Shown here: one piece after another, positions 1 to 64,000 of the stretch
Layout: each line of letters opens with the position of its first letter
Position numbering within the stretch: position 1 is the first letter of the stretch
NCBI RefSeq assembly: GCF_006334915.2
Contig: NZ_VDMA02000004.1
Span: 124,001-188,000 of the forward strand
Direction of reading: 5' to 3'
Length of the DNA: 64,000 nt
DNA from: Microbispora catharanthi
GTDB lineage: Bacteria > Actinomycetota > Actinomycetes > Streptosporangiales > Streptosporangiaceae
Program-made: the position numbers and the translations under genes
The notes under the pieces: model-generated
Told to the model about the DNA's origin: nothing
The model's input: the letters and a program-made list of their open reading frames with translations, nothing else
Database searches by the model: none

Positions 1-1349
1 TGGTCGACCCGGTGGGAGAACAGGTGCTTGTCGAACACCTCGCGCATCGCCAGGTGGCCCTGGCGCGCCCGCAGCTCGGGGCTGTTGATCAGGTAGATCG
101 CCCGGTTGTACGCCTCCTCCTGCGAGTGCGCGACCGGGATGAGCGGGCCGAACGTCTCCTCGATGGCCCGCGACCATCCCGACAGCACCGTGGTCGAGCA
201 GGCCGACAGCTCGAAGACCCGGCGCGCGCACATGGTCGGCGAGTCGATCACCGAGTTCACGTTCAGGAAGACCTTGTACATCTTGTACGCGGCCAGCATC
301 TGCTCGTACGGCAGTTCGCCGACGATGTGGGGGCGGTACTCCTCCGGCCAGGCGTACTTGTCGGCCACCGAGGCGTTCCTGGCGTAGATGTGCAGGCCGA
401 GCGGGCGCACGGGCGCGAGGATCGTCTCCATCTGCTCGCGCCGCTCGGGGTGCTTGTCGCGGAAGTACATCCCCGCGAAGACCACGTCGTACGGCCGGCC
501 CTGCTTGGTCTGGATCGGGTTGTGGATCCGGGGCTGGGCGGCGAACTGCAGCACGCCGACACGGTCATGACCCAGCATCTCGCGATATTTCGGGATCATG
601 TCGCCGTCGCACGTGTACACGTAGTCGAACAGCTTGGCCGTGTCGATGAAAAAGTCGAAGTTGGGCGGGTCCTCCTTGTTCCAGAAGACCGTGGGGATGC
701 CCTCCTCGCGGCACCAGGCGATCAGGTCGCGCAGCTCCTGCTTCGGCGCGTTGGTCCCGGTCATCTGGTAGCGCCAGCGGCCCTGGTTGCCGTGCCAGGC
801 CGACTCGCAGAACAGCATCTCGGGGCGCTTCTCGGCGAAGACCTCGCGCCAGTCCTGCAGCCCGAACTCGATCTGGTCCCACTCGTACTTGAACGCCATG
901 CGGGAGAAGTCGTCGAGGATCACCGCGACCCGCAGGTCCGGCCGTACGACCGGGCCGTCCGGCCACTTGAGGCCCGGGATCTTGACCTCGGGGCCCCGCG
1001 CCTCGGCGGCGGCGGCGACCTCGATGGCGGAGGGCGGCGCCTTCGGCGCCTTCTTGCCGTCCTTCATCGCCTTGCTGAGGTCGCGGGGCAGCCGGACGAT
1101 CTTCTTGGGCTTCGACGCGTTCGTCAGCACCTGCGCGACCCGGTAGGGCTTCTGGGTCTGGGTGGCCTGGAGCCTCCAGAGGGCGTAGTCCGCACGGGCC
1201 TCCTGGTAGGCGAGCCGGTTCTCCAGGTCGCGGATCCGCTGCTCGTACTGCTCGACGTGCTTGCGCTCCTCGGGCAGCCAGTTCACCGGCCCCAGTCGCT
1301 GGAAACGCGGGCCTTCCGAGGCCTCAGGAGTCTCGTCGGTCTCAGCCAT
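1..1349 (-). CDS. CgeB-like glycosyltransferase, 3' end outside window
   Basis: The visible 449 codons run from an ATG at 1349 off the left edge, so the C-terminus is missing. The first ~110 residues are charged and probably coiled. From about residue 140 a Rossmann-type half starts with VAVILDDFSRMAF, followed by FCESAWHG, PTVFWNKEDP and, near residue 275, VVFAGMYFRDKHPERR. The second half (NSPTMCARRVFELSAC-type segment, residues ~375-400) is the sugar-nucleotide-binding part seen in CgeB/DUF3880 glycosyltransferases, which glycosylate spores or cell-wall glycans. It sits at the edge of a polysaccharide cluster (WecB, WecC and two GT4 enzymes follow), which supports a transferase role. Acceptor and donor cannot be deduced. 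Confidence 0.8.
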   Translation of the reverse strand, partial: MAETDETPEASEGPRFQRLGPVNWLPEERKHVEQYEQRIRDLENRLAYQEARADYALWRLQATQTQKPYRVAQVLTNASKPKKIVRLPRDLSKAMKDGKKAPKAPPSAIEVAAAAEARGPEVKIPGLKWPDGPVVRPDLRVAVILDDFSRMAFKYEWDQIEFGLQDWREVFAEKRPEMLFCESAWHGNQGRWRYQMTGTNAPKQELRDLIAWCREEGIPTVFWNKEDPPNFDFFIDTAKLFDYVYTCDGDMIPKYREMLGHDRVGVLQFAAQPRIHNPIQTKQGRPYDVVFAGMYFRDKHPERREQMETILAPVRPLGLHIYARNASVADKYAWPEEYRPHIVGELPYEQMLAAYKMYKVFLNVNSVIDSPTMCARRVFELSACSTTVLSGWSRAIEETFGPLIPVAHSQEEAYNRAIYLINSPELRARQGHLAMREVFDKHLFSHRVD

Positions 1350-1416
1350 GCCTCTCCCCCTTACGGACAAGCCATCGTAAAGGGGCTGCAGAGACCTTTG
1401 TGCCGATATAGGGGAT

Positions 1417-2322
1417 TCAATCGACCGAGCCGGCGGGATCGCCCGTGGCGAGGGTGGTCAGCACCGAGCGGAAGCGTTCGAGGAGGGGATTGCCGTCGTT
1501 CGCCCGCCAGACCATGTGGAGGGTCGTGGAGGTGCCCTCCAGAGGGCGGGCGCGGACACCGACGCGACGGAGCGCGCGGTGGGAGTCCGACATCACGGCC
1601 GCGCCGAAACCGGCGGCGACCAGGGCCAGCACCGTCTGCACGCTCCGGCCCTCCGCACCGATACGGGGTGTCACGCCGGCGTGATCGCACAATGCGATGA
1701 TCTCGTCGTAGGAGTGCGGGGAGACCTCTCGCGGCCACACGACGAGCGGCACCCGGCCGAGCGCGGTCAGGGGCACGGCGCCGGCCCCGTGCGCCAGCGG
1801 ATGCGCCGCGGGCAGGAACAGGCTGAGCGGCTCGCGCCACCAGGAGCGCGCCACCAGACGCGGGTCACGGGTGGGCAGGCGCTGGACGGCGATGTCGAAG
1901 CGGCCGTCCAGGACGCCACCGGACATCTCGGCGTCGTTGAAGCTCTCCACCAGGCTCAGCTCGACGCGGGGCATCTCCCGGCGCAACCGGCCGAGCGCGC
2001 CGCCCAGCGGGCCGTTGATCCCCGAGCCGGCGAACGTCACCGTCAGCCGTCCGGCCAGCCCCTCGGCCGCCAGCCGGACGTCGTCCAGCGCGGCCCGCGC
2101 CTCGGCCAGGACCGTGGTGGCCCGGGCGACCAGCGCACGGCCCGCCGACGTCGGGACCATCCCCCTGCCCTCGCGTTCGAACAGCGGCGTCCCGAGCCGC
2201 CGTTCCAGCTCGTGCACCTGACGGCTGAGCGTCGGCTGCGTCAGGTGCAGGCGCCGCGCCGCCGCGCTGATGCTTCCCTCCTCGCAGATCGCCACCACGT
2301 ACTCGAGCAGTCTCAGGTTCAT
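1417..2322 (-). CDS. LysR-family transcriptional regulator
   Basis: This is a 301-residue protein. The N-terminal winged helix-turn-helix (MNLRLLEYVVAICEEGSIS, then AARRLHLTQPTLSRQVHELE) is typical LysR; residues ~90-300 form the periplasmic-binding-like effector domain. ATG 2322 is preferred over an in-frame ATG 36 nt upstream because a GGAGG box lies 5 nt before it and because LysR proteins begin at this point of the helix. It is divergent from the carboxymuconolactone decarboxylase gene at 2439 across about 115 nt, the usual arrangement for a LysR regulator and its target. The effector is unknown. Confidence 0.92.
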   Translation of the reverse strand: MNLRLLEYVVAICEEGSISAAARRLHLTQPTLSRQVHELERRLGTPLFEREGRGMVPTSAGRALVARATTVLAEARAALDDVRLAAEGLAGRLTVTFAGSGINGPLGGALGRLRREMPRVELSLVESFNDAEMSGGVLDGRFDIAVQRLPTRDPRLVARSWWREPLSLFLPAAHPLAHGAGAVPLTALGRVPLVVWPREVSPHSYDEIIALCDHAGVTPRIGAEGRSVQTVLALVAAGFGAAVMSDSHRALRRVGVRARPLEGTSTTLHMVWRANDGNPLLERFRSVLTTLATGDPAGSVD

Positions 2323-2438
2323 CCATACCTCCAGGGCATAGGAGATGCAGATTCCCACGCCTGCCGGGCGGGAGAGAAGGCGGGAGGGGCGAGGCTGGTC
2401 GCAGCCGGAGAGGCTTCCGCCAAGCAGAAGGAGAACCC

Positions 2439-2840
2439 ATGGACCGCGAAGAGCGCTACGCGTACGGCCTCAAGGTGCTGAACGAGGTCGACGGCGAGGC
2501 CGGGCAGCGCGTCGTGGCGTCCCTCGCCGACGTCTCGCCCGAGCTCGGTCACCAGGTGGTGGCGTGGGCGTTCGGCGACATGTACGCCCGCCCCGAGCTG
2601 TCACCGCGGGACCGGCAGCTCGTCACCCTCGGCGTCCTGACGGCCCTCGGGGGCTGCGAGATCGAGCTCGACGTGCACCTCAACGCCGCGTTGAACGTGG
2701 GCCTCACCGCCACCGAGATCGCCGAGGCACTCCTGCACTCGGCGGTCTACGCGGGAATGCCGAGGGCGGTCAACGCCACGCTGGTGGCGAAGAAGGTCTT
2801 CGCCGAGCGCGGCATCCCCCCCGTCCAGAACCTGTCGTAG
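2439..2840 (+). CDS. Carboxymuconolactone decarboxylase family protein
   Basis: This is a 133-residue all-helical protein of the CMD/AhpD superfamily. The family block is visible as ELSPRDRQLVTLGVLTALGG, then ELDVHLNAALNVGLT and EALLHSAVYAGMPRAVNA. Length and order match gamma-carboxymuconolactone decarboxylase. The only cysteine of the active-site block lies just before the Glu (GGCEIELDVH), so no CxxC redox pair of AhpD type is present. AAGGAG stands 5 nt before the ATG. The gene is divergent from the LysR gene, which probably controls it. Its stop codon abuts the end of the convergent wecB. Substrate unknown; many members are not true decarboxylases. Confidence 0.85.
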   Translation: MDREERYAYGLKVLNEVDGEAGQRVVASLADVSPELGHQVVAWAFGDMYARPELSPRDRQLVTLGVLTALGGCEIELDVHLNAALNVGLTATEIAEALLHSAVYAGMPRAVNATLVAKKVFAERGIPPVQNLS

Positions 2841-3968
2841 TCAGCGCAGGGCGCCCTTGGCGGCGGGGGAGAGGCTGTCGCCGCGGAGCCAGGCTTCGAT
2901 GACGCGGGCGATCCGCGGCCCGGCCGCGCCGTCCCACAGCGGCGGCAGCTCGCCGCTCGGTGTGGCCGCGCCGTCCGCGAGCGCCTTGGACGCCGCGGCG
3001 GGGAGCGAGGCGGGGGTGACGAGCCGGTTGGTGCCGTGGGTCACGGTGATCGGCCGCTCGGTGTTGGGCCGGACGGTCAGGCAGGGGACGCCCAGCATGG
3101 TCGTCTCCTCCTGGACGCCGCCGGAGTCGGTCACCACCAGGGCGGCGCCCCTGACCAAGGACAGGAAGTCCACGTAACCGAGCGGGTCCACGATCTTCAG
3201 ATGGGGCCGGTCCACGAGGCCGGCGTCCGCCAGCCGCTGCCGGCCGCGGGGGTGCAGGGGGACGACGACCGGCACCTGCTCGGCCACCCCGAGCACGGCG
3301 TCGACCAGCTCGCGGGCCGCCTCCGGGTCGTCCACGTTCGCCGGGCGGTGCAGCGTGGCCACCGCGTACCTGCCGTCGATGCCCAGGCGCTCCTGGACCG
3401 GCGCCGGGTCGAGCTTCGGCAGCGCGGCGAACAGGCTGTCGATCATCGGGTTGCCGACGAGGTGCACCTTCGCCGGGTCCACGCCCTCGTGGGCCAGGTG
3501 CGACAGCGCCTCGGGCGAGGTGGCGAACAGCAGGTCCGACAGCGCGTCGGTGACGACCCGGTTGACCTCCTCCGGCATCTGCCGGTCGAAGGAACGCAGG
3601 CCCGCCTCGACGTGCGCGGTCGGCACGTGCAGCTTGGCGCAGACGAGGATCGCCGCGAGCGTCGAGTTCACGTCGCCGTACACCACCACGAGCGCCGGGC
3701 GGTGTTCGAGCACGACGTCCTCAAGCCCCGTGAGCAGGGCGGCCGTCTGCCGGGCGTGGGTCCCGCTGCCGACGCCGAGGTTCGCGATCGGCTCGGGCAG
3801 CCCCAGATCGGCGAAGAACACGTCCGACATCAGCGCGTCGTAGTGCTGGCCGGTGTGGATGATGCCCTGCCGGATTCCGAGCTCGGCCAACCCCCCGACG
3901 ACCGGGGCCGCCTTGACGAAGTTGGGCCGGGCGCCCAGTACGTGCAGGACGAGGGGGTTGTCTCTCAT
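2841..3968 (-). CDS. wecB: UDP-N-acetylglucosamine 2-epimerase (non-hydrolysing)
   Basis: A 375-residue protein that interconverts UDP-GlcNAc and UDP-ManNAc in the cytosol. Family motifs occur in order: GARPNFVKAAPVV near the N-terminus, HTGQHYDALMS, HVEAGLRSFDRQMPEE with the conserved arginines and acids, GNPMIDSL, VVTDSGGVQEE and RPNTERPITVTHGTN. Length is normal for the family. It lies 62 nt from the divergent GT4 gene at 4031 and close to a nucleotide-sugar dehydrogenase at 5809, so UDP-ManNAc made here is probably oxidised to UDP-ManNAcA for a surface polymer. It is convergent with the CMD gene, with no gap between the stops. Confidence 0.93.
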   Translation of the reverse strand: MRDNPLVLHVLGARPNFVKAAPVVGGLAELGIRQGIIHTGQHYDALMSDVFFADLGLPEPIANLGVGSGTHARQTAALLTGLEDVVLEHRPALVVVYGDVNSTLAAILVCAKLHVPTAHVEAGLRSFDRQMPEEVNRVVTDALSDLLFATSPEALSHLAHEGVDPAKVHLVGNPMIDSLFAALPKLDPAPVQERLGIDGRYAVATLHRPANVDDPEAARELVDAVLGVAEQVPVVVPLHPRGRQRLADAGLVDRPHLKIVDPLGYVDFLSLVRGAALVVTDSGGVQEETTMLGVPCLTVRPNTERPITVTHGTNRLVTPASLPAAASKALADGAATPSGELPPLWDGAAGPRIARVIEAWLRGDSLSPAAKGALR

Positions 3969-4018
3969 CTACCTCGCCTTTCGTCTTCTCTCCGAGCTGG
4001 GACAAACGTTGCCTATGG

Positions 4019-4024
4019 TACGGT
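4019..4024 (+). promoter_or_regulatory. -10 box TACGGT of a leaderless promoter
   Basis: TACGGT is followed by 6 nt and then the GTG at 4031, with no Shine-Dalgarno sequence. This is the geometry of a leaderless actinobacterial transcript starting at or next to the start codon. Confidence 0.45.
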
Positions 4025-4030
4025 CGCGCC

Positions 4031-5698
4031 GTGGAAACCGAGGCCAACAAGCCCGCAAAGGCCGTGTCCGCCGCGTCCGCGAAGGCCGGCCTCGGCGGCT
4101 TCCTCCGGGGGTTCGCGAGGAACCCGGTCCTCGTCTCCCGGATCTTCGTGAGCAAGGTCAAGTCCGACCCGATGCGGGTCGCCCAGGCCGCCGCCGACGC
4201 GATACCCCCCGGGATGCGCCCGGTCGTCGGCCGCGTCGCCTGGCCCGCGGCCCGGTTCGTCAAGGTCAGGACCCGCAAGATCCTGCAGCGCGCGGCCAAG
4301 GGCCCGCTGCGGGACGCCAAGGCCAACTTCGACGCCGGCCGGATGTCCGACGCGGTCGGGGTGCTCCAGCCGCATGCCCGATGGCCGTTCGTCCGCCGGA
4401 GGATGGCCTACTACGAGGGCGAGAAGGCCGCGCTCGGACCGAACCCGATCCCGCCCAAGTCGAAGATCATCATGGGTGAGCGGGTGCCCGGCCGGGTGCT
4501 GCACATGGTCACCAACGCCCTGCCGTACACGCAGGCGGGTTACACCGTCCGCACCCACCGCATCGTGACCGCCCAGAAGGCGGCCGGGCTCGACCCCCAC
4601 GTGGTGACGAGCTGGGGCTGGCCCATGCTCCAGGGGCACACCGACGCCGAGCCGTACGAGGAGATCGACGGCATTCCCTATTACCGGCTGCTGCCCAAGG
4701 ACGAGGTGCCGTTCGAGAGCCAGGGGCGGATGATCCGCGGCGCCGCGGACGTCTCCGAGCTGGTCAGGACCCTCCGCCCGCAGGTCCTGCACGCGGCGAC
4801 CGACCACCGCAACGGCTCGGTCGCGCTCGCCGTGCGCGAGCGGACGAACACCCCCTTCGTGTACGAGGTGCGCGGCTTCCTGGAGGAGACCTGGGTCTCC
4901 CGCGACCCCGCCAGGATCGGCAGCGAGCGGCACAAACTGCAGCGCGAGCGCGAGGCGCAGATCATGCGCGAGGCCGACGCGGTCGTGACGCTCGCCGAGA
5001 CGATGGCCGCCGAGATCGTGGAGCGCGGCGTGCCCAGGGAGCGCATCTTCCTCGCGCCCAACGCCGTGGACGACTCCCTGCTGACGGCCGACTACGACGG
5101 CGAGGCGTTCCGCGAGCGGTTCGGGATCGGCCGGGACGAGATCGTCGTGGGCTCGGTGTCGAGCATCGTCGCCTACGAGGGCTTCGCCACGCTGCTGAAC
5201 GCCGCCGCGCTGCTGCGCGACGCCGGAACGCCGGTGAAGGTCCTGCTCGTGGGAGACGGGGCCGAACGGCCCGCGCTGCTCGAACAGGTCGAACGGCTCG
5301 GCCTGAAGGAGGCGATCCTGCCCGGCCGGGTGGGCCCGGACGAGGCGTTGCAGGCGCAGGCGGCCATCGACATCTTCGTCTGCCCGCGTGAGGACCTGCG
5401 GGTGTGCCGCCTCGTCACCCCGCTGAAGCCGGTCGAGGCGATGGCGCTCGGCAAGCCGGTCGTGCTGAGCGACCTGCCCGCGCTCTCGGAACTCGTCGGC
5501 GGCGAGGGCGCCGGTCTGCTGGTGCCGCCCGGCGATCCGGCCGCGCTGGCCAAGGCGCTCGCCGCGCTGCGCGACGATCCGGAGCGCCGCCGGATCATGG
5601 GCGAGGCCGGTAAGGCCGAGGTCGCCGCCCACCGGACCTGGAGCAGCCTGGCCCGCACGTACCAAGGGATCTACCAGTCCTTGACCGAAAGCCGATAA
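4031..5698 (+). CDS. GT4-type glycosyltransferase with long N-terminal extension
   Basis: A 555-residue protein. Residues 1-~150 are a basic, Ala-rich extension with no recognised domain. The GT-B fold begins at about residue 155 (RVLHMVTNALPYTQAGY, then TVRTHRIVTAQKAAGLDPHV). The C-terminal half has the GT4 signature around FVCPREDLRVCRLVTPLKPVEAM followed by GKPVVLSDLPALSELV, where a Lys/Glu pair binds the nucleotide-sugar. It therefore probably transfers a sugar from a nucleotide donor at the cytoplasmic face. It is divergent from wecB and precedes the dehydrogenase gene by about 110 nt. GTG is chosen because a -10-like box lies just upstream. Acceptor unknown. Confidence 0.88.
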   Translation: METEANKPAKAVSAASAKAGLGGFLRGFARNPVLVSRIFVSKVKSDPMRVAQAAADAIPPGMRPVVGRVAWPAARFVKVRTRKILQRAAKGPLRDAKANFDAGRMSDAVGVLQPHARWPFVRRRMAYYEGEKAALGPNPIPPKSKIIMGERVPGRVLHMVTNALPYTQAGYTVRTHRIVTAQKAAGLDPHVVTSWGWPMLQGHTDAEPYEEIDGIPYYRLLPKDEVPFESQGRMIRGAADVSELVRTLRPQVLHAATDHRNGSVALAVRERTNTPFVYEVRGFLEETWVSRDPARIGSERHKLQREREAQIMREADAVVTLAETMAAEIVERGVPRERIFLAPNAVDDSLLTADYDGEAFRERFGIGRDEIVVGSVSSIVAYEGFATLLNAAALLRDAGTPVKVLLVGDGAERPALLEQVERLGLKEAILPGRVGPDEALQAQAAIDIFVCPREDLRVCRLVTPLKPVEAMALGKPVVLSDLPALSELVGGEGAGLLVPPGDPAALAKALAALRDDPERRRIMGEAGKAEVAAHRTWSSLARTYQGIYQSLTESR

Positions 5699-5808
5699 AC
5701 AGCAGAAAGTCGGATGTGTTGCATCAGGCATGCTTGGTTCCGAGTTGAGATAACCTTTGCCACCATGAAGTGTTGTTTCCGCCCCCAGGTTCCCCCCAAG
5801 GCCTCGTC

Positions 5809-7071
5809 GTGACAGCCTTCGATCTCACGATCATCGGGCTGGGATACGTGGGCATGCCGCTGGCCAAGGAGGCCACGGCGGCGGGCCTGCGGGTGGCTGG
5901 TCTGGACGTCGACCCCCGCAAGGTCGACGCCCTGAACGCCGGCCGCTCCTACATCGACGACCTGACCGACGCCGACCTCGACGCGATGCTCACCGGCGGC
6001 TTCACGGCCACGCTGGACGCGTCCGTGCTGTCGAGGTCGCGCACGATCGTCATCTGCGTCCCGACGCCGCTGGACGAGGACCACCGTCCGGACCTGTCGG
6101 CCGTCGAAGGCGCCACCCGGACCGTCGCAGAGCACCTTCAGGCGGGCACGCTCGTCGTGCTGGAGTCCACCACGTGGCCCGGCACCACGGACGAGCTGGC
6201 GCGGCCGATCCTGGAGCAGTCCGGCCTGGTGGCCGGCGAGGACTTCCACCTGGCGTTCTCGCCGGAGCGGATCGACCCGGGCAACCCCAAGTTCGGCCTG
6301 CGCAACACCCCCAAGGTCGTCGGCGGCTTCACCCCCGCCTGCAAGGAGCGGGCCGCCGCCTTCTACGCGCAGTTCGTCGAGCGGGTCGTGCCGGTCAGCG
6401 GCACCCGCGAGGCGGAGATGGCCAAGCTGCTGGAGAACACCTACCGGCACGTCAACATCGCCCTCGTCAACGAGATGGCGATCTTCTGCGACGAGCTCGG
6501 CGTGAACCTGTGGGAGGCCATCGAGGCGGCCTCCACCAAGCCCTTCGGCTTCCAGAAGTTCCTGCCGGGCCCCGGCGTCGGCGGGCACTGCATCCCCGTC
6601 GACCCGTCGTACCTGTCCTACACGGTGCGCAAGCTCGGCTATCCCTTCCGGTTCGTGGAACTGGCCCAGGAGATCAACGAGCGGATGCCGTCCTACGTGG
6701 TGGCCCGCGTGCAGCGGCTGCTCAACCGGGCCCGCAAGGCCGTGAACGGCTCGCGCGTGCTGCTCCTCGGCGTGACGTACAAGCCGGACATCGCCGACGA
6801 GCGGGAGACACCGGCCATCCCCGTGGCCGAGGCACTCCTGGAACTGGGCGCCGAGCTGTCCTTCTGCGACCCGTACGTGAAGGAGTGGGCGGTCGAGGGC
6901 AGGCAGATCCCCCGCGAGGAGGACTTGGCCGAGGCCGTGGCCGCCGCCGACGTGGTGGTCCTGCTACAGCAGCATTCGGCCTTCGACCTCGGCGTCGTGG
7001 AGGAGCGAGCCCCTCTCGTCCTGGACACTCGCGGCGTGCTGGCCACGAGCGAACGCGTCGAGCGGTTGTAG
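5809..7071 (+). CDS. wecC: UDP-N-acetyl-D-mannosamine / nucleotide-sugar 6-dehydrogenase
   Basis: A 420-residue NAD-dependent dehydrogenase that oxidises C6 of a UDP-hexose to the uronic acid. The N-terminal Rossmann motif is IIGLGYVGMPLAKEA. The middle holds FSPERIDPGNP and ENTYRHVNIALVNEMA; the catalytic cysteine is C261 in VGGHCIPVDPSYL. The C-terminal UDP-binding domain contains LLGVTYKPDIADERETP. The GGHCIPVDP form and the nearby wecB favour UDP-ManNAc over UDP-glucose as substrate (inference). The start is uncertain: GTG 5809 fits the family N-terminus and has a weak AAGG, while an in-frame GTG at 5770 would add 13 residues. The next glycosyltransferase follows after 14 nt. Confidence 0.85.
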   Translation: MTAFDLTIIGLGYVGMPLAKEATAAGLRVAGLDVDPRKVDALNAGRSYIDDLTDADLDAMLTGGFTATLDASVLSRSRTIVICVPTPLDEDHRPDLSAVEGATRTVAEHLQAGTLVVLESTTWPGTTDELARPILEQSGLVAGEDFHLAFSPERIDPGNPKFGLRNTPKVVGGFTPACKERAAAFYAQFVERVVPVSGTREAEMAKLLENTYRHVNIALVNEMAIFCDELGVNLWEAIEAASTKPFGFQKFLPGPGVGGHCIPVDPSYLSYTVRKLGYPFRFVELAQEINERMPSYVVARVQRLLNRARKAVNGSRVLLLGVTYKPDIADERETPAIPVAEALLELGAELSFCDPYVKEWAVEGRQIPREEDLAEAVAAADVVVLLQQHSAFDLGVVEERAPLVLDTRGVLATSERVERL

Positions 7072-7085
7072 GAAGGGTTTCGCGC

Positions 7086-8174
7086 GTGCACGTGCTCGTC
7101 ATGACGGTGGTGCATCACCCCGAGGACGCCCGGATCCTGCACCGGCAGATTCGGGCGCTCGTCGACGCCGGTCATGAGGTCACGTACGCCGCGCCGTACA
7201 CCGCGCGGGGAGTCGTGCCGCGTTCGTGGGTGACGGGTGTGGACCTCCCCAGGGCCGCCGAGCGGCGTCGCCTCGCGGCGGTGCGGGCGGCCCGCAAGCT
7301 CTTCAAGAGCATGCGCGGCAAGGTCGACCTGGCCCTCATCCACGACCCCGAACTGCTGTTCGCGGTCGCCGGGGTGCGCCGTCGCCCGCCGGTCGTCTGG
7401 GACGTCCACGAGGACACCCCCGCGACGCTGTCGCTCAAGCCGTGGCTGCCGGCGTTCCTGCGCCCGCCGACGCGCTTCCTCGCCCGGCTCCTCGAAACCA
7501 CCGCCGAGCGCCGGCTGCACCTGCTGCTGGCCGAGGCGGCGTACGCGGGCCGGTTCAAGCAGCAGCACCTCGTGGTGCCGAACGAGACATGGGTGCCCGA
7601 CCGGGTCAGCCAGCCCGGCGACGACCGCGTCGTCTACCTCGGCTGGCTGTCGGAGGCCCGGGGCGTCCAGGAGGCCGTCGAGGTGGCCCGCCTGCTCCAG
7701 CCGCACCGGGTGGCCGTGGAGCTCATCGGCTACGCCGACCCGCAGAGCCGCCCCCTGCTGAACGAGGCCGTCGCCGAGGGCGTGCTGGAGTGGCGCGACT
7801 TCATGCCGAACGACGAGGCGCTCAAGCGGCTCGACGGCGCGCTCGCCGGGCTCTCGCTGCTGCACGACGAGCCCAACTACCGCCACTCGATGCCCACGAA
7901 GATCGTGGAGTACATGGCGCACGGCATCCCGGTCATCACCACCCCCTCGCCGCGGGCCGTGGAGCTGGTGGAGCGCTACCAGTGCGGCCTGGTCGTCCCC
8001 TGGCAGAACCCCCAGGCGGTGGCGCGGGCGGTGCTCCAGCTCAGGGACAACCCCTTCGAGCGGATCGGCACCGGCGGGCGCGGCTACGCCGCCGCACGGG
8101 CGAACCACCACTGGCCCAACTCCGCACGCCGGTTCGTCACCCAGTTGGAGGCGTGGGCGGGCGTCAAGAGCTGA
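7086..8174 (+). CDS. Glycosyltransferase, GT4-like
   Basis: A 362-residue protein starting at GTG 7086 behind an AGGAAGGG box 8 nt upstream, and 14 nt after the dehydrogenase stop, so the two are co-transcribed. The N-terminal half has MTVVHHPEDARILHRQ and later VVWDVHEDTPATL; the C-terminal half has VVYLGWLSEARGV, the sugar-binding loop SMPTKIVEYMAHGIPVITT and a closing helix. These are GT-B, family-4 features. It should act in the cytosol on a lipid-linked or growing glycan. Three 15-bp tandem repeats run across its stop codon. Confidence 0.87.
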   Translation: MHVLVMTVVHHPEDARILHRQIRALVDAGHEVTYAAPYTARGVVPRSWVTGVDLPRAAERRRLAAVRAARKLFKSMRGKVDLALIHDPELLFAVAGVRRRPPVVWDVHEDTPATLSLKPWLPAFLRPPTRFLARLLETTAERRLHLLLAEAAYAGRFKQQHLVVPNETWVPDRVSQPGDDRVVYLGWLSEARGVQEAVEVARLLQPHRVAVELIGYADPQSRPLLNEAVAEGVLEWRDFMPNDEALKRLDGALAGLSLLHDEPNYRHSMPTKIVEYMAHGIPVITTPSPRAVELVERYQCGLVVPWQNPQAVARAVLQLRDNPFERIGTGGRGYAAARANHHWPNSARRFVTQLEAWAGVKS

Positions 8175-8212
8175 CCACTCGAGAGCTGACCACGCGAGAG
8201 TTGAACCGCGGT
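8168..8212 (+). repeat. Three 15-bp tandem repeats spanning a stop codon
   Basis: GAGCTGACCACTCGA, GAGCTGACCACGCGA and a diverged GAGTTGAACCGCGGT follow one another. The first unit contains the TGA stop of the glycosyltransferase (8172-8174). This looks like local slippage duplication at a gene end. Confidence 0.6.
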
Positions 8213-8303
8213 GAACGCTGCCGCGGGCGGCTCGTGACGGCGGCCGGGCAGTGCGAACATCCGGGTAGTCTGGGCGCGGCAAGATCATTTGAACGACGGG
8301 CGG

Positions 8304-8309
8304 TAGTGT
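8304..8309 (+). promoter_or_regulatory. -10 box TAGTGT of a leaderless promoter
   Basis: TAGTGT lies 7 nt before the GTG at 8317, and no ribosome-binding site is present. No convincing -35 was found. Confidence 0.4.
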
Positions 8310-8316
8310 CCTGAAA

Positions 8317-10143
8317 GTGCGCTGGCTCACTCTGGTCCTGGGCGTGGCGATTCTCGCCGGCGTCGCATCAGTGGTGATCGTTTTTCGCGACGGGAGCACC
8401 GGCTCCGGCACCGCCAGCGCCGGGCAGACCGCCCCCTCGACCCCCGTGGTCGGGTCGCCGACGCACAGCGAGTTCACCGACCCCTGCGGGACGTTCGAGA
8501 CCGTGGCGACCACGCCGTACGCCGTGAGCGGCTACTGGCTGATCCCGACCTCCGACCCCTGCACCTGGCGGCGTCAGCTGGAGGCCATCCACCGCCTCGG
8601 CGGGGACACGGTCGTGCGCCTCGGCTTCGGCCTGTCGCCGCGCGAGACCGACGACGAGGGCCAGGTCCTGGAGACGTCGACTCCCGAGGGCAAGGACCCC
8701 AAGCCCGACGCCAGGTACGCCCGCTGCGTCGAGAACGGGGTGTCCTGCATGAAGGCGGCGGAGAAGGATCTCCAGGCGGCCAACGCGGGCAACAGCATCA
8801 CGAGGACGTACGTCTACCGCACCGACGAGCGGTTCGGCCCCGGCATCCTCCGCTGCCCGCAGATGGAGCACGAGGTCGTCGTGGGGGACGCCGTCTTCTT
8901 CCGGCTCCTCGCGCCCGAGGACGGCTCGGACGACCCCACGTGCGACTTCACCCGCGAGGGGCGCGGCTACCACCTGATCCTCGTGTCGGCGGGCGTCAAG
9001 GACAGCCTCAGCGAACTGCTCGACCTCGGCGACCGGTTCGGCATCAAGGTCTTCCCCGCCCTGCCGCTCGCGCCGCGCGACCCCGAGGAGTCCACCCGGG
9101 CCGACCCCCGCCACATCGGCACGCTCACCACGCTGACCCGGCGGATCCTGCAGGACTACGGCGACCGCTTCAAGGGCCGTGAGTCGCTGGGCGGCGTCTA
9201 CCAGCCGTTCGAGCTGCAGCTGCGGGACTGGCCCGACCCGAGCAAGGTCCAGACGCTCCAGGTGTACGCCGAGCAGCACTCGATCGTCGAACAGGAACTG
9301 CCGGACAAGCCGATCCTGGTGAGCCCGTACATCGACAGCCGCAGGCGGGTGAAGTACACCTCCACGCCCACCCAGGTGGCCCAGGGCTTCAAGGCCCTCG
9401 CGCGCACCGGGGTGGAGATCATCGCGCCGCAGGACGGCCGGGGCACGGGCAAGGTCGGCCTGTTCTGGCCCAACTGGAAGAACAAGCCGGTGGACGACAG
9501 CCTCAAGCCGGTCGTCGGGGAGAGCACGTACGCCACGGCCTACTACGGCAGCACCCGTGACTACTACCGCGCGATGTCGCTGGCCCGCCAGGAGCTGGTC
9601 CAGGAGGGCGTCCAGGTGGAGCTGTGGGCCAACGTCGAGGCGTTCGAGCCGTCCACCTCGACGGAGACCTGCGGCCGTCAGGGCACCCGCGGGCGCACCG
9701 ACAAGCCCAGGCTGGACAGACAGGTGACGCTCGCCGCGCCGTACGTGTCGAAGATCATCTCGTACATGTGGAGCGACTTCTTCACCTGCGGCTCGCCGTC
9801 GCTGTCGGAGGAGATCGCGGCGGACTGGGACCGCCCGATCCCGATCGAGGTGCAGCGGCGCGCGCGGCAGATCCAGGACGGCCTGGAGATCCGGGGCTAC
9901 CACCTCGGCTCGGCCAAGGTCACGCTGAGCTGGTCGGGCCTGGACACGCCGCGAGTCGTCGACGCGGCCACAGTGGGCTGGTACGACAGCACGCCGATCC
10001 AGGGGCTGCCGGCGGGCACGGAGAAGATCTGGATCCCGGTGGACTGGGCCACGGTCCCCGACGACGTGTGGATACGGGTGGAGGTCAGCTCCGCCGACGG
10101 CAGGAAGTCCGCCGAGCCGGTCTTCTACCACAACACCGGCTGA
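8317..10143 (+). CDS. Membrane-anchored DUF4434-like protein
   Basis: A 608-residue protein with one N-terminal hydrophobic segment (residues ~4-24: LTLVLGVAILAGVASVVIVF), a Ser/Thr/Gly-rich linker and a large extracytoplasmic domain. The core (LEAIHRLGGDTVVRLGFG, then FPALPLAPRD, KPILVSPYIDSRRR, GVEIIAPQDGRGTG, VELWANVEAFEP) resembles the TIM-barrel DUF4434 family, thought to be glycoside-hydrolase-like; the C-terminal ~120 residues form a beta domain. It follows the glycosyltransferase operon after 142 nt and probably trims, binds or exports the same polysaccharide. Assignment is from pattern recognition; activity is not established for the family. Confidence 0.65.
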   Translation: MRWLTLVLGVAILAGVASVVIVFRDGSTGSGTASAGQTAPSTPVVGSPTHSEFTDPCGTFETVATTPYAVSGYWLIPTSDPCTWRRQLEAIHRLGGDTVVRLGFGLSPRETDDEGQVLETSTPEGKDPKPDARYARCVENGVSCMKAAEKDLQAANAGNSITRTYVYRTDERFGPGILRCPQMEHEVVVGDAVFFRLLAPEDGSDDPTCDFTREGRGYHLILVSAGVKDSLSELLDLGDRFGIKVFPALPLAPRDPEESTRADPRHIGTLTTLTRRILQDYGDRFKGRESLGGVYQPFELQLRDWPDPSKVQTLQVYAEQHSIVEQELPDKPILVSPYIDSRRRVKYTSTPTQVAQGFKALARTGVEIIAPQDGRGTGKVGLFWPNWKNKPVDDSLKPVVGESTYATAYYGSTRDYYRAMSLARQELVQEGVQVELWANVEAFEPSTSTETCGRQGTRGRTDKPRLDRQVTLAAPYVSKIISYMWSDFFTCGSPSLSEEIAADWDRPIPIEVQRRARQIQDGLEIRGYHLGSAKVTLSWSGLDTPRVVDAATVGWYDSTPIQGLPAGTEKIWIPVDWATVPDDVWIRVEVSSADGRKSAEPVFYHNTG

Positions 10144-10396
10144 CCGCCCCCTGATCGAGCCGCTCCGTTCCCCGGTCCGTCCCCCACGTCGTGCCGGAGG
10201 CGCGCGATGAGCACGGCCAGGCAATGTGCGTGCAAGGAACGGACAATGCCGCGGCGGGGCGTCCGTGTGGCGGGCGCCGCCCGCTGATCTCCTTTGCCTG
10301 CGCCGCCGCCGAAGGCGGAGCGACGGTTGACCCCGTCCACGCCGGCATCGAATGCCCGCCGCACAGGGCATCCGACGATCGACAAGGAGACCGCCC
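10144..10396. other. Intergenic region, no gene seen
   Basis: About 250 nt without a credible reading frame. It contains a short GC hairpin (GCGGGC-GCC-GCCCGC near 10270) and TTGACC at about 10326, a possible -35 element for the secreted protein gene downstream. Confidence 0.4.
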
Positions 10397-10981
10397 ATGA
10401 ACCGACTCCGTCACCTGCCCGCCGGTCTCGCGGCGGGCGCGCTGGTGGCCGCGATGGCCCTGGCCGTCCCCGCGGCCACCGCCGCCCAGGCCGCGAGCGG
10501 GCGTGCGAACGTCGTCACCGCGCTCGACTACAACAGCACGGGCTGGGCATACCGTCAGGTGCCCTCCACGACCCAGGTGCCGGGCTTCGCCCAGCGGGGA
10601 TTCGACGACAGCGCCTGGCCGAGGGGGCAGGCGGGCTTCGGCACCACCAACGGGACCTGCTCGTGGAACAACCAGGCCAACGTCAAGACCCCGTGGGCGG
10701 TCGACACCGACATCCTGGTGCGCCACTGGCTGCACCTGCCGCGTGACGCGCAGGCCGTGCGCATCCAGGGCACGGTGGACAACGACGCGCAGGTCTACTT
10801 CAACGGCCAACTCGTGCAGAGCGTCAAGAGCGGCGCGTGCGCCGCCGGGGCGATCGACGTCGTGGTGCCCGCGACCTACCTCGACTGCTGCAACCTGCTC
10901 GCCGTACGCGGCCACGACGCCGGCGTGGCGGCCTATCTGAACCTCCGGGTGACCTACGTCAAGCCCACCCAGGCGCTTTGA
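10397..10981 (+). CDS. Secreted beta-sandwich protein (galactose-binding-like)
   Basis: A 194-residue protein with a clear Sec signal peptide (residues 1-~34, ending ATAAQAAS). The mature part, with GWAYRQVP, GFDDSAWPRGQAGFG, ILVRHWLHLP, DNDAQVYFNGQLV and LLAVRGHDAG, matches the jelly-roll carbohydrate-binding fold found as an accessory domain in glycosidases. Here it stands alone, with cysteines that may pair outside the cell. Start ATG 10397 has AAGGAG 6-7 nt upstream. A 13-bp hairpin after the stop probably ends the transcript. Its place in a polysaccharide cluster suggests glycan binding; this is inference. Confidence 0.7.
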   Translation: MNRLRHLPAGLAAGALVAAMALAVPAATAAQAASGRANVVTALDYNSTGWAYRQVPSTTQVPGFAQRGFDDSAWPRGQAGFGTTNGTCSWNNQANVKTPWAVDTDILVRHWLHLPRDAQAVRIQGTVDNDAQVYFNGQLVQSVKSGACAAGAIDVVVPATYLDCCNLLAVRGHDAGVAAYLNLRVTYVKPTQAL

Positions 10982-10994
10982 CGTTCCCGGCGGT

Positions 10995-11046
10995 GCGTCG
11001 CCCGGCATCGGCCGCGCTGTGCAGGTCGCGCTGTGCCGGGCGACGC
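10995..11046 (+). terminator. Hairpin after secreted beta-sandwich gene
   Basis: GCGTCGCCCGGCA pairs perfectly with TGCCGGGCGACGC across a 26-nt loop, starting 14 nt after the stop codon. There is no U-tract, as usual in high-GC actinobacteria. Confidence 0.55.
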
Positions 11047-11151
11047 CCGGGGACACGAATCCCGGTTCCGGGGATGTGGATCGGTGGTGAAGCTCCCGCG
11101 AGGGGCCGGGCCGGCTGACTCCGGACGGCCCGAGCCGCGGCCCGCGTCCTG

Positions 11152-11157
11152 TAGCGT
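11152..11157 (+). promoter_or_regulatory. -10 box TAGCGT of a leaderless promoter
   Basis: TAGCGT is followed by 7 nt and the ATG at 11165; there is no Shine-Dalgarno sequence. It decides the start of the Nudix-type regulator. Confidence 0.55.
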
Positions 11158-11164
11158 GCTGGAC

Positions 11165-11821
11165 ATGATCCCGCGTATCCCGGTCAGCGTGGATCTTGTC
11201 GTGCTCACCGTCAGGTCCCAGCAGCTCAGCGCCCTCGTCTGGCGGCGCGACCGGCCGCCGTACGAGGGCAGGTGGGCGCTTTCCGGCGGTTTCATCAAGC
11301 TGGAGGAGGACCTTCCCGCCGCGGCGGCCCGCGTGCTCGCCGAACGGGCCGGCCTTCCCGGGGCGCCGGTCCATCTGGAGCAACTCCAGACCTACGGCTA
11401 TCCGGACCGCGATCCGCGCCAGCGGGTCGTCAGCGTGGCCTACCTGGGCCTCGCCCCCGACCTGCCCGCGTCCACCGAGGCCCACATGAGCTGGCAGCCG
11501 GTGGCCGAGCTGACGCAGATGGCCTTCGACCACCGCAGGATCATGCTCGACGGCGTGGAGCGGGCCAGGGGCAAGCTCGAATACACCTCGCTCGGCGCCG
11601 CGTTCTGCCCGCCCGAGTTCACCGTCGCCGAGTTGCGCCGCGTCTACGAGATCGTCTGGGGACGTCCGCTCGACCCGCGCAACTTCCACAGGAAGGTCAC
11701 CAAGACGGAGGGCTTCCTCGTGTCCACCGGGCGCACCACGACCCGGGACGGCGGACGTCCCGCCATGCTCTACCGCCGGGGCCCCGCCGTGCTGCTGCAC
11801 CCGCCCATGCTGCGCACCTGA
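11165..11821 (+). CDS. NrtR-like Nudix-fold transcriptional regulator
   Basis: A 218-residue protein. Residues ~5-140 form a Nudix domain, but the Nudix box is degenerate: after GGFIKLEED the helix reads ARVLAERAGL, so the REUxEE metal-binding acids are largely lost. Residues ~150-218 (YEIVWGRPLDPRNFHRKV, then MLYRRG) match the C-terminal winged helix of NrtR/NadQ-type regulators, which sense ADP-ribose or related nucleotides and control NAD metabolism. No NAD gene is adjacent, so the target is unknown. ATG 11165 is chosen because of the leaderless -10 box; earlier in-frame codons have no support. Confidence 0.8.
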   Translation: MIPRIPVSVDLVVLTVRSQQLSALVWRRDRPPYEGRWALSGGFIKLEEDLPAAAARVLAERAGLPGAPVHLEQLQTYGYPDRDPRQRVVSVAYLGLAPDLPASTEAHMSWQPVAELTQMAFDHRRIMLDGVERARGKLEYTSLGAAFCPPEFTVAELRRVYEIVWGRPLDPRNFHRKVTKTEGFLVSTGRTTTRDGGRPAMLYRRGPAVLLHPPMLRT

Positions 11822-11829
11822 TCGACCGC

Positions 11830-11847
11830 GCCCGGCGGGGGCCGGGC
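11830..11847 (+). terminator. Short GC hairpin after the Nudix-type regulator
   Basis: GCCCGGC, a 4-nt G loop and GCCGGGC begin 9 nt after the stop codon. Confidence 0.45.
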
Positions 11848-11902
11848 CGCACGCTACACCACCAACGCCGGATTAATCCCGACTCACAGGGATCTTTCAG
11901 GA

Positions 11903-11908
11903 TATATT
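11903..11908 (+). promoter_or_regulatory. -10 box TATATT of a leaderless promoter
   Basis: TATATT is separated by 7 nt from the ATG at 11916, in an AT-rich patch that stands out from its surroundings. Confidence 0.5.
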
Positions 11909-11915
11909 CCGGCCT

Positions 11916-13133
11916 ATGCTGGCTGCGGCCCCCCGCATCACCGATGCGCCGGCCATTCCCCCTGGACCGTCCCGGCTGCGCGTGCTCGACCTTCTGCGGT
12001 TCTGCGCGGCACTCGGCGTCGTCCTTTTCCATTTCGGCGAGACGCGCGCCTGGGGCACGCCCAACGCCTTCCCCGCGCTGAGCATGGCGACCATGTTCGG
12101 CGTGTACGGCGTGCGCCTGTTCTTCCTGATCAGCGGCTTCGTGATCCTGATGAGCGCCTGGGGCCGCACGCCGGGCCACTTCGCGGCGTCGCGGATCGCC
12201 CGGCTGTTCCCGGCGTACTGGGCGAGCGTGCTCGTCCTGGGCGGCCTGGCCGTCGGCGGCCTGATCACCGACCACCGGCCGAGCCTCACCGAACTGCTGG
12301 CCAACATGACGATGCTCCAGCACGGCTTCGCCGTACGCGACCTGGAGATCGTCTACTGGACGCTATGGCAGGAACTGGTCTTCTACGCCCTCATCGCCTG
12401 CCTCGCGGCCGTGGGGATCACCTACCGCCGGTGCCTGGCGTTCATGGGGGCGTGGGTGCTGCTGCTGGCGATCGCCGACCGGGTGAACGCCGACCTGCTG
12501 CAGGCGGTGCTCGTCCCGTTCAGCGCGCCCTACTTCATCGCGGGGATGGCCCTCTTTCTCGTCCACCGCTTCGGCGGGTCGCTGTTCCCCTGGCTGTTCG
12601 TGGGCGTGGGCTGGATCCTCGCGCTCTACACGGCGCTGGGCGAGGGACCACCGGCGATCCGGAGATACGGGCAGGCGCTGGGCTCGGCGCTCGTGGTGGG
12701 CGTGATCTCGCTGATCTTCCTGGTGATGATCCTCGTGGCGGTCGGCGCGTTCGACCGGATCGACTGGCGGTGGCTCACCTTCCTCGGCGCGCTGACCTAT
12801 CCGCTCTACCTTTTCCACCACCACGTCGGGTTCCTGCTGATCCAGTGGCTCCACCCGGTGCTGGGCAACCGCCTCACGCTCCCGCTGGCCGTGGCCGCCG
12901 CGCTCGTGGTCGCGTACGGCGTGCACCGGCTGGTCGAGCGGCCCCTGCAGCCCCGGATGCGAGCGGCCCTGGACCGCTCGCTCACGGCCGACGCCGGTCT
13001 CGTCCCCCTGACGGAGACGGCGGTCGCCTCTCCCATGTCGACGGTGCCTCCGCCGGTGTCACTGCCGCCGGGCGCGCCGGCGCCCTACGCGGAGACGACG
13101 CCCGGGGCCGGTTACTTGCCGCGGGGCGGGTAG
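11916..13133 (+). CDS. Acyltransferase 3 family membrane protein
   Basis: A 405-residue integral membrane protein of the OafA/YrhL O-acyltransferase family, which acetylates or acylates surface sugars. The family start is visible: LRVLDLLRFCAALGVVLFHFGE with the catalytic His, then GVYGVRLFFLISGFVIL and ARLFPAYWASV. About ten hydrophobic helices follow, with TYPLYLFHHHVGFLL near residue 295. The last ~60 residues are a Pro/Ala-rich cytoplasmic tail. Leaderless start. It overlaps the convergent deacetylase gene by 22 nt at the 3' ends. Context points to acylation of the polysaccharide made by this cluster. Confidence 0.9.
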   Translation: MLAAAPRITDAPAIPPGPSRLRVLDLLRFCAALGVVLFHFGETRAWGTPNAFPALSMATMFGVYGVRLFFLISGFVILMSAWGRTPGHFAASRIARLFPAYWASVLVLGGLAVGGLITDHRPSLTELLANMTMLQHGFAVRDLEIVYWTLWQELVFYALIACLAAVGITYRRCLAFMGAWVLLLAIADRVNADLLQAVLVPFSAPYFIAGMALFLVHRFGGSLFPWLFVGVGWILALYTALGEGPPAIRRYGQALGSALVVGVISLIFLVMILVAVGAFDRIDWRWLTFLGALTYPLYLFHHHVGFLLIQWLHPVLGNRLTLPLAVAAALVVAYGVHRLVERPLQPRMRAALDRSLTADAGLVPLTETAVASPMSTVPPPVSLPPGAPAPYAETTPGAGYLPRGG

Positions 13134-13885
13134 ACCTCGCCGGGGCGCAGTTTGCGGCCCTGCAGCAGGGTCGTCAGCGTGACGAACTTGTAGTGCTGCT
13201 TCTCCAGCGCGGTGAGCACGCCGGGCATGGCCTTGACCGTCTCGGGGACGATGTCGTGCAGCAGGATCACGCCGTTGCGCTTGGCGAGCTTCAACGTGCG
13301 CTGGGCGATCACCTTGGTGTCGCGGGCCTGCCAGTCGAGCGTGGACCCCGTCCACAGGATCTGCGGCAGCCCCAGATCGGCCATGAGACTCGCGATCCTG
13401 GAGTCGGTCGCGCCGTTCGGCGGGCGCATGTAGTCCGGCATCTTGCCGATCGTCTGATTGATGATGTTCGAGGTGCTCGAGACCTCTTCGAACACCTCAC
13501 CGTCGGACAGTTCGGTGAGCGAGGGGTGGGTCCAGGTGTGGTTGCCGATGTCGTGCCCCTCCTCGTAGATCCGCCGGGTGAGCTCGGGACGGTAGGCCAC
13601 CTTCCTGCCGAGCAGGAAGAAGGTGGCCTTCGCCTTGTGCTTCTTCAGCGTGTCGAGCAGCGCCGGGGTGTAGGGCCAGGGGCCGTCGTCGAAGGTGAGG
13701 GCGATGCACTTGTACCGGGCGCAGTAGGGCTCGTCCTTCTTCTTCACCCCGGCCGGGGTCGCGGCCTTCGCGCTCACGGCCGCCGCCTCGGCGGTCGCGG
13801 CGGTCGCGGGCCCGGCCGCGGTGGGGACGACGCACACGCCGGCGGCGCAGGCACCGGCCATCACGATTCTTGCTTTCCGCCACAT
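13112..13885 (-). CDS. Secreted polysaccharide deacetylase (NodB/CE4)
   Basis: A 257-residue protein with an N-terminal signal sequence (WRKARIVMAGACAAGVCVV) and a CE4 domain from about residue 60. CE4 motifs are present: LTFDDGPWPYTP (motif 1, both Asp), GHDIGNHTWTHPSL (motif 2, both metal-binding His), MRPPNGATD (motif 3), STLDWQA (motif 4) and ILLHDI (motif 5). Metal ligands are intact, so it should remove N-acetyl groups from extracellular GlcNAc-containing glycan. ATG 13885 gives a normal signal peptide and has TAAGAT 8 nt upstream; longer in-frame starts would bury the signal. It lies directly downstream of the kinase/GH6 gene on the same strand. Confidence 0.92.
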   Translation of the reverse strand: MWRKARIVMAGACAAGVCVVPTAAGPATAATAEAAAVSAKAATPAGVKKKDEPYCARYKCIALTFDDGPWPYTPALLDTLKKHKAKATFFLLGRKVAYRPELTRRIYEEGHDIGNHTWTHPSLTELSDGEVFEEVSSTSNIINQTIGKMPDYMRPPNGATDSRIASLMADLGLPQILWTGSTLDWQARDTKVIAQRTLKLAKRNGVILLHDIVPETVKAMPGVLTALEKQHYKFVTLTTLLQGRKLRPGEVYPPRGK

Positions 13886-13893
13886 GTCGCTGG

Positions 13894-13899
13894 ATCTTA
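13894..13899 (-). promoter_or_regulatory. -10 box TAAGAT before the deacetylase
   Basis: On the minus strand TAAGAT stands 8 nt before the ATG at 13885, without a ribosome-binding site. Confidence 0.45.
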
Positions 13900-13977
13900 G
13901 TGCTTGCCTTCGAACCCGAAATTCCGGATTCCCGACGAACGACCCGAACTGCCCGCACGCCGGGACTGAACCGCTCA

Positions 13978-16059
13978 TCAGAGGGGCGGAACGGCGTCCT
14001 TGGCCCGCTGGAGGGCGAGCTCGGGCCACCACGTGCCGCCGTAGGGCGGGACGACGCCGTACACCGGGTCAGTGGAGCCGCCCTCGCCGCGGTCGCACCG
14101 GTCGTCGGACATGCCGGCCGGCCGCACCCACAGGTACGCGTCCACGAGCGCGCTGCCGGTGCGGGTGGTCGGCCGTACGCCGGCGCCGCGTCCCGGCGGG
14201 TTGCACCAGTCCTGGGGGTCCTTGTACCTGCCCTCGGGCGGGGTCCACCCGCCCTTGCCGTTCCTGCTCGTGTCGATCACGAAGTGGGGGAGCCCGGCCG
14301 TCCCCGCGTCCGTGCCGACGTCGGCGCAGGCACGGCCGCGGCCCTGCGACTTGGTCTTCACGCAGGCGGCGAGGCGGGTGCCGTACGCGACGAGCTGGCC
14401 GGTCTTCTGGAATCCGGAGACGTTGAGGTAGAAGCCGTCCGCGTCGGTGATCCCGGCGTCGACCAGCCGAGTCGCGGCGACCTCCGGCGTCGGCCAGCCG
14501 TCGAGGCTGCCGTCGAGGTAGACGGCGGTGTTCGGCAGCGCGCCGAGCCGTTTGGCCGCCGCGGCGAGCATGCGCAGCCTGGCGCGCTGGTCGGCGGCGT
14601 CGCCCAGCGAGCAGTCCGGCGAGCCCGGCAACTCCGCGAGGCTGTTCGGCTCCAGCACGAACACCGCCTTGCGGTCGCCCACGGCCGACGCGAGCGCGTC
14701 GATCCAGGCGAGGTAGTCGGCCGAGTCCGCCGCGCCGCCGTCCTCGTTGCACGCGCGCAGCGGGATGTGGTCGGTGACGAAGACCGCGACCGCGTCCTGC
14801 CGCGCCGCGGCCTCCAGCGCGGCGCTCGCCGCACGGGCGGCCTCGACCGCGCTCGTCTGGCCGAGCCACACGGCCCTGGGCACCGCGGCCAGCTTCCGCA
14901 TCATCGCGGCGTCCCCGGCCCGCCCCGCCGCCTGCCAGACGTCCGCCTGGTGGGCCTCGTCGCCGGTCGGGCTCGCATAGAGCCGTGCGGCCTGCCCGCG
15001 CAGCGGGTTGCCGCCGGAGGCGCTCGCGGTGGTGCGCGCCGGCGGTTTCCCGGACGGCTCGGGGTCGCCGGACGACGCCACCTGGACGGCGACGACCACG
15101 CCCGCCGTGACCACGATGGCGGTGGCGGCGGCGGCGATCCCCACGCCCAGGCGCGACCGGCGGCCCGCCCCGCCCGACACGGCCGTGGGCGCTCCTCGCA
15201 CGCTCGGAGGCGCGGGCTCGGGCTCGGGCGCGGGCTCGATGGGCTCGTGGCCGGTCAGCATCTCGACCAGTCCCCGCGCGGTGGGACGCCGGGCCGGGTC
15301 CTTCGCCAGCGCCAGGTCGACGATCGACCGCAGCCGGGGGTCGAGGCCCGAGATGTGCGGGGGCTCGTGCAGCACCCGATAGAGGATGCTCGGGATCGAC
15401 CCGCCGCTGAACGGCGCCCGGCCCGAGGCGGTGTACGCCACCAGCGCGCCCCAGGCGAAGATGTCGGACGCCGGGGTCAGCCGGTCGCCCTTCGCCTGCT
15501 CGGGCGACATGAAGGACGGCGTTCCCGCGACGATGCCGCTGATGTCCGCGGTGGTGTCGGTGACCTGGGCGATGCCGAAATCGATGACCTTGGGACCGAC
15601 CGGCGACAGCAGCACGTTCGACGGCTTGAGGTCGCGGTGGATCACCCCCGCGCTGTGGATCGCCTGCAGGGCCACGGCCACGTTGACCGCCACCGCCTCC
15701 AGGCTCGACCCCGACAGCGGCCCGCGCTCCCGCACGACCTCCTGCAGGGTGGGCCCCGGGACGTACTCGGTGGCGAGGTAGGCGACGTCGCCGTCCAGCC
15801 CCGCGCCGAGGACGGCGGCGGTGCAGAAGCGGGCGACCCGCTGCGCGGCGGCGACCTCGCGCTGGAACCTGCGCCGGAAGTCGGGGTCGGCCGCCCACTG
15901 CGGGTGGATCACCTTGACCGCCGCGTCGCGGCCGTCGGCGTCCCGGCCGAGGTAGACCGTGCCCATGCCGCCCTGGCCGAGCCTGCCGACGATGCGGAAC
16001 GGTCCGATCCGCCGGGGATCGCCGTCCCGCGGTCCGTCGCCCTCCGCACCGCTCGTCAT
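13978..16059 (-). CDS. Transmembrane Ser/Thr kinase with extracellular GH6-like domain
   Basis: A 693-residue receptor-type kinase. Residues ~18-275 are a complete Hanks kinase: LGQGGMGTVYLG, AAVKVI lysine, HRDLKPSNVLL and VIDFGIAQ. A Pro/Glu linker and one transmembrane helix (~305-329) follow. Residues ~345-693 match glycoside hydrolase family 6 (cellulase): LYASP, YLAWIDALASAVGD, AVYLDGSLDGWPTPEV, GFYLNVSGFQ, HFVIDTSRNGKG, DWCNPPGRGAG and LWVRPAGMSDD. The general acid of the EPD signature is Asn (LEPNSLAEL, N472), and the first signature reads PLRAC, not P-x-RDC (A436); the C-terminal Asp (D652) is kept. A non-catalytic sugar sensor driving the kinase is the likely reading. The ATG has GGGGA 4 nt upstream. 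The next gene on the same strand is the deacetylase. Confidence 0.9.
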   Translation of the reverse strand: MTSGAEGDGPRDGDPRRIGPFRIVGRLGQGGMGTVYLGRDADGRDAAVKVIHPQWAADPDFRRRFQREVAAAQRVARFCTAAVLGAGLDGDVAYLATEYVPGPTLQEVVRERGPLSGSSLEAVAVNVAVALQAIHSAGVIHRDLKPSNVLLSPVGPKVIDFGIAQVTDTTADISGIVAGTPSFMSPEQAKGDRLTPASDIFAWGALVAYTASGRAPFSGGSIPSILYRVLHEPPHISGLDPRLRSIVDLALAKDPARRPTARGLVEMLTGHEPIEPAPEPEPAPPSVRGAPTAVSGGAGRRSRLGVGIAAAATAIVVTAGVVVAVQVASSGDPEPSGKPPARTTASASGGNPLRGQAARLYASPTGDEAHQADVWQAAGRAGDAAMMRKLAAVPRAVWLGQTSAVEAARAASAALEAAARQDAVAVFVTDHIPLRACNEDGGAADSADYLAWIDALASAVGDRKAVFVLEPNSLAELPGSPDCSLGDAADQRARLRMLAAAAKRLGALPNTAVYLDGSLDGWPTPEVAATRLVDAGITDADGFYLNVSGFQKTGQLVAYGTRLAACVKTKSQGRGRACADVGTDAGTAGLPHFVIDTSRNGKGGWTPPEGRYKDPQDWCNPPGRGAGVRPTTRTGSALVDAYLWVRPAGMSDDRCDRGEGGSTDPVYGVVPPYGGTWWPELALQRAKDAVPPL

Positions 16060-16088
16060 GCTCTCCCCGCTCGCCGGTTACCGCGCGA

Positions 16089-16094
16089 TCCTAA
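16089..16094 (-). promoter_or_regulatory. Candidate -10 box TAGGAT for the kinase/GH6 gene
   Basis: TAGGAT on the minus strand lies 29 nt before the ATG at 16059, leaving room for the GGGGA ribosome-binding site. No clear -35. Confidence 0.3.
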
Positions 16095-16196
16095 CCACGC
16101 GATCCCCGGCCCACCAGGGAGGTACAGCGGACGTCAAGGGCCTTGAAAGCGCCCCGGGACAAACTGCCCGCAACGACAGAGGAAAGGACCCCAGCC

Positions 16197-16673
16197 ATGG
16201 CCCTCACCCGCTCCCTGGCCGGCATCACGCTCGCGGCCGGCATCCTGGCCCTCGCCCCGCTCGCCACCGCGACGGCCGCGCAGGCCGCCACCCCCAAGCC
16301 CTGGGGTCCCTACTACGCCACCGGATCGAAGGCCAAGGTGAGCGGCTCACTGACCGCCGCGGCCAAGGACGACCCGAGCCTGCCCGCGCCGTATGTCAAG
16401 GTCGCCGGCAGCGTCACCAGCCTGACCCACAAGGCGTCCACCTGCGGTTGGGCCCTGTTCCGCGTCAGCTACTTCGACGCCGCCAACAAGCCGCACCTGG
16501 CCTACCGCAACTACCGCACCTGCTCGTACGGCGCGAAGAAGACGTTCGCCTTCACCGTCAAGAACGTCGGCGAGGTCGAGCTCAAGACCTGCTCGGAGGC
16601 CAAGGCCGCCAAGCCGTCCCTCAACTGCCAGTACGCCGGCACCTGGAAGACGCTCTACGCCTACTACAAGTAG
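16197..16673 (+). CDS. Small secreted protein of unknown function
   Basis: A 158-residue protein with a typical Sec signal (MALTRSLAGITLAAG, cleavage near ATAAQAA). The mature ~125 residues have four cysteines (CGWALF, YRTCSYG, ELKTCSEA, LNCQYAG), suggesting two disulfides, and a beta-rich pattern with YFDAANKPHLAYRNY. I do not recognise the family. Start ATG 16197 has GAGGAAAGGA about 8 nt upstream. It is divergent from the kinase/GH6 gene by about 140 nt, so a link with that receptor is possible but not shown. Confidence 0.75.
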   Translation: MALTRSLAGITLAAGILALAPLATATAAQAATPKPWGPYYATGSKAKVSGSLTAAAKDDPSLPAPYVKVAGSVTSLTHKASTCGWALFRVSYFDAANKPHLAYRNYRTCSYGAKKTFAFTVKNVGEVELKTCSEAKAAKPSLNCQYAGTWKTLYAYYK

Positions 16674-16736
16674 GGACGGGGCCGGGGGGTCATCCGCAGG
16701 GGGTGTGCGGGGTGCCGCCCGACCAGGCGGATCTCC

Positions 16737-16742
16737 TATCGT
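16737..16742 (+). promoter_or_regulatory. -10 box TATCGT of a leaderless promoter
   Basis: TATCGT, 6 nt, then ATG at 16749, with no ribosome-binding site. Confidence 0.5.
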
Positions 16743-16748
16743 TAGGAC

Positions 16749-17813
16749 ATGTCTCGATTCCGCTCGATCCTCGACACCATGCCGGCCTACAAGCCGGGCA
16801 AGGCCGTGGTCTCCCCGGACGGCCGGTCCTACAAGCTGTCCTCCAACGAGAGCCCCTTCGGACCTCTGCCGTCGGTGGTGGAGGCGATCGCGCGGGCGGC
16901 CACGGAGGTCCACCGCTATCCCGATCCCGGCGCGGTCCGGCTCACCGAGACGCTCGCGGAGCGGTTCGGCGTGCCGTACGACCACGTCGCGCTGGGCGCC
17001 GGCTCGGTGGCGGTCGCCCAGCAGATCCTGGAGGCGGTCGGCGAGCCCGGCGCCGACGTGGTGTACGCCTGGCGCTCGTTCGAGGCATACCCGCTGCTGG
17101 TCGGCCTCTCGGGTGCCAACGCGGTCGAGGTGCCGCTGCGCGACGAGACGCACGACCTCGACGCCATGGCCGAGGCCATCACGCCGGAGACGCGCCTGGT
17201 CTTCGTGTGCAACCCCAACAACCCGACCGGCACGGTGAACCGGGCCGACGAGCTCACGCGGTTCCTCGACCGCGTGCCCGAGAACGTCACCGTCGTCCTC
17301 GACGAGGCCTACCGGGAGTACGTCAGGGACGCGGACGTGCCGGACGGCCTCACGCTCTACCGCGAGCGCCCCAACGTCGCCGTCCTGCGCACGTTCTCCA
17401 AGGCGTACGGCCTGGCGGGGCTGCGGGTCGGCTACCTGATCGGGCACGAGCCGGTGGCCGCCGCGGTCCGCAAGACGCTGCTGCCCTTCGCGGTCAACCA
17501 CCTCGCCCAGGCCGCCGCGATCGCCTCCCTGCGGGCCGAGGACGAGTTGCAGGAGCGGGTCGAGACCGTGATCAAGGAGCGCAGCCGCGTCAGGGAGGCG
17601 CTGCTGTCGCAGGGCTGGACGGTCCCGCCCACCGAGGCCAACTTCGTCTGGCTGCGCCTCGGCGAGCGCACGATGGAGTTCGCGGGGACGTGCGCGGCCG
17701 CGGGCGTCGCCGTGCGCCCGTTCGACGGGGAGGGGGCCAGGATCTCCATCGGCGACCGCGAGGCCAACGACGTCTTCCTCACCGCCGCCGAGGCGTTCCG
17801 GCGGGCTTCCTAG
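16749..17813 (+). CDS. hisC: Histidinol-phosphate / aromatic amino acid aminotransferase
   Basis: A 354-residue class I/II PLP aminotransferase. Visible features are [50 protein letters not shown], the PLP lysine K218 in [15 protein letters not shown], and a C-terminal arginine in [12 protein letters not shown]. This pattern is shared by HisC and the aromatic transaminase Pat; the gene is not near other his genes, so an aromatic transaminase or second HisC is as likely. Leaderless start at ATG 16749. A Clp-N remnant lies on the other strand at its 3' end. Confidence 0.82.
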
Positions 17814-18022
17814 CGCGCCGGATACCGCTGGACGAGCTCGTCCGCGATCCGCCCCATGCAGTCGAGGCCGGCTCCGTCCGTGACCCGGACCTGGGCCGCC
17901 GCACTTTCGCGATCGCGGACGAGCCCGAGCGGGATGTGCTCGGTGCCGATGTAATCAAGGCCGCGCCGCTCCTCGCATTTCCCCTGCGAATATCGCGGGA
18001 TAATCGGCAGATCGCAGCGAAA
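17810..18022 (-). pseudogene. Remnant of a Clp N-terminal domain gene
   Basis: On the minus strand an open stretch of 70 codons between two stops has no usable start codon but reads CEERRGLDYIGTEHIPLGLV, then RDRESAAAQVR and [16 protein letters not shown]. This matches the Clp-N repeat (EEARRLGHxYIGTEHLLLGLL) of ClpC/ClpA-type proteins and of short Clp-N proteins. The upstream half is missing beyond a TGA at 18023-18025, and its stop overlaps the hisC stop. It is best read as a decayed gene fragment. Homology is judged by eye. Confidence 0.6.
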
Positions 18023-18093
18023 TCAAGTGCCTGATTCGGTCACGGCCTCGAATTGCCGGTTTCGCTCGCGCGCTTCATCGAACCGGCTCGATT

Positions 18094-19056
18094 TCACGGT
18101 TCGGAGGTCGGCCGGGACGCCGTGACGCGCCCTGGGACCGCGGCGGTCTCCTCTCCCGACGGTGTCGCGGTCCGGCCACGGCGTTCGGTGGAGACCACCA
18201 GCGCGACCCCCACCACGATCAGGGCTCCCGCCACGAGCATGGCCGCGGTGACCGGTTCCGACAGGACCGCCATCCCGAGGATCACCGCCACCACCGGGTT
18301 CACGTACGCGTAGGTGGACACGAGCGAGATCGGGGCATGGCCGAGCAGCCAGATGTAGGAGGTGAAGCCCACCAGGGAGCCCACCAGCACCAGGTAGGCC
18401 AGGGCCGCCCACGACTGCCAGCTCACCGCGCCGAGGTGCAGCCGCTCGCCCTGCACGAGGCCCATGACCAGCAGCGCGCTGCCGCCCACCGCCATCTCGA
18501 CCGTGCTGGCCACGAAGGGGTTGGCCGGCATCGGGATCCGCGGGGAGATGAACGATCCCACCGACCACGACAGCGAGCCCAGCAGCACCACGGTGACGCC
18601 CGCCCCGCTGCCGGACGCGCCGCCGCCGCGGAGCGAGAGGAAGGCGACTCCGGCGAAGCCCACCAGCACGCCGGCCAGCGTCAGCACGTGCGGCCGGTCC
18701 CTGAAGACCGTCCTGAGCACGATCAGCCACAGCGGGGTCGAGGCGACGAGCAGCGCGGCCAGGCCGCTGGAGATGTGCTGCTCGGCCACGGCGACCATGC
18801 CGTTGCCTCCGGCGAGGAGCAGGAGCCCGACCAGCGCGGCGCCCCCGAACTCCCTCCACCGCATGCGGAAGGGCACGGCCCTGACGAGCAGGACCGTGCC
18901 GAGAACCAGCGCCGCCGCGACGAAACGGAGCCCACCACTCGTCATCGGCGGGAGGGTCTGGATGGCGATCGCGATGCCGAGGTACGTCGAGCCCCACACC
19001 ACGTACACGGCCGCCAGCGCCAACCACACCCGTGCGTCATGACCGTTTCGTTCCAT
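18094..19056 (-). CDS. EamA/DMT-family transporter
   Basis: A 320-residue inner-membrane protein with ten hydrophobic helices in two EamA repeats. The first begins VWLALAAVYVVWGSTYLGIA; the second includes LLGSLSWSVGSFISPRIP and ends VNPVVAVILGMAVLSEPVT before the last helices. The C-terminal ~30 residues are a polar tail. Family members export amino acids, metabolites or drugs; the substrate cannot be read from sequence. ATG 19056 fits the usual short N-terminus. The regulator at 20439 lies on the same strand upstream, but with its own stop 36 nt before this start. Confidence 0.9.
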   Translation of the reverse strand: MERNGHDARVWLALAAVYVVWGSTYLGIAIAIQTLPPMTSGGLRFVAAALVLGTVLLVRAVPFRMRWREFGGAALVGLLLLAGGNGMVAVAEQHISSGLAALLVASTPLWLIVLRTVFRDRPHVLTLAGVLVGFAGVAFLSLRGGGASGSGAGVTVVLLGSLSWSVGSFISPRIPMPANPFVASTVEMAVGGSALLVMGLVQGERLHLGAVSWQSWAALAYLVLVGSLVGFTSYIWLLGHAPISLVSTYAYVNPVVAVILGMAVLSEPVTAAMLVAGALIVVGVALVVSTERRGRTATPSGEETAAVPGRVTASRPTSEP

Positions 19057-19092
19057 GGGTCATGACAATAGACCGTCGCTTCTGAACGCTGA

Positions 19093-20439
19093 TTACCGGT
19101 TCAGCTTCTCCACGATCAGCCGGTAGAGCTGTCGCGGCCGGCCCGGCTGGGGGGTGCGGTTGGGCGGAAGCGGCCACGCGAGTCCCTCGTCAACCAGCGT
19201 GCGCAGCAACCGCCTGGCCGTGCGCGGGGTCACCCCGAGCATGCGCCCGGCGCCCTCCGCGTCCACGACCGTGTCCCCGCCCTCCAGCTTGGCGGCCAGG
19301 CGCGCCAGCACCTCGACCCCCTTGGGCTTAACCGGTCCGCCCGGCTGGGGCGGCATCCGGGGCGGCGGCACCAGCGCGCGGCCCTCCCGGTCCACCGCGA
19401 AGCCCTGCGGCTGCTTGCCGCCCTGGGTGCGGGCGAGCGCGCCCCTCGCGTGCGTCTCGGCCTCGTGCGTGGTGCGGCCCATCCCCACACCCACCTCGAC
19501 GGCCAGGCCCAGTTCCTCGCGGATCCGCGCGGCGAACGGCAGCACCCGGAACCCGTCCGTGGCCGTCGCGATCGAGCCCTTCGTCGCCACCACGAGGTAG
19601 CTGTGGTCGTCGATCGGCCACACGCTCGCGTTGATCCGGTTGGCCTCCTGCACCAGCAGGCGGTGCAGCGACAGCCGGAGCTCGTCGCGCCAGTAGCGCG
19701 GCGCGGCCCGCCTCACCGGCTCGCGCAGCGTCGGCACCTCGACCAGCACGACCGTGAGCTGCGACTCCTCCAGCCGGTGGCGGGCGCCGAGCAACGACGC
19801 CGTGTGCAGTGCCGTACGGACGGCCGCTGAGGTCGGCCTGATCGGCACCACCGGCACCCCGGCGGCGGTCAGCCGGTCGGCCACGCCCTGGACGCATGTG
19901 AGCGCGCCCGTCGTGGCCCCTTGTCGGAACAGCCGTTCGTGAAAGGCCGTGATCGTTCCGACCGGGCCCGGCTCGTCACGGCTGTGCACCTCGCCCGAGG
20001 AGAGGTTGAGGTCCATGTACGCCTCGTCGATGTCCGGCCGGCCGAGCACATCGAGGCTCACCCGGCGGGGATCGACCCGCTCGTCCAGCGCGGCCCGCGC
20101 GATCGCCGCCACGAGCGCGGCCCCGCCGAGCTGCACGTGCGTGGCGGGCATCGTCAGCACGCCGGCCCGGCGGGCGAGCTCGAAAGGCACCGGACTCGCG
20201 AACAGGCACGCGTCCACACCCGGACCGAGCCGGGTCACCTTGTCCGCCGCCTCCTGTTCGTCCCGGTACGCGGCGGCGACCAGCCGGCAGGGCACCGGGG
20301 CAGCCGAGTGCCCCATGAGCATCACCCGCTCGACCAGATCGTGCGACCCCACCACACCGATGGTGAGGTCGGGTGTCACCGTGCCCAGACGTGACCCGCG
20401 CGGAGTGTCTTCCGTGCGCTCGACCAATGTTCGTCCCAT
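19093..20439 (-). CDS. Three-domain regulator: sensor, cyclase-like and winged-helix domains
   Basis: A 448-residue protein I cannot name. Residues ~22-200 look like a periplasmic-binding-type or Rossmann sensor (LTIGVVGSHDLVERVML). Residues ~225-345 resemble a degenerate GGDEF/cyclase fold (SLHRLLVQEANRINASVWP, YLVVATKGS, then LAVEVGVGMGRTTHEAE) without the GGDEF active site. Residues ~370-448 are a winged helix (GRMLGVTPRTARRLLRTLV, then GRPRQLYRL). The layout implies ligand- or nucleotide-responsive transcription control. It stands beside murA and eamA on the same strand. The start at ATG 20439 lacks a strong ribosome-binding site. Confidence 0.6.
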   Translation of the reverse strand: MGRTLVERTEDTPRGSRLGTVTPDLTIGVVGSHDLVERVMLMGHSAAPVPCRLVAAAYRDEQEAADKVTRLGPGVDACLFASPVPFELARRAGVLTMPATHVQLGGAALVAAIARAALDERVDPRRVSLDVLGRPDIDEAYMDLNLSSGEVHSRDEPGPVGTITAFHERLFRQGATTGALTCVQGVADRLTAAGVPVVPIRPTSAAVRTALHTASLLGARHRLEESQLTVVLVEVPTLREPVRRAAPRYWRDELRLSLHRLLVQEANRINASVWPIDDHSYLVVATKGSIATATDGFRVLPFAARIREELGLAVEVGVGMGRTTHEAETHARGALARTQGGKQPQGFAVDREGRALVPPPRMPPQPGGPVKPKGVEVLARLAAKLEGGDTVVDAEGAGRMLGVTPRTARRLLRTLVDEGLAWPLPPNRTPQPGRPRQLYRLIVEKLNR

Positions 20440-20599
20440 CCCACGTCGCCCTCGTTGTTGTGGCTTCTCTTTGGAACGATCGCTGGTTAAGGCCGTAATG
20501 TCACGCCCAGATTTGCCGGAATACCATTCTGGGTGGTCTCGGCTGTTCCGTAAATCGGAAGATCCCCGCTGGTCAGGGCATTAGTAAAGGTTTCCGGAC

Positions 20600-21877
20600 T
20601 CAGCCCTCGTCCGAAGTGGAAATTTCACGCACCACATCTGCGCCGAGTGCCTGCATACGCTGCGCGAGCGCGGCGTGACCGCGGTCGATGAGATATCCGG
20701 ACCCGATCGTGGTCTCGCCTTCCGCCGCGAGACCGGCGAGCACGAGCGCGATTCCCGATCGCAGATCGTGCGCCGTCACCTCGGTGCCGTGCAGCGGTGT
20801 CGGACCGTGCACGACCGCACGGCTACCCTCGACCTCGACGTTCGCCCCCATCTTGTTCAGCTCGCCCGCGAGCGCGAAGCGGCCGTCGAAGATGCGCTCG
20901 TGGATGTAGCTGGAGCCCTCCGCGAGGCAGGCCACGGTCATCAGCGGCGACTGCAGGTCGGTCGCGAAGCCGGGGTAGGTGTCGGTGATGACGTTGATCG
21001 GGCGCAGCGGGCGGTTGCGGCGGACCTGGAGCACCGCGCCGTGGTTCTCGAACTCGACGCCCATCTGCTCCAGTTTCCACCGGACCACGCCGAGGTGCTC
21101 GAGAGAGGCGCCGACCAGGCTGACCTCGCCTCCGGTGATCGCCGCGGCCATCGCGAAAACGCCCGCGTCGAGCCGGTCGGGCATGACCGTGTGCTCCACC
21201 GCGGTCAGCTCGTCCACGCCCTCGACCGTAATGAAGCCCGTGCCGCCGCCGCGGATGCGCGCGCCCATCCGGGTCAGCATGGTGATGACGTCGAGCACCT
21301 CGGGTTCGAGGGCCGCGTTCTCGATGACGGTGGTGCCCCGCGCCAGCGAGGCGGCCATGATCAGGTTCTCGGTGCCGGTGTGCGACGGGGTGTCGAGGTA
21401 CAGCGGGGCGCCGATCAGGCCGCCGGCCTTGATGTGGATGACGGCCTCGCCCTCGTCCACCATCGCGCCCAGGCGCTTGTAGCCCAGGTAGTGGAAGTCG
21501 AGGTTGCGGCTGCCGAGGTTGCACCCCCCGATGCCCTCGATGATCGCCTCGCCGAGGCGGTGGAGCAGCGCGGGGACGAACAGCACCGATCCCCGGAACC
21601 GGCGGGCGATCTCCGCGGGCAGGACCGGGCTGGTCAGGCGGGAGGCGTCGATGACGAGCGTCCGCTCGCTCTCGTGGAACTCCACCTTCGCGCCCACGGC
21701 CTGGGCGAGCTCGACCGCCCGGCGCACGTCCTCGATGACGGGCACGTTGCGGAGCACCGTGCGGCCCTCGGCAGCGAGCAGCGCCGCCCCGATCATGGGC
21801 AGTACGGCGTTCTTCGCGCCCTGGATGAAGGCGGTTCCACGCAGTACGTTGCCCCCGCGCACGCGGTAACTGACCAT
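20600..21877 (-). CDS. murA: UDP-N-acetylglucosamine 1-carboxyvinyltransferase (MurA paralogue)
   Basis: A 425-residue EPSP-synthase-fold enzyme that adds enolpyruvate to UDP-GlcNAc, the first committed peptidoglycan step. The N-terminus has FIQGAKNAVLPMIGAALLA with the substrate-binding Lys-Asn pair. The active-site cysteine is kept (C119 in GGCNLGSRNLDFH), but the segment after it, GARPVDLH in typical MurA, reads GSRNLDFH. The C-terminus has DTYPGFATDLQSPLM and LIDRGHAALAQRM. Actinomycetes often carry two murA-like genes; this may be the secondary one. AGGAG stands 6 nt before the ATG. Confidence 0.88.
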   Translation of the reverse strand: MVSYRVRGGNVLRGTAFIQGAKNAVLPMIGAALLAAEGRTVLRNVPVIEDVRRAVELAQAVGAKVEFHESERTLVIDASRLTSPVLPAEIARRFRGSVLFVPALLHRLGEAIIEGIGGCNLGSRNLDFHYLGYKRLGAMVDEGEAVIHIKAGGLIGAPLYLDTPSHTGTENLIMAASLARGTTVIENAALEPEVLDVITMLTRMGARIRGGGTGFITVEGVDELTAVEHTVMPDRLDAGVFAMAAAITGGEVSLVGASLEHLGVVRWKLEQMGVEFENHGAVLQVRRNRPLRPINVITDTYPGFATDLQSPLMTVACLAEGSSYIHERIFDGRFALAGELNKMGANVEVEGSRAVVHGPTPLHGTEVTAHDLRSGIALVLAGLAAEGETTIGSGYLIDRGHAALAQRMQALGADVVREISTSDEG

Positions 21878-22050
21878 GAATTGCTCCTATTTCGGGGGAA
21901 GGGTGGGGGACTCCCGTCAGCCGGCAGCCGGGTCGTCGGCGAGGACGATCGGCCTAGAGTAGCCGCTGTTCCAGGAGTTTCGGGGAGGAACTACCCCCAG
22001 AACGCGTGGGGGAACGGGTCACTTGAGACTACTTGTGTGACCTGTGTGAT

Positions 22051-22899
22051 TCAGCCGCGGAAGCGCTCGCCGGTCAGCCGCTCGTACGCCTCGACATAGC
22101 GGCTTCGGGTGCGCTCGACGATCTCGTCGGGCAGCGGCGGGGGCGCCTCGCCCGACGACCTGTCCCAGCCCGACTCGGGGGACAGCAGCCAGTCCCTGAC
22201 GAACTGCTTGTCGAACGACGGCTGGGAGCGGCCCGGCTCCCACTGGTCAAGCGGCCAGAAGCGGGAGGAGTCGGGCGTCAGCACCTCGTCGCCCAGGGTC
22301 AGCACGCCGTCGGCGTCCCAGCCCAGCTCGATCTTCGTGTCGGCCAGGATGATGCCACGTTCCAAAGCGATCTCGGCCCCGCGGCTGTAGACGTCGAGGG
22401 TGATCCGGCGCAGCCGCTCGGCCACGTCCTCACCCACCTCCGCCGCGACCTCCTCGTACGTCATGGGCTCGTCGTGCTCGCCCATGGGGGCCTTGGACGA
22501 CGGCGTGAAGATCGGCTCGGGCAGCCGGGACCCGTCGGTGAGCCCTTCCGGGAGCCGCACGCCGGAGACGACGCCCTCCCTGCGGTAGTCCACCAGTCCG
22601 GAGCCGGTGAGGTAGCCGCGGGCCACGCACTCCACCGGCACCATCCGCAGCCTGCGGCACAGCACTCCACGGCCGGCGAACTCCGCCGGGACGTCGGACG
22701 AGACCACGTGGTTGGGAACCACGTCCTTGAGCTGCTCGAACCACCACAGCGACAGCCGGGTGAGGATCTCCCCCTTGTCGGGGATGCCGGGTTCGAGCAC
22801 GTAGTCGAAGGCCGAGATGCGGTCGGACGCGACCATCAGCAGCAGCCCGTCGGGGGTCTCGTAGAGGTCGCGTACCTTGCCGGAGTGCAGGTGCTTCAC
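22051..22899 (-). CDS. purC: SAICAR synthetase
   Basis: A 282-residue enzyme of purine synthesis that condenses CAIR with aspartate using ATP. Motifs include HSGKVRDLYE at the N-terminus, MVASDRISAFDYVL, ECVARGYLTGSG, TPSSKA, GEHDEPM, and LADTKIELG near residue 200. GTG 22899 is the natural start for the family. It lies 74 nt downstream of purD on the same strand, so the two are probably one transcription unit. Confidence 0.95.
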   Translation of the reverse strand: MKHLHSGKVRDLYETPDGLLLMVASDRISAFDYVLEPGIPDKGEILTRLSLWWFEQLKDVVPNHVVSSDVPAEFAGRGVLCRRLRMVPVECVARGYLTGSGLVDYRREGVVSGVRLPEGLTDGSRLPEPIFTPSSKAPMGEHDEPMTYEEVAAEVGEDVAERLRRITLDVYSRGAEIALERGIILADTKIELGWDADGVLTLGDEVLTPDSSRFWPLDQWEPGRSQPSFDKQFVRDWLLSPESGWDRSSGEAPPPLPDEIVERTRSRYVEAYERLTGERFRG

Positions 22900-22973
22900 C
22901 GTTCCATCTTCCCAGCTCTCCCGCGCGCCCTGAGCAAGGGGAGCGCAGGGGGAGAGCCGGGCGTCAGGAGGCG

Positions 22974-24215
22974 TCAGGCCGACGCGGCGGTCAGGGCGAT
23001 GTCGGATCGGTGGTGGGAGCCGCGCATCGTGATCCGCTCCAGCGCCTCGTAGGCCCGAGCCCTGGCCTGGGCGACGTCGGCGCCCGTGCCGACCACGTTG
23101 AGCACCCGCCCGCCGTTCGACACGAGCCTGTTGTTCCCGTCGAGGGCCGTGCCCGCGTGCAGCACGTACGCGCCCTCGACCGTCACCGGAAGCCCCGCGA
23201 TCGGGTCGCCCTTCACCGGGTCGGCCGGGTAGTTCTCCGCGGCGACCACCACGGTCACGGCGGCGCCGTCGCGCCACCGCAGCGGCGGGTGCCCGGCGAG
23301 CGCGCCGGTCGCGCACGCGAGCAGCAGTTCTCCCAGAGGGGTCTCCAGCCGGTCGAGCACGACCTGGGTCTCCGGGTCGCCGAACCGCGCGTTGAACTCG
23401 ATCACCCGGGGGCCGTCCGCGGTCAGCGCCAGCCCGGCGTACAGCACTCCCGTGTACGGCGTGCCGCGCCGCGCCATCTCGGTCACGGTCGGGCGCACGA
23501 TCTCGGCCATCACCTGCTCGGACAGGCCCTCCGGCGCCCACGGCAGCGGGGTGTAGGCCCCCATGCCGCCGGTGTTGGGGCCCTTGTCGCCGTCGTAGGC
23601 CCTCTTGAAGTCCTGAGCAGGCTGCAGCGCCACGGCGCTCGTCCCGTCGCACAGCGCGAACAGCGACACCTCGGGGCCGTCGAGGTACTCCTCGATGACG
23701 ACCCGCTCGCACGCCCTGGCGTGCTCCAGGGCCTCCTCGCGGCTGTCGGTCACGACCACGCCCTTGCCGGCGGCCAGGCCGTCGTCCTTCACGACGTACG
23801 GCGCCCCGAACGCGTCGAGCGCCGCCGCGGCCTCCTCCTCGGTGGTGCAGGTGTACGCGCGCGCGGTCGGCACCCCGGCGGCGGTCATCACGTCCTTCGC
23901 GAACGCCTTGGACCCCTCGACCTGCGCCGCCTCCGCCGACGGGCCGAAGCAGGCGATCCCGGCGGCCCTGACGGCGTCGGCGACGCCGGCGACCAGCGGC
24001 GCCTCCGGGCCGATCACGACGAGGTCGGCGCCCAGCCGCTCGGCGAGCGCGGTCACGGCCGCCCCGTCGGTCGGCGTGACCTGGTGCAAGGTGGCCACTT
24101 CGGCGATGCCGGCGTTGCCGGGGGCGCAGTGGACCTCTACGACGGCGGGGTCGAGCCGCAGGGCCCGGCACAGAGCGTGCTCGCGACCCCCGGAACCGAT
24201 GACAAGTACGCGCAC
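22974..24215 (-). CDS. purD: Phosphoribosylamine-glycine ligase (GAR synthetase)
   Basis: A 413-residue ATP-grasp enzyme joining phosphoribosylamine and glycine. The N-terminus VLVIGSGGREHALCRAL is diagnostic, followed by IGPEAPLVAGVADAVRAAG, FGPSAEAAQVEGSKAF, the ATP-grasp core YVVKDDGLAAGKGVVV, and the metal-binding IEFNARFGDPETQ. Length is normal. GTG 24215 starts the gene; GACAAT 6 nt before it could be a leaderless -10. Co-directional with purC. Confidence 0.96.
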   Translation of the reverse strand: MRVLVIGSGGREHALCRALRLDPAVVEVHCAPGNAGIAEVATLHQVTPTDGAAVTALAERLGADLVVIGPEAPLVAGVADAVRAAGIACFGPSAEAAQVEGSKAFAKDVMTAAGVPTARAYTCTTEEEAAAALDAFGAPYVVKDDGLAAGKGVVVTDSREEALEHARACERVVIEEYLDGPEVSLFALCDGTSAVALQPAQDFKRAYDGDKGPNTGGMGAYTPLPWAPEGLSEQVMAEIVRPTVTEMARRGTPYTGVLYAGLALTADGPRVIEFNARFGDPETQVVLDRLETPLGELLLACATGALAGHPPLRWRDGAAVTVVVAAENYPADPVKGDPIAGLPVTVEGAYVLHAGTALDGNNRLVSNGGRVLNVVGTGADVAQARARAYEALERITMRGSHHRSDIALTAASA

Positions 24216-24675
24216 CCGACCATTGTCGCAGCGGTCGGCCGCCTCCCGTTCTCAGGCGTGGGCGAGCGCCCGGGTGGAGGCGTTCCTATCCATCCGTACG
24301 CCGGTGTGTATTTCGCCGGCTGACGACGCGGAGCATGCCGGCTTGCCCTGTTCAGGTGGGGGATACACATCGATGGCTAGTTTGTGCGGGTTGTTTTTGG
24401 CAAGAAGTGCATGATCGGTGGGACTTGACGCCGCTACCCTGGAACAGGTGTCCAACCACCGTGTGGTAGGTTAGACAGGCTTCGCGCTGTCTCGTGGCGA
24501 TTGGAGGTGGTCTGGGATGAATTCTGGTGATCCCGTCAGTACGTGCTCGCGCACGTACGTCGTGCGCATTCCCGACCACTCCGAAACTGAAGCCCGAGGG
24601 GCAGCTCACGCCTTTATGAAGGGGTGACATCACGTCGCGCGTAGAGCGTGCCGGCTCGGGCGGGAAGGGACCGCC
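24216..24675. other. 460-nt intergenic region between purD and corA
   Basis: No convincing gene. The left half holds short open frames on both strands that lack ribosome-binding sites. The right half, from about 24470, is a hairpin-rich leader for corA. A T-rich patch (TTGTTTTTGG) lies near 24390. Nothing else is recognised. Confidence 0.5.
24473..24558 (+). promoter_or_regulatory. Hairpin-rich 5' leader of corA, possible riboregulator
   Basis: Three successive inverted repeats precede corA: AGACAG/CTGTCT (24473-24478 and 24487-24492), GGGAT/ATCCC (24514-24518 and 24530-24534) and a perfect 8-bp stem GTACGTGC-TCGC-GCACGTAC (24539-24558). The start codon is still about 118 nt further on. A magnesium-responsive leader would fit a CorA gene, but I do not recognise the M-box consensus. 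Promoter position unknown. Confidence 0.4.
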
Positions 24676-25794
24676 ATGCGCTCCTCTCTGCTCTTTCCCC
24701 GCATCAACAGGCACACCCGGGTCATGTCCACGCACCTCAGCGCCGCGTCGATGAACGCGGAGACGGTCGTCCGCTGCGTGCCGCCGAGCAACTCCCTCGT
24801 CGAGTTCGGCGCGTACGTCGGCGGCAAGAAGGTCGACGCCGCCGGCATTCCCGAGGCCGTGCGCCTGGTCCGCGAGCACAACGAGGCCAACGAGGTGCCC
24901 GACGCGTACGTCTGGGTCGGTCTGCACGAGCCCGCCGCGCCCGAGGTCGAGTGGCTCGCCGACGTGTTCGGCCTGCACCCGCTCGCCGTCGAGGACGCCA
25001 TCAAGGCCCACCAGCGGCCCAAGGTCGAGCGGTACGGCGACTCGCTGTTCGTGGTGCTCAAGACCGTCGCGTTCCTCGACCACGAGGTGTCGACGGCGAG
25101 CAGCGAGATCATCGGCACCGGCGAGATCATGGCGTTCGTCGGGCCCGACTTCGTCGTGACCGTACGGCACGGGCGGCACTGTCCGCTCGGCGACGTCCGC
25201 GAGAAGCTGGAGTCGAAGCCGAAGCTGATCGGCCGCGGCCCCACGGGCGTCCTGCACGCCATCGCCGACCACGTCGTGGACAAGTACCTGCAGGTCGCCG
25301 ACCTCATGCAGGCCGAGCTCGAAGAGGTCGAGGCGGCCGTCTTCGCCGAGGTCAGCTCCCGCGACATCAACAGGATCTACCAGCTCAAGCGCGAGATGCT
25401 GGAGCTCAAGCGCGCCGTCGGACCGCTCCAGACCCCCTTCAACGCCCTTCCCCAGCGGCGCAGCATCCCCTCCGAGATGCGTGAGTACTTCCGCGACGTC
25501 GGCGACCACCTGTCCCGCGTGTGTGAGCAGGTCCAGGCGTCCAACGAGCTGTCCGACTCGATCCTCCAGGCCGCCCTGGCGCGCTCCAACGCCCTCGCCA
25601 ACGAGGACATGCGCAAGATCTCCTCCTGGGTGGCGATCATCTCGGTCCCCACGATGATCGCCGGCATCTACGGCATGAACTTCGAGCACATGCCCGAGAT
25701 CAAGTCCGTGTACGGCTACCCCATCGTGATCGGTGTGATGGTCGTCGCCTGCACGCTTCTGCACCGCGCCTTCCGCCGCAACGGCTGGCTCTGA
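24676..25794 (+). CDS. corA: CorA-type magnesium/cobalt channel
   Basis: A 372-residue CorA family protein. Residues ~40-310 form the cytoplasmic funnel with long helices (YLQVADLMQAELEEVEAAVF, then INRIYQLKREMLELKRAV). Two C-terminal membrane helices follow: the first ends in the signature YGMNFEHMPE, the second is IVIGVMVVACTLLHRAF. It should admit Mg2+ driven by membrane potential as a pentamer. GGGAAGGGA precedes ATG 24676. The gene has a long structured leader and ends in a hairpin shared with convergent wrbA. Confidence 0.95.
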   Translation: MRSSLLFPRINRHTRVMSTHLSAASMNAETVVRCVPPSNSLVEFGAYVGGKKVDAAGIPEAVRLVREHNEANEVPDAYVWVGLHEPAAPEVEWLADVFGLHPLAVEDAIKAHQRPKVERYGDSLFVVLKTVAFLDHEVSTASSEIIGTGEIMAFVGPDFVVTVRHGRHCPLGDVREKLESKPKLIGRGPTGVLHAIADHVVDKYLQVADLMQAELEEVEAAVFAEVSSRDINRIYQLKREMLELKRAVGPLQTPFNALPQRRSIPSEMREYFRDVGDHLSRVCEQVQASNELSDSILQAALARSNALANEDMRKISSWVAIISVPTMIAGIYGMNFEHMPEIKSVYGYPIVIGVMVVACTLLHRAFRRNGWL

Positions 25795-25805
25795 CCGCCC
25801 TCCCC

Positions 25806-25833
25806 CCGGGACGCCGCCGCACGCGCGTCCCGG
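25806..25833. terminator. Bidirectional hairpin between corA and wrbA
   Basis: CCGGGACGC and GCGTCCCGG form a perfect 9-bp stem with a 10-nt loop in the 55-nt gap between two convergent genes. Confidence 0.6.
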
Positions 25834-25849
25834 CGGGCGTGGTGCCGGA

Positions 25850-26458
25850 TCAGGCGGCGCGGCCGGCCTTCAGCAAGGCCGCGGTGTCGACGACGCGGCG
25901 GGCCTGGTGACGGGCCGCCTGCAAGGACACCTCGCCGGGTGAGCCGTCGCCGGCCACGTGCGAGGTGCCGTAGGGATTGCCTGACCGGAACTGGACGGGA
26001 TCGGTGTAGCCGGGGGGCACGATGATGCCGCCCCAGTGGTAGAAGGTGTTCCCCAGCGCCAGGAGGGTGGACTCCTGTCCGCCGTGGGCGGTGTTGGAGG
26101 CGGTGAAGGCCGAGTACACCTTGTCCGCGAGCTTGCCCTGGAACCAGAGGGGGCCGGTGGTGTCGATGAACGCCCTGAGCTGACCGGCCGGGTTGCCGAA
26201 GCGGGTGGGGGCGCCGAACAGCACGGCGTCGGCCCAGACCAGGTCGTCGAGGCCGGCCTCGGGGACGTCGGCGGTGTCCTGGAGGTGCGCGACCCACTCC
26301 GGCCTGGTGTTGACGACTTCCGCTGGGGCCGTTTCCGCGACCTTGCGCAGCCGCACGTGTGCGCCGGCCTTCTCCGCGCCCTCGGCGGCGGCCTGCGCCA
26401 AGGCGTGCACGGTGCCCGTGGCACTGTAGTAGACGATCGCGACGTTCACCGGTTCCAT
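25850..26458 (-). CDS. wrbA: NAD(P)H:quinone oxidoreductase, WrbA flavodoxin-like
   Basis: A 202-residue flavodoxin-fold protein. The FMN phosphate loop is VYYSATGTVHALAQAAAEGA; further motifs are DAVLFGAPTRFGNPAGQLRAFIDTTG, FTASNTAHGGQESTLLAL and GNPYGTSHVAGDG. It reduces quinones by two electrons and protects against oxidative stress. AGGAAGGAAG precedes ATG 26458. Its promoter region contains CCTCACA-N16-CGTC, identical in box sequence to that of the divergent ECF41 sigma gene, so it is a strong candidate for the sigma factor's target. Confidence 0.93.
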   Translation of the reverse strand: MEPVNVAIVYYSATGTVHALAQAAAEGAEKAGAHVRLRKVAETAPAEVVNTRPEWVAHLQDTADVPEAGLDDLVWADAVLFGAPTRFGNPAGQLRAFIDTTGPLWFQGKLADKVYSAFTASNTAHGGQESTLLALGNTFYHWGGIIVPPGYTDPVQFRSGNPYGTSHVAGDGSPGEVSLQAARHQARRVVDTAALLKAGRAA

Positions 26459-26495
26459 GATCGGCTTCCTTCCTCAGGGGTGGTCTCAGCGGTAC

Positions 26496-26522
26496 GACGA
26501 CCCACCCCCTTGGAATGTGAGG
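26496..26522 (-). promoter_or_regulatory. ECF41-type promoter of wrbA
   Basis: Reading the minus strand, CCTCACA (26522-26516), exactly 16 nt, then CGTC (26499-26496). The published ECF41 consensus, as I recall it, is TGTCACA-N16-CGTC. The boxes match those on the opposite strand before the sigma gene. Confidence 0.7.
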
Positions 26523-26531
26523 CGACGCCGC

Positions 26532-26589
26532 GACCTCCCGGCACCGAGACCCCTCCCAGTACCGAGACCTCCCGGCATTGGGACCTCAC
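26532..26589 (+). repeat. Imperfect 16-18-bp direct repeats between two ECF promoters
   Basis: GACCTCCCGGCACCGA (26532), GACCCCTCCCAGTACCGA (26548), GACCTCCCGGCATTGG (26566) and a partial GACCTCAC (26582) follow head to tail. The last copy supplies most of the -35 box of the sigma gene. Confidence 0.65.
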
Positions 26590-26610
26590 AGTTCGGTGGG
26601 GTGTCTCGTC
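26584..26610 (+). promoter_or_regulatory. ECF41-type autoregulatory promoter of the sigma gene
   Basis: CCTCACA (26584-26590), a 16-nt spacer and CGTC (26607-26610) upstream of the ATG at 26654. Same boxes and spacing as the divergent wrbA promoter. Confidence 0.7.
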
Positions 26611-26653
26611 GAACCGAGTGAGGACGGATGCGACCAAGGGGGCCGGCGACACC

Positions 26654-27589
26654 ATGACCAACCCATCCGGGCCGGGAGGCGGACGGCTCGACCCGAGCCT
26701 GAGCGTGATCATGAGCGAGCGGCGCCGGTTGATCAACCTCGCGTATCGGCTCCTGGGCTCCCTGGCCGACGCCGAGGACGTCGTGCAGGAGACCTACGCC
26801 CGCTGGTATGCCATGTCGCGGCAGCGGCAGGAGGCCGTCGAGTCCCCCGGCGGCTGGCTGACGACGGTCGCCAGTCGCATCTGCCTCGATTTGCTCGGCT
26901 CGGCGCGAGCCCGGCGGGAGCGCTACGTGGGCGAATGGATCCCGGAGCCGCTGCCCGAGCCCGCGGAGTGGATCGACGGGCGGCCGGGCGGCGTAACGGT
27001 CGATCCGGCCGACCGGGTCACCCTGGACGAGTCGGTCAGCATGGCCTTCCTCGTCGTGCTCGACTCGATGACCCCGGCCGAGCGCGTCGCGTTCGTCCTG
27101 CACGACGTCTTCCGCTATTCCTTCACCGAAGTGGCCGAGATCGTCGGCCGCACCCCGGCGGCCTGCCGCCAGCTGGCCTCCTCGGCCCGCCGCCGCATCC
27201 GCGACGCACAGGCTCCCGCGACCCCGGCGTCCCGGCGCGCCGGGATCGTGAGGGACTTCAAGCAGGCGTGGGAAGCCAAGGACATCGACGCCCTCATCGG
27301 CCTCCTGGCTCCCGACGCCACCGCGACCGGCGACGGTGGCGGGCTCGCCACCGCCGAGCCTCGTCCGGTCCAAGGCGCCGAGCGGATCGCACGCTTCTTC
27401 GTGGACAGGGCCAGTGCGGTACCCGGTGTGACGGTCCTGGAATGCACGGTCAACGGCCAGCCCGGTCTTGTGGGCCGGCAGGAGGGCGTCACCGTGTCGG
27501 TGATGGCGTTCGACGTCGCAGGCGACCGGATCACGCACATCTGGGCGATACTCAACCCCGACAAGCTCCGGCCCTGGACGGCGGGCTGA
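26654..27589 (+). CDS. sigJ: ECF41-family RNA polymerase sigma factor (SigJ-like)
   Basis: A 311-residue sigma factor. Region 2 is INLAYRLLGSLADAEDVVQE; region 4 is SMTPAERVAFVLHDVFRYSF followed by EVAEIVGRTPAACRQLASSARR. The C-terminal ~105 residues form the SnoaL-like extension that marks ECF41, with both family signatures: DGGG (GDGGGLATA) and NPDKL near the end. This extension replaces a separate anti-sigma factor. It is divergent from wrbA with matched promoters. Start ATG 26654 fits the family length; GTG a little upstream is possible, and AAGGGGG lies ~11 nt before the ATG. The P450 pair follows after 145 nt. Confidence 0.93.
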   Translation: MTNPSGPGGGRLDPSLSVIMSERRRLINLAYRLLGSLADAEDVVQETYARWYAMSRQRQEAVESPGGWLTTVASRICLDLLGSARARRERYVGEWIPEPLPEPAEWIDGRPGGVTVDPADRVTLDESVSMAFLVVLDSMTPAERVAFVLHDVFRYSFTEVAEIVGRTPAACRQLASSARRRIRDAQAPATPASRRAGIVRDFKQAWEAKDIDALIGLLAPDATATGDGGGLATAEPRPVQGAERIARFFVDRASAVPGVTVLECTVNGQPGLVGRQEGVTVSVMAFDVAGDRITHIWAILNPDKLRPWTAG

Positions 27590-27629
27590 CAACCGTGGCA
27601 TTCGCTTCGAGCGCGTACGCTACGTGACC

Positions 27630-27675
27630 GGAATCATGAGCAATCAGTCATTGCGATATGTCAGATGATGTTGTT
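27630..27675 (+). promoter_or_regulatory. Inverted repeats upstream of the P450 gene
   Basis: An AT-rich patch holds GCAAT-cagtc-ATTGC (27642-27656), nested in a wider ATCAT...ATGAT pair. Candidate operator for the P450/ferredoxin unit; the regulator is unknown. Confidence 0.35.
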
Positions 27676-27734
27676 AGGTGGGGGGAGCGGGCCGCTCGAC
27701 ACATCGACCGTTTCCACTCGCACAGGAGCGTGTC

Positions 27735-28931
27735 ATGACAGAGGCGACACCCCGGCTGGCGACTTATCCCCTGACTCGGGAACGTGCCTTCGACCCACCG
27801 GACGAACTGGCGCGCCGCCGCGCCGAGGCGCCGATCCAGCGGATGACGTACGCGGACGGGCACGAGGGCTGGCTGGTGACCGGCTACGCCGAAGCACGTG
27901 CCATCCTGGCCGACAACCGCTTCAGCACCCGCCCCGAACTGCTGCACTCGCCGATCCCCCAGCGCGGGGAGTTCCGCAGCGAGCCCCTGACGCCGGGGTT
28001 CTTCCTCCGCATGGACGCCCCCGCGCACACCCGCTACCGCCGCCTGCTGACCGGGCAGTTCACCGTGAGGCGGATGAAGCAGCTCGAACCGAGGATCCAG
28101 GAGATCACCGAGAGCCGCCTCGACGCCATGGAACGCGAGGGCGCCCCCGCCGACCTCGTCGAGTCCTTCGCACTCCCCATCCCCTCACTGGTGATCTGCG
28201 AACTGCTCGGCGTGCCGTACGAGGACCGGGAGAAGTTCCAGCGTGACTCGGCGGTGCTGCTGAACCTGAACTCCTCGATCGAGGACATCCGGGCCGCGGT
28301 GCAGAACCTGTACTCCTACCTGCACGGTCTCGTCACGATGAAGGCGAAGGAACCCGCCGACGACATACTGAGCGGCCTGGTCGCGGGCGGGGAGCTGACG
28401 ACCGAGGAGATCGGCGGCGTAGCGCTGCTGCTGCTCATCGCCGGTCATGAGACGACCGCCAACATGCTCGGCCTCGGCACGTTCGCGCTGCTGACGAACC
28501 CGGACCAGCTCGCCGTCGTACGGGACGACCCGGCCGCCGTCGAGAACGCGGTGGAGGAACTGCTGCGCTACCTCAGCATCGTGCACATCGGGCCGACCCG
28601 TACGGCCCTGGAGGACGTGGAGGTCGGCGGCGCCCTGATCAGGGCCGGTGAGTCGGTGACGCTGTCCATCGGGGCGGCGAACCGGGATCCCGAGCGGTTC
28701 GAGGGCGGCGACGCCCTCGACGTGACCCGGTCGGCGCACGGGCACCTGAGCTTCGGGCACGGCATCCACCAGTGCCTGGGACAGCAACTCGCCCGGATCG
28801 AGATGCGCATCGCCTATCCCGCCCTGCTGCGTCGCTTCCCCAACCTGCGCCTGGCCGTGCCGGCGCGGGAGGTTCCGCTGCGGTCCAATATGGCGATCTA
28901 CGGTGTGCACCGTCTGCCGGTACTGTGGTGA
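27735..28931 (+). CDS. Cytochrome P450, CYP105-like class I
   Basis: A 398-residue bacterial P450. The I-helix oxygen-activating motif is LIAGHETTANML; the K-helix ExxR lies in ENAVEELLRYLS and the later ERFEGGDAL block; the heme-thiolate loop is FGHGIHQCLGQQLAR with C347. Length and motifs are typical of actinomycete CYP105/107-type monooxygenases that oxidise small molecules. ATG 27735 has AGGAG 6 nt upstream. The ferredoxin gene begins 20 nt after its stop, so the redox partner is co-expressed. Substrate unknown. Confidence 0.93.
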   Translation: MTEATPRLATYPLTRERAFDPPDELARRRAEAPIQRMTYADGHEGWLVTGYAEARAILADNRFSTRPELLHSPIPQRGEFRSEPLTPGFFLRMDAPAHTRYRRLLTGQFTVRRMKQLEPRIQEITESRLDAMEREGAPADLVESFALPIPSLVICELLGVPYEDREKFQRDSAVLLNLNSSIEDIRAAVQNLYSYLHGLVTMKAKEPADDILSGLVAGGELTTEEIGGVALLLLIAGHETTANMLGLGTFALLTNPDQLAVVRDDPAAVENAVEELLRYLSIVHIGPTRTALEDVEVGGALIRAGESVTLSIGAANRDPERFEGGDALDVTRSAHGHLSFGHGIHQCLGQQLARIEMRIAYPALLRRFPNLRLAVPAREVPLRSNMAIYGVHRLPVLW

Positions 28932-28951
28932 GGAAAGTCGCTGGGGGAACA

Positions 28952-29146
28952 ATGAAGATCAAGGCGGACACCGGACGGTGTATCGGTGCGGGGATGTGCG
29001 TGCTCACGCTGCCCCAGGTGTTCGACCAGAGCGAGGACGACGGGACGGTCGTGGTGCTCGACGCCGAGCCTTCGGCCGACGTCGCGCCCGCCGTGAACAG
29101 GGCCGTACAGCTCTGCCCGTCCGGCGCGTTGTCCGTGGAGGAGTGA
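28952..29146 (+). CDS. [3Fe-4S] ferredoxin, P450 partner
   Basis: A 64-residue ferredoxin. Cysteines lie in GRCIGAGMC (C-x5-C, with Gly-Ala where a fourth cysteine would be) and LCPSGAL, the pattern of single-cluster [3Fe-4S] ferredoxins that feed CYP105-type P450s. ATG 28952 follows GGGGGA; an in-frame GTG overlapping the P450 stop is possible but less likely. A reductase gene is not present in the window. Confidence 0.9.
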   Translation: MKIKADTGRCIGAGMCVLTLPQVFDQSEDDGTVVVLDAEPSADVAPAVNRAVQLCPSGALSVEE

Positions 29147-29266
29147 GCCGCACGGGCCGTGCGACGGCGACACGCTGGGCCGGGTGACGCTCAGCTACTT
29201 GACGGGCACGGTCTGATGGGCTTGGCTGGTAATCGGCTGTGAAAGCCATTCTTGTGGGTGACCCTG

Positions 29267-29310
29267 GAGCCCCGCCCCTGGTCGTCGAGTCGGCGCCTCG
29301 GGCGGGGCTC
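29267..29310. terminator. Long hairpin between ferredoxin and phosphodiesterase genes
   Basis: GAGCCCCGCCC and GGGCGGGGCTC pair perfectly over 11 bp with a 22-nt loop, between convergent genes, followed by TTCCC. Confidence 0.6.
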
Positions 29311-29327
29311 TTCCCGTGTCCGAGTGC

Positions 29328-30254
29328 TCAGGCTCCCACAGGGCGGAGCGGGGTCACCGGGTCGGGCAGCGGCAGGCCGCGGACCTTCCAGAGGCGGCGC
29401 ATGCGGTCGGGATAGTCGGTGACGATCCCGGCCACCCCCATGTCGATCAGCCGGGCGGCCTCGTCGGGCTCGTTGACCGTCCACACCACGACCGGCAGGC
29501 CCTGCCGGGCCGCCCCGGTCATCAGCGCCTCGTCGACGAGCACGCGGTCGGGGGACAGCGTCGTCGCCCCCACCGCCGCGGCGGCAGTCGCGAGGTCGCC
29601 GCCGACCTCGCCGAGGCGGATGCCGTTCATCCAGGCGGGGGTCATCGTGTCGCGCTCGACCAGGGCGTACCGCCGCTCGACCAGAGGCCTGGCGATCTCC
29701 AGGATGCGCCAGTCGAAGCTGAGCAGGGCCGCCCTCGACAACCGGTCGTGCCGGTCGAGCTCGTGGACGACGTCCTCCACGAAGCGGCGCGGGTCGGCGC
29801 ACAGGTCGGGACGGGTGGGATCGGACTTCAGCTCGACGTGGAGGCGCACGTGGTCGGCGCCGAGAGCGCCGATCAGGCCGAGCACCGCCCCGAGCGTCGG
29901 CATCCGGGTGTCCGGCAGCGGCACCTGCGTGAGCGCGAAGCGGTCGTCCGGCCGTTCGGGCAGCCGTACGCCGACGTCGAGGGTGCGCAGCTGCGGCAGC
30001 GTGAGCGCGATGATCGGCTTGCCGACGTAGGGGAACATCTCGTCCCCCGGAACGGCCATGCCCGTGTCGGCGCTGGTCACGGCGGACACGTGCAGGTCGT
30101 GGGTGAGCACGAGCTGCCCGTCCGCGGACATGGCGACGTCGAACTCGAGTGCGTCGACCCCCAGCTCCAGCGCGAAGGCCAGGCCGGGCAGGGTGTTCTC
30201 GGGCCTCAGGCCCCGCGCTCCACGGTGCCCGTGCAGCTCAACGTTTCCATGCAC
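29328..30254 (-). CDS. ugpQ: Glycerophosphodiester phosphodiesterase
   Basis: A 308-residue GDPD-family TIM barrel that hydrolyses glycerophosphodiesters to glycerol-3-phosphate and an alcohol. Catalytic motifs are intact: ELHGHRGARGLRPENT with the first His, Arg and Glu, DALEFDVAMSADGQLVLTHDL with the metal acids and second His, and HVELKSD. No signal peptide, so cytosolic. GTG 30254 is the start. The purA terminator lies just upstream. Confidence 0.93.
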   Translation of the reverse strand: MHGNVELHGHRGARGLRPENTLPGLAFALELGVDALEFDVAMSADGQLVLTHDLHVSAVTSADTGMAVPGDEMFPYVGKPIIALTLPQLRTLDVGVRLPERPDDRFALTQVPLPDTRMPTLGAVLGLIGALGADHVRLHVELKSDPTRPDLCADPRRFVEDVVHELDRHDRLSRAALLSFDWRILEIARPLVERRYALVERDTMTPAWMNGIRLGEVGGDLATAAAAVGATTLSPDRVLVDEALMTGAARQGLPVVVWTVNEPDEAARLIDMGVAGIVTDYPDRMRRLWKVRGLPLPDPVTPLRPVGA

Positions 30255-30286
30255 AGCGGCGTACCTTACCGCCTCGCCCGTCCGCG

Positions 30287-30310
30287 GCCCGGAACCCTCC
30301 GGTTCCGGGC
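30287..30310 (-). terminator. purA terminator hairpin
   Basis: GCCCGGAACC-CTCC-GGTTCCGGGC, a perfect 10-bp stem with a 4-nt loop, starting 18 nt beyond the purA stop. Confidence 0.7.
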
Positions 30311-30327
30311 GCGTACGCCACTAATCC

Positions 30328-31611
30328 TCAGATAAGGGAGCGGATCTGGATGGTCTGGGTGCGGCCCGGGCCGACGCCGATGGCCGAGATCGGGGCGCCG
30401 CTCATCTCCTCCAGCGCCCTGACGTACGCCTGCGCGTTCGGCGGCAGGTCCTCGAACGTCTTGGCGCTGGTGATGTCCTCCTGCCAGCCGGGCAGCTCCT
30501 CGTAGATCGGCGTGGCGTGGTGGAACTCGGTCTGCGTCATGGGGATCTCGTCGTGGCGGACGCCGTCGACGTCGTACGCCACGCAGACCGGGATCCGCTC
30601 AAGCCCGGACAGCACGTCGAGCTTGGTCAGGAAGAAGTCGGTCACGCCGTTGATCCGGGTGGCGTACCGCGCGATGACCGCGTCGAACCAGCCGCAGCGG
30701 CGGTTGCGGCCGGTGGTCACGCCGTACTCGCCGCCGGTCTGGCGCAGCCAGTCGCCCTGCTCGTCCAGCAGCTCCGTCGGGAACGGCCCCGATCCCACGC
30801 GCGTGGTGTACGCCTTGAGGATGCCGATGATCCTGGTCAGGCGGGTCGGCGGGATGCCGGAACCGGCGCAGGCGCCGCCCGAGGTGGGAGAGCTGGAGGT
30901 CACGAAGGGGTAGGTGCCGTGGTCGATGTCGAGCAGCGTGCCCTGCCCGCCCTCCAGCAGCACGACCTTGTCCTGGTCGAGCGCCTGCGAGAGCACGAGC
31001 GAGGTGTCGGCGATGTGGGGGCGCAGCCGCTCGGCGTAGCCGAGGTACTCCTCCAGCACCTTCGCCGGGTCGAGCCCACGGCGGTTGTAGATCTTGGTGA
31101 GGATCTGGTTCTTCTCGCCCACCGCGGCCTCGATCTTCTTGCCGAGGATGCCGGGGTCGAGCAGGTCCTGGACCCGGATGCCCATGCGGTAGATCTTGTC
31201 GCCGTACGCCGGGCCGATGCCGCGGCCGGTCGTGCCGATCTTGGCCTTGCCGAGGAAACGCTCGCTGACCTTGTCGATGGCCTTGTGCTGGGGCATGATC
31301 AGGTGCGCGCTGGCCGAGATCAGCAGCCGGTCGCAGGAGATGCCTCGCTCGGCCAGCCCGTCGATCTCGCTGAGCAGCACGCCCGGGTCGACGACCACGC
31401 CGTTGCCGATCACCGGCACCACGTCGGGCGACAGCACTCCCGTCGGCAGCAGGTGCAACGCGTACTTCTGGTCGCCGATGACGACGGTGTGGCCCGCGTT
31501 GTTGCCACCCTGGTAACGCACGACGTAGTCGACGTCGCCGCCCAGCAGGTCGGTGGCCTTCCCCTTGCCCTCATCGCCCCACTGGGCGCCAACGAGAACG
31601 ACAGCCGGCAT
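30328..31611 (-). CDS. purA: Adenylosuccinate synthetase
   Basis: A 427-residue GTP-dependent enzyme converting IMP and aspartate to adenylosuccinate. Motifs: [17 protein letters not shown] at the N-terminus, [60 protein letters not shown]. Length is normal. It is the last gene of the fba, DUF3151, purA series on the minus strand, an order kept in other actinomycetes. Confidence 0.97.
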
Positions 31612-31801
31612 GGTTTAACTCCCGCACCAAGACGAAAGCCCCTGACGCAAGCGCGGCAGGGGCCTCTTGCACACAGAGACTACCTGAGGGGCATGCCGAC
31701 GGTGAACGGAGTCTTAAGTCGCGAGACGGGCTCGCCGTCCCGCGTACGGCCCCGTTCCGGCAGCCGTCCGGAAGTCGTCCGGGCGCTCGTTCAGACGTCG
31801 T

Positions 31802-32224
31802 TCAGGAGTTCGCGGTGAGCGTCTCCGCGGCGGCCTGGCTGCTGTCGCGCAGGAACTGGGCGCAGCGCTCGGCCTCGTCCTTCTCGCCGATCGCCTGGGC
31901 CGCCCGGGCGAGGGCGTTCAGGCAGCGCAGGAACCCCTGGTTCGGCTCGTGCTCCCACGGGATCGGCCCGTGCCCCTTCCAGCCCGCCCGGCGCAGCTGG
32001 TCGAGACCCCGGTGGTAACCGGTGCGCGCGAACGCGTACGAGGTGACGGCGTGACCCGCGGCGAAGTAGTCGTCGGCGAGAGCGGCCCAGGCCGCCGAGT
32101 AGGCGGGGAAGCGGGCCGCCACGTCTGCCGCCTTGGCGCCCGACTCGAGCATCTGCCGCGCCTCGAGGGTGTCCGGCAGCAAGGTGGGCGGCGGGCCGGC
32201 AAGGAGGTTCTCGTGCGATTCCAT
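31802..32224 (-). CDS. DUF3151 family protein
   Basis: A 140-residue soluble helical protein. The family pattern is clear: NLLAGPPPTLLPD at the N-terminus, AWAALADDYFAAG, SYAFARTGYHRGLDQLRRAG, WKGHGPIPWEHEPNQGFLR and AIGEKDEAERCAQFL, which looks like two helix-turn-helix TPR-type repeats. Function is unknown; the gene habitually sits between fba and purA in actinobacteria. ATG 32224 is chosen because family members start there; the upstream extension covers the fba terminator. Confidence 0.85.
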   Translation of the reverse strand: MESHENLLAGPPPTLLPDTLEARQMLESGAKAADVAARFPAYSAAWAALADDYFAAGHAVTSYAFARTGYHRGLDQLRRAGWKGHGPIPWEHEPNQGFLRCLNALARAAQAIGEKDEAERCAQFLRDSSQAAAETLTANS

Positions 32225-32269
32225 GGGGACAGTCTTACCTGTCACGAGCCCGAGGGGTATGGGCCGCCC

Positions 32270-32317
32270 GGCGGGAACCGAAGATCGATACAAGAATGGA
32301 TCTTCGGGTTTCCCGCC
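32270..32317 (-). terminator. fba terminator hairpin
   Basis: GGCGGGAACCGAAGATC pairs with GATCTTCGGGTTTCCCGCC, with a small bulge, 12 nt after the fba stop. A long stable stem; part of the downstream arm is followed by AT-containing loop sequence. Confidence 0.7.
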
Positions 32318-32328
32318 GGGGCGTTCCC

Positions 32329-33351
32329 TTACTTGATCTTGGTGCCCGCGGACTTGAGCTGCTGGCACGCCTCGACGATGCGCGCGGCCATGCCGGCCTC
32401 GGCCGCCTTGCCGTACGCGCGCGGGTCGTAGGCCTTCTTGTTGCCGACCTCGCCGTCGATCTTCAGCACGCCGTCGTAGTTGCGGAACATGTGGTCCACG
32501 ATCGGGCGGGTGAAGGCGTACTGCGTGTCGGTGTCGATGTTCATCTTCACCACGCCGTACGAGATCGACTCGCGGATCTCCTCCAGGGTGGAGCCGGAGC
32601 CACCGTGGAAGACCAGCGAGAACGGCTTCTCCTTGCCGTACTTGGCGCCGACGGCGTCCTGGATCTCCTTGAGCACGCTCGGGCGCAGCTTGACGTGGCC
32701 CGGCTTGTACACGCCGTGGACGTTGCCGAAGGTGGCGGCCACGATGTAGCGGCCACGCTCGCCCAGCCCGAGGGTCTCGGCGACGGCCAGCGCGTCCTCC
32801 GGCGTCGTGTAGAGCTTCTCGTTGATCTCGCCGACGATGCCGTCCTCCTCACCGCCGACCACGCCGATCTCGATCTCGAGGACGACCTTGGCGGCGGCGG
32901 TCTTGTCGAGCAGCTCGCTGGCGATCTGGAGGTTCTCGTCCAGCGGCACGGCGGAGCCGTCCCACATGTGCGACTGGAACAGCGGGTCCTGGCCGCGCGC
33001 GACGCGCTCGGCGGAGATCTCCAGCAGCGGGCGGACGAACGAGCCGAGCTTGTCCTTCGGGCAGTGGTCGGTGTGCAGCGCCACCGTCACCGGGTACTTC
33101 TCGGCGACCACACGGGCGAACTCGGCGAACGCCACCGACCCGGTGACCATGTCCTTCACGGTGGTGCCGGAGAGGAACTCCGCGCCACCGGTCGACACCT
33201 GGATGATCCCGTCACTTTCCGCCTCCGCGAAGCCGCGCAGCGCGGCGTGCAGGGTCTGCGACGAGGTCACGTTGATCGCCGGGTACGCGAAGCCGCCCGC
33301 TTTGGCGCGGTCGAGCATCTCGGCGTAGACCTCTGGAGTCGCGATAGGCAT
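32329..33351 (-). CDS. fbaA: Class II fructose-bisphosphate aldolase
   Basis: A 340-residue zinc aldolase of glycolysis. Motifs: AYPAINVTSSQTLHAAL at the N-terminus, ALHTDHCPKDKL with zinc/catalytic residues, LEIEIGVVGGEEDG, ATFGNVHGVYKPG, SLVFHGGSGS and GVVKMNIDTDTQYAF. These are the FbaA-type (long class II) features. Transcribed first in the series toward DUF3151 and purA, but separated from them by a strong hairpin. Confidence 0.97.
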   Translation of the reverse strand: MPIATPEVYAEMLDRAKAGGFAYPAINVTSSQTLHAALRGFAEAESDGIIQVSTGGAEFLSGTTVKDMVTGSVAFAEFARVVAEKYPVTVALHTDHCPKDKLGSFVRPLLEISAERVARGQDPLFQSHMWDGSAVPLDENLQIASELLDKTAAAKVVLEIEIGVVGGEEDGIVGEINEKLYTTPEDALAVAETLGLGERGRYIVAATFGNVHGVYKPGHVKLRPSVLKEIQDAVGAKYGKEKPFSLVFHGGSGSTLEEIRESISYGVVKMNIDTDTQYAFTRPIVDHMFRNYDGVLKIDGEVGNKKAYDPRAYGKAAEAGMAARIVEACQQLKSAGTKIK

Positions 33352-33515
33352 GCGAAGTCATCTCCTTCTGACGGTATGCGGCGTGGCAAGTATCCCGAAG
33401 GCCGGGCCGATCGGGAAAGCCGGGTATGTGGGGCGCCGGGAAACCCACGGTCATTCCGCGATTCACGGTTTTCCACAGCCCTGCCGCTTCTCAGTCTCAT
33501 CTCATCCGGGACAGG

Positions 33516-33521
33516 TAGGCT
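33516..33521 (+). promoter_or_regulatory. -10 box TAGGCT of a leaderless promoter
   Basis: TAGGCT is followed by 6 nt and GTG 33528, a very typical actinobacterial leaderless start. Confidence 0.6.
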
Positions 33522-33527
33522 CGCCCC

Positions 33528-34208
33528 GTGGACGTGCTCTTGGACCTTCTTGACCCGAAGTGGTGGCTGAGCATGCTCGGCGCCTTCGCGACGATCGGCG
33601 TCATCGCCATCGTATTCGCCGAGACGGGGCTGCTCGTCGGGTTCTTCCTGCCCGGTGACTCGCTGCTGGTGACCGCTGGAATTTTCAGCACCGCCGCCGC
33701 CGCGCAGGGATTCGGGATCGCGCCTCTGTCCCTGCCCACTCTGCTGATCGGCGCACCGCTGGCGGCGATCGCGGGAGCGCAGTTGGGCCACTTCCTGGGG
33801 GCGAAGGTCGGCAGGAAGATGTTCGACAAGCCGGACTCGCGGTTGTTCAAGAGGGAGCACGTCGAGAAGGCGGAGTTCTACTTCGAGAAGTTCGGTCCCG
33901 CGAAGGCCGTGGTCGCCGCGCGGTTCATGCCGATCGTCCGCACCTTCATGAACCCGGTGGCCGGCGTGCTGGAGATGGACGCGCGCCGCTTCTTCGTCTG
34001 GAACGCCCTCGGCGGTGTCGTCTGGGTCGAGGCCCTGCTGCTGCTCGGCTATTTCCTCGGCAGCAAGGTCGAGGGCATCGACAAGTACATCCTTCCCGGG
34101 GTCTTCGTCGTCATCCTTCTCTCGGTGATCCCCATTGTGCGCGAGGTCATGAAGAACCGCCGGGCCGCCACCGCCGCCCCCAAGGGCCGCCACCACGCCC
34201 CCCGGTGA
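33528..34208 (+). CDS. DedA-family membrane protein
   Basis: A 226-residue integral membrane protein of the DedA/VTT family, linked to undecaprenyl-phosphate or phospholipid translocation. Family motifs: ETGLLVGFFLPGDSLLV, the amphipathic EKAEFYFEKFGPAKAVVAARFMPIVRTF segment (two parts) with the conserved Arg-x-x-Pro-x-x-Arg, and NPVAGVLEMDARRFFVWN. Four to six hydrophobic helices; a basic C-terminal tail. Leaderless GTG start. Confidence 0.92.
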   Translation: MDVLLDLLDPKWWLSMLGAFATIGVIAIVFAETGLLVGFFLPGDSLLVTAGIFSTAAAAQGFGIAPLSLPTLLIGAPLAAIAGAQLGHFLGAKVGRKMFDKPDSRLFKREHVEKAEFYFEKFGPAKAVVAARFMPIVRTFMNPVAGVLEMDARRFFVWNALGGVVWVEALLLLGYFLGSKVEGIDKYILPGVFVVILLSVIPIVREVMKNRRAATAAPKGRHHAPR

Positions 34209-34329
34209 AGCCGCCGGTGGGACGCGCCGGCCGTGGGCCGGCGCCTATGGGGAGGCGGCGGATGACCTGCGGGAAAGTGCTGCCGCACAAGAAGTGACCG
34301 GTCAGTACTGAGATATGCCTCACACCCGC

Positions 34330-34335
34330 TACTCT
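34330..34335 (+). promoter_or_regulatory. -10 box TACTCT of a leaderless promoter
   Basis: TACTCT lies 7 nt before GTG 34343 and no ribosome-binding site is visible. Confidence 0.45.
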
Positions 34336-34342
34336 CGCGATT

Positions 34343-34792
34343 GTGGGACGCCACAGGTCTGATCCCCTCGGCATCGCCAGGCTGGCGCTGGTCGGTCTGG
34401 CGGCCGTGCTGCTGCTCGCCGTCATCGTGGTCGGGGCGAGAGCGCTGCTGTCCACGTTCGGCTCGGAGGAGCCCGCCTCCGGCGCGGCCTCCACCCCGTC
34501 GGCGCGGCCCTCCGCCGAGCCCTCCGCCGAGCCCTCCACACCCCGCGTGCCCACCGTCCGCGTGGTCTGCCGGGCCGACCGGTGTCCCGTGTTCGTCCGG
34601 GTGCCCGGCGGCGACGTGCTCATCGACCGGGACCTGGCCCGGGGCGAGCAGGCGTCCTACTTCCAGCCCGAACTCGACGTCGTCCTCGACGACGCGAGCA
34701 CGGTCGAGGTCTTCGAGAACGGAACCGCCAGGTCCCCCGGGCCGGCCGGCGAGCGGCAGGCGTTCAGTGTGAAGCGATCCGCGGATCAGTAG
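34343..34792 (+). CDS. Single-pass membrane protein with RodZ-tail-like domain
   Basis: A 149-residue protein: short basic cytoplasmic start, one transmembrane helix (residues ~12-35: ARLALVGLAAVLLLAVIVVG), a Ser/Pro/Ala linker with SAEPSAEPS repeats, and an extracytoplasmic ~80-residue beta domain (CPVFVRVPGGDVLIDRDLA, then ASTVEVFENGTA) resembling the DUF4115 tail of RodZ. It lacks the RodZ helix-turn-helix. Two cysteines near residue 75-79 may pair. Ends overlap convergent pyrE by 7 nt. Function unknown; the resemblance is by eye. Confidence 0.6.
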   Translation: MGRHRSDPLGIARLALVGLAAVLLLAVIVVGARALLSTFGSEEPASGAASTPSARPSAEPSAEPSTPRVPTVRVVCRADRCPVFVRVPGGDVLIDRDLARGEQASYFQPELDVVLDDASTVEVFENGTARSPGPAGERQAFSVKRSADQ

Positions 34793-35322
34793 AGCGACAG
34801 ATCAGTGAGGGAGTAGGCGGAGCGGTACGGCACGCCGGTCGCGGCCAGCGCCTCGTCGCCGCCCCGGTGCACGATCGTCGCGATGCCCACGACCTGCGCA
34901 CCGGCCTCGCGCAACGCCTCCACGGCGGTGAGCACGGACCCGCCCGTCGTGGTGGTGTCCTCCACCGCGAGCACCCGGCGTCCGGCGACGTCCGGACCCT
35001 CGATCCTGCGCTGCAGGCCGTGGGCCTTGCCCGCCTTGCGCACGACGAACGCGTCGAGCGTGCGGCCGCGGGCCGCCGCGGCGTGCAGCATCGACGTCGC
35101 CACCGGGTCGGCGCCCAGCGTGAGACCGCCGACCGCCTCGTAGTCCAGGTCCTCGGTGAGGTCCAGCATCACGCGGCCCACCAGCGGCGCCGCCACGCCG
35201 TCCAGGGTGATGCGGCGCAGATCGACGTACCAGTCGGCCTCCTTGCCGGAGGACAGCACGACCCGGCCGTGCACGATGCCCTTGTTCTTGATCTCGTCCA
35301 GCAGTCTCTCGCGGTCACTCAT
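34786..35322 (-). CDS. pyrE: Orotate phosphoribosyltransferase
   Basis: A 178-residue pyrimidine-synthesis enzyme joining orotate to PRPP. Motifs: LSSGKEADWYVDLRRITLDG, GGLTLGADPVATSM, the loop VRKAGKAHGLQRRIEG, and the PRPP-binding RVLAVEDTTTTGGSVLTAV. Normal length. Not in an operon with other pyr genes here. Its 3' end overlaps the convergent membrane-protein gene. Confidence 0.95.
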   Translation of the reverse strand: MSDRERLLDEIKNKGIVHGRVVLSSGKEADWYVDLRRITLDGVAAPLVGRVMLDLTEDLDYEAVGGLTLGADPVATSMLHAAAARGRTLDAFVVRKAGKAHGLQRRIEGPDVAGRRVLAVEDTTTTGGSVLTAVEALREAGAQVVGIATIVHRGGDEALAATGVPYRSAYSLTDLSLY

Positions 35323-35483
35323 GAGGCTCAGCGTACGGCCGGCCCCGCGGTGCGGGCCGTACGGGCCGGGTGGCCGGGTGTGGCGTGCGAAGACTACTGA
35401 GAGTAAAGAGGCCCCAGCGGTTTAGCCAGGACACGGACTGCGGAATGTATCGCCGTGCAACTCATCGTAATCGCGAGGTCGCA

Positions 35484-38400
35484 ATGCGTAGAGAAGTCCG
35501 GCATACCGACATGGAACTGCTTGAGGCCGTGCGGGGAGGCGACACCGCGGCCTTCGGGACGCTCTACCGGCGGCACTCGGCCGCCGCGCGGTCCCTGGCC
35601 CGGCAGGTCGTGCGGAGCGAGGGCGTGGTCGAGGACCTCCTCGTCGAGACCTTCGCGAGGGTGCTCGAGGTGGTGCGGCGGGGCGGCGGGCCCGCCTGCG
35701 CGTTCCGGCCCTACCTCCTCGCGTCGGTGCGCCGCTACGCCGCCGCCGGAGTGGTCGACCTGGCCGACGGCGACTCCCTCTACGTGGATCCCGAACTCAC
35801 GGGGCTGGAGCGCTCGCCGCTCGCCCGGGCGTACCGCTCGCTGCCGGAACGCTGGCGCACGGTGCTGTGGCACATGGAGATCGAGGGCGGCAGGCCCGCC
35901 GACACGGGCCCGCTGCTCGGCCTGTCGGGCAGGGCCGTGGCCCTTCTCACCCGGAGGGCCCGTCAGGGCCTGCGGGAGGCATACCTGCGGCTGCACCTGG
36001 AGAACGGCCCACGTGCCGAGTGCCGGCCGATCCTGTCCATGATCCTTCGCTATGTCGAGAACGGCCTGCCCAAGCAGGAGGCCGGCGCGGTCGACGCCCA
36101 CGTGGCCGAGTGCATCGACTGCCGGTCGGTCTTCCTCCAGCTGGTCGATCTCACGCAGGAACTGCGGGCCGTCGTCGGCCAGCTCGTCGCCGGGCCGGCC
36201 GTGGACGACTACCTCGCCGACCTCGCCACCGCGGCCGCCACGGGCTCACGGCCGTACGGCGGCGGCATGACGAGCGGCAGGAGCGGGCGCGGGCCGAACG
36301 GCCCGGTGGGTGGCCGGGTGGGTGGCAGGGTGGGCGCCCGGGCACGGGCGCGGCTGGAAGCCGTGCGCCATCACATGGGGGCGTGGACGAGCCGTCCGCA
36401 CCGCCGCGTGAGGGAGGCCGTCCGGGCCGCCCAGGGCGGAACCGGTCCGGCAGGGCGTGCGCGCGGACGGGCGGACGCGCTGCTGCGCGGGACGTACGGC
36501 CGGGCCCGGACGACGACGCGGCGCGCGTACGCGAAGGTGGGTGCGGTGCCGGGGGCGATGTACGGCCGTGCGCGAGCGATGACCAGGCGTGTGTTCGCGA
36601 AGGTGGGCCCGAAGGCGGGTGGGGTGCCGCGGGTGGCGTTCGCCCGTGCGCGGGCGGCGCTGGCGCGGCTGTCCGCACTGGTGCGGGGCGTGCCGACGCC
36701 GCATCGCGCGGTGCTGGGAGGCATCGCCGTGGCCGCCCTCGCGACCGCCGCCTTCCTGCTCGTCGCCCAGCCGGCGGGCATGCTGTTCACCGGCAGCTCG
36801 AGAGGACAGGACGGGACGCGGGCTCTGGACCGCCCGCAGCCCCCGGACAGCGCCGCCCCGCGTTCGCGGGCCGCCACCGGCCACGCCGGGTCGGCGGGCG
36901 CCGCGTCCCCGTACGCCCCGCAGAGGCCGAGCGCCCAGGAGTCCCGGACGGCCGTGAGCGCCCCGGCGCCGGAGACCGCGGACGATCCGGCGGACGTAAG
37001 CGGTACCGACGGGCCGAGCGCGGGCATCGCGCTCGGCATGCCCGAGATCACCGGAAGGGTCACCCCCGGTGCCGACCGGCGGCCGCCGCGGGAGGAGCCC
37101 ACGGCAGGGGAAGCCACGGCAGGGGAAGACACGGCAGGGGAAGACACAGCGCAGAAAGCCACGGGCCAGGAGGCCACGGGATCGCTGCCCGGCCGTGGCA
37201 GGGCGGGCGAGGATCACCGGGCCCCACGCCGCGACGACGGACGACCGGCGGCCTCCGGCGTCCAGGGCCCCGCAGGCGGACAGCACGCGGGTGCCGGCCG
37301 CGAGACCGGGCGGCTCACGGGTCGCGGACAGGGCAGCGGGGGACAGGTGGGCAGGCGTGCGGTGAGCGAGCCGGATACGACCACCGTCCTCGCCGGTCGG
37401 GACCAGGACTCTCGCGACGCGGACGCCTCCGGCACCTCGGCCCCCAAGCGGGAGCAAGTGCGAGGTCAGCTCTCCCGGCGCCCCTACCAGGACCATCGCG
37501 CCCAAGCCCGCGCGCAGGGAACTACGCGGGGCAGCGTCCAGGCCCGCGCGCAGGCCGGGGCGCGGCAGGCACCGGAGCGGGCTCGTGAGCGGCGCGAGTC
37601 GCAGGCAGGCCGTCCGGCCACCGACCGCGCCCCACTCGTGCGGCCAGGAACCGCACATGGCCGCCCGCAGGCAGAGGAGCGCGGCCGTGAGGCTCGTGAG
37701 CATGCCCGATCGGGCCGGAGCGACACCGGCGGAGTCGAGAAGGCCGCAGGCGGCGGGAGAAAGGCGAAAGAGGCGCTCGTCGCCGCCGTCGATCCGCTCG
37801 GCGCCCTGCTGCGCGGCCAGTCCGGGCTCGTCGCCGTACGGCTGCGCAACGCGGGCGACGCGGCCACCGGCGAGGTCACCGCGACGGTGACCCTCCCGCC
37901 CGGCGTCCGCTACCTGGGTCAGGACGGGCGCGGAGGCCGGAGCCGCGCGGCGGGCGGCGGTACGCGACAGGGCCACGAGCCGAAGCCGGGCGCCGTGGGG
38001 CAGAACGGTGCCGTGCGGGAGGACCGCGAGCCGGGCGACGGCGCCGGTCAGGGGCGGGCGGCGGGCGGGCGCGCGGAGCGCGCGCGTTCGGGAAGCGGCG
38101 CGGGCGACGGCTGGTCGTGTGAATCGTCGGGCCGCCTGGCGTCGGGCCAAGTGGTGCGGTGCGTCCGGGGACCGCTCGCGGCAGGTGAGGTGACGGCGAT
38201 CTTCCTGAAGGTGGCCGTGGCGGCGGACGCGCCCACCGGCCGGGCCTTCACGGTGCGGGTGCGGTCGGGGCGGCTGGAGACCACCGCGGAATCGACCGTG
38301 GGGGTGCGCGCATCGGGCGCGGCCGCGCGCTTCGCCGCGGACGGCCGCCTCCTCGCCCGGGTCGTCGGAAACGCGCTTGTGAGCTCCGCCGCGCCGGCCG

Positions 38401-39161
38401 CTCCCTGCGGAGCCGCCGTGGGCGGCCGGGATCCGGGCGTGAGCGTGCCGGTCGACCTCGACAGGGACCCCTCGACGCGTACGTCCAGTTGCGCCGATCT
38501 CGACCTGCCCGCCGGCAGCCAGGTGTTGTGGGCGGGCCTCTACTGGTCGGGCGGCGGCCGGGGGGCGGTTCCCGCGGAGGACATCCGGGTGCGCGCTCCG
38601 GGGATGCCGGGATACGCGCCCCTGCACGCCGCCGAGGTCGCCCGGCGGAATCTGCCCACCGGGTCCGGTTATCAGGCTTTCGCCGACGTGACCTCTCTCG
38701 TCCGCGCGGCGGGTGGAGGCCGCTGGTGGGTCGCGGGCGCCCCGGCGCGTACGGGAACGGTCCGGCACGCGGCCTGGGGCCTGGTGGTGATGGCCGAGGA
38801 CGCGCGGCAGCCGTACACGCGGGCCGTGGTCCTGGACGCCGCGGCGGTCATCGGGAGCGAGGAGAAGGCCCTGCGGCTCCCCCTCGACGGCCTCGCCCCG
38901 GGCGGCGCGCCCGCGCGGATCGACCTGATGGTGTGGAACGGCGAGGGGGTCAGGGCGGGGGTCGTCACCATGAGTGATCGCGCTCGCGGGGACCGGGAGG
39001 ACCGGAGCCGGGAGGGTGTCCTGGGCCAAGGAGACGACGGAGGCGTCGCGGTCGACACGCTCCACGCCCTCCTGGGACCCCACCCCGCACTCCAGCTCGC
39101 CACCCGGCGCGACCCCGTCTTCTTCGGCGTCGCGGTCGTGAGCGCGAGAACGTGGTCTTGA
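35484..39161 (+). CDS. Sigma factor / anti-sigma / membrane / extracellular-domain fusion
   Basis: A 1225-residue single protein. Residues ~10-75 are ECF sigma region 2 (ELLEAVRGGDTAAFGTLYRR) and ~115-170 region 4 (RSLPERWRTVLWHMEIEGG). A ZAS-type anti-sigma zinc motif follows: H206-x3-C210-x2-C213 (HVAECIDC). Residues ~225-400 are Arg/Ala-rich with 22-26-residue repeats; a membrane helix spans ~409-433. Outside lie a ~330-residue disordered Gly/Arg/Glu linker, a DUF11-like beta domain interrupted by a long insert (~765-960), and a final ~260-residue domain with the VLWAGLYWSGG motif. This resembles the ECF52/ECF53 type of membrane-tethered sigma factors (from memory). Start ATG 35484 has GAGG 5 nt upstream. 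Release by proteolysis is expected, not shown. Confidence 0.85.
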   Translation: MRREVRHTDMELLEAVRGGDTAAFGTLYRRHSAAARSLARQVVRSEGVVEDLLVETFARVLEVVRRGGGPACAFRPYLLASVRRYAAAGVVDLADGDSLYVDPELTGLERSPLARAYRSLPERWRTVLWHMEIEGGRPADTGPLLGLSGRAVALLTRRARQGLREAYLRLHLENGPRAECRPILSMILRYVENGLPKQEAGAVDAHVAECIDCRSVFLQLVDLTQELRAVVGQLVAGPAVDDYLADLATAAATGSRPYGGGMTSGRSGRGPNGPVGGRVGGRVGARARARLEAVRHHMGAWTSRPHRRVREAVRAAQGGTGPAGRARGRADALLRGTYGRARTTTRRAYAKVGAVPGAMYGRARAMTRRVFAKVGPKAGGVPRVAFARARAALARLSALVRGVPTPHRAVLGGIAVAALATAAFLLVAQPAGMLFTGSSRGQDGTRALDRPQPPDSAAPRSRAATGHAGSAGAASPYAPQRPSAQESRTAVSAPAPETADDPADVSGTDGPSAGIALGMPEITGRVTPGADRRPPREEPTAGEATAGEDTAGEDTAQKATGQEATGSLPGRGRAGEDHRAPRRDDGRPAASGVQGPAGGQHAGAGRETGRLTGRGQGSGGQVGRRAVSEPDTTTVLAGRDQDSRDADASGTSAPKREQVRGQLSRRPYQDHRAQARAQGTTRGSVQARAQAGARQAPERARERRESQAGRPATDRAPLVRPGTAHGRPQAEERGREAREHARSGRSDTGGVEKAAGGGRKAKEALVAAVDPLGALLRGQSGLVAVRLRNAGDAATGEVTATVTLPPGVRYLGQDGRGGRSRAAGGGTRQGHEPKPGAVGQNGAVREDREPGDGAGQGRAAGGRAERARSGSGAGDGWSCESSGRLASGQVVRCVRGPLAAGEVTAIFLKVAVAADAPTGRAFTVRVRSGRLETTAESTVGVRASGAAARFAADGRLLARVVGNALVSSAAPAAPCGAAVGGRDPGVSVPVDLDRDPSTRTSSCADLDLPAGSQVLWAGLYWSGGGRGAVPAEDIRVRAPGMPGYAPLHAAEVARRNLPTGSGYQAFADVTSLVRAAGGGRWWVAGAPARTGTVRHAAWGLVVMAEDARQPYTRAVVLDAAAVIGSEEKALRLPLDGLAPGGAPARIDLMVWNGEGVRAGVVTMSDRARGDREDRSREGVLGQGDDGGVAVDTLHALLGPHPALQLATRRDPVFFGVAVVSARTWS
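36495..36660 (+). repeat. Coding repeats in the juxtamembrane linker of the sigma fusion
   Basis: Three in-frame copies begin YGRARTTTRRAYAKVG (36495), YGRARAMTRRVFAKVG (36561) and FARARAALARLSALVR (36639), spaced 22 and 26 residues. They form basic helices just inside the membrane. Confidence 0.65.
37101..37175 (+). repeat. 15-bp tandem repeats encoding TAGEx units
   Basis: ACGGCAGGGGAAG(C/A)C occurs three times exactly or nearly so, then two diverged copies, giving the acidic segment TAGEA-TAGED-TAGED-TAQKA-TGQEA in the extracellular linker. Confidence 0.7.
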
Positions 39162-39433
39162 CAGTTCCCCTCACTGCGGGGAGGGGAACCGACCGTCGCC
39201 GGTTCGGCTTTCCGCTTCATCGCCGGTCGCCTCCTCGCCCGTTTTCCATAACAAATTGGTGGGAGGCGATACCTGGACAAACTGGTACGGTCGGCGTGAA
39301 CGCTTCCGATCCCACGGTCGTGGGCGTCCCGATCCCCCCACCAGGCGGGCGAGGGCTGAATCGCCGGGAATCACCCTCGCGGGAAGACACGCTTGTCTAC
39401 CCTGAGAGAGCCACGTAGGAAGGGCGGTGTCGC
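39162..39433. other. Intergenic region before the NYN gene
   Basis: 272 nt without a supported gene. It holds a terminator hairpin at its start. TGGACAAACTGGTACGGT near 39271 and TACCCT near 39403 are promoter-like; the first resembles the region before the GTG at 4031. Confidence 0.35.
39164..39189 (+). terminator. Terminator of the sigma-fusion gene
   Basis: GTTCCCCTC and GAGGGGAAC form a perfect 9-bp stem with an 8-nt loop, 3 nt after the stop codon. Confidence 0.65.
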
Positions 39434-41005
39434 GTGGATCGCTGCGCGCTGTTCGTTGACGCCGGCTACTTGCTGGCAGACGGCGCGATGGCCGTCCATG
39501 GGACCCGCCATCGCGAGGCCGTCTCCTGGGACTATCCGGGCCTGCTGCAGCTCCTGACCAACCTGTCAAGAGAGCGCACGGGCCTGCCGCTCCTGCGCTG
39601 CTACTGGTACGAGGCGACCGTCGAGGGCCGCCGTACGCCGGAGCACGACGTGCTGGCGGACATCCCCGGACTCAAGCTCCGCCTCGGCCGGATCAGGCCG
39701 GGCCGGCGGGAGGGCGTGGACGCCCAGGTCCACCGCGACCTCATGACCCTGGCGCGCAACAACGCGGTCTGCGACGCGGTCGTGGTCAGCGGCGACGAGG
39801 ACCTCACTCAGGTGGTGAGCGACGCGCAGGACCTCGGCATCCGTGTGACCGTCATGCAGATCGCCGCCGACGGCGCCTGGTCGGCGGCGCGCACCCTGCG
39901 GCAGGAGTGCGACGACCTCGTCGAGATCGCGAGCGGCCATCTCCGGCCGTACGTCACGATGCTCACCGGAGCGGACCCCGGTCCCGGCCTCGGCAACGGC
40001 CAGTCCCACGGCAACGGCCTCGTCCCCCATGGGAATGGTTCGCTGTCCAACGGAACCCACCTCACCGGCTCCCATCAGAACGGGACACAGCCGAACGGGA
40101 CACAACCGAACGGGTCGCAGCAGAACAGCGGCCAGTCGCAGGGGAGCCACGCCGCCGGCCTTCACGGCGGGGCGACCCCGCTGACGGGATCGCACGGCGC
40201 CCCCTCGCAGAGCGCGTCGCACGATCCGGGTGCTTCCGGCGCGGCGTCGAACGTCACCCAACCGCACGCCACGGGAACACCCGGCACGGGCACCCACAGC
40301 GGCGGATCGCACGGCACGGGCATCCAGGGAACCGGCACCCAGGGAAGCGGCACCCACGTGAACGGCACCGAGGGAAGCGGTGCCCAGGGAAGCGGCGCCT
40401 ACGGCACTGGCGCGCACGGAACGGGGGCGCACAGCGGCGGGCGGTCCTCCGCCGCCCACGCGCGTCCGGCCCTTCCGGCGCAGCCGTCTCCGCCGGTCTA
40501 CAACGGCTACCCGCCGGAGTCCCCGCAGCCGCCCGTGCAGCCGTCTCAGCAGCAGCGCCAGGCTCAGCCGCCCGCGAGCACCCCGCTGCCGGCTCCGCCG
40601 GCGTCCACCCCGCCCTCGCCGCCCTCGGGAGTCCAGACGCCGCCGAGCAGCCCGGTGCAGAGCCAGTACGGCTCCGGCCCCGCCGGCTACTCGCCCTCCC
40701 AGCTGGGGCCGTACACGGGTCCGCAGCCCGCTCCGGTGCCGGTCCATACGGGAGGCACCACGACGCTCGCCGAGGCGGTGAAGGCGGCGCACAAGGAGGG
40801 CCACGACTTCGGCGAGTCGGTCGCCAGGGACGCCCCCGCGCTGTGGCTGGAGGCCGTGCTCGCCCGCAAGCCCCGGATGCCGTCCGATCTCGAGGCCCGC
40901 CTGCTGCAGGGGTCCTCGCTGCCGATCGACTTCCTGCTGCACGACGAGGTCCGGCACGCCCTGCGCCGCGGCTTCTGGGACGCCCTGGAACGCGCCCGCC
41001 GCTGA
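39434..41005 (+). CDS. NYN-domain protein with low-complexity middle
   Basis: A 523-residue protein. Residues ~1-175 are a NYN/PIN-like nuclease domain with all acidic positions: ALFVDAGYLL, GVDAQVHRDLM and VVVSGDEDLTQVV. Residues ~180-345 are Gly/Thr/Ser/Asn/His-rich near-repeats (NGTQPNGTQPNGSQQN, then GTGTQGSGTH units); ~350-435 are Pro/Gln-rich. The last ~85 residues are a conserved-looking helical domain (LAEAVKAAHKEGHDFGESVA, then LLHDEVRHALRRGFWDAL). It is probably an RNA-acting nuclease whose disordered middle could drive assembly; the role is unknown. AGGAAGGG stands ~9 nt before GTG 39434. Confidence 0.8.
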   Translation: MDRCALFVDAGYLLADGAMAVHGTRHREAVSWDYPGLLQLLTNLSRERTGLPLLRCYWYEATVEGRRTPEHDVLADIPGLKLRLGRIRPGRREGVDAQVHRDLMTLARNNAVCDAVVVSGDEDLTQVVSDAQDLGIRVTVMQIAADGAWSAARTLRQECDDLVEIASGHLRPYVTMLTGADPGPGLGNGQSHGNGLVPHGNGSLSNGTHLTGSHQNGTQPNGTQPNGSQQNSGQSQGSHAAGLHGGATPLTGSHGAPSQSASHDPGASGAASNVTQPHATGTPGTGTHSGGSHGTGIQGTGTQGSGTHVNGTEGSGAQGSGAYGTGAHGTGAHSGGRSSAAHARPALPAQPSPPVYNGYPPESPQPPVQPSQQQRQAQPPASTPLPAPPASTPPSPPSGVQTPPSSPVQSQYGSGPAGYSPSQLGPYTGPQPAPVPVHTGGTTTLAEAVKAAHKEGHDFGESVARDAPALWLEAVLARKPRMPSDLEARLLQGSSLPIDFLLHDEVRHALRRGFWDALERARR

Positions 41006-41137
41006 CCGGGCCCTTCCGTGGTCCCACCCGGGTGAGCCGGGGAGGAACGCAGCGCGTGTGCCGCCGCGCCACGCTCATCCTGACCCAGGCGGAGGCGCCC
41101 CATCCCCAGCCACGCTGAACGGGGCGTGTACGCGGTG

Positions 41138-41764
41138 TCAGCCGAGAGCGTCGAAGCCGGCCCGGAGGTGGGCGACCCGTTCGCTCAGCTCGGCGACGGC
41201 GCCGTTCAGGGGCGCGTCACCGGACTTGTCCGCCAGCTCCCGCACCCGCCGTAGCTCGTCCTCGACAGCGGTGACGCGGCCGGACAGTTCGGCCAGTACG
41301 GAGGTGTGGTCGCCGCCGCCCGGCAGTTCGTTCGAGAGGCGTTCGCGCAGCAGCGCCGCCTGCTCGGTGAGCCGCCGGTTCATCGTGTAGAGCTCCACGA
41401 ACACGGCGACCTTGGCGCGCAGCACCCAGGGGTCGAACGGTTTGGTGAGGTAGTCCACGGCCCCGGCGGCGTACCCGCGGAAGGCGTAGTCGGGGGCGCT
41501 GTCGACCACGGTCAGGAAGATGATCGGGATGTTTCTGGTGCGCTCTCTCCGTTTGATGTGCGCGGCGGTCTCGAAGCCGTCCATGCCCGGCATGCGCACG
41601 TCGAGCAGGATCAGGGCGAAGTCGGTCGACAGGAGGGCCTTCAGCGCCTCCTCTCCGGACCGGGCCCGTATGGGCACGACGTCCAGCGAGCTGAGGATCG
41701 CCTCCAGGGCGATCAGGTTCTCCTCGCGGTCGTCGACCAGCAGGACCCTGGCGCGGTCAGGCAT
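41138..41764 (-). CDS. Response regulator with coiled-coil tail
   Basis: A 208-residue protein. Residues 1-~125 form a receiver domain: VLLVDDREENLIAL with the acid pair, phospho-acceptor D55 in ILLDVRMPGMDG, FLTVVDS and the lysine in LTKPFDPWVL. The rest is a coiled coil with no output domain (YTMNRRLTEQAALLRERLS onwards). It begins 3 nt after the stop of the hybrid kinase gene, so the two are translated together and it is probably the kinase's partner. The output may be protein-protein contact, for instance with the PP2C phosphatase. Confidence 0.92.
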   Translation of the reverse strand: MPDRARVLLVDDREENLIALEAILSSLDVVPIRARSGEEALKALLSTDFALILLDVRMPGMDGFETAAHIKRRERTRNIPIIFLTVVDSAPDYAFRGYAAGAVDYLTKPFDPWVLRAKVAVFVELYTMNRRLTEQAALLRERLSNELPGGGDHTSVLAELSGRVTAVEDELRRVRELADKSGDAPLNGAVAELSERVAHLRAGFDALG

Positions 41765-41767
41765 CGA

Positions 41768-45979
<4,212 letters not shown>

Positions 45980-46097
45980 TTAGCCTCCTTTACCCCGACG
46001 GGGCTGACGCGACCAAGGCGTAGGGCCTCATACGGCCTGTCCAGCCGCGGACTCCATGCCAGTCTGTCACGTTCCGTGGGGTGCGGGGCCCCCTTGC

Positions 46098-46127
46098 TTG
46101 ACCCGAGGTCAGGCGGAAGTGTGGTAA
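46098..46127 (+). promoter_or_regulatory. Candidate promoter of the PP2C gene
   Basis: TTGACC (46098-46103), an 18-nt spacer and TGGTAA (46122-46127) lie just before ATG 46133. The -35 box is good; the -10 is weak. Confidence 0.3.
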
Positions 46128-46132
46128 GCACA

Positions 46133-47671
46133 ATGGTGGTGACAACTACCCCTCGAGCCGTCCTGGCGGCGTCCTTCACGCCGGGTGAGACGGCCGTACC
46201 CGAAGTGAAGCGGTTCACGCGCGAGGTGATGACGGCGTGGGCCGCCATGTCCGTGTACCCCGAGGCCGAGCGCCTGGTGGGCGAACTGGTCGCGGAGGCG
46301 GCCGGCGCGCCCTTCGAGGTCGTGTGGCTCCACCACGGCGAGTCCATCCAGGTGGAGGTGCGGGAGAAGACGGACGGCCAGGACTTCGGGCCGCCGGCCG
46401 ACGCCGTCACGTGGGGCGTCACGTTCACCTCGGCGCTGCGCACCCGCTGGGCCCGCCTGGAACTTCCGGGCGGGGAGCCGGTGCAGAGCGACGAGTGGCT
46501 GCTCGAGGCCGCGCACGGCCCGGGCTGGCTGGGCTTCCTCGCGGACGCGAGCGACCTGCTCGCGGGCACGCTCAACCCGGAGATGGTCCCGGCGATCATC
46601 GCGCAGATCGTGGTGCCGCGCCTGGCGAGCTGGTGTGCCGTCTATACCGACCAGGACGGGCTGGGGGAGCTGCGGCCCGCCTACCTCTGGCACGCGGACG
46701 AGACCCAGATCGACACCATGCGCGACGAGCTGGAGGAGATCGCGCTGCCGGCGGACGACGACCCCGCCGTGCTGCCGATGAGCGAGTGGCAGGCGCTGGC
46801 CTACCCGCTGACCGCCCGCGGGCGGCGGCTCGGCGTGATGTGCCTGGGCCGGCGCGACCGCTTCCCCGACGAGGCGATGCAGATCGCCGAGGACCTCAGC
46901 CGGCGCGCGGCGCTCGCGCTCGACAACGCCCGCCTGTACGCGCAGCAGGCGGCGGCCAACAGGGCGCTGCAGCGCAGCCTCCTGCCGCCGGACGAGCCCA
47001 CGACCCCCGGGCTCGACTTCCATGTCATCTACGAGCCGGCCGGGGAGAACAACGAGGTCGGCGGCGACTTCTACGACCTGTTCCCGATCGCGGACGGGGT
47101 CTGGCGCTTCGCGATCGGCGACGTCTGCGGCACCGGGCCCGAGGCCGCGGCGGTCACCGGGCTGGCCCGTCACACGCTCCGCCTGCTCGCCCGCGAGGGG
47201 TACGGCGTGGCCGCCGTCGTTGGCCGGCTCAACCAGGCCATCCTGGAGGAGGGGGAGCGCGCCCGCTTCCTGACGCTGCTGCACGGCCAGATCACGGTCG
47301 TCCCGGAGGGGCTCGACATCCGCCTCGTCTCGGCCGGGCATCCGGAGGCCCTGCGCCTGCGGCCGAACGGCGTCGTCGAGGTCGTCGCCTCGCCGCAGTC
47401 GCTGCTCGGGGTGTTCCCCGAGGCGAAGTTCCAGGAGGACAGCCTGCGGCTCACTCCCGGCGACGTGCTGCTGGGCGTGACCGACGGGGTGACCGAGCGG
47501 CGGTCGGGCGGCCGGCTGCTCGACGACGACGGCGGGCTGGCCAAGCTGCTGGCGGAGTGCATCGACCTGTCCGCCCGCGCGGTGGCCGAGCGCATCCGCC
47601 GCGCCGTGCAGGACTTCGCGCCCGAGCCGAGCGCCGACGACCTGGCCATCCTCGTCCTGCGCGCGCCCTAG
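46133..47671 (+). CDS. GAF/SpoIIE-type PP2C serine phosphatase
   Basis: A 512-residue protein. An N-terminal ~150-residue domain of unknown type (REVMTAWAAMSVYPEAERL) is followed by a GAF domain (~150-285; DASDLLAGTLNPEMVPAII) and the SpoIIE phosphatase (~300-512). Metal-binding motifs are present: NNEVGGDFYDLF, FAIGDVCGTGPEAAA, LVSAGHPEALRL and LLGVTDGVTE, ending PSADDLAILVLR. Such phosphatases reset anti-anti-sigma proteins in partner-switching pathways. It is divergent from the HAMP hybrid kinase, with which it probably shares a signal. The ATG at 46133 has no clear ribosome-binding site. Confidence 0.9.
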   Translation: MVVTTTPRAVLAASFTPGETAVPEVKRFTREVMTAWAAMSVYPEAERLVGELVAEAAGAPFEVVWLHHGESIQVEVREKTDGQDFGPPADAVTWGVTFTSALRTRWARLELPGGEPVQSDEWLLEAAHGPGWLGFLADASDLLAGTLNPEMVPAIIAQIVVPRLASWCAVYTDQDGLGELRPAYLWHADETQIDTMRDELEEIALPADDDPAVLPMSEWQALAYPLTARGRRLGVMCLGRRDRFPDEAMQIAEDLSRRAALALDNARLYAQQAAANRALQRSLLPPDEPTTPGLDFHVIYEPAGENNEVGGDFYDLFPIADGVWRFAIGDVCGTGPEAAAVTGLARHTLRLLAREGYGVAAVVGRLNQAILEEGERARFLTLLHGQITVVPEGLDIRLVSAGHPEALRLRPNGVVEVVASPQSLLGVFPEAKFQEDSLRLTPGDVLLGVTDGVTERRSGGRLLDDDGGLAKLLAECIDLSARAVAERIRRAVQDFAPEPSADDLAILVLRAP

Positions 47672-47720
47672 ACACCGGCTGAGCCCGGGCGGTCGATCCT
47701 TTTCTCATGTCCTGCCCCGT

Positions 47721-49148
47721 TCAGGATCGGGTGCGCTCACCGTCAGCGAGCGGCGGGATGTTGTGGTTGATACGGAAGAGCTGGTTCGGGTCGTATGTCG
47801 CCTTCAGCGCCGCCAGCCGCTGGTAGTTCGCCTCGGTGTAGGCCCGCATGACCCGCTCGGGAGCCGAGTCGTGATCGAACAGGAACCCCGGGAGCATGGC
47901 GCCGGTGTCCCACCGCCGGAGCCGCTCCAGCACCTGATCGGCGGCCGTGCGCGCCGCGCCGGCCTGCTCGGCCGGAGCCGGCAACCGCAACCACAGGTGG
48001 AAGGCGGCGCCCTGGGTGCCGACCGCGTGTGGGCGGCCGGGCGCCCGGTTCAGCGCTCCGCCCAGGTGACGCAGCTCGATGCCGGGGAACGGCCCTCCCA
48101 GCCTCGACGGGTCGATCAACGAGACCAGCTCCTCCACGGCCTCGTCGTCCAGTTCGCGCAACAACGCGCTGCGCAGGTGCACCATGACCGGGTTCTTGGG
48201 GTCCTGGTAGATCTCGGTGATCTGCGTGTACGGCATGGCGCCGCAGGTGTCCTTCTCCGGGCCGAGCGCACGCAACGGCTCCACCAGCCGCGCGCCCTGC
48301 TCCTCGTCCCCCGTGTAGACCACTCGGACCTGCACGAACGAGCGGCCACGGAACTCCTCGGGCAGCTGCGGCGCATCAGGCAGGCGCATCAGCGTCACCG
48401 AGGACGACATCTCCTCCGGCTGCTCCTTGGCCCAGGCCAGGTAGGAGCCGAGCACGTGGGCGGCGTGCCCACGGTCCGCGACCGGGTAGGAAAGCTGACC
48501 ACCGTAGACGGCGCGCAGCGGCAGCAGCTCGATCTCGGCCGCGACCACGACACCGAAGTTGCTCTTGCCACCCCGCGCCGCCCAGAACAGGTCGGGCTCC
48601 TGCGTGGCCGAGACGGTGCGGAGCAGGCCGTCGGCGGTGACGATGTCGAGCGAGCGGACATAGTCGGCGGCGAAGCCGTACGTGCGGCCGGTCACCGGAA
48701 GCCCTCCGCCGGTCAGGTAGCCCATCACCCCGACCTGTCCGGAGGAGCCGCACAGCGGCGCGAGGCCGTGCTCGGCCGCCGCGCTGAGCACCTCACCCCA
48801 CCGCAGCCCGGCTCCGAGGCGTGCGGTGCCGGCGCGCGGGTCCACCGACAGCTCGCGCAGCTCACCGGTGGCGATGAACACGGCTCCATCCGCGGGCACC
48901 GACGGGCCGTGCCCGGTCGACTGCACCGCAACCGGGAGTCCTGCCTCCGCCGCGAACCGGACGGCGGCGGCCACGTCGCCGACGTCGGCGGCGACCACGA
49001 CCGCCGCGGGCCGGTGCACGACCGTCAGCAACCAGCCGGAGCAGGCCTCCTCGAAGCCCTCGTCACCGGGGTAGAGCGTGCTTCCCCGGATCAGCTCACG
49101 CAGGTTCACCAGGTCGCGCCGGTCGGCCGTTGAGTCCGTATGCAGCAT
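47721..49148 (-). CDS. FAD-binding oxidoreductase, berberine-bridge type
   Basis: A 475-residue flavoprotein. FAD-binding segment: RPAAVVVAADVGDVAAAVRF and VQSTGHGPSVPADGAVFI, then GSSGQVGVMGYLTGGGLPVTGRTYGF; the C-terminal BBE element is NYQRLAALKATYDPNQLFRINHNI. The His of STGHGPS could be the covalent FAD attachment site; the second cysteine of bicovalent members is not apparent. ATG 49148 has AAAGGCGG ~9 nt upstream; ATG 49157 is too close to it. It is divergent from a MarR gene, whose operator-like palindromes lie before it. Substrate unknown. Confidence 0.88.
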   Translation of the reverse strand: MLHTDSTADRRDLVNLRELIRGSTLYPGDEGFEEACSGWLLTVVHRPAAVVVAADVGDVAAAVRFAAEAGLPVAVQSTGHGPSVPADGAVFIATGELRELSVDPRAGTARLGAGLRWGEVLSAAAEHGLAPLCGSSGQVGVMGYLTGGGLPVTGRTYGFAADYVRSLDIVTADGLLRTVSATQEPDLFWAARGGKSNFGVVVAAEIELLPLRAVYGGQLSYPVADRGHAAHVLGSYLAWAKEQPEEMSSSVTLMRLPDAPQLPEEFRGRSFVQVRVVYTGDEEQGARLVEPLRALGPEKDTCGAMPYTQITEIYQDPKNPVMVHLRSALLRELDDEAVEELVSLIDPSRLGGPFPGIELRHLGGALNRAPGRPHAVGTQGAAFHLWLRLPAPAEQAGAARTAADQVLERLRRWDTGAMLPGFLFDHDSAPERVMRAYTEANYQRLAALKATYDPNQLFRINHNIPPLADGERTRS

Positions 49149-49179
49149 GTCGATCATCCGCCTTTCGGCTAAGAAAATG

Positions 49180-49207
49180 TTGGCACAACCAACGTTGGCT
49201 TGCCCAA
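49180..49207. promoter_or_regulatory. MarR-type operator candidate
   Basis: A perfect palindrome CCAACGTTGG (49189-49198) is flanked by TTGG on the left and CCAA on the right, in the gap between the divergent oxidoreductase and MarR genes. Partial CCAAC/TTG elements recur near 49232. Confidence 0.6.
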
Positions 49208-49243
49208 CGGTACACCTGATCGTGGGCGGTGCCAACAACTTGT

Positions 49244-49249
49244 TAGATT
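49244..49249 (+). promoter_or_regulatory. -10 box TAGATT of a leaderless promoter
   Basis: TAGATT, 6 nt, GTG 49256; no ribosome-binding site. Confidence 0.55.
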
Positions 49250-49255
49250 GCCCCT

Positions 49256-49714
49256 GTGGACTCCCCAGAGGGACCGCCGCCGCAGCGGCTGCGCACGCTG
49301 CCGAGCAGGTTGACCAACCAGGCGGCGCAGACCGCCAACAGGATCGTCGACCAAGCGCTCGCTCAAGCCGGCGTCCGGCGCTACCATTACGCCCTGCTCG
49401 CCGCGTTGGAGGAGTACGGGCCGGCCAGTCAGGCCGCCCTCGGTCGCCGCACCGGCATCGACCGCAGCGACATGGTGGCGACCGTCAACGACCTCGCCGA
49501 ACGGCAACTTCTCGAGCGCGCGCCCGACCCGGAAGACCGTCGACGCAACATCGTCACCATCACCGCGGCAGGACGAAGGCAGCTCGCCGACCTCGACCGG
49601 CTGATCGCCGCCGCCCAAGACGAGTTCCTCGCCCCGTTGCCCGCCGCCGACCGGCAGAACCTGATCGACCTGCTCACCCGCCTCGTCGGTCATCACGGCG
49701 ACAAGCGCAACTGA
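49256..49714 (+). CDS. MarR-family transcriptional regulator
   Basis: A 152-residue winged-helix protein. The family core is YALLAALEEYGPASQAALGR, then GIDRSDMVATVNDLAERQLL with the wing DPEDRRRNIVTIT, flanked by dimerisation helices. It is divergent from the FAD oxidoreductase and probably represses both genes through the palindromes between them. Leaderless GTG start. No cysteine, so thiol oxidation is unlikely as the signal. Confidence 0.92.
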   Translation: MDSPEGPPPQRLRTLPSRLTNQAAQTANRIVDQALAQAGVRRYHYALLAALEEYGPASQAALGRRTGIDRSDMVATVNDLAERQLLERAPDPEDRRRNIVTITAAGRRQLADLDRLIAAAQDEFLAPLPAADRQNLIDLLTRLVGHHGDKRN

Positions 49715-49775
49715 TGTGGTACAGATCCGGGGCGTTCTCGGGTAACGGGCGTGGTCGGCGAAGCCGACTCACGCG

Positions 49776-51581
49776 CTACCGGCGGGCGGCCAGAGCGCGG
49801 ACGGCGAAGTCGATGGACGCGGCCATCTGGTGCACCCGCTCCTCCACCCTCGGCGTGCCCGGTCCGGTGTCGTACCGGTAGACGGACGCCTCCCTGCCGT
49901 GGTCCGCCAGAGCCCGCACGTAGTGCTCCACCTGCCGTGCCGGGCAGCGCGGGTCGTTCGCCCCCGTGAGGATCAGCAGCGGGGCCTCCACCATGTCGGC
50001 GTAGGTGATCGGGGAGGACGCGGCGTACCGCTCGGGCACCTCGGCAGGGGAGCCGCCCAGCAGCGCCCGGTGCGCCGCGCGCAGGCATTCGGCCTCGTCC
50101 TCGTACGCCGCCGCGTGGTCGGCGATGGGCACGGCGGCGATCCCCGCCGCCCACGACTTCGGCTGGGTGCCGAGCGCCAGCAGGGTCAGGTAACCGCCCC
50201 ACGCCGTGCCGGCGAGCACGAGGCGGTCGGGGTCGGCGATGCCGCGCTCCACCGCCCACTCGCGCACCGCCGTCACGTCGGCCAGCTCGATGTGGCCGAC
50301 CTCGCCGCGCAGGGCGTCGCGCCAGGCCGAGCCGTAGCCGGCCGAGCCGCGGTGGTTCACCCTGATCACCGCGAAACCGCTGTCGACCCACGCGGCGACC
50401 TGCGGCCGGAACGAGTCGTCGTCCTGGCCGCCCGGGCCGCCGCCGAACCCCGGCAGCACGCTGCGCAGGAGGAACACGGTCGGGTACGGCGCGGCCACCC
50501 GCTCCGGCCGGGAGACGAGGGCGTGGATGCGCCCGCCGGGGCCCTCCACGTCGATGTCCTCGAGCGGCACGGACGGCGGCGGCGTGCGCCCGGGGCTGAA
50601 GACCACGTGGCCGTTGCTCGACTTGACGACCGGCGGGTGGGCGGCGCTCGACCAGGCGTACTCGACGGTGCCGTCCGGGCGCGGCGCGGCCGCCTCGATC
50701 ACCCCGTGCGGGCTCTCGATCGGGGTGAGGCCGCCTCCGGCGAGGTCGTAGCGCAGCAGTTCCGTGCGTCCCCGCTGGTTGTGGATGATGAGCAACGCAC
50801 GACCGTCGTCGTACCAGTCCGCGGAGATCTCGCCGCGCACCCGCAGCCAGATCTCCCGCTGCTCGCCGGTCACCGGATCCCACACGAGCGGTTCGCGGCG
50901 GCCCCTGCGCTCGTGCAGGACGAGCAGGCGCCGGTCGCCGGGGACGGGGGCGAACCTGCCGCCGGTCACGCCCCTGCCCGGTCCGTCGTTCAGCTCGGCG
51001 ACCGTCGAGCCGTTCGCCCTGACGACCCGTACGGCCGGGTGCAGGACGTCGCCGTGCTCGCTGTGGTTGACGGCGATGAGCGAGCCGTCGAGCGACATGT
51101 CCGCGACCGCGGCGTACTCGTGGTGGCGATACAGCGTGACCGGCTCGTTCCCGGGCCTGGCCAGCAGGATCTCGAAGCCGTCCCGGGAGGAGCGGCCCAC
51201 GGCCGCGGCGCCGTCCGAGGAGAGCGCGAGCCCGCAGGGATGGCCGGGCGGCATGGCCAGGGGCACGTCCGGGCCGCCGTGGAACGGCTGGCGCGACCAC
51301 ACGCCGTGCCCGTCGTCCCGCTCGTCGTCGTCCGTGTCGCCGTATATGTCGCCGAACCACCAGATCCACTGGCCGGTGGGGTCGATCGCGCCATACCGGG
51401 TGCCGCGGGGGCGGTCGGTGACCTGACGGGTCTGGCCGCTCGACCGGTCCCAGGCGTAGATCTCCCAGGAGCCGGAGGCGTTGCCGCGGTAGACGGCACG
51501 CTGCGGCGCCTGGCGCGCCCACGTGGGCAGGGTCACCCGCGGTGCCCGGAACCTGGCCTGCCAGCGTTCCTCGGCCTTCAT
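49776..51581 (-). CDS. S9 prolyl-oligopeptidase-like protein lacking the catalytic serine
   Basis: A 601-residue cytosolic protein: a beta-propeller-like N-terminal ~350 residues (SGSWEIYAWDRSSGQTRQV, then ALSSDGAAAVGRSS) and a C-terminal alpha/beta-hydrolase (FAVIRVNHRGSAGYGSAWRD). The nucleophile elbow GxSxGG reads GTAWGG, so Ser is Ala (A460). The Asp loop TGANDPRCPARQ is kept, but the region where the family has EGHGF reads YDTGPGTPR, so the His is missing too. It looks non-catalytic. GGGGAGGG precedes ATG 51581. Alone between a MarR gene and a LuxR gene; role unknown. Confidence 0.85.
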   Translation of the reverse strand: MKAEERWQARFRAPRVTLPTWARQAPQRAVYRGNASGSWEIYAWDRSSGQTRQVTDRPRGTRYGAIDPTGQWIWWFGDIYGDTDDDERDDGHGVWSRQPFHGGPDVPLAMPPGHPCGLALSSDGAAAVGRSSRDGFEILLARPGNEPVTLYRHHEYAAVADMSLDGSLIAVNHSEHGDVLHPAVRVVRANGSTVAELNDGPGRGVTGGRFAPVPGDRRLLVLHERRGRREPLVWDPVTGEQREIWLRVRGEISADWYDDGRALLIIHNQRGRTELLRYDLAGGGLTPIESPHGVIEAAAPRPDGTVEYAWSSAAHPPVVKSSNGHVVFSPGRTPPPSVPLEDIDVEGPGGRIHALVSRPERVAAPYPTVFLLRSVLPGFGGGPGGQDDDSFRPQVAAWVDSGFAVIRVNHRGSAGYGSAWRDALRGEVGHIELADVTAVREWAVERGIADPDRLVLAGTAWGGYLTLLALGTQPKSWAAGIAAVPIADHAAAYEDEAECLRAAHRALLGGSPAEVPERYAASSPITYADMVEAPLLILTGANDPRCPARQVEHYVRALADHGREASVYRYDTGPGTPRVEERVHQMAASIDFAVRALAARR

Positions 51582-51690
51582 GCCGGCCCTCCCCAGTGCT
51601 CCTACGGGGTCGGGTTCAGTATGTCCCGCCAGACGCGACAATGCCTGACAAACAGGCGATGTCGGGCCACGAGTTCGGGCGGCGCACCGG

Positions 51691-54435
51691 TCAGGACAGG
51701 TCCAGGCCGGCGAGCTGGGCGCGGCTGGCCACGTTGAGCTTCGGAAACGCGCGATAGAGGTGATAGCTGACGGTCTTCGGGCTGAGGAACAACTGCGCGC
51801 CGATCTCCCGGTTGGTCAGGCCCTTGGCGGCCAGCCGCACGATCTGCAGTTCCTGCGGGGACAGCGCCGACAGCGCTTCCGTACGCGCGGCGGGGGAGCT
51901 GGTGTCTCCGGTGGCGCGCAGCTCGGTGCGGGCGCGCTCGGCCCACGGGCGGGCGCCCAGCCGCTCGAAGGTCTCCCACGCGGCCCGCAGGTGCGGCCGG
52001 GCACTGCCCTTGTCGCGCTCCCTGCGCAGGCGCTCCCCGAAGGCGAGCCTGGTGCGGGCCGCCTCCCAGGGACGGCCGCTGCCGGCGTGGAGCCGTACGG
52101 CGGCGCCGAATTCCTCGTGCGCCCGCTCCCAGTCGGTTTCGAGCAGGGCGCGGCAGCGGTGCAGGACGGCCAGCGCCCAGTCCTGCCCCGAGGCCGTCGC
52201 CCACTCCTCGAACCGGCGCAGCGGCTCGCGCGCGGGCAGCCCGAGCCGTACGGCCGCCTCGATCTGGTCGGGGGCGAAGTAGACGGCCTGGATCTGGTGG
52301 CGCACCGGGCCGGTCATGGCGGTGCCGAGCCGGTCGAGAGCCTCGGCGAACCGGCCCTGGCCGAGGTCGAGCAGGGCCAGTGCCCACTCGGCCCACGCCA
52401 GGCCGTTGACGATGTGGTTGGCGTCGAAGCGGTCGCGCGAGCGGGCGGCCAGCTCGGCGCATCGGTCCGCCTCTCCCCGTACGGCCGCCAGCCACGCCAG
52501 CGTGCCCTCCAGGTAGCCCGCCCGGTTGCGCTGCCCCGTGTCCGAGGTGAGCCGCAGGCCCTCGACCGCGGTGGCCTCGGCGTCCCTGAACCTGCCCAGA
52601 TACAGCTCGGCGGCGGCGAGCGTGACGTGGACCAGGGGGAGTTTGCCGATGTCGCCGGCGGCCCGGCACTCCGCGGCCATGGCGGCCGAGATGTCGTGCC
52701 CGGTCCTGAAGTCGCCGACGAGCGGGGCGACGAAGGCCGCGTTGATCCGGAACGTGTGCGCGCCGGAGGCGATCCGGCCGCCCCTGGCGACCATGTCGCG
52801 CATGATGGGGAGTCCCTGCGCCGGTCCCTGCCGCAGCAGCACGGCCGCGCCGGTCACCGCCTGGACGGCCGGGTCGAGGCCGTCCTCCGGACGGAGGCCG
52901 AGCTTGTGCAGGCGTTCGGCCGCCTCGGCGACCCTGGCCGGGTCGCTGAGCTGCCAGGCGTTGCGTGCGGCGTCGGTCAGCATGAGCCCGGCCGCGATCC
53001 GGTCCTGCCGCGCCTGCTCGTCGGAGTCCGGCCCGCCGGGGCCCTCCGCGTCCGCCGTCGCGAGCGCCGTCAGCTCTTCCGCGCCCGTCATGAGCAGGTC
53101 GTGGGCCAGGTGAGGGGCGCCCTCGTCGAACGCGATCCTGGCGCGCAGGTCGCACAGCCGGGCGCGGGAACGGGGGTCGGTGACCAGCGCGGCGGCGCGC
53201 TCGACCAGCTCCTTGGCCCGGCCGGCCTGGCCCGCGTCGGCGGCGGCGACGGCGGCCTCGGTCAGCCGTCCCGCCTTGAGCGCGTGGTCCTCGGTGAGCT
53301 CGGCGGCCCGTTCGAGCGCGGCGCAGGCCCCGGCGTTGCCGTCGCGCTCCCGGGCGCGCCGTGCGGCCTGCTCCAGCGCCCGCGCCGCCGTCTCGTCGGG
53401 GCCGCTGGCGGCGGCCGCCAGGTGCCAGGCCCGCCGGTCCGGCTGATGCTCGAGCAGCCGCGCCAGGATCGCGTGGATCTCCAGCCGCAGATCGTAGGTG
53501 CCGTGCCGGAAGGCCGCCGCGCGCATGAGGGGGTGGGTGAAGGCCACCCGGCCGCCGTCGATCCTGACCAGGCCGGACTTCTCGGCCACGCCCAGCGCCG
53601 CGGGCGAGATCCCCAGCTCCCGGCCCGCCCGTACGATCACGTCCGGGTCGCCGCCGTCGGTCAGCGCGGTGACCAGCAGCGCCTTCTGGGCGTCCGGGGG
53701 CAGTTCGGCGATGCGGGCCTCGTACGCCCGCTGGATGCGGGCGGGCAGCGGCAGCGGGCTCCGGTCGTAGGCGGGCAGGTCCGTACGCGGGAGTTCGAGC
53801 AGGGCGAGCGGGTTGCCGCAGCTCTCCTCGATGACGCGGTCGCGCGTGCCGGGGGCGAGCCCGGGGGCCGCGTGGGCGAGCAGCGTGGCGGCGCTGCCCT
53901 CGTCGATGCCGGACAGCCGGTGCTCCGGCAGGCCCGAGGGGTCGAAGCCGTCGCGCGCGGCGAAGATCATGACGATGCCCTCGGCGTGCAGCCGGTGGGC
54001 CGCGAACCGCAGCGCCCGCGCCGACTCCTGGTCGAGCCACTGCGCGTCGTCGATCAGGCACAGCAGCGGCCCGCCCTCGGCCAGCTCGGCCAGCAGCGAC
54101 AGCACGGCGAGGCCCACCAGGAGCCGGTTGGTCACCGGGCCCAGGCCGAAGGCGCCGCGCAGGGCGGCCGCCTGAGGCTCGGGCAGCGTGTCCAGCCGGT
54201 CGAGCCCGTGCCCGAGCAGCAGGTGGAGCGAGGCGAACGGGATCTCCGCCTCGGTCTCGACGCCGACGCCGCGCAGCACGCCCATGTCCTGGGCGCGCTC
54301 CCCTGCGTACGCCAGCAGAGACGTCTTGCCGATGCCCGGATCGCCCCCGACCACGAGCACGCCGGAACGTCCGGCACGCGCCCGGTCGAGCAAGCCGTCG
54401 ATCACCGCTTGATCGGTCGCACGCCCCCACAGCAC
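51691..54435 (-). CDS. Large LuxR-family AAA regulator (LAL type)
   Basis: A 914-residue regulator. Residues ~1-250 are an ATPase: Walker A in VVGGDPGIGKTSLLAYAGER, Walker B LLCLIDDAQWLD. The middle ~550 residues are TPR-like helical repeats (ARERDGNAGACAALERAAEL and similar). The last ~65 form the LuxR helix-turn-helix (LSPQELQIVRLAAKGLTNRE, then LFLSPKTVSYHLYRAFPKL). LAL proteins activate transcription in response to ligand and ATP. It is divergent from the ABC transporter, 61 nt apart, with an inverted repeat between them, so the transporter is the probable target. Confidence 0.94.
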   Translation of the reverse strand: MLWGRATDQAVIDGLLDRARAGRSGVLVVGGDPGIGKTSLLAYAGERAQDMGVLRGVGVETEAEIPFASLHLLLGHGLDRLDTLPEPQAAALRGAFGLGPVTNRLLVGLAVLSLLAELAEGGPLLCLIDDAQWLDQESARALRFAAHRLHAEGIVMIFAARDGFDPSGLPEHRLSGIDEGSAATLLAHAAPGLAPGTRDRVIEESCGNPLALLELPRTDLPAYDRSPLPLPARIQRAYEARIAELPPDAQKALLVTALTDGGDPDVIVRAGRELGISPAALGVAEKSGLVRIDGGRVAFTHPLMRAAAFRHGTYDLRLEIHAILARLLEHQPDRRAWHLAAAASGPDETAARALEQAARRARERDGNAGACAALERAAELTEDHALKAGRLTEAAVAAADAGQAGRAKELVERAAALVTDPRSRARLCDLRARIAFDEGAPHLAHDLLMTGAEELTALATADAEGPGGPDSDEQARQDRIAAGLMLTDAARNAWQLSDPARVAEAAERLHKLGLRPEDGLDPAVQAVTGAAVLLRQGPAQGLPIMRDMVARGGRIASGAHTFRINAAFVAPLVGDFRTGHDISAAMAAECRAAGDIGKLPLVHVTLAAAELYLGRFRDAEATAVEGLRLTSDTGQRNRAGYLEGTLAWLAAVRGEADRCAELAARSRDRFDANHIVNGLAWAEWALALLDLGQGRFAEALDRLGTAMTGPVRHQIQAVYFAPDQIEAAVRLGLPAREPLRRFEEWATASGQDWALAVLHRCRALLETDWERAHEEFGAAVRLHAGSGRPWEAARTRLAFGERLRRERDKGSARPHLRAAWETFERLGARPWAERARTELRATGDTSSPAARTEALSALSPQELQIVRLAAKGLTNREIGAQLFLSPKTVSYHLYRAFPKLNVASRAQLAGLDLS

Positions 54436-54453
54436 CCCGGCATCCTAGTCATG

Positions 54454-54473
54454 TGTCCGATACCCCCCGGACA
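54454..54473. promoter_or_regulatory. Inverted repeat between LuxR and ABC transporter genes
   Basis: TGTCCG, 8 nt, CGGACA: a perfect 6-bp inverted repeat in the 61-nt divergent gap, overlapping where a -35 of the transporter promoter would be. Candidate regulator site. Confidence 0.5.
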
Positions 54474-54483
54474 TCGGCGTTCC

Positions 54484-54489
54484 TAGCGT
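54484..54489 (+). promoter_or_regulatory. -10 box TAGCGT of a leaderless promoter
   Basis: TAGCGT, 7 nt, GTG 54497; the same hexamer as before the Nudix-type regulator. Confidence 0.5.
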
Positions 54490-54496
54490 TCTCAGG

Positions 54497-55225
54497 GTGA
54501 ACAACACGCAAGCGGTCGATCTCCTCGGGGTCACCAAACACTACGCACACGGCGTCACGGCGCTGGACGACGTCACGATCGGCTTCGGCGCCGGCACGTT
54601 CACGGCCGTGATGGGACCCTCGGGGTCGGGCAAGTCGACGCTGCTGCAGTGCGCGGCCGGGCTGGACCGGCCCAGCGCGGGCCGGGTGGTCGTGGACGGC
54701 CGTGACCTGGCCGCACTCGGCGACCGGAAGCTGACGCTGCTGCGCAGGGACCGGATCGGCTTCGTGTTCCAGTCGTTCAATCTGCTGCCCTCGCTCACCG
54801 CGGAGCAGAACGTTGGCCTGCCGCTGCGGCTCGCCGGGCGGCGCCCCGACCGGGAGCTGGTGCGGCAGAGCCTGGGTGCCGTGGGCCTGGCCGAGCGCGC
54901 CGGGCACCGGCCCGCCGAGATGTCGGGCGGGCAGCAGCAGCGGGTGGCCATCGCGCGGGCGCTGGTCACCCGCCCCGCCGTGCTCTTCGCCGACGAGCCG
55001 ACCGGCGCGCTCGACGCCAACACCAGCCGCGACGTGCTGCGCCTGCTGCGCACGCTGGTGGACCGGCAGGCCCAGACCACCGTCATGGTCACCCACGACC
55101 CCGTGGCGGCCTCGTACGCCGACCGGGTCGTGTTCCTGGCCGACGGCCGCGTGTTCGGCGAGCTGTACGAGCCCACCGCCGAGCTGGTCGCCACCCGGAT
55201 GCTGCAGCTGGAGGCGTCGTGCTGA
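54497..55225 (+). CDS. ABC transporter ATP-binding protein, MacB/LolD type
   Basis: A 242-residue ATPase. Walker A GPSGSGKSTLLQCAAGL, Q-loop FVFQSFNLLPSLT, signature EMSGGQQQRVAIARAL, Walker B VLFADEPTGALD and switch His in VTHDP are all intact. The FQSFNLLP/EPTGALD style is that of ATPases paired with FtsX-type permeases. The permease gene overlaps its end by 7 nt, so the two form one unit under the leaderless promoter and probably under the divergent LuxR protein. Confidence 0.96.
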   Translation: MNNTQAVDLLGVTKHYAHGVTALDDVTIGFGAGTFTAVMGPSGSGKSTLLQCAAGLDRPSAGRVVVDGRDLAALGDRKLTLLRRDRIGFVFQSFNLLPSLTAEQNVGLPLRLAGRRPDRELVRQSLGAVGLAERAGHRPAEMSGGQQQRVAIARALVTRPAVLFADEPTGALDANTSRDVLRLLRTLVDRQAQTTVMVTHDPVAASYADRVVFLADGRVFGELYEPTAELVATRMLQLEASC

Positions 55226-57678
55226 GGATCGCCTGGTCCACGCTGCGTACGCGCTGGGTCTCTTTCGCGGGCACCTTCGCCGCGCTGGCGCTGGGCGCCG
55301 CTTTGATCGCCGCGCTCGGCCAGGTGCTGGCCTCCAGCGTCACGTCGCCGGCGCGGGGGCCGCAGCGGTACGCCGCCGCGCCCGTCGTTGTCGTGCCCGA
55401 CGAGAGGCTCACCGTGGACACCTGGCAGGGCGGCAGCAGCGCGCCCCTGGCCGAGCCGCGCGGTCTCGGGGACGACCTGGTCGCCCGCTTCCCCGACGCG
55501 GTGGTGGACCGGGTCTTCCCCGCGCGGCTCTCGGACGGGCCGGCGGCGGTGGGCAGGCCCTGGTCGGCCGCCCGTACGGCCCCGCAGACGCTCGTCGCGG
55601 GCCGCGCGCCCTCGGGGGACGGCGAGATCGCGATCAGTGCCGGGACCCAGCCCGAGCGGCGGGCGTCCGCCGGGGCGCGAGCGCTGGTCGGGACGCGGGT
55701 GCCCGTGGTGACCGCGACCGGGATCGAGACGTATCGGGTGGTGGGCGTCACGACGGCGGGGCCGCAGCCCACGGTGTTCTTCGCCGACGCGCGTGCCGCC
55801 CGGCTGTCGCCACGCGTGGACGCGCTCGCGCTGTGGCGGCCCGCCGCCGAGGTGACGAAGGCCGTGTCGGGGGCGGCGCAGGTGCTGACCGGGCAGGACC
55901 GGGCGCTGGCCGATCCGTCCCGCGAGGCCGACGAGCGGGCGCGCAACAACGCCAACACGATCGCCGGCATCGCCGCCGGGTTCGCGGCCTTCATTGCGAT
56001 CTTCGTGGTCTCGTCCACGTTCGCGTTCGCGGTGGGGCAGCGGCGGCGCGAGTTCGCCCTGCTGCGGACCATCGGTGCGACCGCGGGCCAGGTCAGGCGG
56101 ATGATGTACGGCGAGGCCGCCCTCGTCGCGGTGGCCGCCTCCGCGGTCGGCGCGTTCCTCGGCCCGCTGGCCACCCGGCCGATCCTCGACCGGCTGGCCG
56201 CGCTCGGGATGGCGCCGGAGTGGCTGACGCCGTCGCGGTCGTCCGTACCCGCCTGGGTGGCCTTCGGCATCGGAGTGCTGGTCGCCGTGACCGGCGTGGC
56301 CGTGGCCGCGCGGCGGGCCGGGCGGGTGCGGCCCGCCGAGGCGCTGCGCGAGGCGGCGGTGGAACCCCGTGCGATGACCTGGGGCCGGTGGACCGCCGGG
56401 CTGGGCCTGCTGGGCACGGCGGTGGTCAGCATGGCGGTGAACGCCATCGGCGATCCGGGGTCGGCCACGAACAACAAGACCTTCATGCCGATCGTCATGC
56501 TGCTCATCGCCGCGCTGGGCCTGCTCGCGCCGGTCTTCGTGCGGCCCGTCACCCGCCTGCTCGTCGCGCCGCTCGAGCGGCTGCGCGGCGCCGGCGGCGT
56601 CGTGGTGGCGGGCGGGACGGCGGCCTCGGCCAGGCGGACCGCCGCCACGGCAGCGCCCGTCCTGGTCACCGTGGCGCTGGCGGCCTCGCTGCTGGGCGGG
56701 GCCGCGATGACCGACGCCGCCAAGTCGGCGCTGCGGACCCGGCCGGTACGCGCCGACTACCTGGTGCTCCCCGACGGGGACGCCGGACTGGACCGGCAGC
56801 TCGTCCAGCGGCTGCGGGCGATCCCCGGCGCGGACGTCACCACCGAGGCCGAGACCAGTGTGTACACGCTCGAAGGCGATACCCAGCTCATCCGGAGGCC
56901 CGTCCAGGCCGTCGAGCCGGGCACGCTGTCCACGGCGCTGTCGATCCCGCTGGTCGCCGGATCGACGGCCGGGCTGCGCGACGACACGATCGTCGTGTCC
57001 CGGACCTGGGAGCTGAGCCTGGGGCAGCGGGTGCGCATGTGGCGCGCCGACGGCAGCCCGGTCACGCTGACGGTGGCCGGCGTGCTCGGGGACGATTCGC
57101 CCGCCGACGCCTACGTCACGCCCGCCCACGCCTTCTCCGCGCTGCCCTCCGTGGCGTACGTGACGCCGCGTCCGGGGGTGGCGGCCCCGACCGTACGGGC
57201 CGCGCTCGAACAGGCCGTACGCGGCCACAACGCCCGCGTGGTGAGCAGGGCCGAGTGGGTGCGGGAGTCCGGCGACCGGCAGGCCTCGGCCAGCCGGCTC
57301 GGGTCGCTGGCCGTGCTGGGGATCATGCTCTGCTACACCGTGATCGCGCTGGTCAACACGCTGCTGATGGCGGCCTCCGACCGGGCGGCGGAGCGGGGCG
57401 GCCTGCGGCTGCTGGGAGCGACGCGGGCGCAGGTGCTGCGATACGTCGTGGCGGAGGCGCTGGCGGTGGTGGCGGTCGGAGTGGTGCTGGGATTCGCGGC
57501 CACGGCGCTCGGCCTGCTGGGGCTGGAGGCGGCCCTGCTGCGCCTGGCCGGGCCGTTCGCCTTCGACGTGCCGTGGCTGCCGGTCGTCTCGGTGATCGCG
57601 ATCTGCTTCCTGCTGGGGGCGGCCGCGGCGGTCGCCCCGGCGCTCCGCACCAGGGGTGTGGCGATCCCGCGCTCGTGA
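55219..57678 (+). CDS. FtsX-like ABC transporter permease
   Basis: An 819-residue membrane protein with the duplicated FtsX arrangement: N-terminal helix (SFAGTFAALALGAALIAALG), large extracytoplasmic domain, three helices around VVSSTFAFAVGQRRREFALL and LRTIGATAGQVRRMMYGEAA, then a second copy ending LVNTLLMAASDRAAERGGLR, LLGATRAQVLRYVVAEALAV and a final helix. Such permeases work mechanically in export or antimicrobial-peptide resistance rather than import. GTG 55219 overlaps the ATPase stop. Cargo unknown. Confidence 0.94.
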   Translation: MLRIAWSTLRTRWVSFAGTFAALALGAALIAALGQVLASSVTSPARGPQRYAAAPVVVVPDERLTVDTWQGGSSAPLAEPRGLGDDLVARFPDAVVDRVFPARLSDGPAAVGRPWSAARTAPQTLVAGRAPSGDGEIAISAGTQPERRASAGARALVGTRVPVVTATGIETYRVVGVTTAGPQPTVFFADARAARLSPRVDALALWRPAAEVTKAVSGAAQVLTGQDRALADPSREADERARNNANTIAGIAAGFAAFIAIFVVSSTFAFAVGQRRREFALLRTIGATAGQVRRMMYGEAALVAVAASAVGAFLGPLATRPILDRLAALGMAPEWLTPSRSSVPAWVAFGIGVLVAVTGVAVAARRAGRVRPAEALREAAVEPRAMTWGRWTAGLGLLGTAVVSMAVNAIGDPGSATNNKTFMPIVMLLIAALGLLAPVFVRPVTRLLVAPLERLRGAGGVVVAGGTAASARRTAATAAPVLVTVALAASLLGGAAMTDAAKSALRTRPVRADYLVLPDGDAGLDRQLVQRLRAIPGADVTTEAETSVYTLEGDTQLIRRPVQAVEPGTLSTALSIPLVAGSTAGLRDDTIVVSRTWELSLGQRVRMWRADGSPVTLTVAGVLGDDSPADAYVTPAHAFSALPSVAYVTPRPGVAAPTVRAALEQAVRGHNARVVSRAEWVRESGDRQASASRLGSLAVLGIMLCYTVIALVNTLLMAASDRAAERGGLRLLGATRAQVLRYVVAEALAVVAVGVVLGFAATALGLLGLEAALLRLAGPFAFDVPWLPVVSVIAICFLLGAAAAVAPALRTRGVAIPRS

Positions 57679-57692
57679 TCCGCGCCGCGTGG

Positions 57693-58508
57693 TCAGGTGG
57701 TCGCGGCCCAGCGGGTGATGTGGAAGGACGCGGTCACCGGCATGGAGCCGGGCAGCGCGGCGGTCTTCGCGGCCAGTTCCTCAGGCCGCGTGTGCCAGGC
57801 GCTCGGGCCCATGCCGACCACCGCCTCGACCTCGTCGTGGCCGAGGGAGAGGGCGATCTCCTCGGTCTCCTCCCCGATGCGGGCGAACCGGCCGCCCAGG
57901 GTGTCCTCCAGGCGGCGGTCCTTGTCCTCGTCCACGCTCAGCAGGCCGAGACGCTCGACGAGCGGACTCAGGTGGCCGGGGCCGGGTGTGACGACGACCA
58001 GGGAGCCGCCGGGCCGCAGCATCCGGGCGAACTCCTCCGCGTTGCGCGGCGCGAAGACGTTGAGCAGCACGTCCACGCGGGCGTCGCCGACGGGGATCGG
58101 CCGCCACACGTCCGCCACTACGGCGCCGATGCGGGGGTGCGCGCGGGCGGCCCGTTTCAGCGCGTGCTTGGACACGTCGATCGCGATGCCCACCGCGTCC
58201 TGGTCCAGCGCCGCGGCCAGGTAGTAGCCGGTGCCCGCGCCCGCGTCGGCGACCACCGCGGCGCCCTCGCACATCCGGGCGAGGCGGCGGGCCAGCGGGG
58301 CGTAGTGGCCCGCCTCCAGGAAGCGTGCCCGCGCGGCCACCATGGCGGGCGTGTCGGCCGTGCCGGCCGGGCGGGTGAGCATGTTCACGTACCCCTGCCG
58401 CGCCACGTCGAAGGAGTGGCCGCGCGCACACCTGACCGACCCCTCGGTCAGGTGGATCGCCGTACGGCAGGCCGGGCAGACGAGGTGGTCGATGACGTCG
58501 GCGAGCAC
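57693..58508 (-). CDS. RlmA-type 23S rRNA (guanine-N1) methyltransferase
   Basis: A 271-residue SAM-dependent enzyme. The N-terminal zinc site uses VCPACRTA and CARGHSFDVARQGYVNML; the SAM motif is VADAGAGTGYYLAAAL; the later NVFAPRNAEEFARMLRPGG matches RlmA. Family members methylate G745 or G748 of 23S rRNA; the G748 enzymes (RlmA-II/TlrB) confer tylosin resistance. Which one this is cannot be decided by eye. The start is uncertain: GTG 58508 is used, GTG 58523 is possible. The gene is convergent with the ABC permease, 14 nt apart. Confidence 0.85.
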   Translation of the reverse strand: MLADVIDHLVCPACRTAIHLTEGSVRCARGHSFDVARQGYVNMLTRPAGTADTPAMVAARARFLEAGHYAPLARRLARMCEGAAVVADAGAGTGYYLAAALDQDAVGIAIDVSKHALKRAARAHPRIGAVVADVWRPIPVGDARVDVLLNVFAPRNAEEFARMLRPGGSLVVVTPGPGHLSPLVERLGLLSVDEDKDRRLEDTLGGRFARIGEETEEIALSLGHDEVEAVVGMGPSAWHTRPEELAAKTAALPGSMPVTASFHITRWAATT

Positions 58509-58626
58509 CCGTCCATCATCCACCCCGCGCGGGACTGCGACCCGGCGACAAGTCGGCTGCAGGAGTACGGCAAGCCGCCGGAGATTCCATGGACGCGCAA
58601 GGAACTTTTCGAAGGGGGAGACCACG

Positions 58627-58773
58627 ATGACCCGCACCCGCCGCCGCTGCCCGCGCTGCCGCACCGAACTCGACGAGGGCCCGATCCTCTACCGCTGCGC
58701 CCACTGCGAGCGCGCCGTCTACGCGGCCGACCTCGACGTCGACTACACGCCCGTCCCTGCCGCCGCCCGCTGA
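58627..58773 (+). CDS. 48-residue zinc-ribbon protein
   Basis: A very short protein with two CxxC pairs, CPRCRTELDEG and CAHCERAVYAAD, spaced as a zinc ribbon; basic N-terminus (MTRTRRR). GGGGGAG stands 7 nt before ATG 58627, and it ends 24 nt before the MBL gene, so it is probably a real gene. Function unknown. Confidence 0.7.
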   Translation: MTRTRRRCPRCRTELDEGPILYRCAHCERAVYAADLDVDYTPVPAAAR

Positions 58774-58785
58774 ACGCGCTTCTTC

Positions 58786-58791
58786 TATCGT
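58786..58791 (+). promoter_or_regulatory. -10 box TATCGT of a leaderless promoter
   Basis: TATCGT, 6 nt, ATG 58798; identical to the box before hisC. Confidence 0.5.
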
Positions 58792-58797
58792 GGTGCG

Positions 58798-59532
58798 ATG
58801 CCGCAAGAGCCCAGAATCGTGGCCGGTGTCGAGATCATCCCACTTTGCGATGCCGTGGGTCCCATGAAGGAACCGGTGCGCAAACCGCTGCCCGAGATGT
58901 TCGCCGGTGCGGCGTTCGAGCCCGGCGAGGAGTGGGTGCTGCACTTCCACTGCTTCCTGGTGCGGGCGGCGGGCCGTACGGTCCTGGTGGACGCCGGGAT
59001 CGGCGGCGCCGACTCGCCCGCGACCTGGGCGCCCCTGCCCGGCCGCCTCATCGGGGAACTGGCCGCCGCCGGGGCCGCTCCGGCCGACGTGGACGTCGTG
59101 GTGCTGACCCACCTGCACAGCGACCACATGGGCGGCGCGGTCGTGGACGGCGCTCCCGCCTTCCCGAACGCCCGCCATCTCGTGCAGCGCGCGGAGGTCG
59201 AGTGGGCCGCCGACCCGGTGCGCGAACTGATCCTCGACCCCCTGCGGGACCTGCTCGACGTCATCGACGGGGACGTGGAACCCGTGCCCGGCGTCCGGGT
59301 GGTGCACGCGCCCGGCCACACGCCCGGCCACCAGATCGTCGAGGCGGGGGACGTCATCATGAGCGGCGACGCCCTGCACCACCCCGTCCAGCTGGCCGAT
59401 CCGACGATCCGCTACGTGTACGACGAGGACCCCGGCCTCGCCGTACGGACGCGCAAGGACATCCTCGCCCGGGCCGCCGTCCTCGCCCCCGCCCACTTCC
59501 CCGACCCCTTCGTGGAACTTCTGCGTATTTGA
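58798..59532 (+). CDS. MBL-fold metallo-hydrolase
   Basis: A 244-residue metallo-beta-lactamase-fold enzyme. Metal motif THLHSDHMGG (HxHxDH), then APGHTPGHQIV and GDALHHPVQLADP. The order fits the AttM/quorum-quenching-lactonase-like or general hydrolase branch; the substrate is not determined. No signal peptide. Leaderless ATG start. Confidence 0.92.
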   Translation: MPQEPRIVAGVEIIPLCDAVGPMKEPVRKPLPEMFAGAAFEPGEEWVLHFHCFLVRAAGRTVLVDAGIGGADSPATWAPLPGRLIGELAAAGAAPADVDVVVLTHLHSDHMGGAVVDGAPAFPNARHLVQRAEVEWAADPVRELILDPLRDLLDVIDGDVEPVPGVRVVHAPGHTPGHQIVEAGDVIMSGDALHHPVQLADPTIRYVYDEDPGLAVRTRKDILARAAVLAPAHFPDPFVELLRI

Positions 59533-59549
59533 TGTCTCCTCGAATTCGC

Positions 59550-59579
59550 TTGTGCACAGAGAGTGATGGTGTTTAGCCT
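59550..59579 (+). promoter_or_regulatory. Promoter of the vapBC operon
   Basis: TTGTGC (59550-59555), 18 nt, TAGCCT (59574-59579), then 6 nt to ATG 59586. The palindrome TGTGCACA (59551-59558) overlaps the -35 box and could be a binding site for the antitoxin. Confidence 0.55.
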
Positions 59580-59585
59580 TTACTC

Positions 59586-59852
59586 ATGGTGGCAACGGTA
59601 AAGCTCATGGAGGACGCGAACCCGTCGGCCCGGAGGGGGCCTGCGCGCATCTCTCGTAAGAACCAGATCACCCTTCCGGTCTCCCTCCTGCGCAAGCTGG
59701 GTCTCGGGCCAGGGGACGCGGTCGACATCGCGGACGAGGACGACCACATCGTGATTCGCCGTCATCGCAGTCGTTTCAAGGGTGTGATAGGAACCATCCC
59801 GGGCTTCACGGATGCGGTGGACGTGGAGAACAGCAGGGACAGCTGGCAATGA
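59586..59852 (+). CDS. vapB: AbrB-type antitoxin, VapB
   Basis: An 88-residue protein with a swapped-hairpin AbrB/SpoVT DNA-binding domain: ARISRKNQITLPVSLLRKLG, then GPGDAVDIADEDDHIVIRRH. The C-terminal ~25 residues (IGTIPGFTDAVDVENSRDSW) would wrap the toxin. It binds its own promoter and neutralises VapC. Overlaps vapC by 4 nt (ATGA), the usual translational coupling. Leaderless ATG. Confidence 0.92.
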   Translation: MVATVKLMEDANPSARRGPARISRKNQITLPVSLLRKLGLGPGDAVDIADEDDHIVIRRHRSRFKGVIGTIPGFTDAVDVENSRDSWQ

Positions 59853-60268
59853 CCGGCCGACCCTTGGTGTTGCTGGACACGAACATCGTGAGCGGGTTAC
59901 TGGATCCTGGGGACGCCTTGCACACGGACGCGGGCGAGGCCGCTGAAGCGTGGGAGGCCCGGGGAGCCTTGTTCGCCATCTCCCTGATCACCTGGAGCGA
60001 ATGCCGGGTAGGTGCGATCCGGAGGGGCCCCGCAGCGGAGATGGCGCTGCACAGGTTCCGGGAAGCGGGTCTTGACGATGTTCTGTTGCCCTCTGAGGCC
60101 ACCGCCGAGGCTGCCGCTCAGATCCGGGCAGGAGACCTCTCGGTACGCGTTCCCGATGCTCTGATCCTCGCCACAGCTCACGAGAGCGGAGCCACGGCGC
60201 TTCTCACCGCCGACAGGAAGCTCGCCAAGATTTCGCCGGGTCTGGTCGAACTCATACGGCCTTCGTAG
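59849..60268 (+). CDS. vapC: PIN-domain ribonuclease toxin, VapC
   Basis: A 139-residue PIN-domain toxin. The acidic residues are in place: LLDTNIVSGLL (first Asp), ITWSECRVG (Glu), VPDALILATA (Asp) and LLTADRKLAKI (last Asp). VapC toxins cleave tRNA or rRNA to stop growth. Coupled to vapB; convergent with the MFS gene, 15 nt apart. Confidence 0.93.
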   Translation: MTGRPLVLLDTNIVSGLLDPGDALHTDAGEAAEAWEARGALFAISLITWSECRVGAIRRGPAAEMALHRFREAGLDDVLLPSEATAEAAAQIRAGDLSVRVPDALILATAHESGATALLTADRKLAKISPGLVELIRPS

Positions 60269-60283
60269 CCTCGGCAGCTTCCG

Positions 60284-61519
60284 TCAGGCGGGGGCCGGAA
60301 CGGGGGCGGGGGCGGGGTGAAGGGTGGCGCGGCGGCGGGCGCGGGCACGGTAGCGGATCACCTGTACGGCCCCGAGCAGCCAGATCGGATACTGCACGGC
60401 GAACGCCCAGCGGAAGTCGTCCTGCAGGTCCATGACGACCCCGACGAGCGCGATCAGGGACATCGAGGCGGCGAAGCCGCCGCCGTTGACGATGCCGGTG
60501 GCCACGCCGATGCGCTCGGCCGGGTTGAACGTGCGGGCGTAGTCGAAGCCGACCATCGAGCCGGGACCGTTCGTGGCGAGGGCCAGCATGAGCAGCCCGA
60601 GCGTCCACAGCGGGGCGGGACCGGGCCACAGGAGCACGAGCGTCCAGGCGCCGGCCGTGGCGCCGATGACCGTGAGCACCATCCACGAACGGCGCAGCGG
60701 GAAGCGCCCGGCGAGGTGGCCGAGCAGCGGCCCGCAGCCCATCGCGAGCAGCGTCAGCGCGGTCAGCAGCACGCCGGCCGTACGCGGGGACAGGCCCTGG
60801 CCCCGCACCAGGAAGGGGTAGCCCCACAGGATCGTGAAGGCCGCCGACGAACACTGCGTGGCGGCGTGCGTCCACATCCCGAGGCGGGTGCCCGGCTCCG
60901 CCCAGGCCGCCCGCACGCCGAGCGCCGCGGGCGCGCGTTCCGGCCGCCGGTCGCGCAGGAAGAGGCCGACGGCGGCCAGGGCCACCACCCCCAGGCCCCC
61001 CGCCCACACAAAGGTCGGGGTCCAGCCGTAGGCGTGCAGCGAGGTGATCAGCGGCACGGCCGACACGACCGCGCCGAACTGGCCGAGGATGCCGGTGAGC
61101 TGGACGATCAGCGGGTTGCGGCGGGGTGGGAACCAGACGTTGACCACCCGGATCACGCTGATGAACGTCATCGCGTCGCCGCAGCCGACCAGCACCCTCC
61201 CGGCGACGGCCGCCCCCAGGCCGGTGGCGACGGCGAACAGAAGCTGGCCGAGGGCCATGACCGCCGCGCCGATGAGCAGCATGCGCTTCGAACCGAGGCG
61301 GTCGACCAGGACGCCGACGGGGATCTGCATGGCCGCGTAGACGAGCAGCTGCAGCATTGCGAGGGTGGACAGCGCCGCCGACCCGACCCCGAACCTCGCC
61401 GCCGCGTCGATCCCTGTCACGCCGAGCGACTGGCGGTGGAAGACCGCGACCATGTACGCGAGCACACCGGCGGTCCAGTAGATCAGGGGTTTGCGACTGT
61501 TCTCACCCGTATGCCCCAC
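60284..61519 (-). CDS. MFS transporter
   Basis: A 411-residue twelve-helix permease. The conserved loop 2-3 motif is GVLVDRLGSKRMLLIGAAVM; helix 1 is LIYWTAGVLAYMVAVFHRQS and the domain continues with GRVLVGCGDAMTFISVIRVV. The pattern resembles the nitrate/sugar-acid MFS branch, but no substrate can be named. GTG 61519 is chosen because it leaves a normal N-terminus; TAAAAT 8 nt before it may be a -10 box. Basic Pro/Ala-rich tail. The HxlR gene lies upstream on the same strand, 97 nt away. Confidence 0.88.
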   Translation of the reverse strand: MGHTGENSRKPLIYWTAGVLAYMVAVFHRQSLGVTGIDAAARFGVGSAALSTLAMLQLLVYAAMQIPVGVLVDRLGSKRMLLIGAAVMALGQLLFAVATGLGAAVAGRVLVGCGDAMTFISVIRVVNVWFPPRRNPLIVQLTGILGQFGAVVSAVPLITSLHAYGWTPTFVWAGGLGVVALAAVGLFLRDRRPERAPAALGVRAAWAEPGTRLGMWTHAATQCSSAAFTILWGYPFLVRGQGLSPRTAGVLLTALTLLAMGCGPLLGHLAGRFPLRRSWMVLTVIGATAGAWTLVLLWPGPAPLWTLGLLMLALATNGPGSMVGFDYARTFNPAERIGVATGIVNGGGFAASMSLIALVGVVMDLQDDFRWAFAVQYPIWLLGAVQVIRYRARARRRATLHPAPAPVPAPA

Positions 61520-61616
61520 GTAGATGCATTTTACCGTTATGTGCTTCTTGCCCCTTGCGTGGCCCCCGCCACCCATGTGCCGGAAAGACGTGGGGTGACG
61601 ATCGCCGCGACCTGCA

Positions 61617-62024
61617 TCACAAACTCGAAATCGCCTGACCTGCAGGATTCGCGCTGTGGTCATAGCGCTGCTGGGCCGCGATGACCTCCGGGGTGTGCGC
61701 CGAAATCCAGCGGACCAGTTGGGCGAACGGGCGGGACAGGCCTTGGCCCAGCTCGGTCAGCTCATAGCTGACCTGCGGCGGGGTGGTCGGCTCCACGGTG
61801 CGCGCCACCAGCCCATCGCGAACCAGGATCCGCAGTTTGGCGGAGAGCATCTTCTCGCTGATGCCCTCGATGCGCCGGCGCAACTCGAAAAAGCGCATCG
61901 GCCCAGGCGCCAGGGCGGCCAGGATCAGCGGCACCCACCGTCCGGTGACATGTTCCATCACCTCCCGCCCGGGACAGTCGCTGTGAAACGTGTCACTGAT
62001 CCACCGGGCGTCGCTCTCATCCAC
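61617..62024 (-). CDS. HxlR-family transcriptional regulator
   Basis: A 135-residue winged-helix protein. The family starts with the conserved cysteine in SDCPGREVMEHVTGRWVPL, then FFELRRRIEGISEKMLSAKL and LVARTVEPTTPPQVSYELTE. In this family the cysteine can sense electrophiles or quinones. Divergent from an SDR gene with an inverted repeat between them. GTG 62024 is the start. Confidence 0.93.
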   Translation of the reverse strand: MDESDARWISDTFHSDCPGREVMEHVTGRWVPLILAALAPGPMRFFELRRRIEGISEKMLSAKLRILVRDGLVARTVEPTTPPQVSYELTELGQGLSRPFAQLVRWISAHTPEVIAAQQRYDHSANPAGQAISSL

Positions 62025-62065
62025 GTGCCCACCTACTGCTGTCTCTGGGGCTTACCTCGCGGTAC

Positions 62066-62086
62066 GTACTTACAAATAGTAAGCTC
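62066..62086. promoter_or_regulatory. HxlR operator candidate
   Basis: CTTAC-AAATA-GTAAG (62069-62083) is a perfect inverted repeat in the AT-rich gap between divergent HxlR and SDR genes, with the shape of known HxlR-family sites. Confidence 0.6.
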
Positions 62087-62134
62087 ACAACCTAATGTCT
62101 CCCAAGTCTTCGTACGGTGAGTCAGGAGAGACAG

Positions 62135-62917
62135 ATGAACAGCAAGCAGGTGGCGCTTGTCAGCGGGGCCAGCCGGGGAATCGGGGCCGCGACCGCGCAC
62201 GAGTTGGGCCGGCTCGGCTACCACGTGATCGTCAACTATCTGCGCGACGCCGAGTCCGCGGAGCTGGTGGTCGAGCAGATCGGCGCCGCGCAGGCGATCC
62301 AGGCCGACGTGACTGACGAGGCCCAGGTCACCGCGCTGGTGGACCGGGTGGTCGGCGAGCACGGGCGGATCGACGTGCTGGTGGGCAACGCCCACACCGC
62401 GGCGCCGCCCTTCGGCCCTCTGGAACATGTGCCGTGGGAGGCGTTCACGGCCAAGGTGAGCAGTGAGCTGGCTGGCGTCTACCACCTGACCCGGCGGGTG
62501 TTGCCGGTCATGCGCCAACGGCGGTCCGGCCGGATCGTCTACGTCTCCGCCACTGCCGCCGAACTGATCATCGGCAGCGCCGCCCATTCCACCGCCAAGG
62601 CCGCCGTGAACGCCTTCGCCCTGCAGGTCGCCGGCGAGGCCATAGCCGACGGCATCACCGTCAACGCCGTCGCCCCTGGCGCGGTCGGTACCGATGCCAC
62701 CGCTGAAAAGTTCACCGATGGCATCCGACGCCACTTCGGCGACCGATCGGTGACCGGCACGATGCTGCGGCCGCAGGATCTGGCTCGCCCGATCGCCGCG
62801 CTCGTGGACGGCGCCTTCACCACGGTCACCGGCCAGGTGATCCGCGTCGACGGCGGATACCCGCTGCTGAGCCAGTTGCTGGACGGCCTGCCGGCCCAGT
62901 TCCCCGCGGCTTCGTGA
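62135..62917 (+). CDS. Short-chain dehydrogenase-like protein with altered active site
   Basis: A 260-residue Rossmann protein of the SDR family. The coenzyme motif is LVSGASRGIGAATAHELG. The usual NNAG reads VGNAH, and the YxxxK catalytic pair reads HSTAK (H151, K155), so the catalytic tyrosine is a histidine; the serine region is YVSATAAEL. The C-terminus NAVAPGAVGTDATAEKF and ITGQ-like TGQVIRVDGG are standard. ATG 62135 has AGGAGAG close upstream. Divergent from HxlR, its likely regulator. Confidence 0.9.
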   Translation: MNSKQVALVSGASRGIGAATAHELGRLGYHVIVNYLRDAESAELVVEQIGAAQAIQADVTDEAQVTALVDRVVGEHGRIDVLVGNAHTAAPPFGPLEHVPWEAFTAKVSSELAGVYHLTRRVLPVMRQRRSGRIVYVSATAAELIIGSAAHSTAKAAVNAFALQVAGEAIADGITVNAVAPGAVGTDATAEKFTDGIRRHFGDRSVTGTMLRPQDLARPIAALVDGAFTTVTGQVIRVDGGYPLLSQLLDGLPAQFPAAS

Positions 62918-63029
62918 GCCTCGGAACAGGGAGTGCGGCTCAAGCCCCAGGGTGACAAGCCGACCAGGTCACGCAGCTCGGGGATGCGCTGATGAGGCGG
63001 GCGTACTCGCCTCATCTCCGCCGGCCCGA

Positions 63030-63070
63030 CCGGAACGGCGCCGGTGTCATGAACACCGGCGCCGTTCCGG
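63030..63070. terminator. Perfect 18-bp hairpin between SDR and MMPL genes
   Basis: From CGGAACGGCGCCGGTGT to its exact complement ACACCGGCGCCGTTCCG with a 5-nt loop (CATGA), plus a closing C-G pair. Lies between convergent genes and should stop both transcripts. Confidence 0.75.
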
Positions 63071-63086
63071 CGCACGGGCCGGGGTG

Positions 63087-64000
63087 TCAGACGAGGACGG
63101 GGACCCGCTCTTCGGGGGCCTCCTCGGGCTCGTCGTCGCCGTGGGACAACCGTGGCAGCCAGTCGAGCCAGCGCGGCAGATACCAGTTCCAGTCGCCGAG
63201 CAGCTTCATCGTCGCGGGCAGCAGCACCGCGCGGACGACGGTGGCGTCGATCAGCACGGCCGCCGCCAGGCCGATGCCCAGTTGCATGAACGTCAGCAGC
63301 GACAGCGTGGCGAACGTCGCGAACACCGCCACCATGATGAGCGCGGCGCTGGTCACCACGGCCGCCGTGCTCCTGATCCCGAACGACACGGCGTCCTCGG
63401 TGCTCATGCCCCTGTCGTACGCCTCCCTGATCCGGCTGAGGATGAAGACGTGGTAGTCCATCGACAGCCCGAAGAGGATCACGAACAGGAACAGCGGCAG
63501 CCAGTTGGTGATCGTCCCCGTCGAGTGGAAGCCCAGAAGGCTCTCGCCGTACCCCTTCTGGAAGACCAGCACGAGCACGCCGTACGCGGCGGCGACGGAC
63601 AGCAGGTTGAGCGCGATGGCCTTGACCGCCACGACGAGTGAGCGGAACGAGACCAGCAGCAGCACGAACGCCAGCAGCAGCACGAACCCGAACACGAGCG
63701 GGATGCGGCGCATGAGCTGCTCGTTGAAGTCCATCGAGCCGGCCGTGTTGCCGGTGACGTGGGCGCCGGGCAGCGTGGCCGGGACGACCTCCTCCCGCAG
63801 GGTGTGGATCGCGTGCTCGGAGACCTCGTCCGCGCCGGTGCCCTTGATGCCGACGCTGATCTTGGCCACCGTCCTGTCCGGGTTGACGGCGACGGCGAAG
63901 GGCTCGTTGGCCTCGCCCGTGGCCAGCGCCCGCCGCCTGAAGTCCTCGATCTTCGCGGTGAACGCCGGCGTCGTCACGTCGGCCGCCTTCACCACGATCA
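63087..64000 (-). CDS. MMPL/RND-type transporter, N-terminal part outside window
   Basis: The C-terminal ~304 codons of an MMPL-family exporter; the frame stays open to the window edge. Visible parts are the end of an extracytoplasmic loop (AHVTGNTAGSMDFNEQLMRR), then a helix bundle: PLVFGFVLLLAFVLLLVSFR, VAVKAIALNLLSVAAAYGVL, LFLFVILFGLSMDYHVFILS with the conserved Asp-Tyr pair, and AVLIDATVVRAVLLPATMKL. A charged cytoplasmic tail ends the protein. MMPL proteins export lipids or small molecules using the proton gradient. Confidence 0.93.
   Translation of the reverse strand, partial: IVVKAADVTTPAFTAKIEDFRRRALATGEANEPFAVAVNPDRTVAKISVGIKGTGADEVSEHAIHTLREEVVPATLPGAHVTGNTAGSMDFNEQLMRRIPLVFGFVLLLAFVLLLVSFRSLVVAVKAIALNLLSVAAAYGVLVLVFQKGYGESLLGFHSTGTITNWLPLFLFVILFGLSMDYHVFILSRIREAYDRGMSTEDAVSFGIRSTAAVVTSAALIMVAVFATFATLSLLTFMQLGIGLAAAVLIDATVVRAVLLPATMKLLGDWNWYLPRWLDWLPRLSHGDDEPEEAPEERVPVLV

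Follow-up and report, generated by a model that had tools for sequence, protein, structure and literature searches.

In the window analysed here, the whole stretch of 64,000 nucleotides from a contig of the soil actinomycete Microbispora catharanthi, one gene joins a Ser/Thr kinase to a domain of the GH6 cellulase type on the outer side of the membrane, which raises the question of whether this domain still cuts a polysaccharide or has become the sensor of the kinase, and, in the latter case, what it senses. For most transmembrane Ser/Thr kinases of bacteria, no ligand is known. Their stimuli are named as an outstanding question in a passage of PMC6069109.

Layout and catalytic site of the window protein

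The features of the gene are as follows.

13978..16059, minus strand: kinase/pseudo-GH6 receptor gene, 693 aa (open frame; Pkinase and Glyco_hydro_6 above cut-off)
15262..15993, minus strand: cytoplasmic Ser/Thr kinase domain, residues 23-266, HRDLKPSN and DFG intact (Pfam)
15085..15141, minus strand: lone transmembrane helix, residues ~307-325 (hydropathy)
14086..14922, minus strand: extracytoplasmic GH6-like domain, residues 380-658 (Pfam; PDB sequence and fold matches)
14749..14772, minus strand: degenerate GH6 signature 1, residues 430-437, D430 for Tyr169 and A436 for Asp175 (alignment)
14644..14652, minus strand: degenerate GH6 signature 2, E470-P471-N472, N472 for the catalytic acid Asp221 (alignment)
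14104..14124, minus strand: residues 646-652, R646 for Lys395, M650 for Glu399 and D652 as the kept Asp401 (alignment)

The frame begins with an ATG at 16059 and ends with a stop at 13978-13980. The Pkinase match scores 133.8 bits (Pfam cut-off 31.7), and the best PDB sequence matches of the kinase are PknB/PknA. The hydrophobic helix near residues 307-325 has a Kyte-Doolittle mean of 2.35, and the outer part belongs to the GH6 fold family, with a Glyco_hydro_6 (PF01341) match of 180.9 bits (cut-off 27, E 7e-53). Its PDB sequence matches are Mycobacterium tuberculosis Cel6 (1UP0/1UOZ), a compost GH6 and Thermobifida fusca E-2 (1TML), and the closest solved folds are likewise GH6, according to a fold search with an AlphaFold model that was built from 10 sequences and is poor (mean pLDDT 53.9). 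The complete kinase, single membrane helix and GH6 outer domain given in a preliminary description of the sequence are hence borne out by Pfam and hydropathy. A Pkinase domain with HRD and DFG at the N-terminus, one helix and a C-terminal outer domain constitute the layout of PknB-type transmembrane kinases, whose outer domain consists of PASTA repeats or a propeller; in the window protein, by contrast, a Pfam scan at E <= 0.001 detected no PASTA repeats, and a pseudo-GH6 domain stands in their place.

Residue numbers of the catalytic site are those of the Trichoderma reesei GH6 and were placed via motif alignment, on which rest both their pairing with the motifs of the window protein and the roles that we assume for Asp263, His266 and Asn305. 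As set out in a part of PMC6091422, Asp221 is the experimentally confirmed acid and Asp175 the proposed base, Tyr169 aids ring puckering, Lys395, Glu399 and Asp401 touch the sugar at -1/-2, and Trp135 (the -2 subsite position), Trp269 and Trp367 hold the sugar ring. In the window protein, signature 1 reads V-T-D430-H-I-P-L-R-A436-C and signature 2 reads E-P-N472-S. Neither the acid (N472) nor the Asp175 and Tyr169 of an active GH6 (A436, D430) is present, and alignment with GH6 PDB sequences confirms these substitutions, which had been noted previously. Among Lys395, Glu399 and Asp401 of the -1 subsite, the protein keeps the Asp alone (R646, M650, D652), with D652 aligning to the Asp of the intact ...KRPGESDG motif. 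The changes of Lys395 and Glu399, together with that of His266 to L519, were absent from the preliminary description, and by alignment the loss of the catalytic site goes deeper than it had stated. The three subsite Trp residues are retained (W398, W522, W618).

With the GH6 enzymes T. reesei Cel6A, T. fusca Cel6A, M. tuberculosis Cel6 and Streptomyces CslZ, the ectodomain shares a common fold, the Pfam family, the aligned motifs and the invariant Asp263, Asn305 and Trp367 positions; unlike them, it is changed at the donor Asp, Lys395, Tyr169, His266 and Glu399 and is tethered to a kinase. In CslZ, replacement of the acid Asp120 by Ala was reported to abolish degradation of both CMC and peptidoglycan (PMC9040799, in part). 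The window ectodomain presumably no longer cuts. Loss of catalysis need not abolish binding, since the PDB contains, by the titles of its entries, GH6 mutants with bound oligosaccharide (2BOF, Tyr to Ser; 6K55, inactivated D140A).

Spread, residue losses and history in the host family

The ectodomain was searched in 341 genomes of the host family (E <= 1e-45, six candidates per genome scored, which makes the counts lower bounds), and matches were found in at least 87 genomes from 14 of the 68 genera. Together with the window, the 97 loci fetched make 98, and the search for kinase-GH6 fusions and their neighbours that had been proposed earlier was carried out on these. It yielded 84 fused genes in 68 of the 341 genomes and 12 genera (window included), as well as 17 unfused GH6 genes, one in each of 17 genomes from two other genera. 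Left out of the 84 were two contig-end pieces without a visible kinase (L257 and L260, both also lacking the donor Asp), a fragment of 206 residues in L175, and the named records L068-L075, whose genomes are already among those counted; the ectodomains of the four Microbispora loci among these records (L068-L071) are 77-92% identical. One counted gene (L173:5998-8135) has its kinase split over two frames, being either broken or affected by a sequence error. Outside the host family, a search of the class matched 49 genomes; for 17 of these, the surroundings of the GH6 matches were inspected (10 regions and nine loci, with two genomes in common), and no kinase was seen there. Likewise, none of the four other GH6 matches of the window genome has a kinase within the 3.7-4.0 kb regions examined. 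No published report of a kinase-GH6 fusion was found among the matches listed in the openly licensed literature.

Several genomes carry more than one such gene. Two further kinase-pseudo-GH6 genes stand in tandem in the window's own genome (contig C33, L164:6566-12405), with an alpha/beta-hydrolase gene and a TetR gene between them, and paired genes also occur together in L171 and L175, from the same genus.

The donor Asp is absent from 82 of the 84 fused genes, the position being occupied by N (34), S (22), G (19), A (3), Q (2), K (1) or E (1). The two genes with Asp (L180 and L212) both lack Lys395, which is retained in no fused gene (0/84). Glu399 is retained in 5/84 (lost in 79), Tyr169 in 5/84 (with Asp there in 37), His266 in 2/84 and Asp401 in 11/84, while Asp175 is retained in 57/84, with Asp or Glu at this position in 69. 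No fused gene possesses a complete catalytic site. In contrast, all seven site residues are present in each of the 17 unfused relatives, and the EPD and K..GESD motifs are likewise present in each of nine additional GH6 domains, unfused and from another family. It follows that the earlier remark on a kept D652 holds for the window protein but not across the fused genes. An Asn caused by a single-strain mutation or a sequencing error, which homologues with an intact EPD would have indicated, is ruled out by the loss in 82 genes and the seven different replacements. The pseudoenzyme status of the GH6 ectodomain, proposed earlier as a GH6 fold with a lost catalytic acid, is therefore well supported, as far as sequences can tell.

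Other parts of the protein are kept. HRD and DFG are present in 83/84 fused genes, and a hydrophobic segment lies between the kinase and GH6 in 81/84. In the cleft, the Asp263, Asn305 and Trp367 positions are invariant (84/84), and the Trp269 position has W in 69, Y in 14 and G in one (W or Y in 83/84); the Trp135 position is more variable, with W in 38, R in 32, N in 12, D in one and Q in one. Among 188 columns that are invariant in the 17 unfused relatives, 29 are lost (<10%) in the fused genes, including four of the six polar catalytic/-1 residues named in the above paper versus 25 of the 182 other columns (Fisher p 0.006, a value that treats columns as independent, stems from one evolutionary event and describes the pattern only).

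In a GH6 tree of 121 domains, three groups emerge, namely all 86 fused rows (L257 and L260 included; SH-aLRT 100), the 17 rows of intact unfused genes (99) and six unfused rows from another family (100); the tree was made by a quick method, with a long-branch warning on the outgroup, does not resolve the branching order of the three groups and leaves out three divergent GH6 domains of the window's own genome. The 17 relatives are the nearest to the window domain among unfused matches, at 45-49% identity versus 42-44% for the strongest non-family matches. In a kinase tree with 30 other kinases, the fused kinases require one change without the broken L173 row and two with it. Since the fused genes group together in both trees, fusion and catalytic loss look like one ancestral episode, and their association hence amounts to a single observation. 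The donor residue appears to have drifted after the loss, as would be expected once acid catalysis was no longer needed.

In comparisons of the window gene with five same-genus orthologues (Nei-Gojobori), dN/dS is 0.27-0.49 for the ectodomain, 0.13-0.29 for the kinase and 0.63-0.92 for the linker. By this measure, the ectodomain is under purifying selection and retained for a function, and a pseudogene reading is ruled out by the open frame and this selection. Because the residues for cutting are lost, the fold is kept and the protein is common to many genera, the ectodomain is probably a sensor rather than a digesting enzyme. The sensor-like domain on an intact kinase that had been suggested for the window gene thus gains support from a fusion shared among 12 genera.

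Candidate ligands

The reading that we favour, with a probability of roughly two in three, is that the protein is a pseudo-cellulase receptor kinase, which binds a beta-1,4-glucan-like chain without cutting it and signals through its kinase. Both the fold of the ectodomain and the subsite residues that it has retained suggest a beta-1,4-linked chain as ligand. With regard to its source, the only neighbourhood with a clear functional theme among the 98 loci is a cellulase cluster, present in five loci of two genera (L189, L191, L192, L196 and L198) and absent from the window's clade. In these, the gene order is LacI regulator, kinase, kinase-pseudo-GH6, GH48 with CBM2, and GH9 with CBM3 and CBM2 (domains by Pfam on L189 and on both L196 cellulases, the rest by sequence match), with exact palindromes of the cellulase regulator CelR at the 5' end of the frame for LacI and close to that of GH48. 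The position of these five receptor genes beside GH48 and GH9 with CelR sites points to environmental cellulose. Two other genes of the clusters may be mentioned: a second Ser/Thr kinase (L189:9061-10668), which adjoins the LacI gene and whose outer part matches no Pfam domain convincingly, and an opposite-strand gene between the two kinases (L189:8538-9005), whose family is present in all five loci, with a STAS domain by Pfam in L189 and L192.

The window genome itself has the equipment for cellulose, with one GH48 and four other GH6 matches; it also carries 14 exact CelR palindromes (none in a reversed-pattern control). Some of these palindromes precede two of the GH6 domains and the GH48 domain, at distances of up to about 710 bases. 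In all 17 unfused relatives, the GH6 domain is preceded by an exact CelR site at a distance of 104-180 bases. Near the frame start of the fused genes, no exact site was found (0/84), and the lone CelR-like site in the window, at 54290, has two mismatches and is at chance level. Direct control of the kinase-pseudo-GH6 gene by CelR consequently has no support; such a lack of induction by its own output would not contradict a receptor role, yet it does not prove one either. In a part of PMC3377646, protein kinases, which may or may not be kinase-GH6 proteins, were also reported close to CelR sites of Streptosporangium roseum and Thermobispora bispora, which its authors read as a hint that the effects of cellulose or cellobiose extend beyond cellulase genes.

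Alternatively, the domain might sense a glycan of the cell's own wall or surface, either peptidoglycan or a beta-glucan of the hyphal tip, with the adjacent deacetylase and acyltransferase taking part. PASTA kinases are held to sense wall fragments. In addition, the GH6 enzyme CslZ degraded Streptomyces coelicolor peptidoglycan (PMC9040799, in part), and a group of glycan genes lies near the kinase gene of the window. A polysaccharide deacetylase (PF01522) follows the gene in 6/98 loci, all in the window's near clade, and adjoins five of the six genes of the same-genus orthologue group (window, L165, L166, L168 and L169, not L167). However, it is not adjacent in the remaining 92 loci, with a weaker relative (88.9 bits) farther off in L181, and five loci sit in cellulase clusters instead. 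The CslA-GlxA system makes the cellulose-like tip glycan of Streptomyces, as described in a section of PMC11022532. In the genomes compared, PF09118 was found in none of four from the Microbispora group versus five of six from another family, and in all five positive genomes a GH6 match lies no more than 2 kb away (in four of them no more than 150 bases), the position expected of cslZ. If PF09118 is GlxA, which is our assumption, a CslA-GlxA-type system is probably missing in the Microbispora group, where other glycan synthases could exist. The feedback between surface glycan and its own modification that the neighbouring deacetylase had suggested is therefore unsupported, and peptidoglycan or another own glycan is a possible ligand but an unlikely one.

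The gene group mentioned above (window:2844-10140) comprises a UDP-GlcNAc 2-epimerase, a glycosyltransferase, a UDP-glucose/GDP-mannose dehydrogenase and a DUF4434 protein and resembles a surface-polysaccharide group. The DUF4434 gene family occurs in 7/98 loci.

Less probable still is a cleft that no longer binds sugar, the GH6 fold serving as a scaffold for contacts with other proteins, such as a partner in the membrane or a secreted cellulase. The Trp135 position has lost its Trp in 46/84 fused genes, with R or N in 44, so that binding may have drifted or vanished in part of the fused genes. The Glu399 and Tyr169 positions are highly variable. The ectodomain could also bind a protein or another glycan. 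The invariant Asp263, Asn305 and Trp367 and the aromatic Trp269 position (83/84) argue against a general loss of sugar binding, although structure alone could require some of them. Finally, a weak or retooled hydrolase or transferase, in which D430 or another acid replaces the donor, would fit the Asp for Tyr169 in 37 genes and the acidic residue at the Asp175 position in 69, but it is very improbable given the losses of the donor Asp (82/84), Lys395 (84/84) and Glu399 (79/84) and given that the replacing residues differ between clades, as under relaxed constraint.

Known parallels and proposed mechanism

Receptor domains derived from glycoside hydrolases are known, and the one proposed here sits on a bacterial Ser/Thr kinase. 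RsgI6 of Clostridium thermocellum is likewise a membrane regulator with such an outer sensor, a GH10 domain that is almost inactive yet has retained binding to xylan and cellulose (PMC4711584, in part); it differs in having GH10 rather than GH6, in being an anti-sigma factor instead of a kinase, and in belonging to another phylum. Tobacco CHRK1 is, like the window protein, a receptor kinase with an inactive glycoside hydrolase ectodomain, its chitinase-like domain being inactive for want of a Glu (PMC10573068, in part), but it is a plant protein with a class V chitinase-like domain, and no common descent is implied. In RsgI6 and CHRK1, the same step from enzyme to receptor has been reported that is proposed here for a bacterial kinase.

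In the pseudo-cellulase receptor model, a PknB-like Ser/Thr kinase would have been fused once to a GH6 glucanase domain, in an ancestor within the host family. The catalytic acid and the greater part of the machinery at the -1 subsite would then, or at once, have disappeared from the GH6 domain, which would have retained the fold and part of the cleft. The ectodomain would hold a beta-1,4-glucan-like chain, most likely external cellulose or a cello-oligosaccharide, and binding would alter the clustering or conformation of the kinase across the single helix and change Ser/Thr phosphorylation inside the cell. It is the loss of cutting, the ligand class, the direction of signalling and the targets of the receptor that we infer in this scheme. 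A more specific version, to which we give somewhat less than even odds, is that these receptor kinases directly read solid or dissolved cellulose with a disabled cellulase, and that the resulting phosphorylation governs how much cellulase is made or how the hyphae behave, alongside the intracellular CelR-cellobiose switch.

If this more specific version is correct, it would provide a natural ligand for a large set of orphan actinomycete kinases. The ancestry of the sensor domain gives a short list of candidate ligands, namely beta-1,4-glucans and their near kin; the single soluble domain of 349 residues suits tests of binding and cutting, and the intact unfused relatives offer a matched control.

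With regard to the output of the receptor kinase, SARP/AfsR-like neighbours may serve this role, AfsR being a known kinase target in Streptomyces. Regulators of this type, with BTAD, NB-ARC and TPR domains (Pfam on both L211 genes), flank the kinase gene at L211:3349-11082, and the same gene family is present in L205, L210, L215, L222 and L231.
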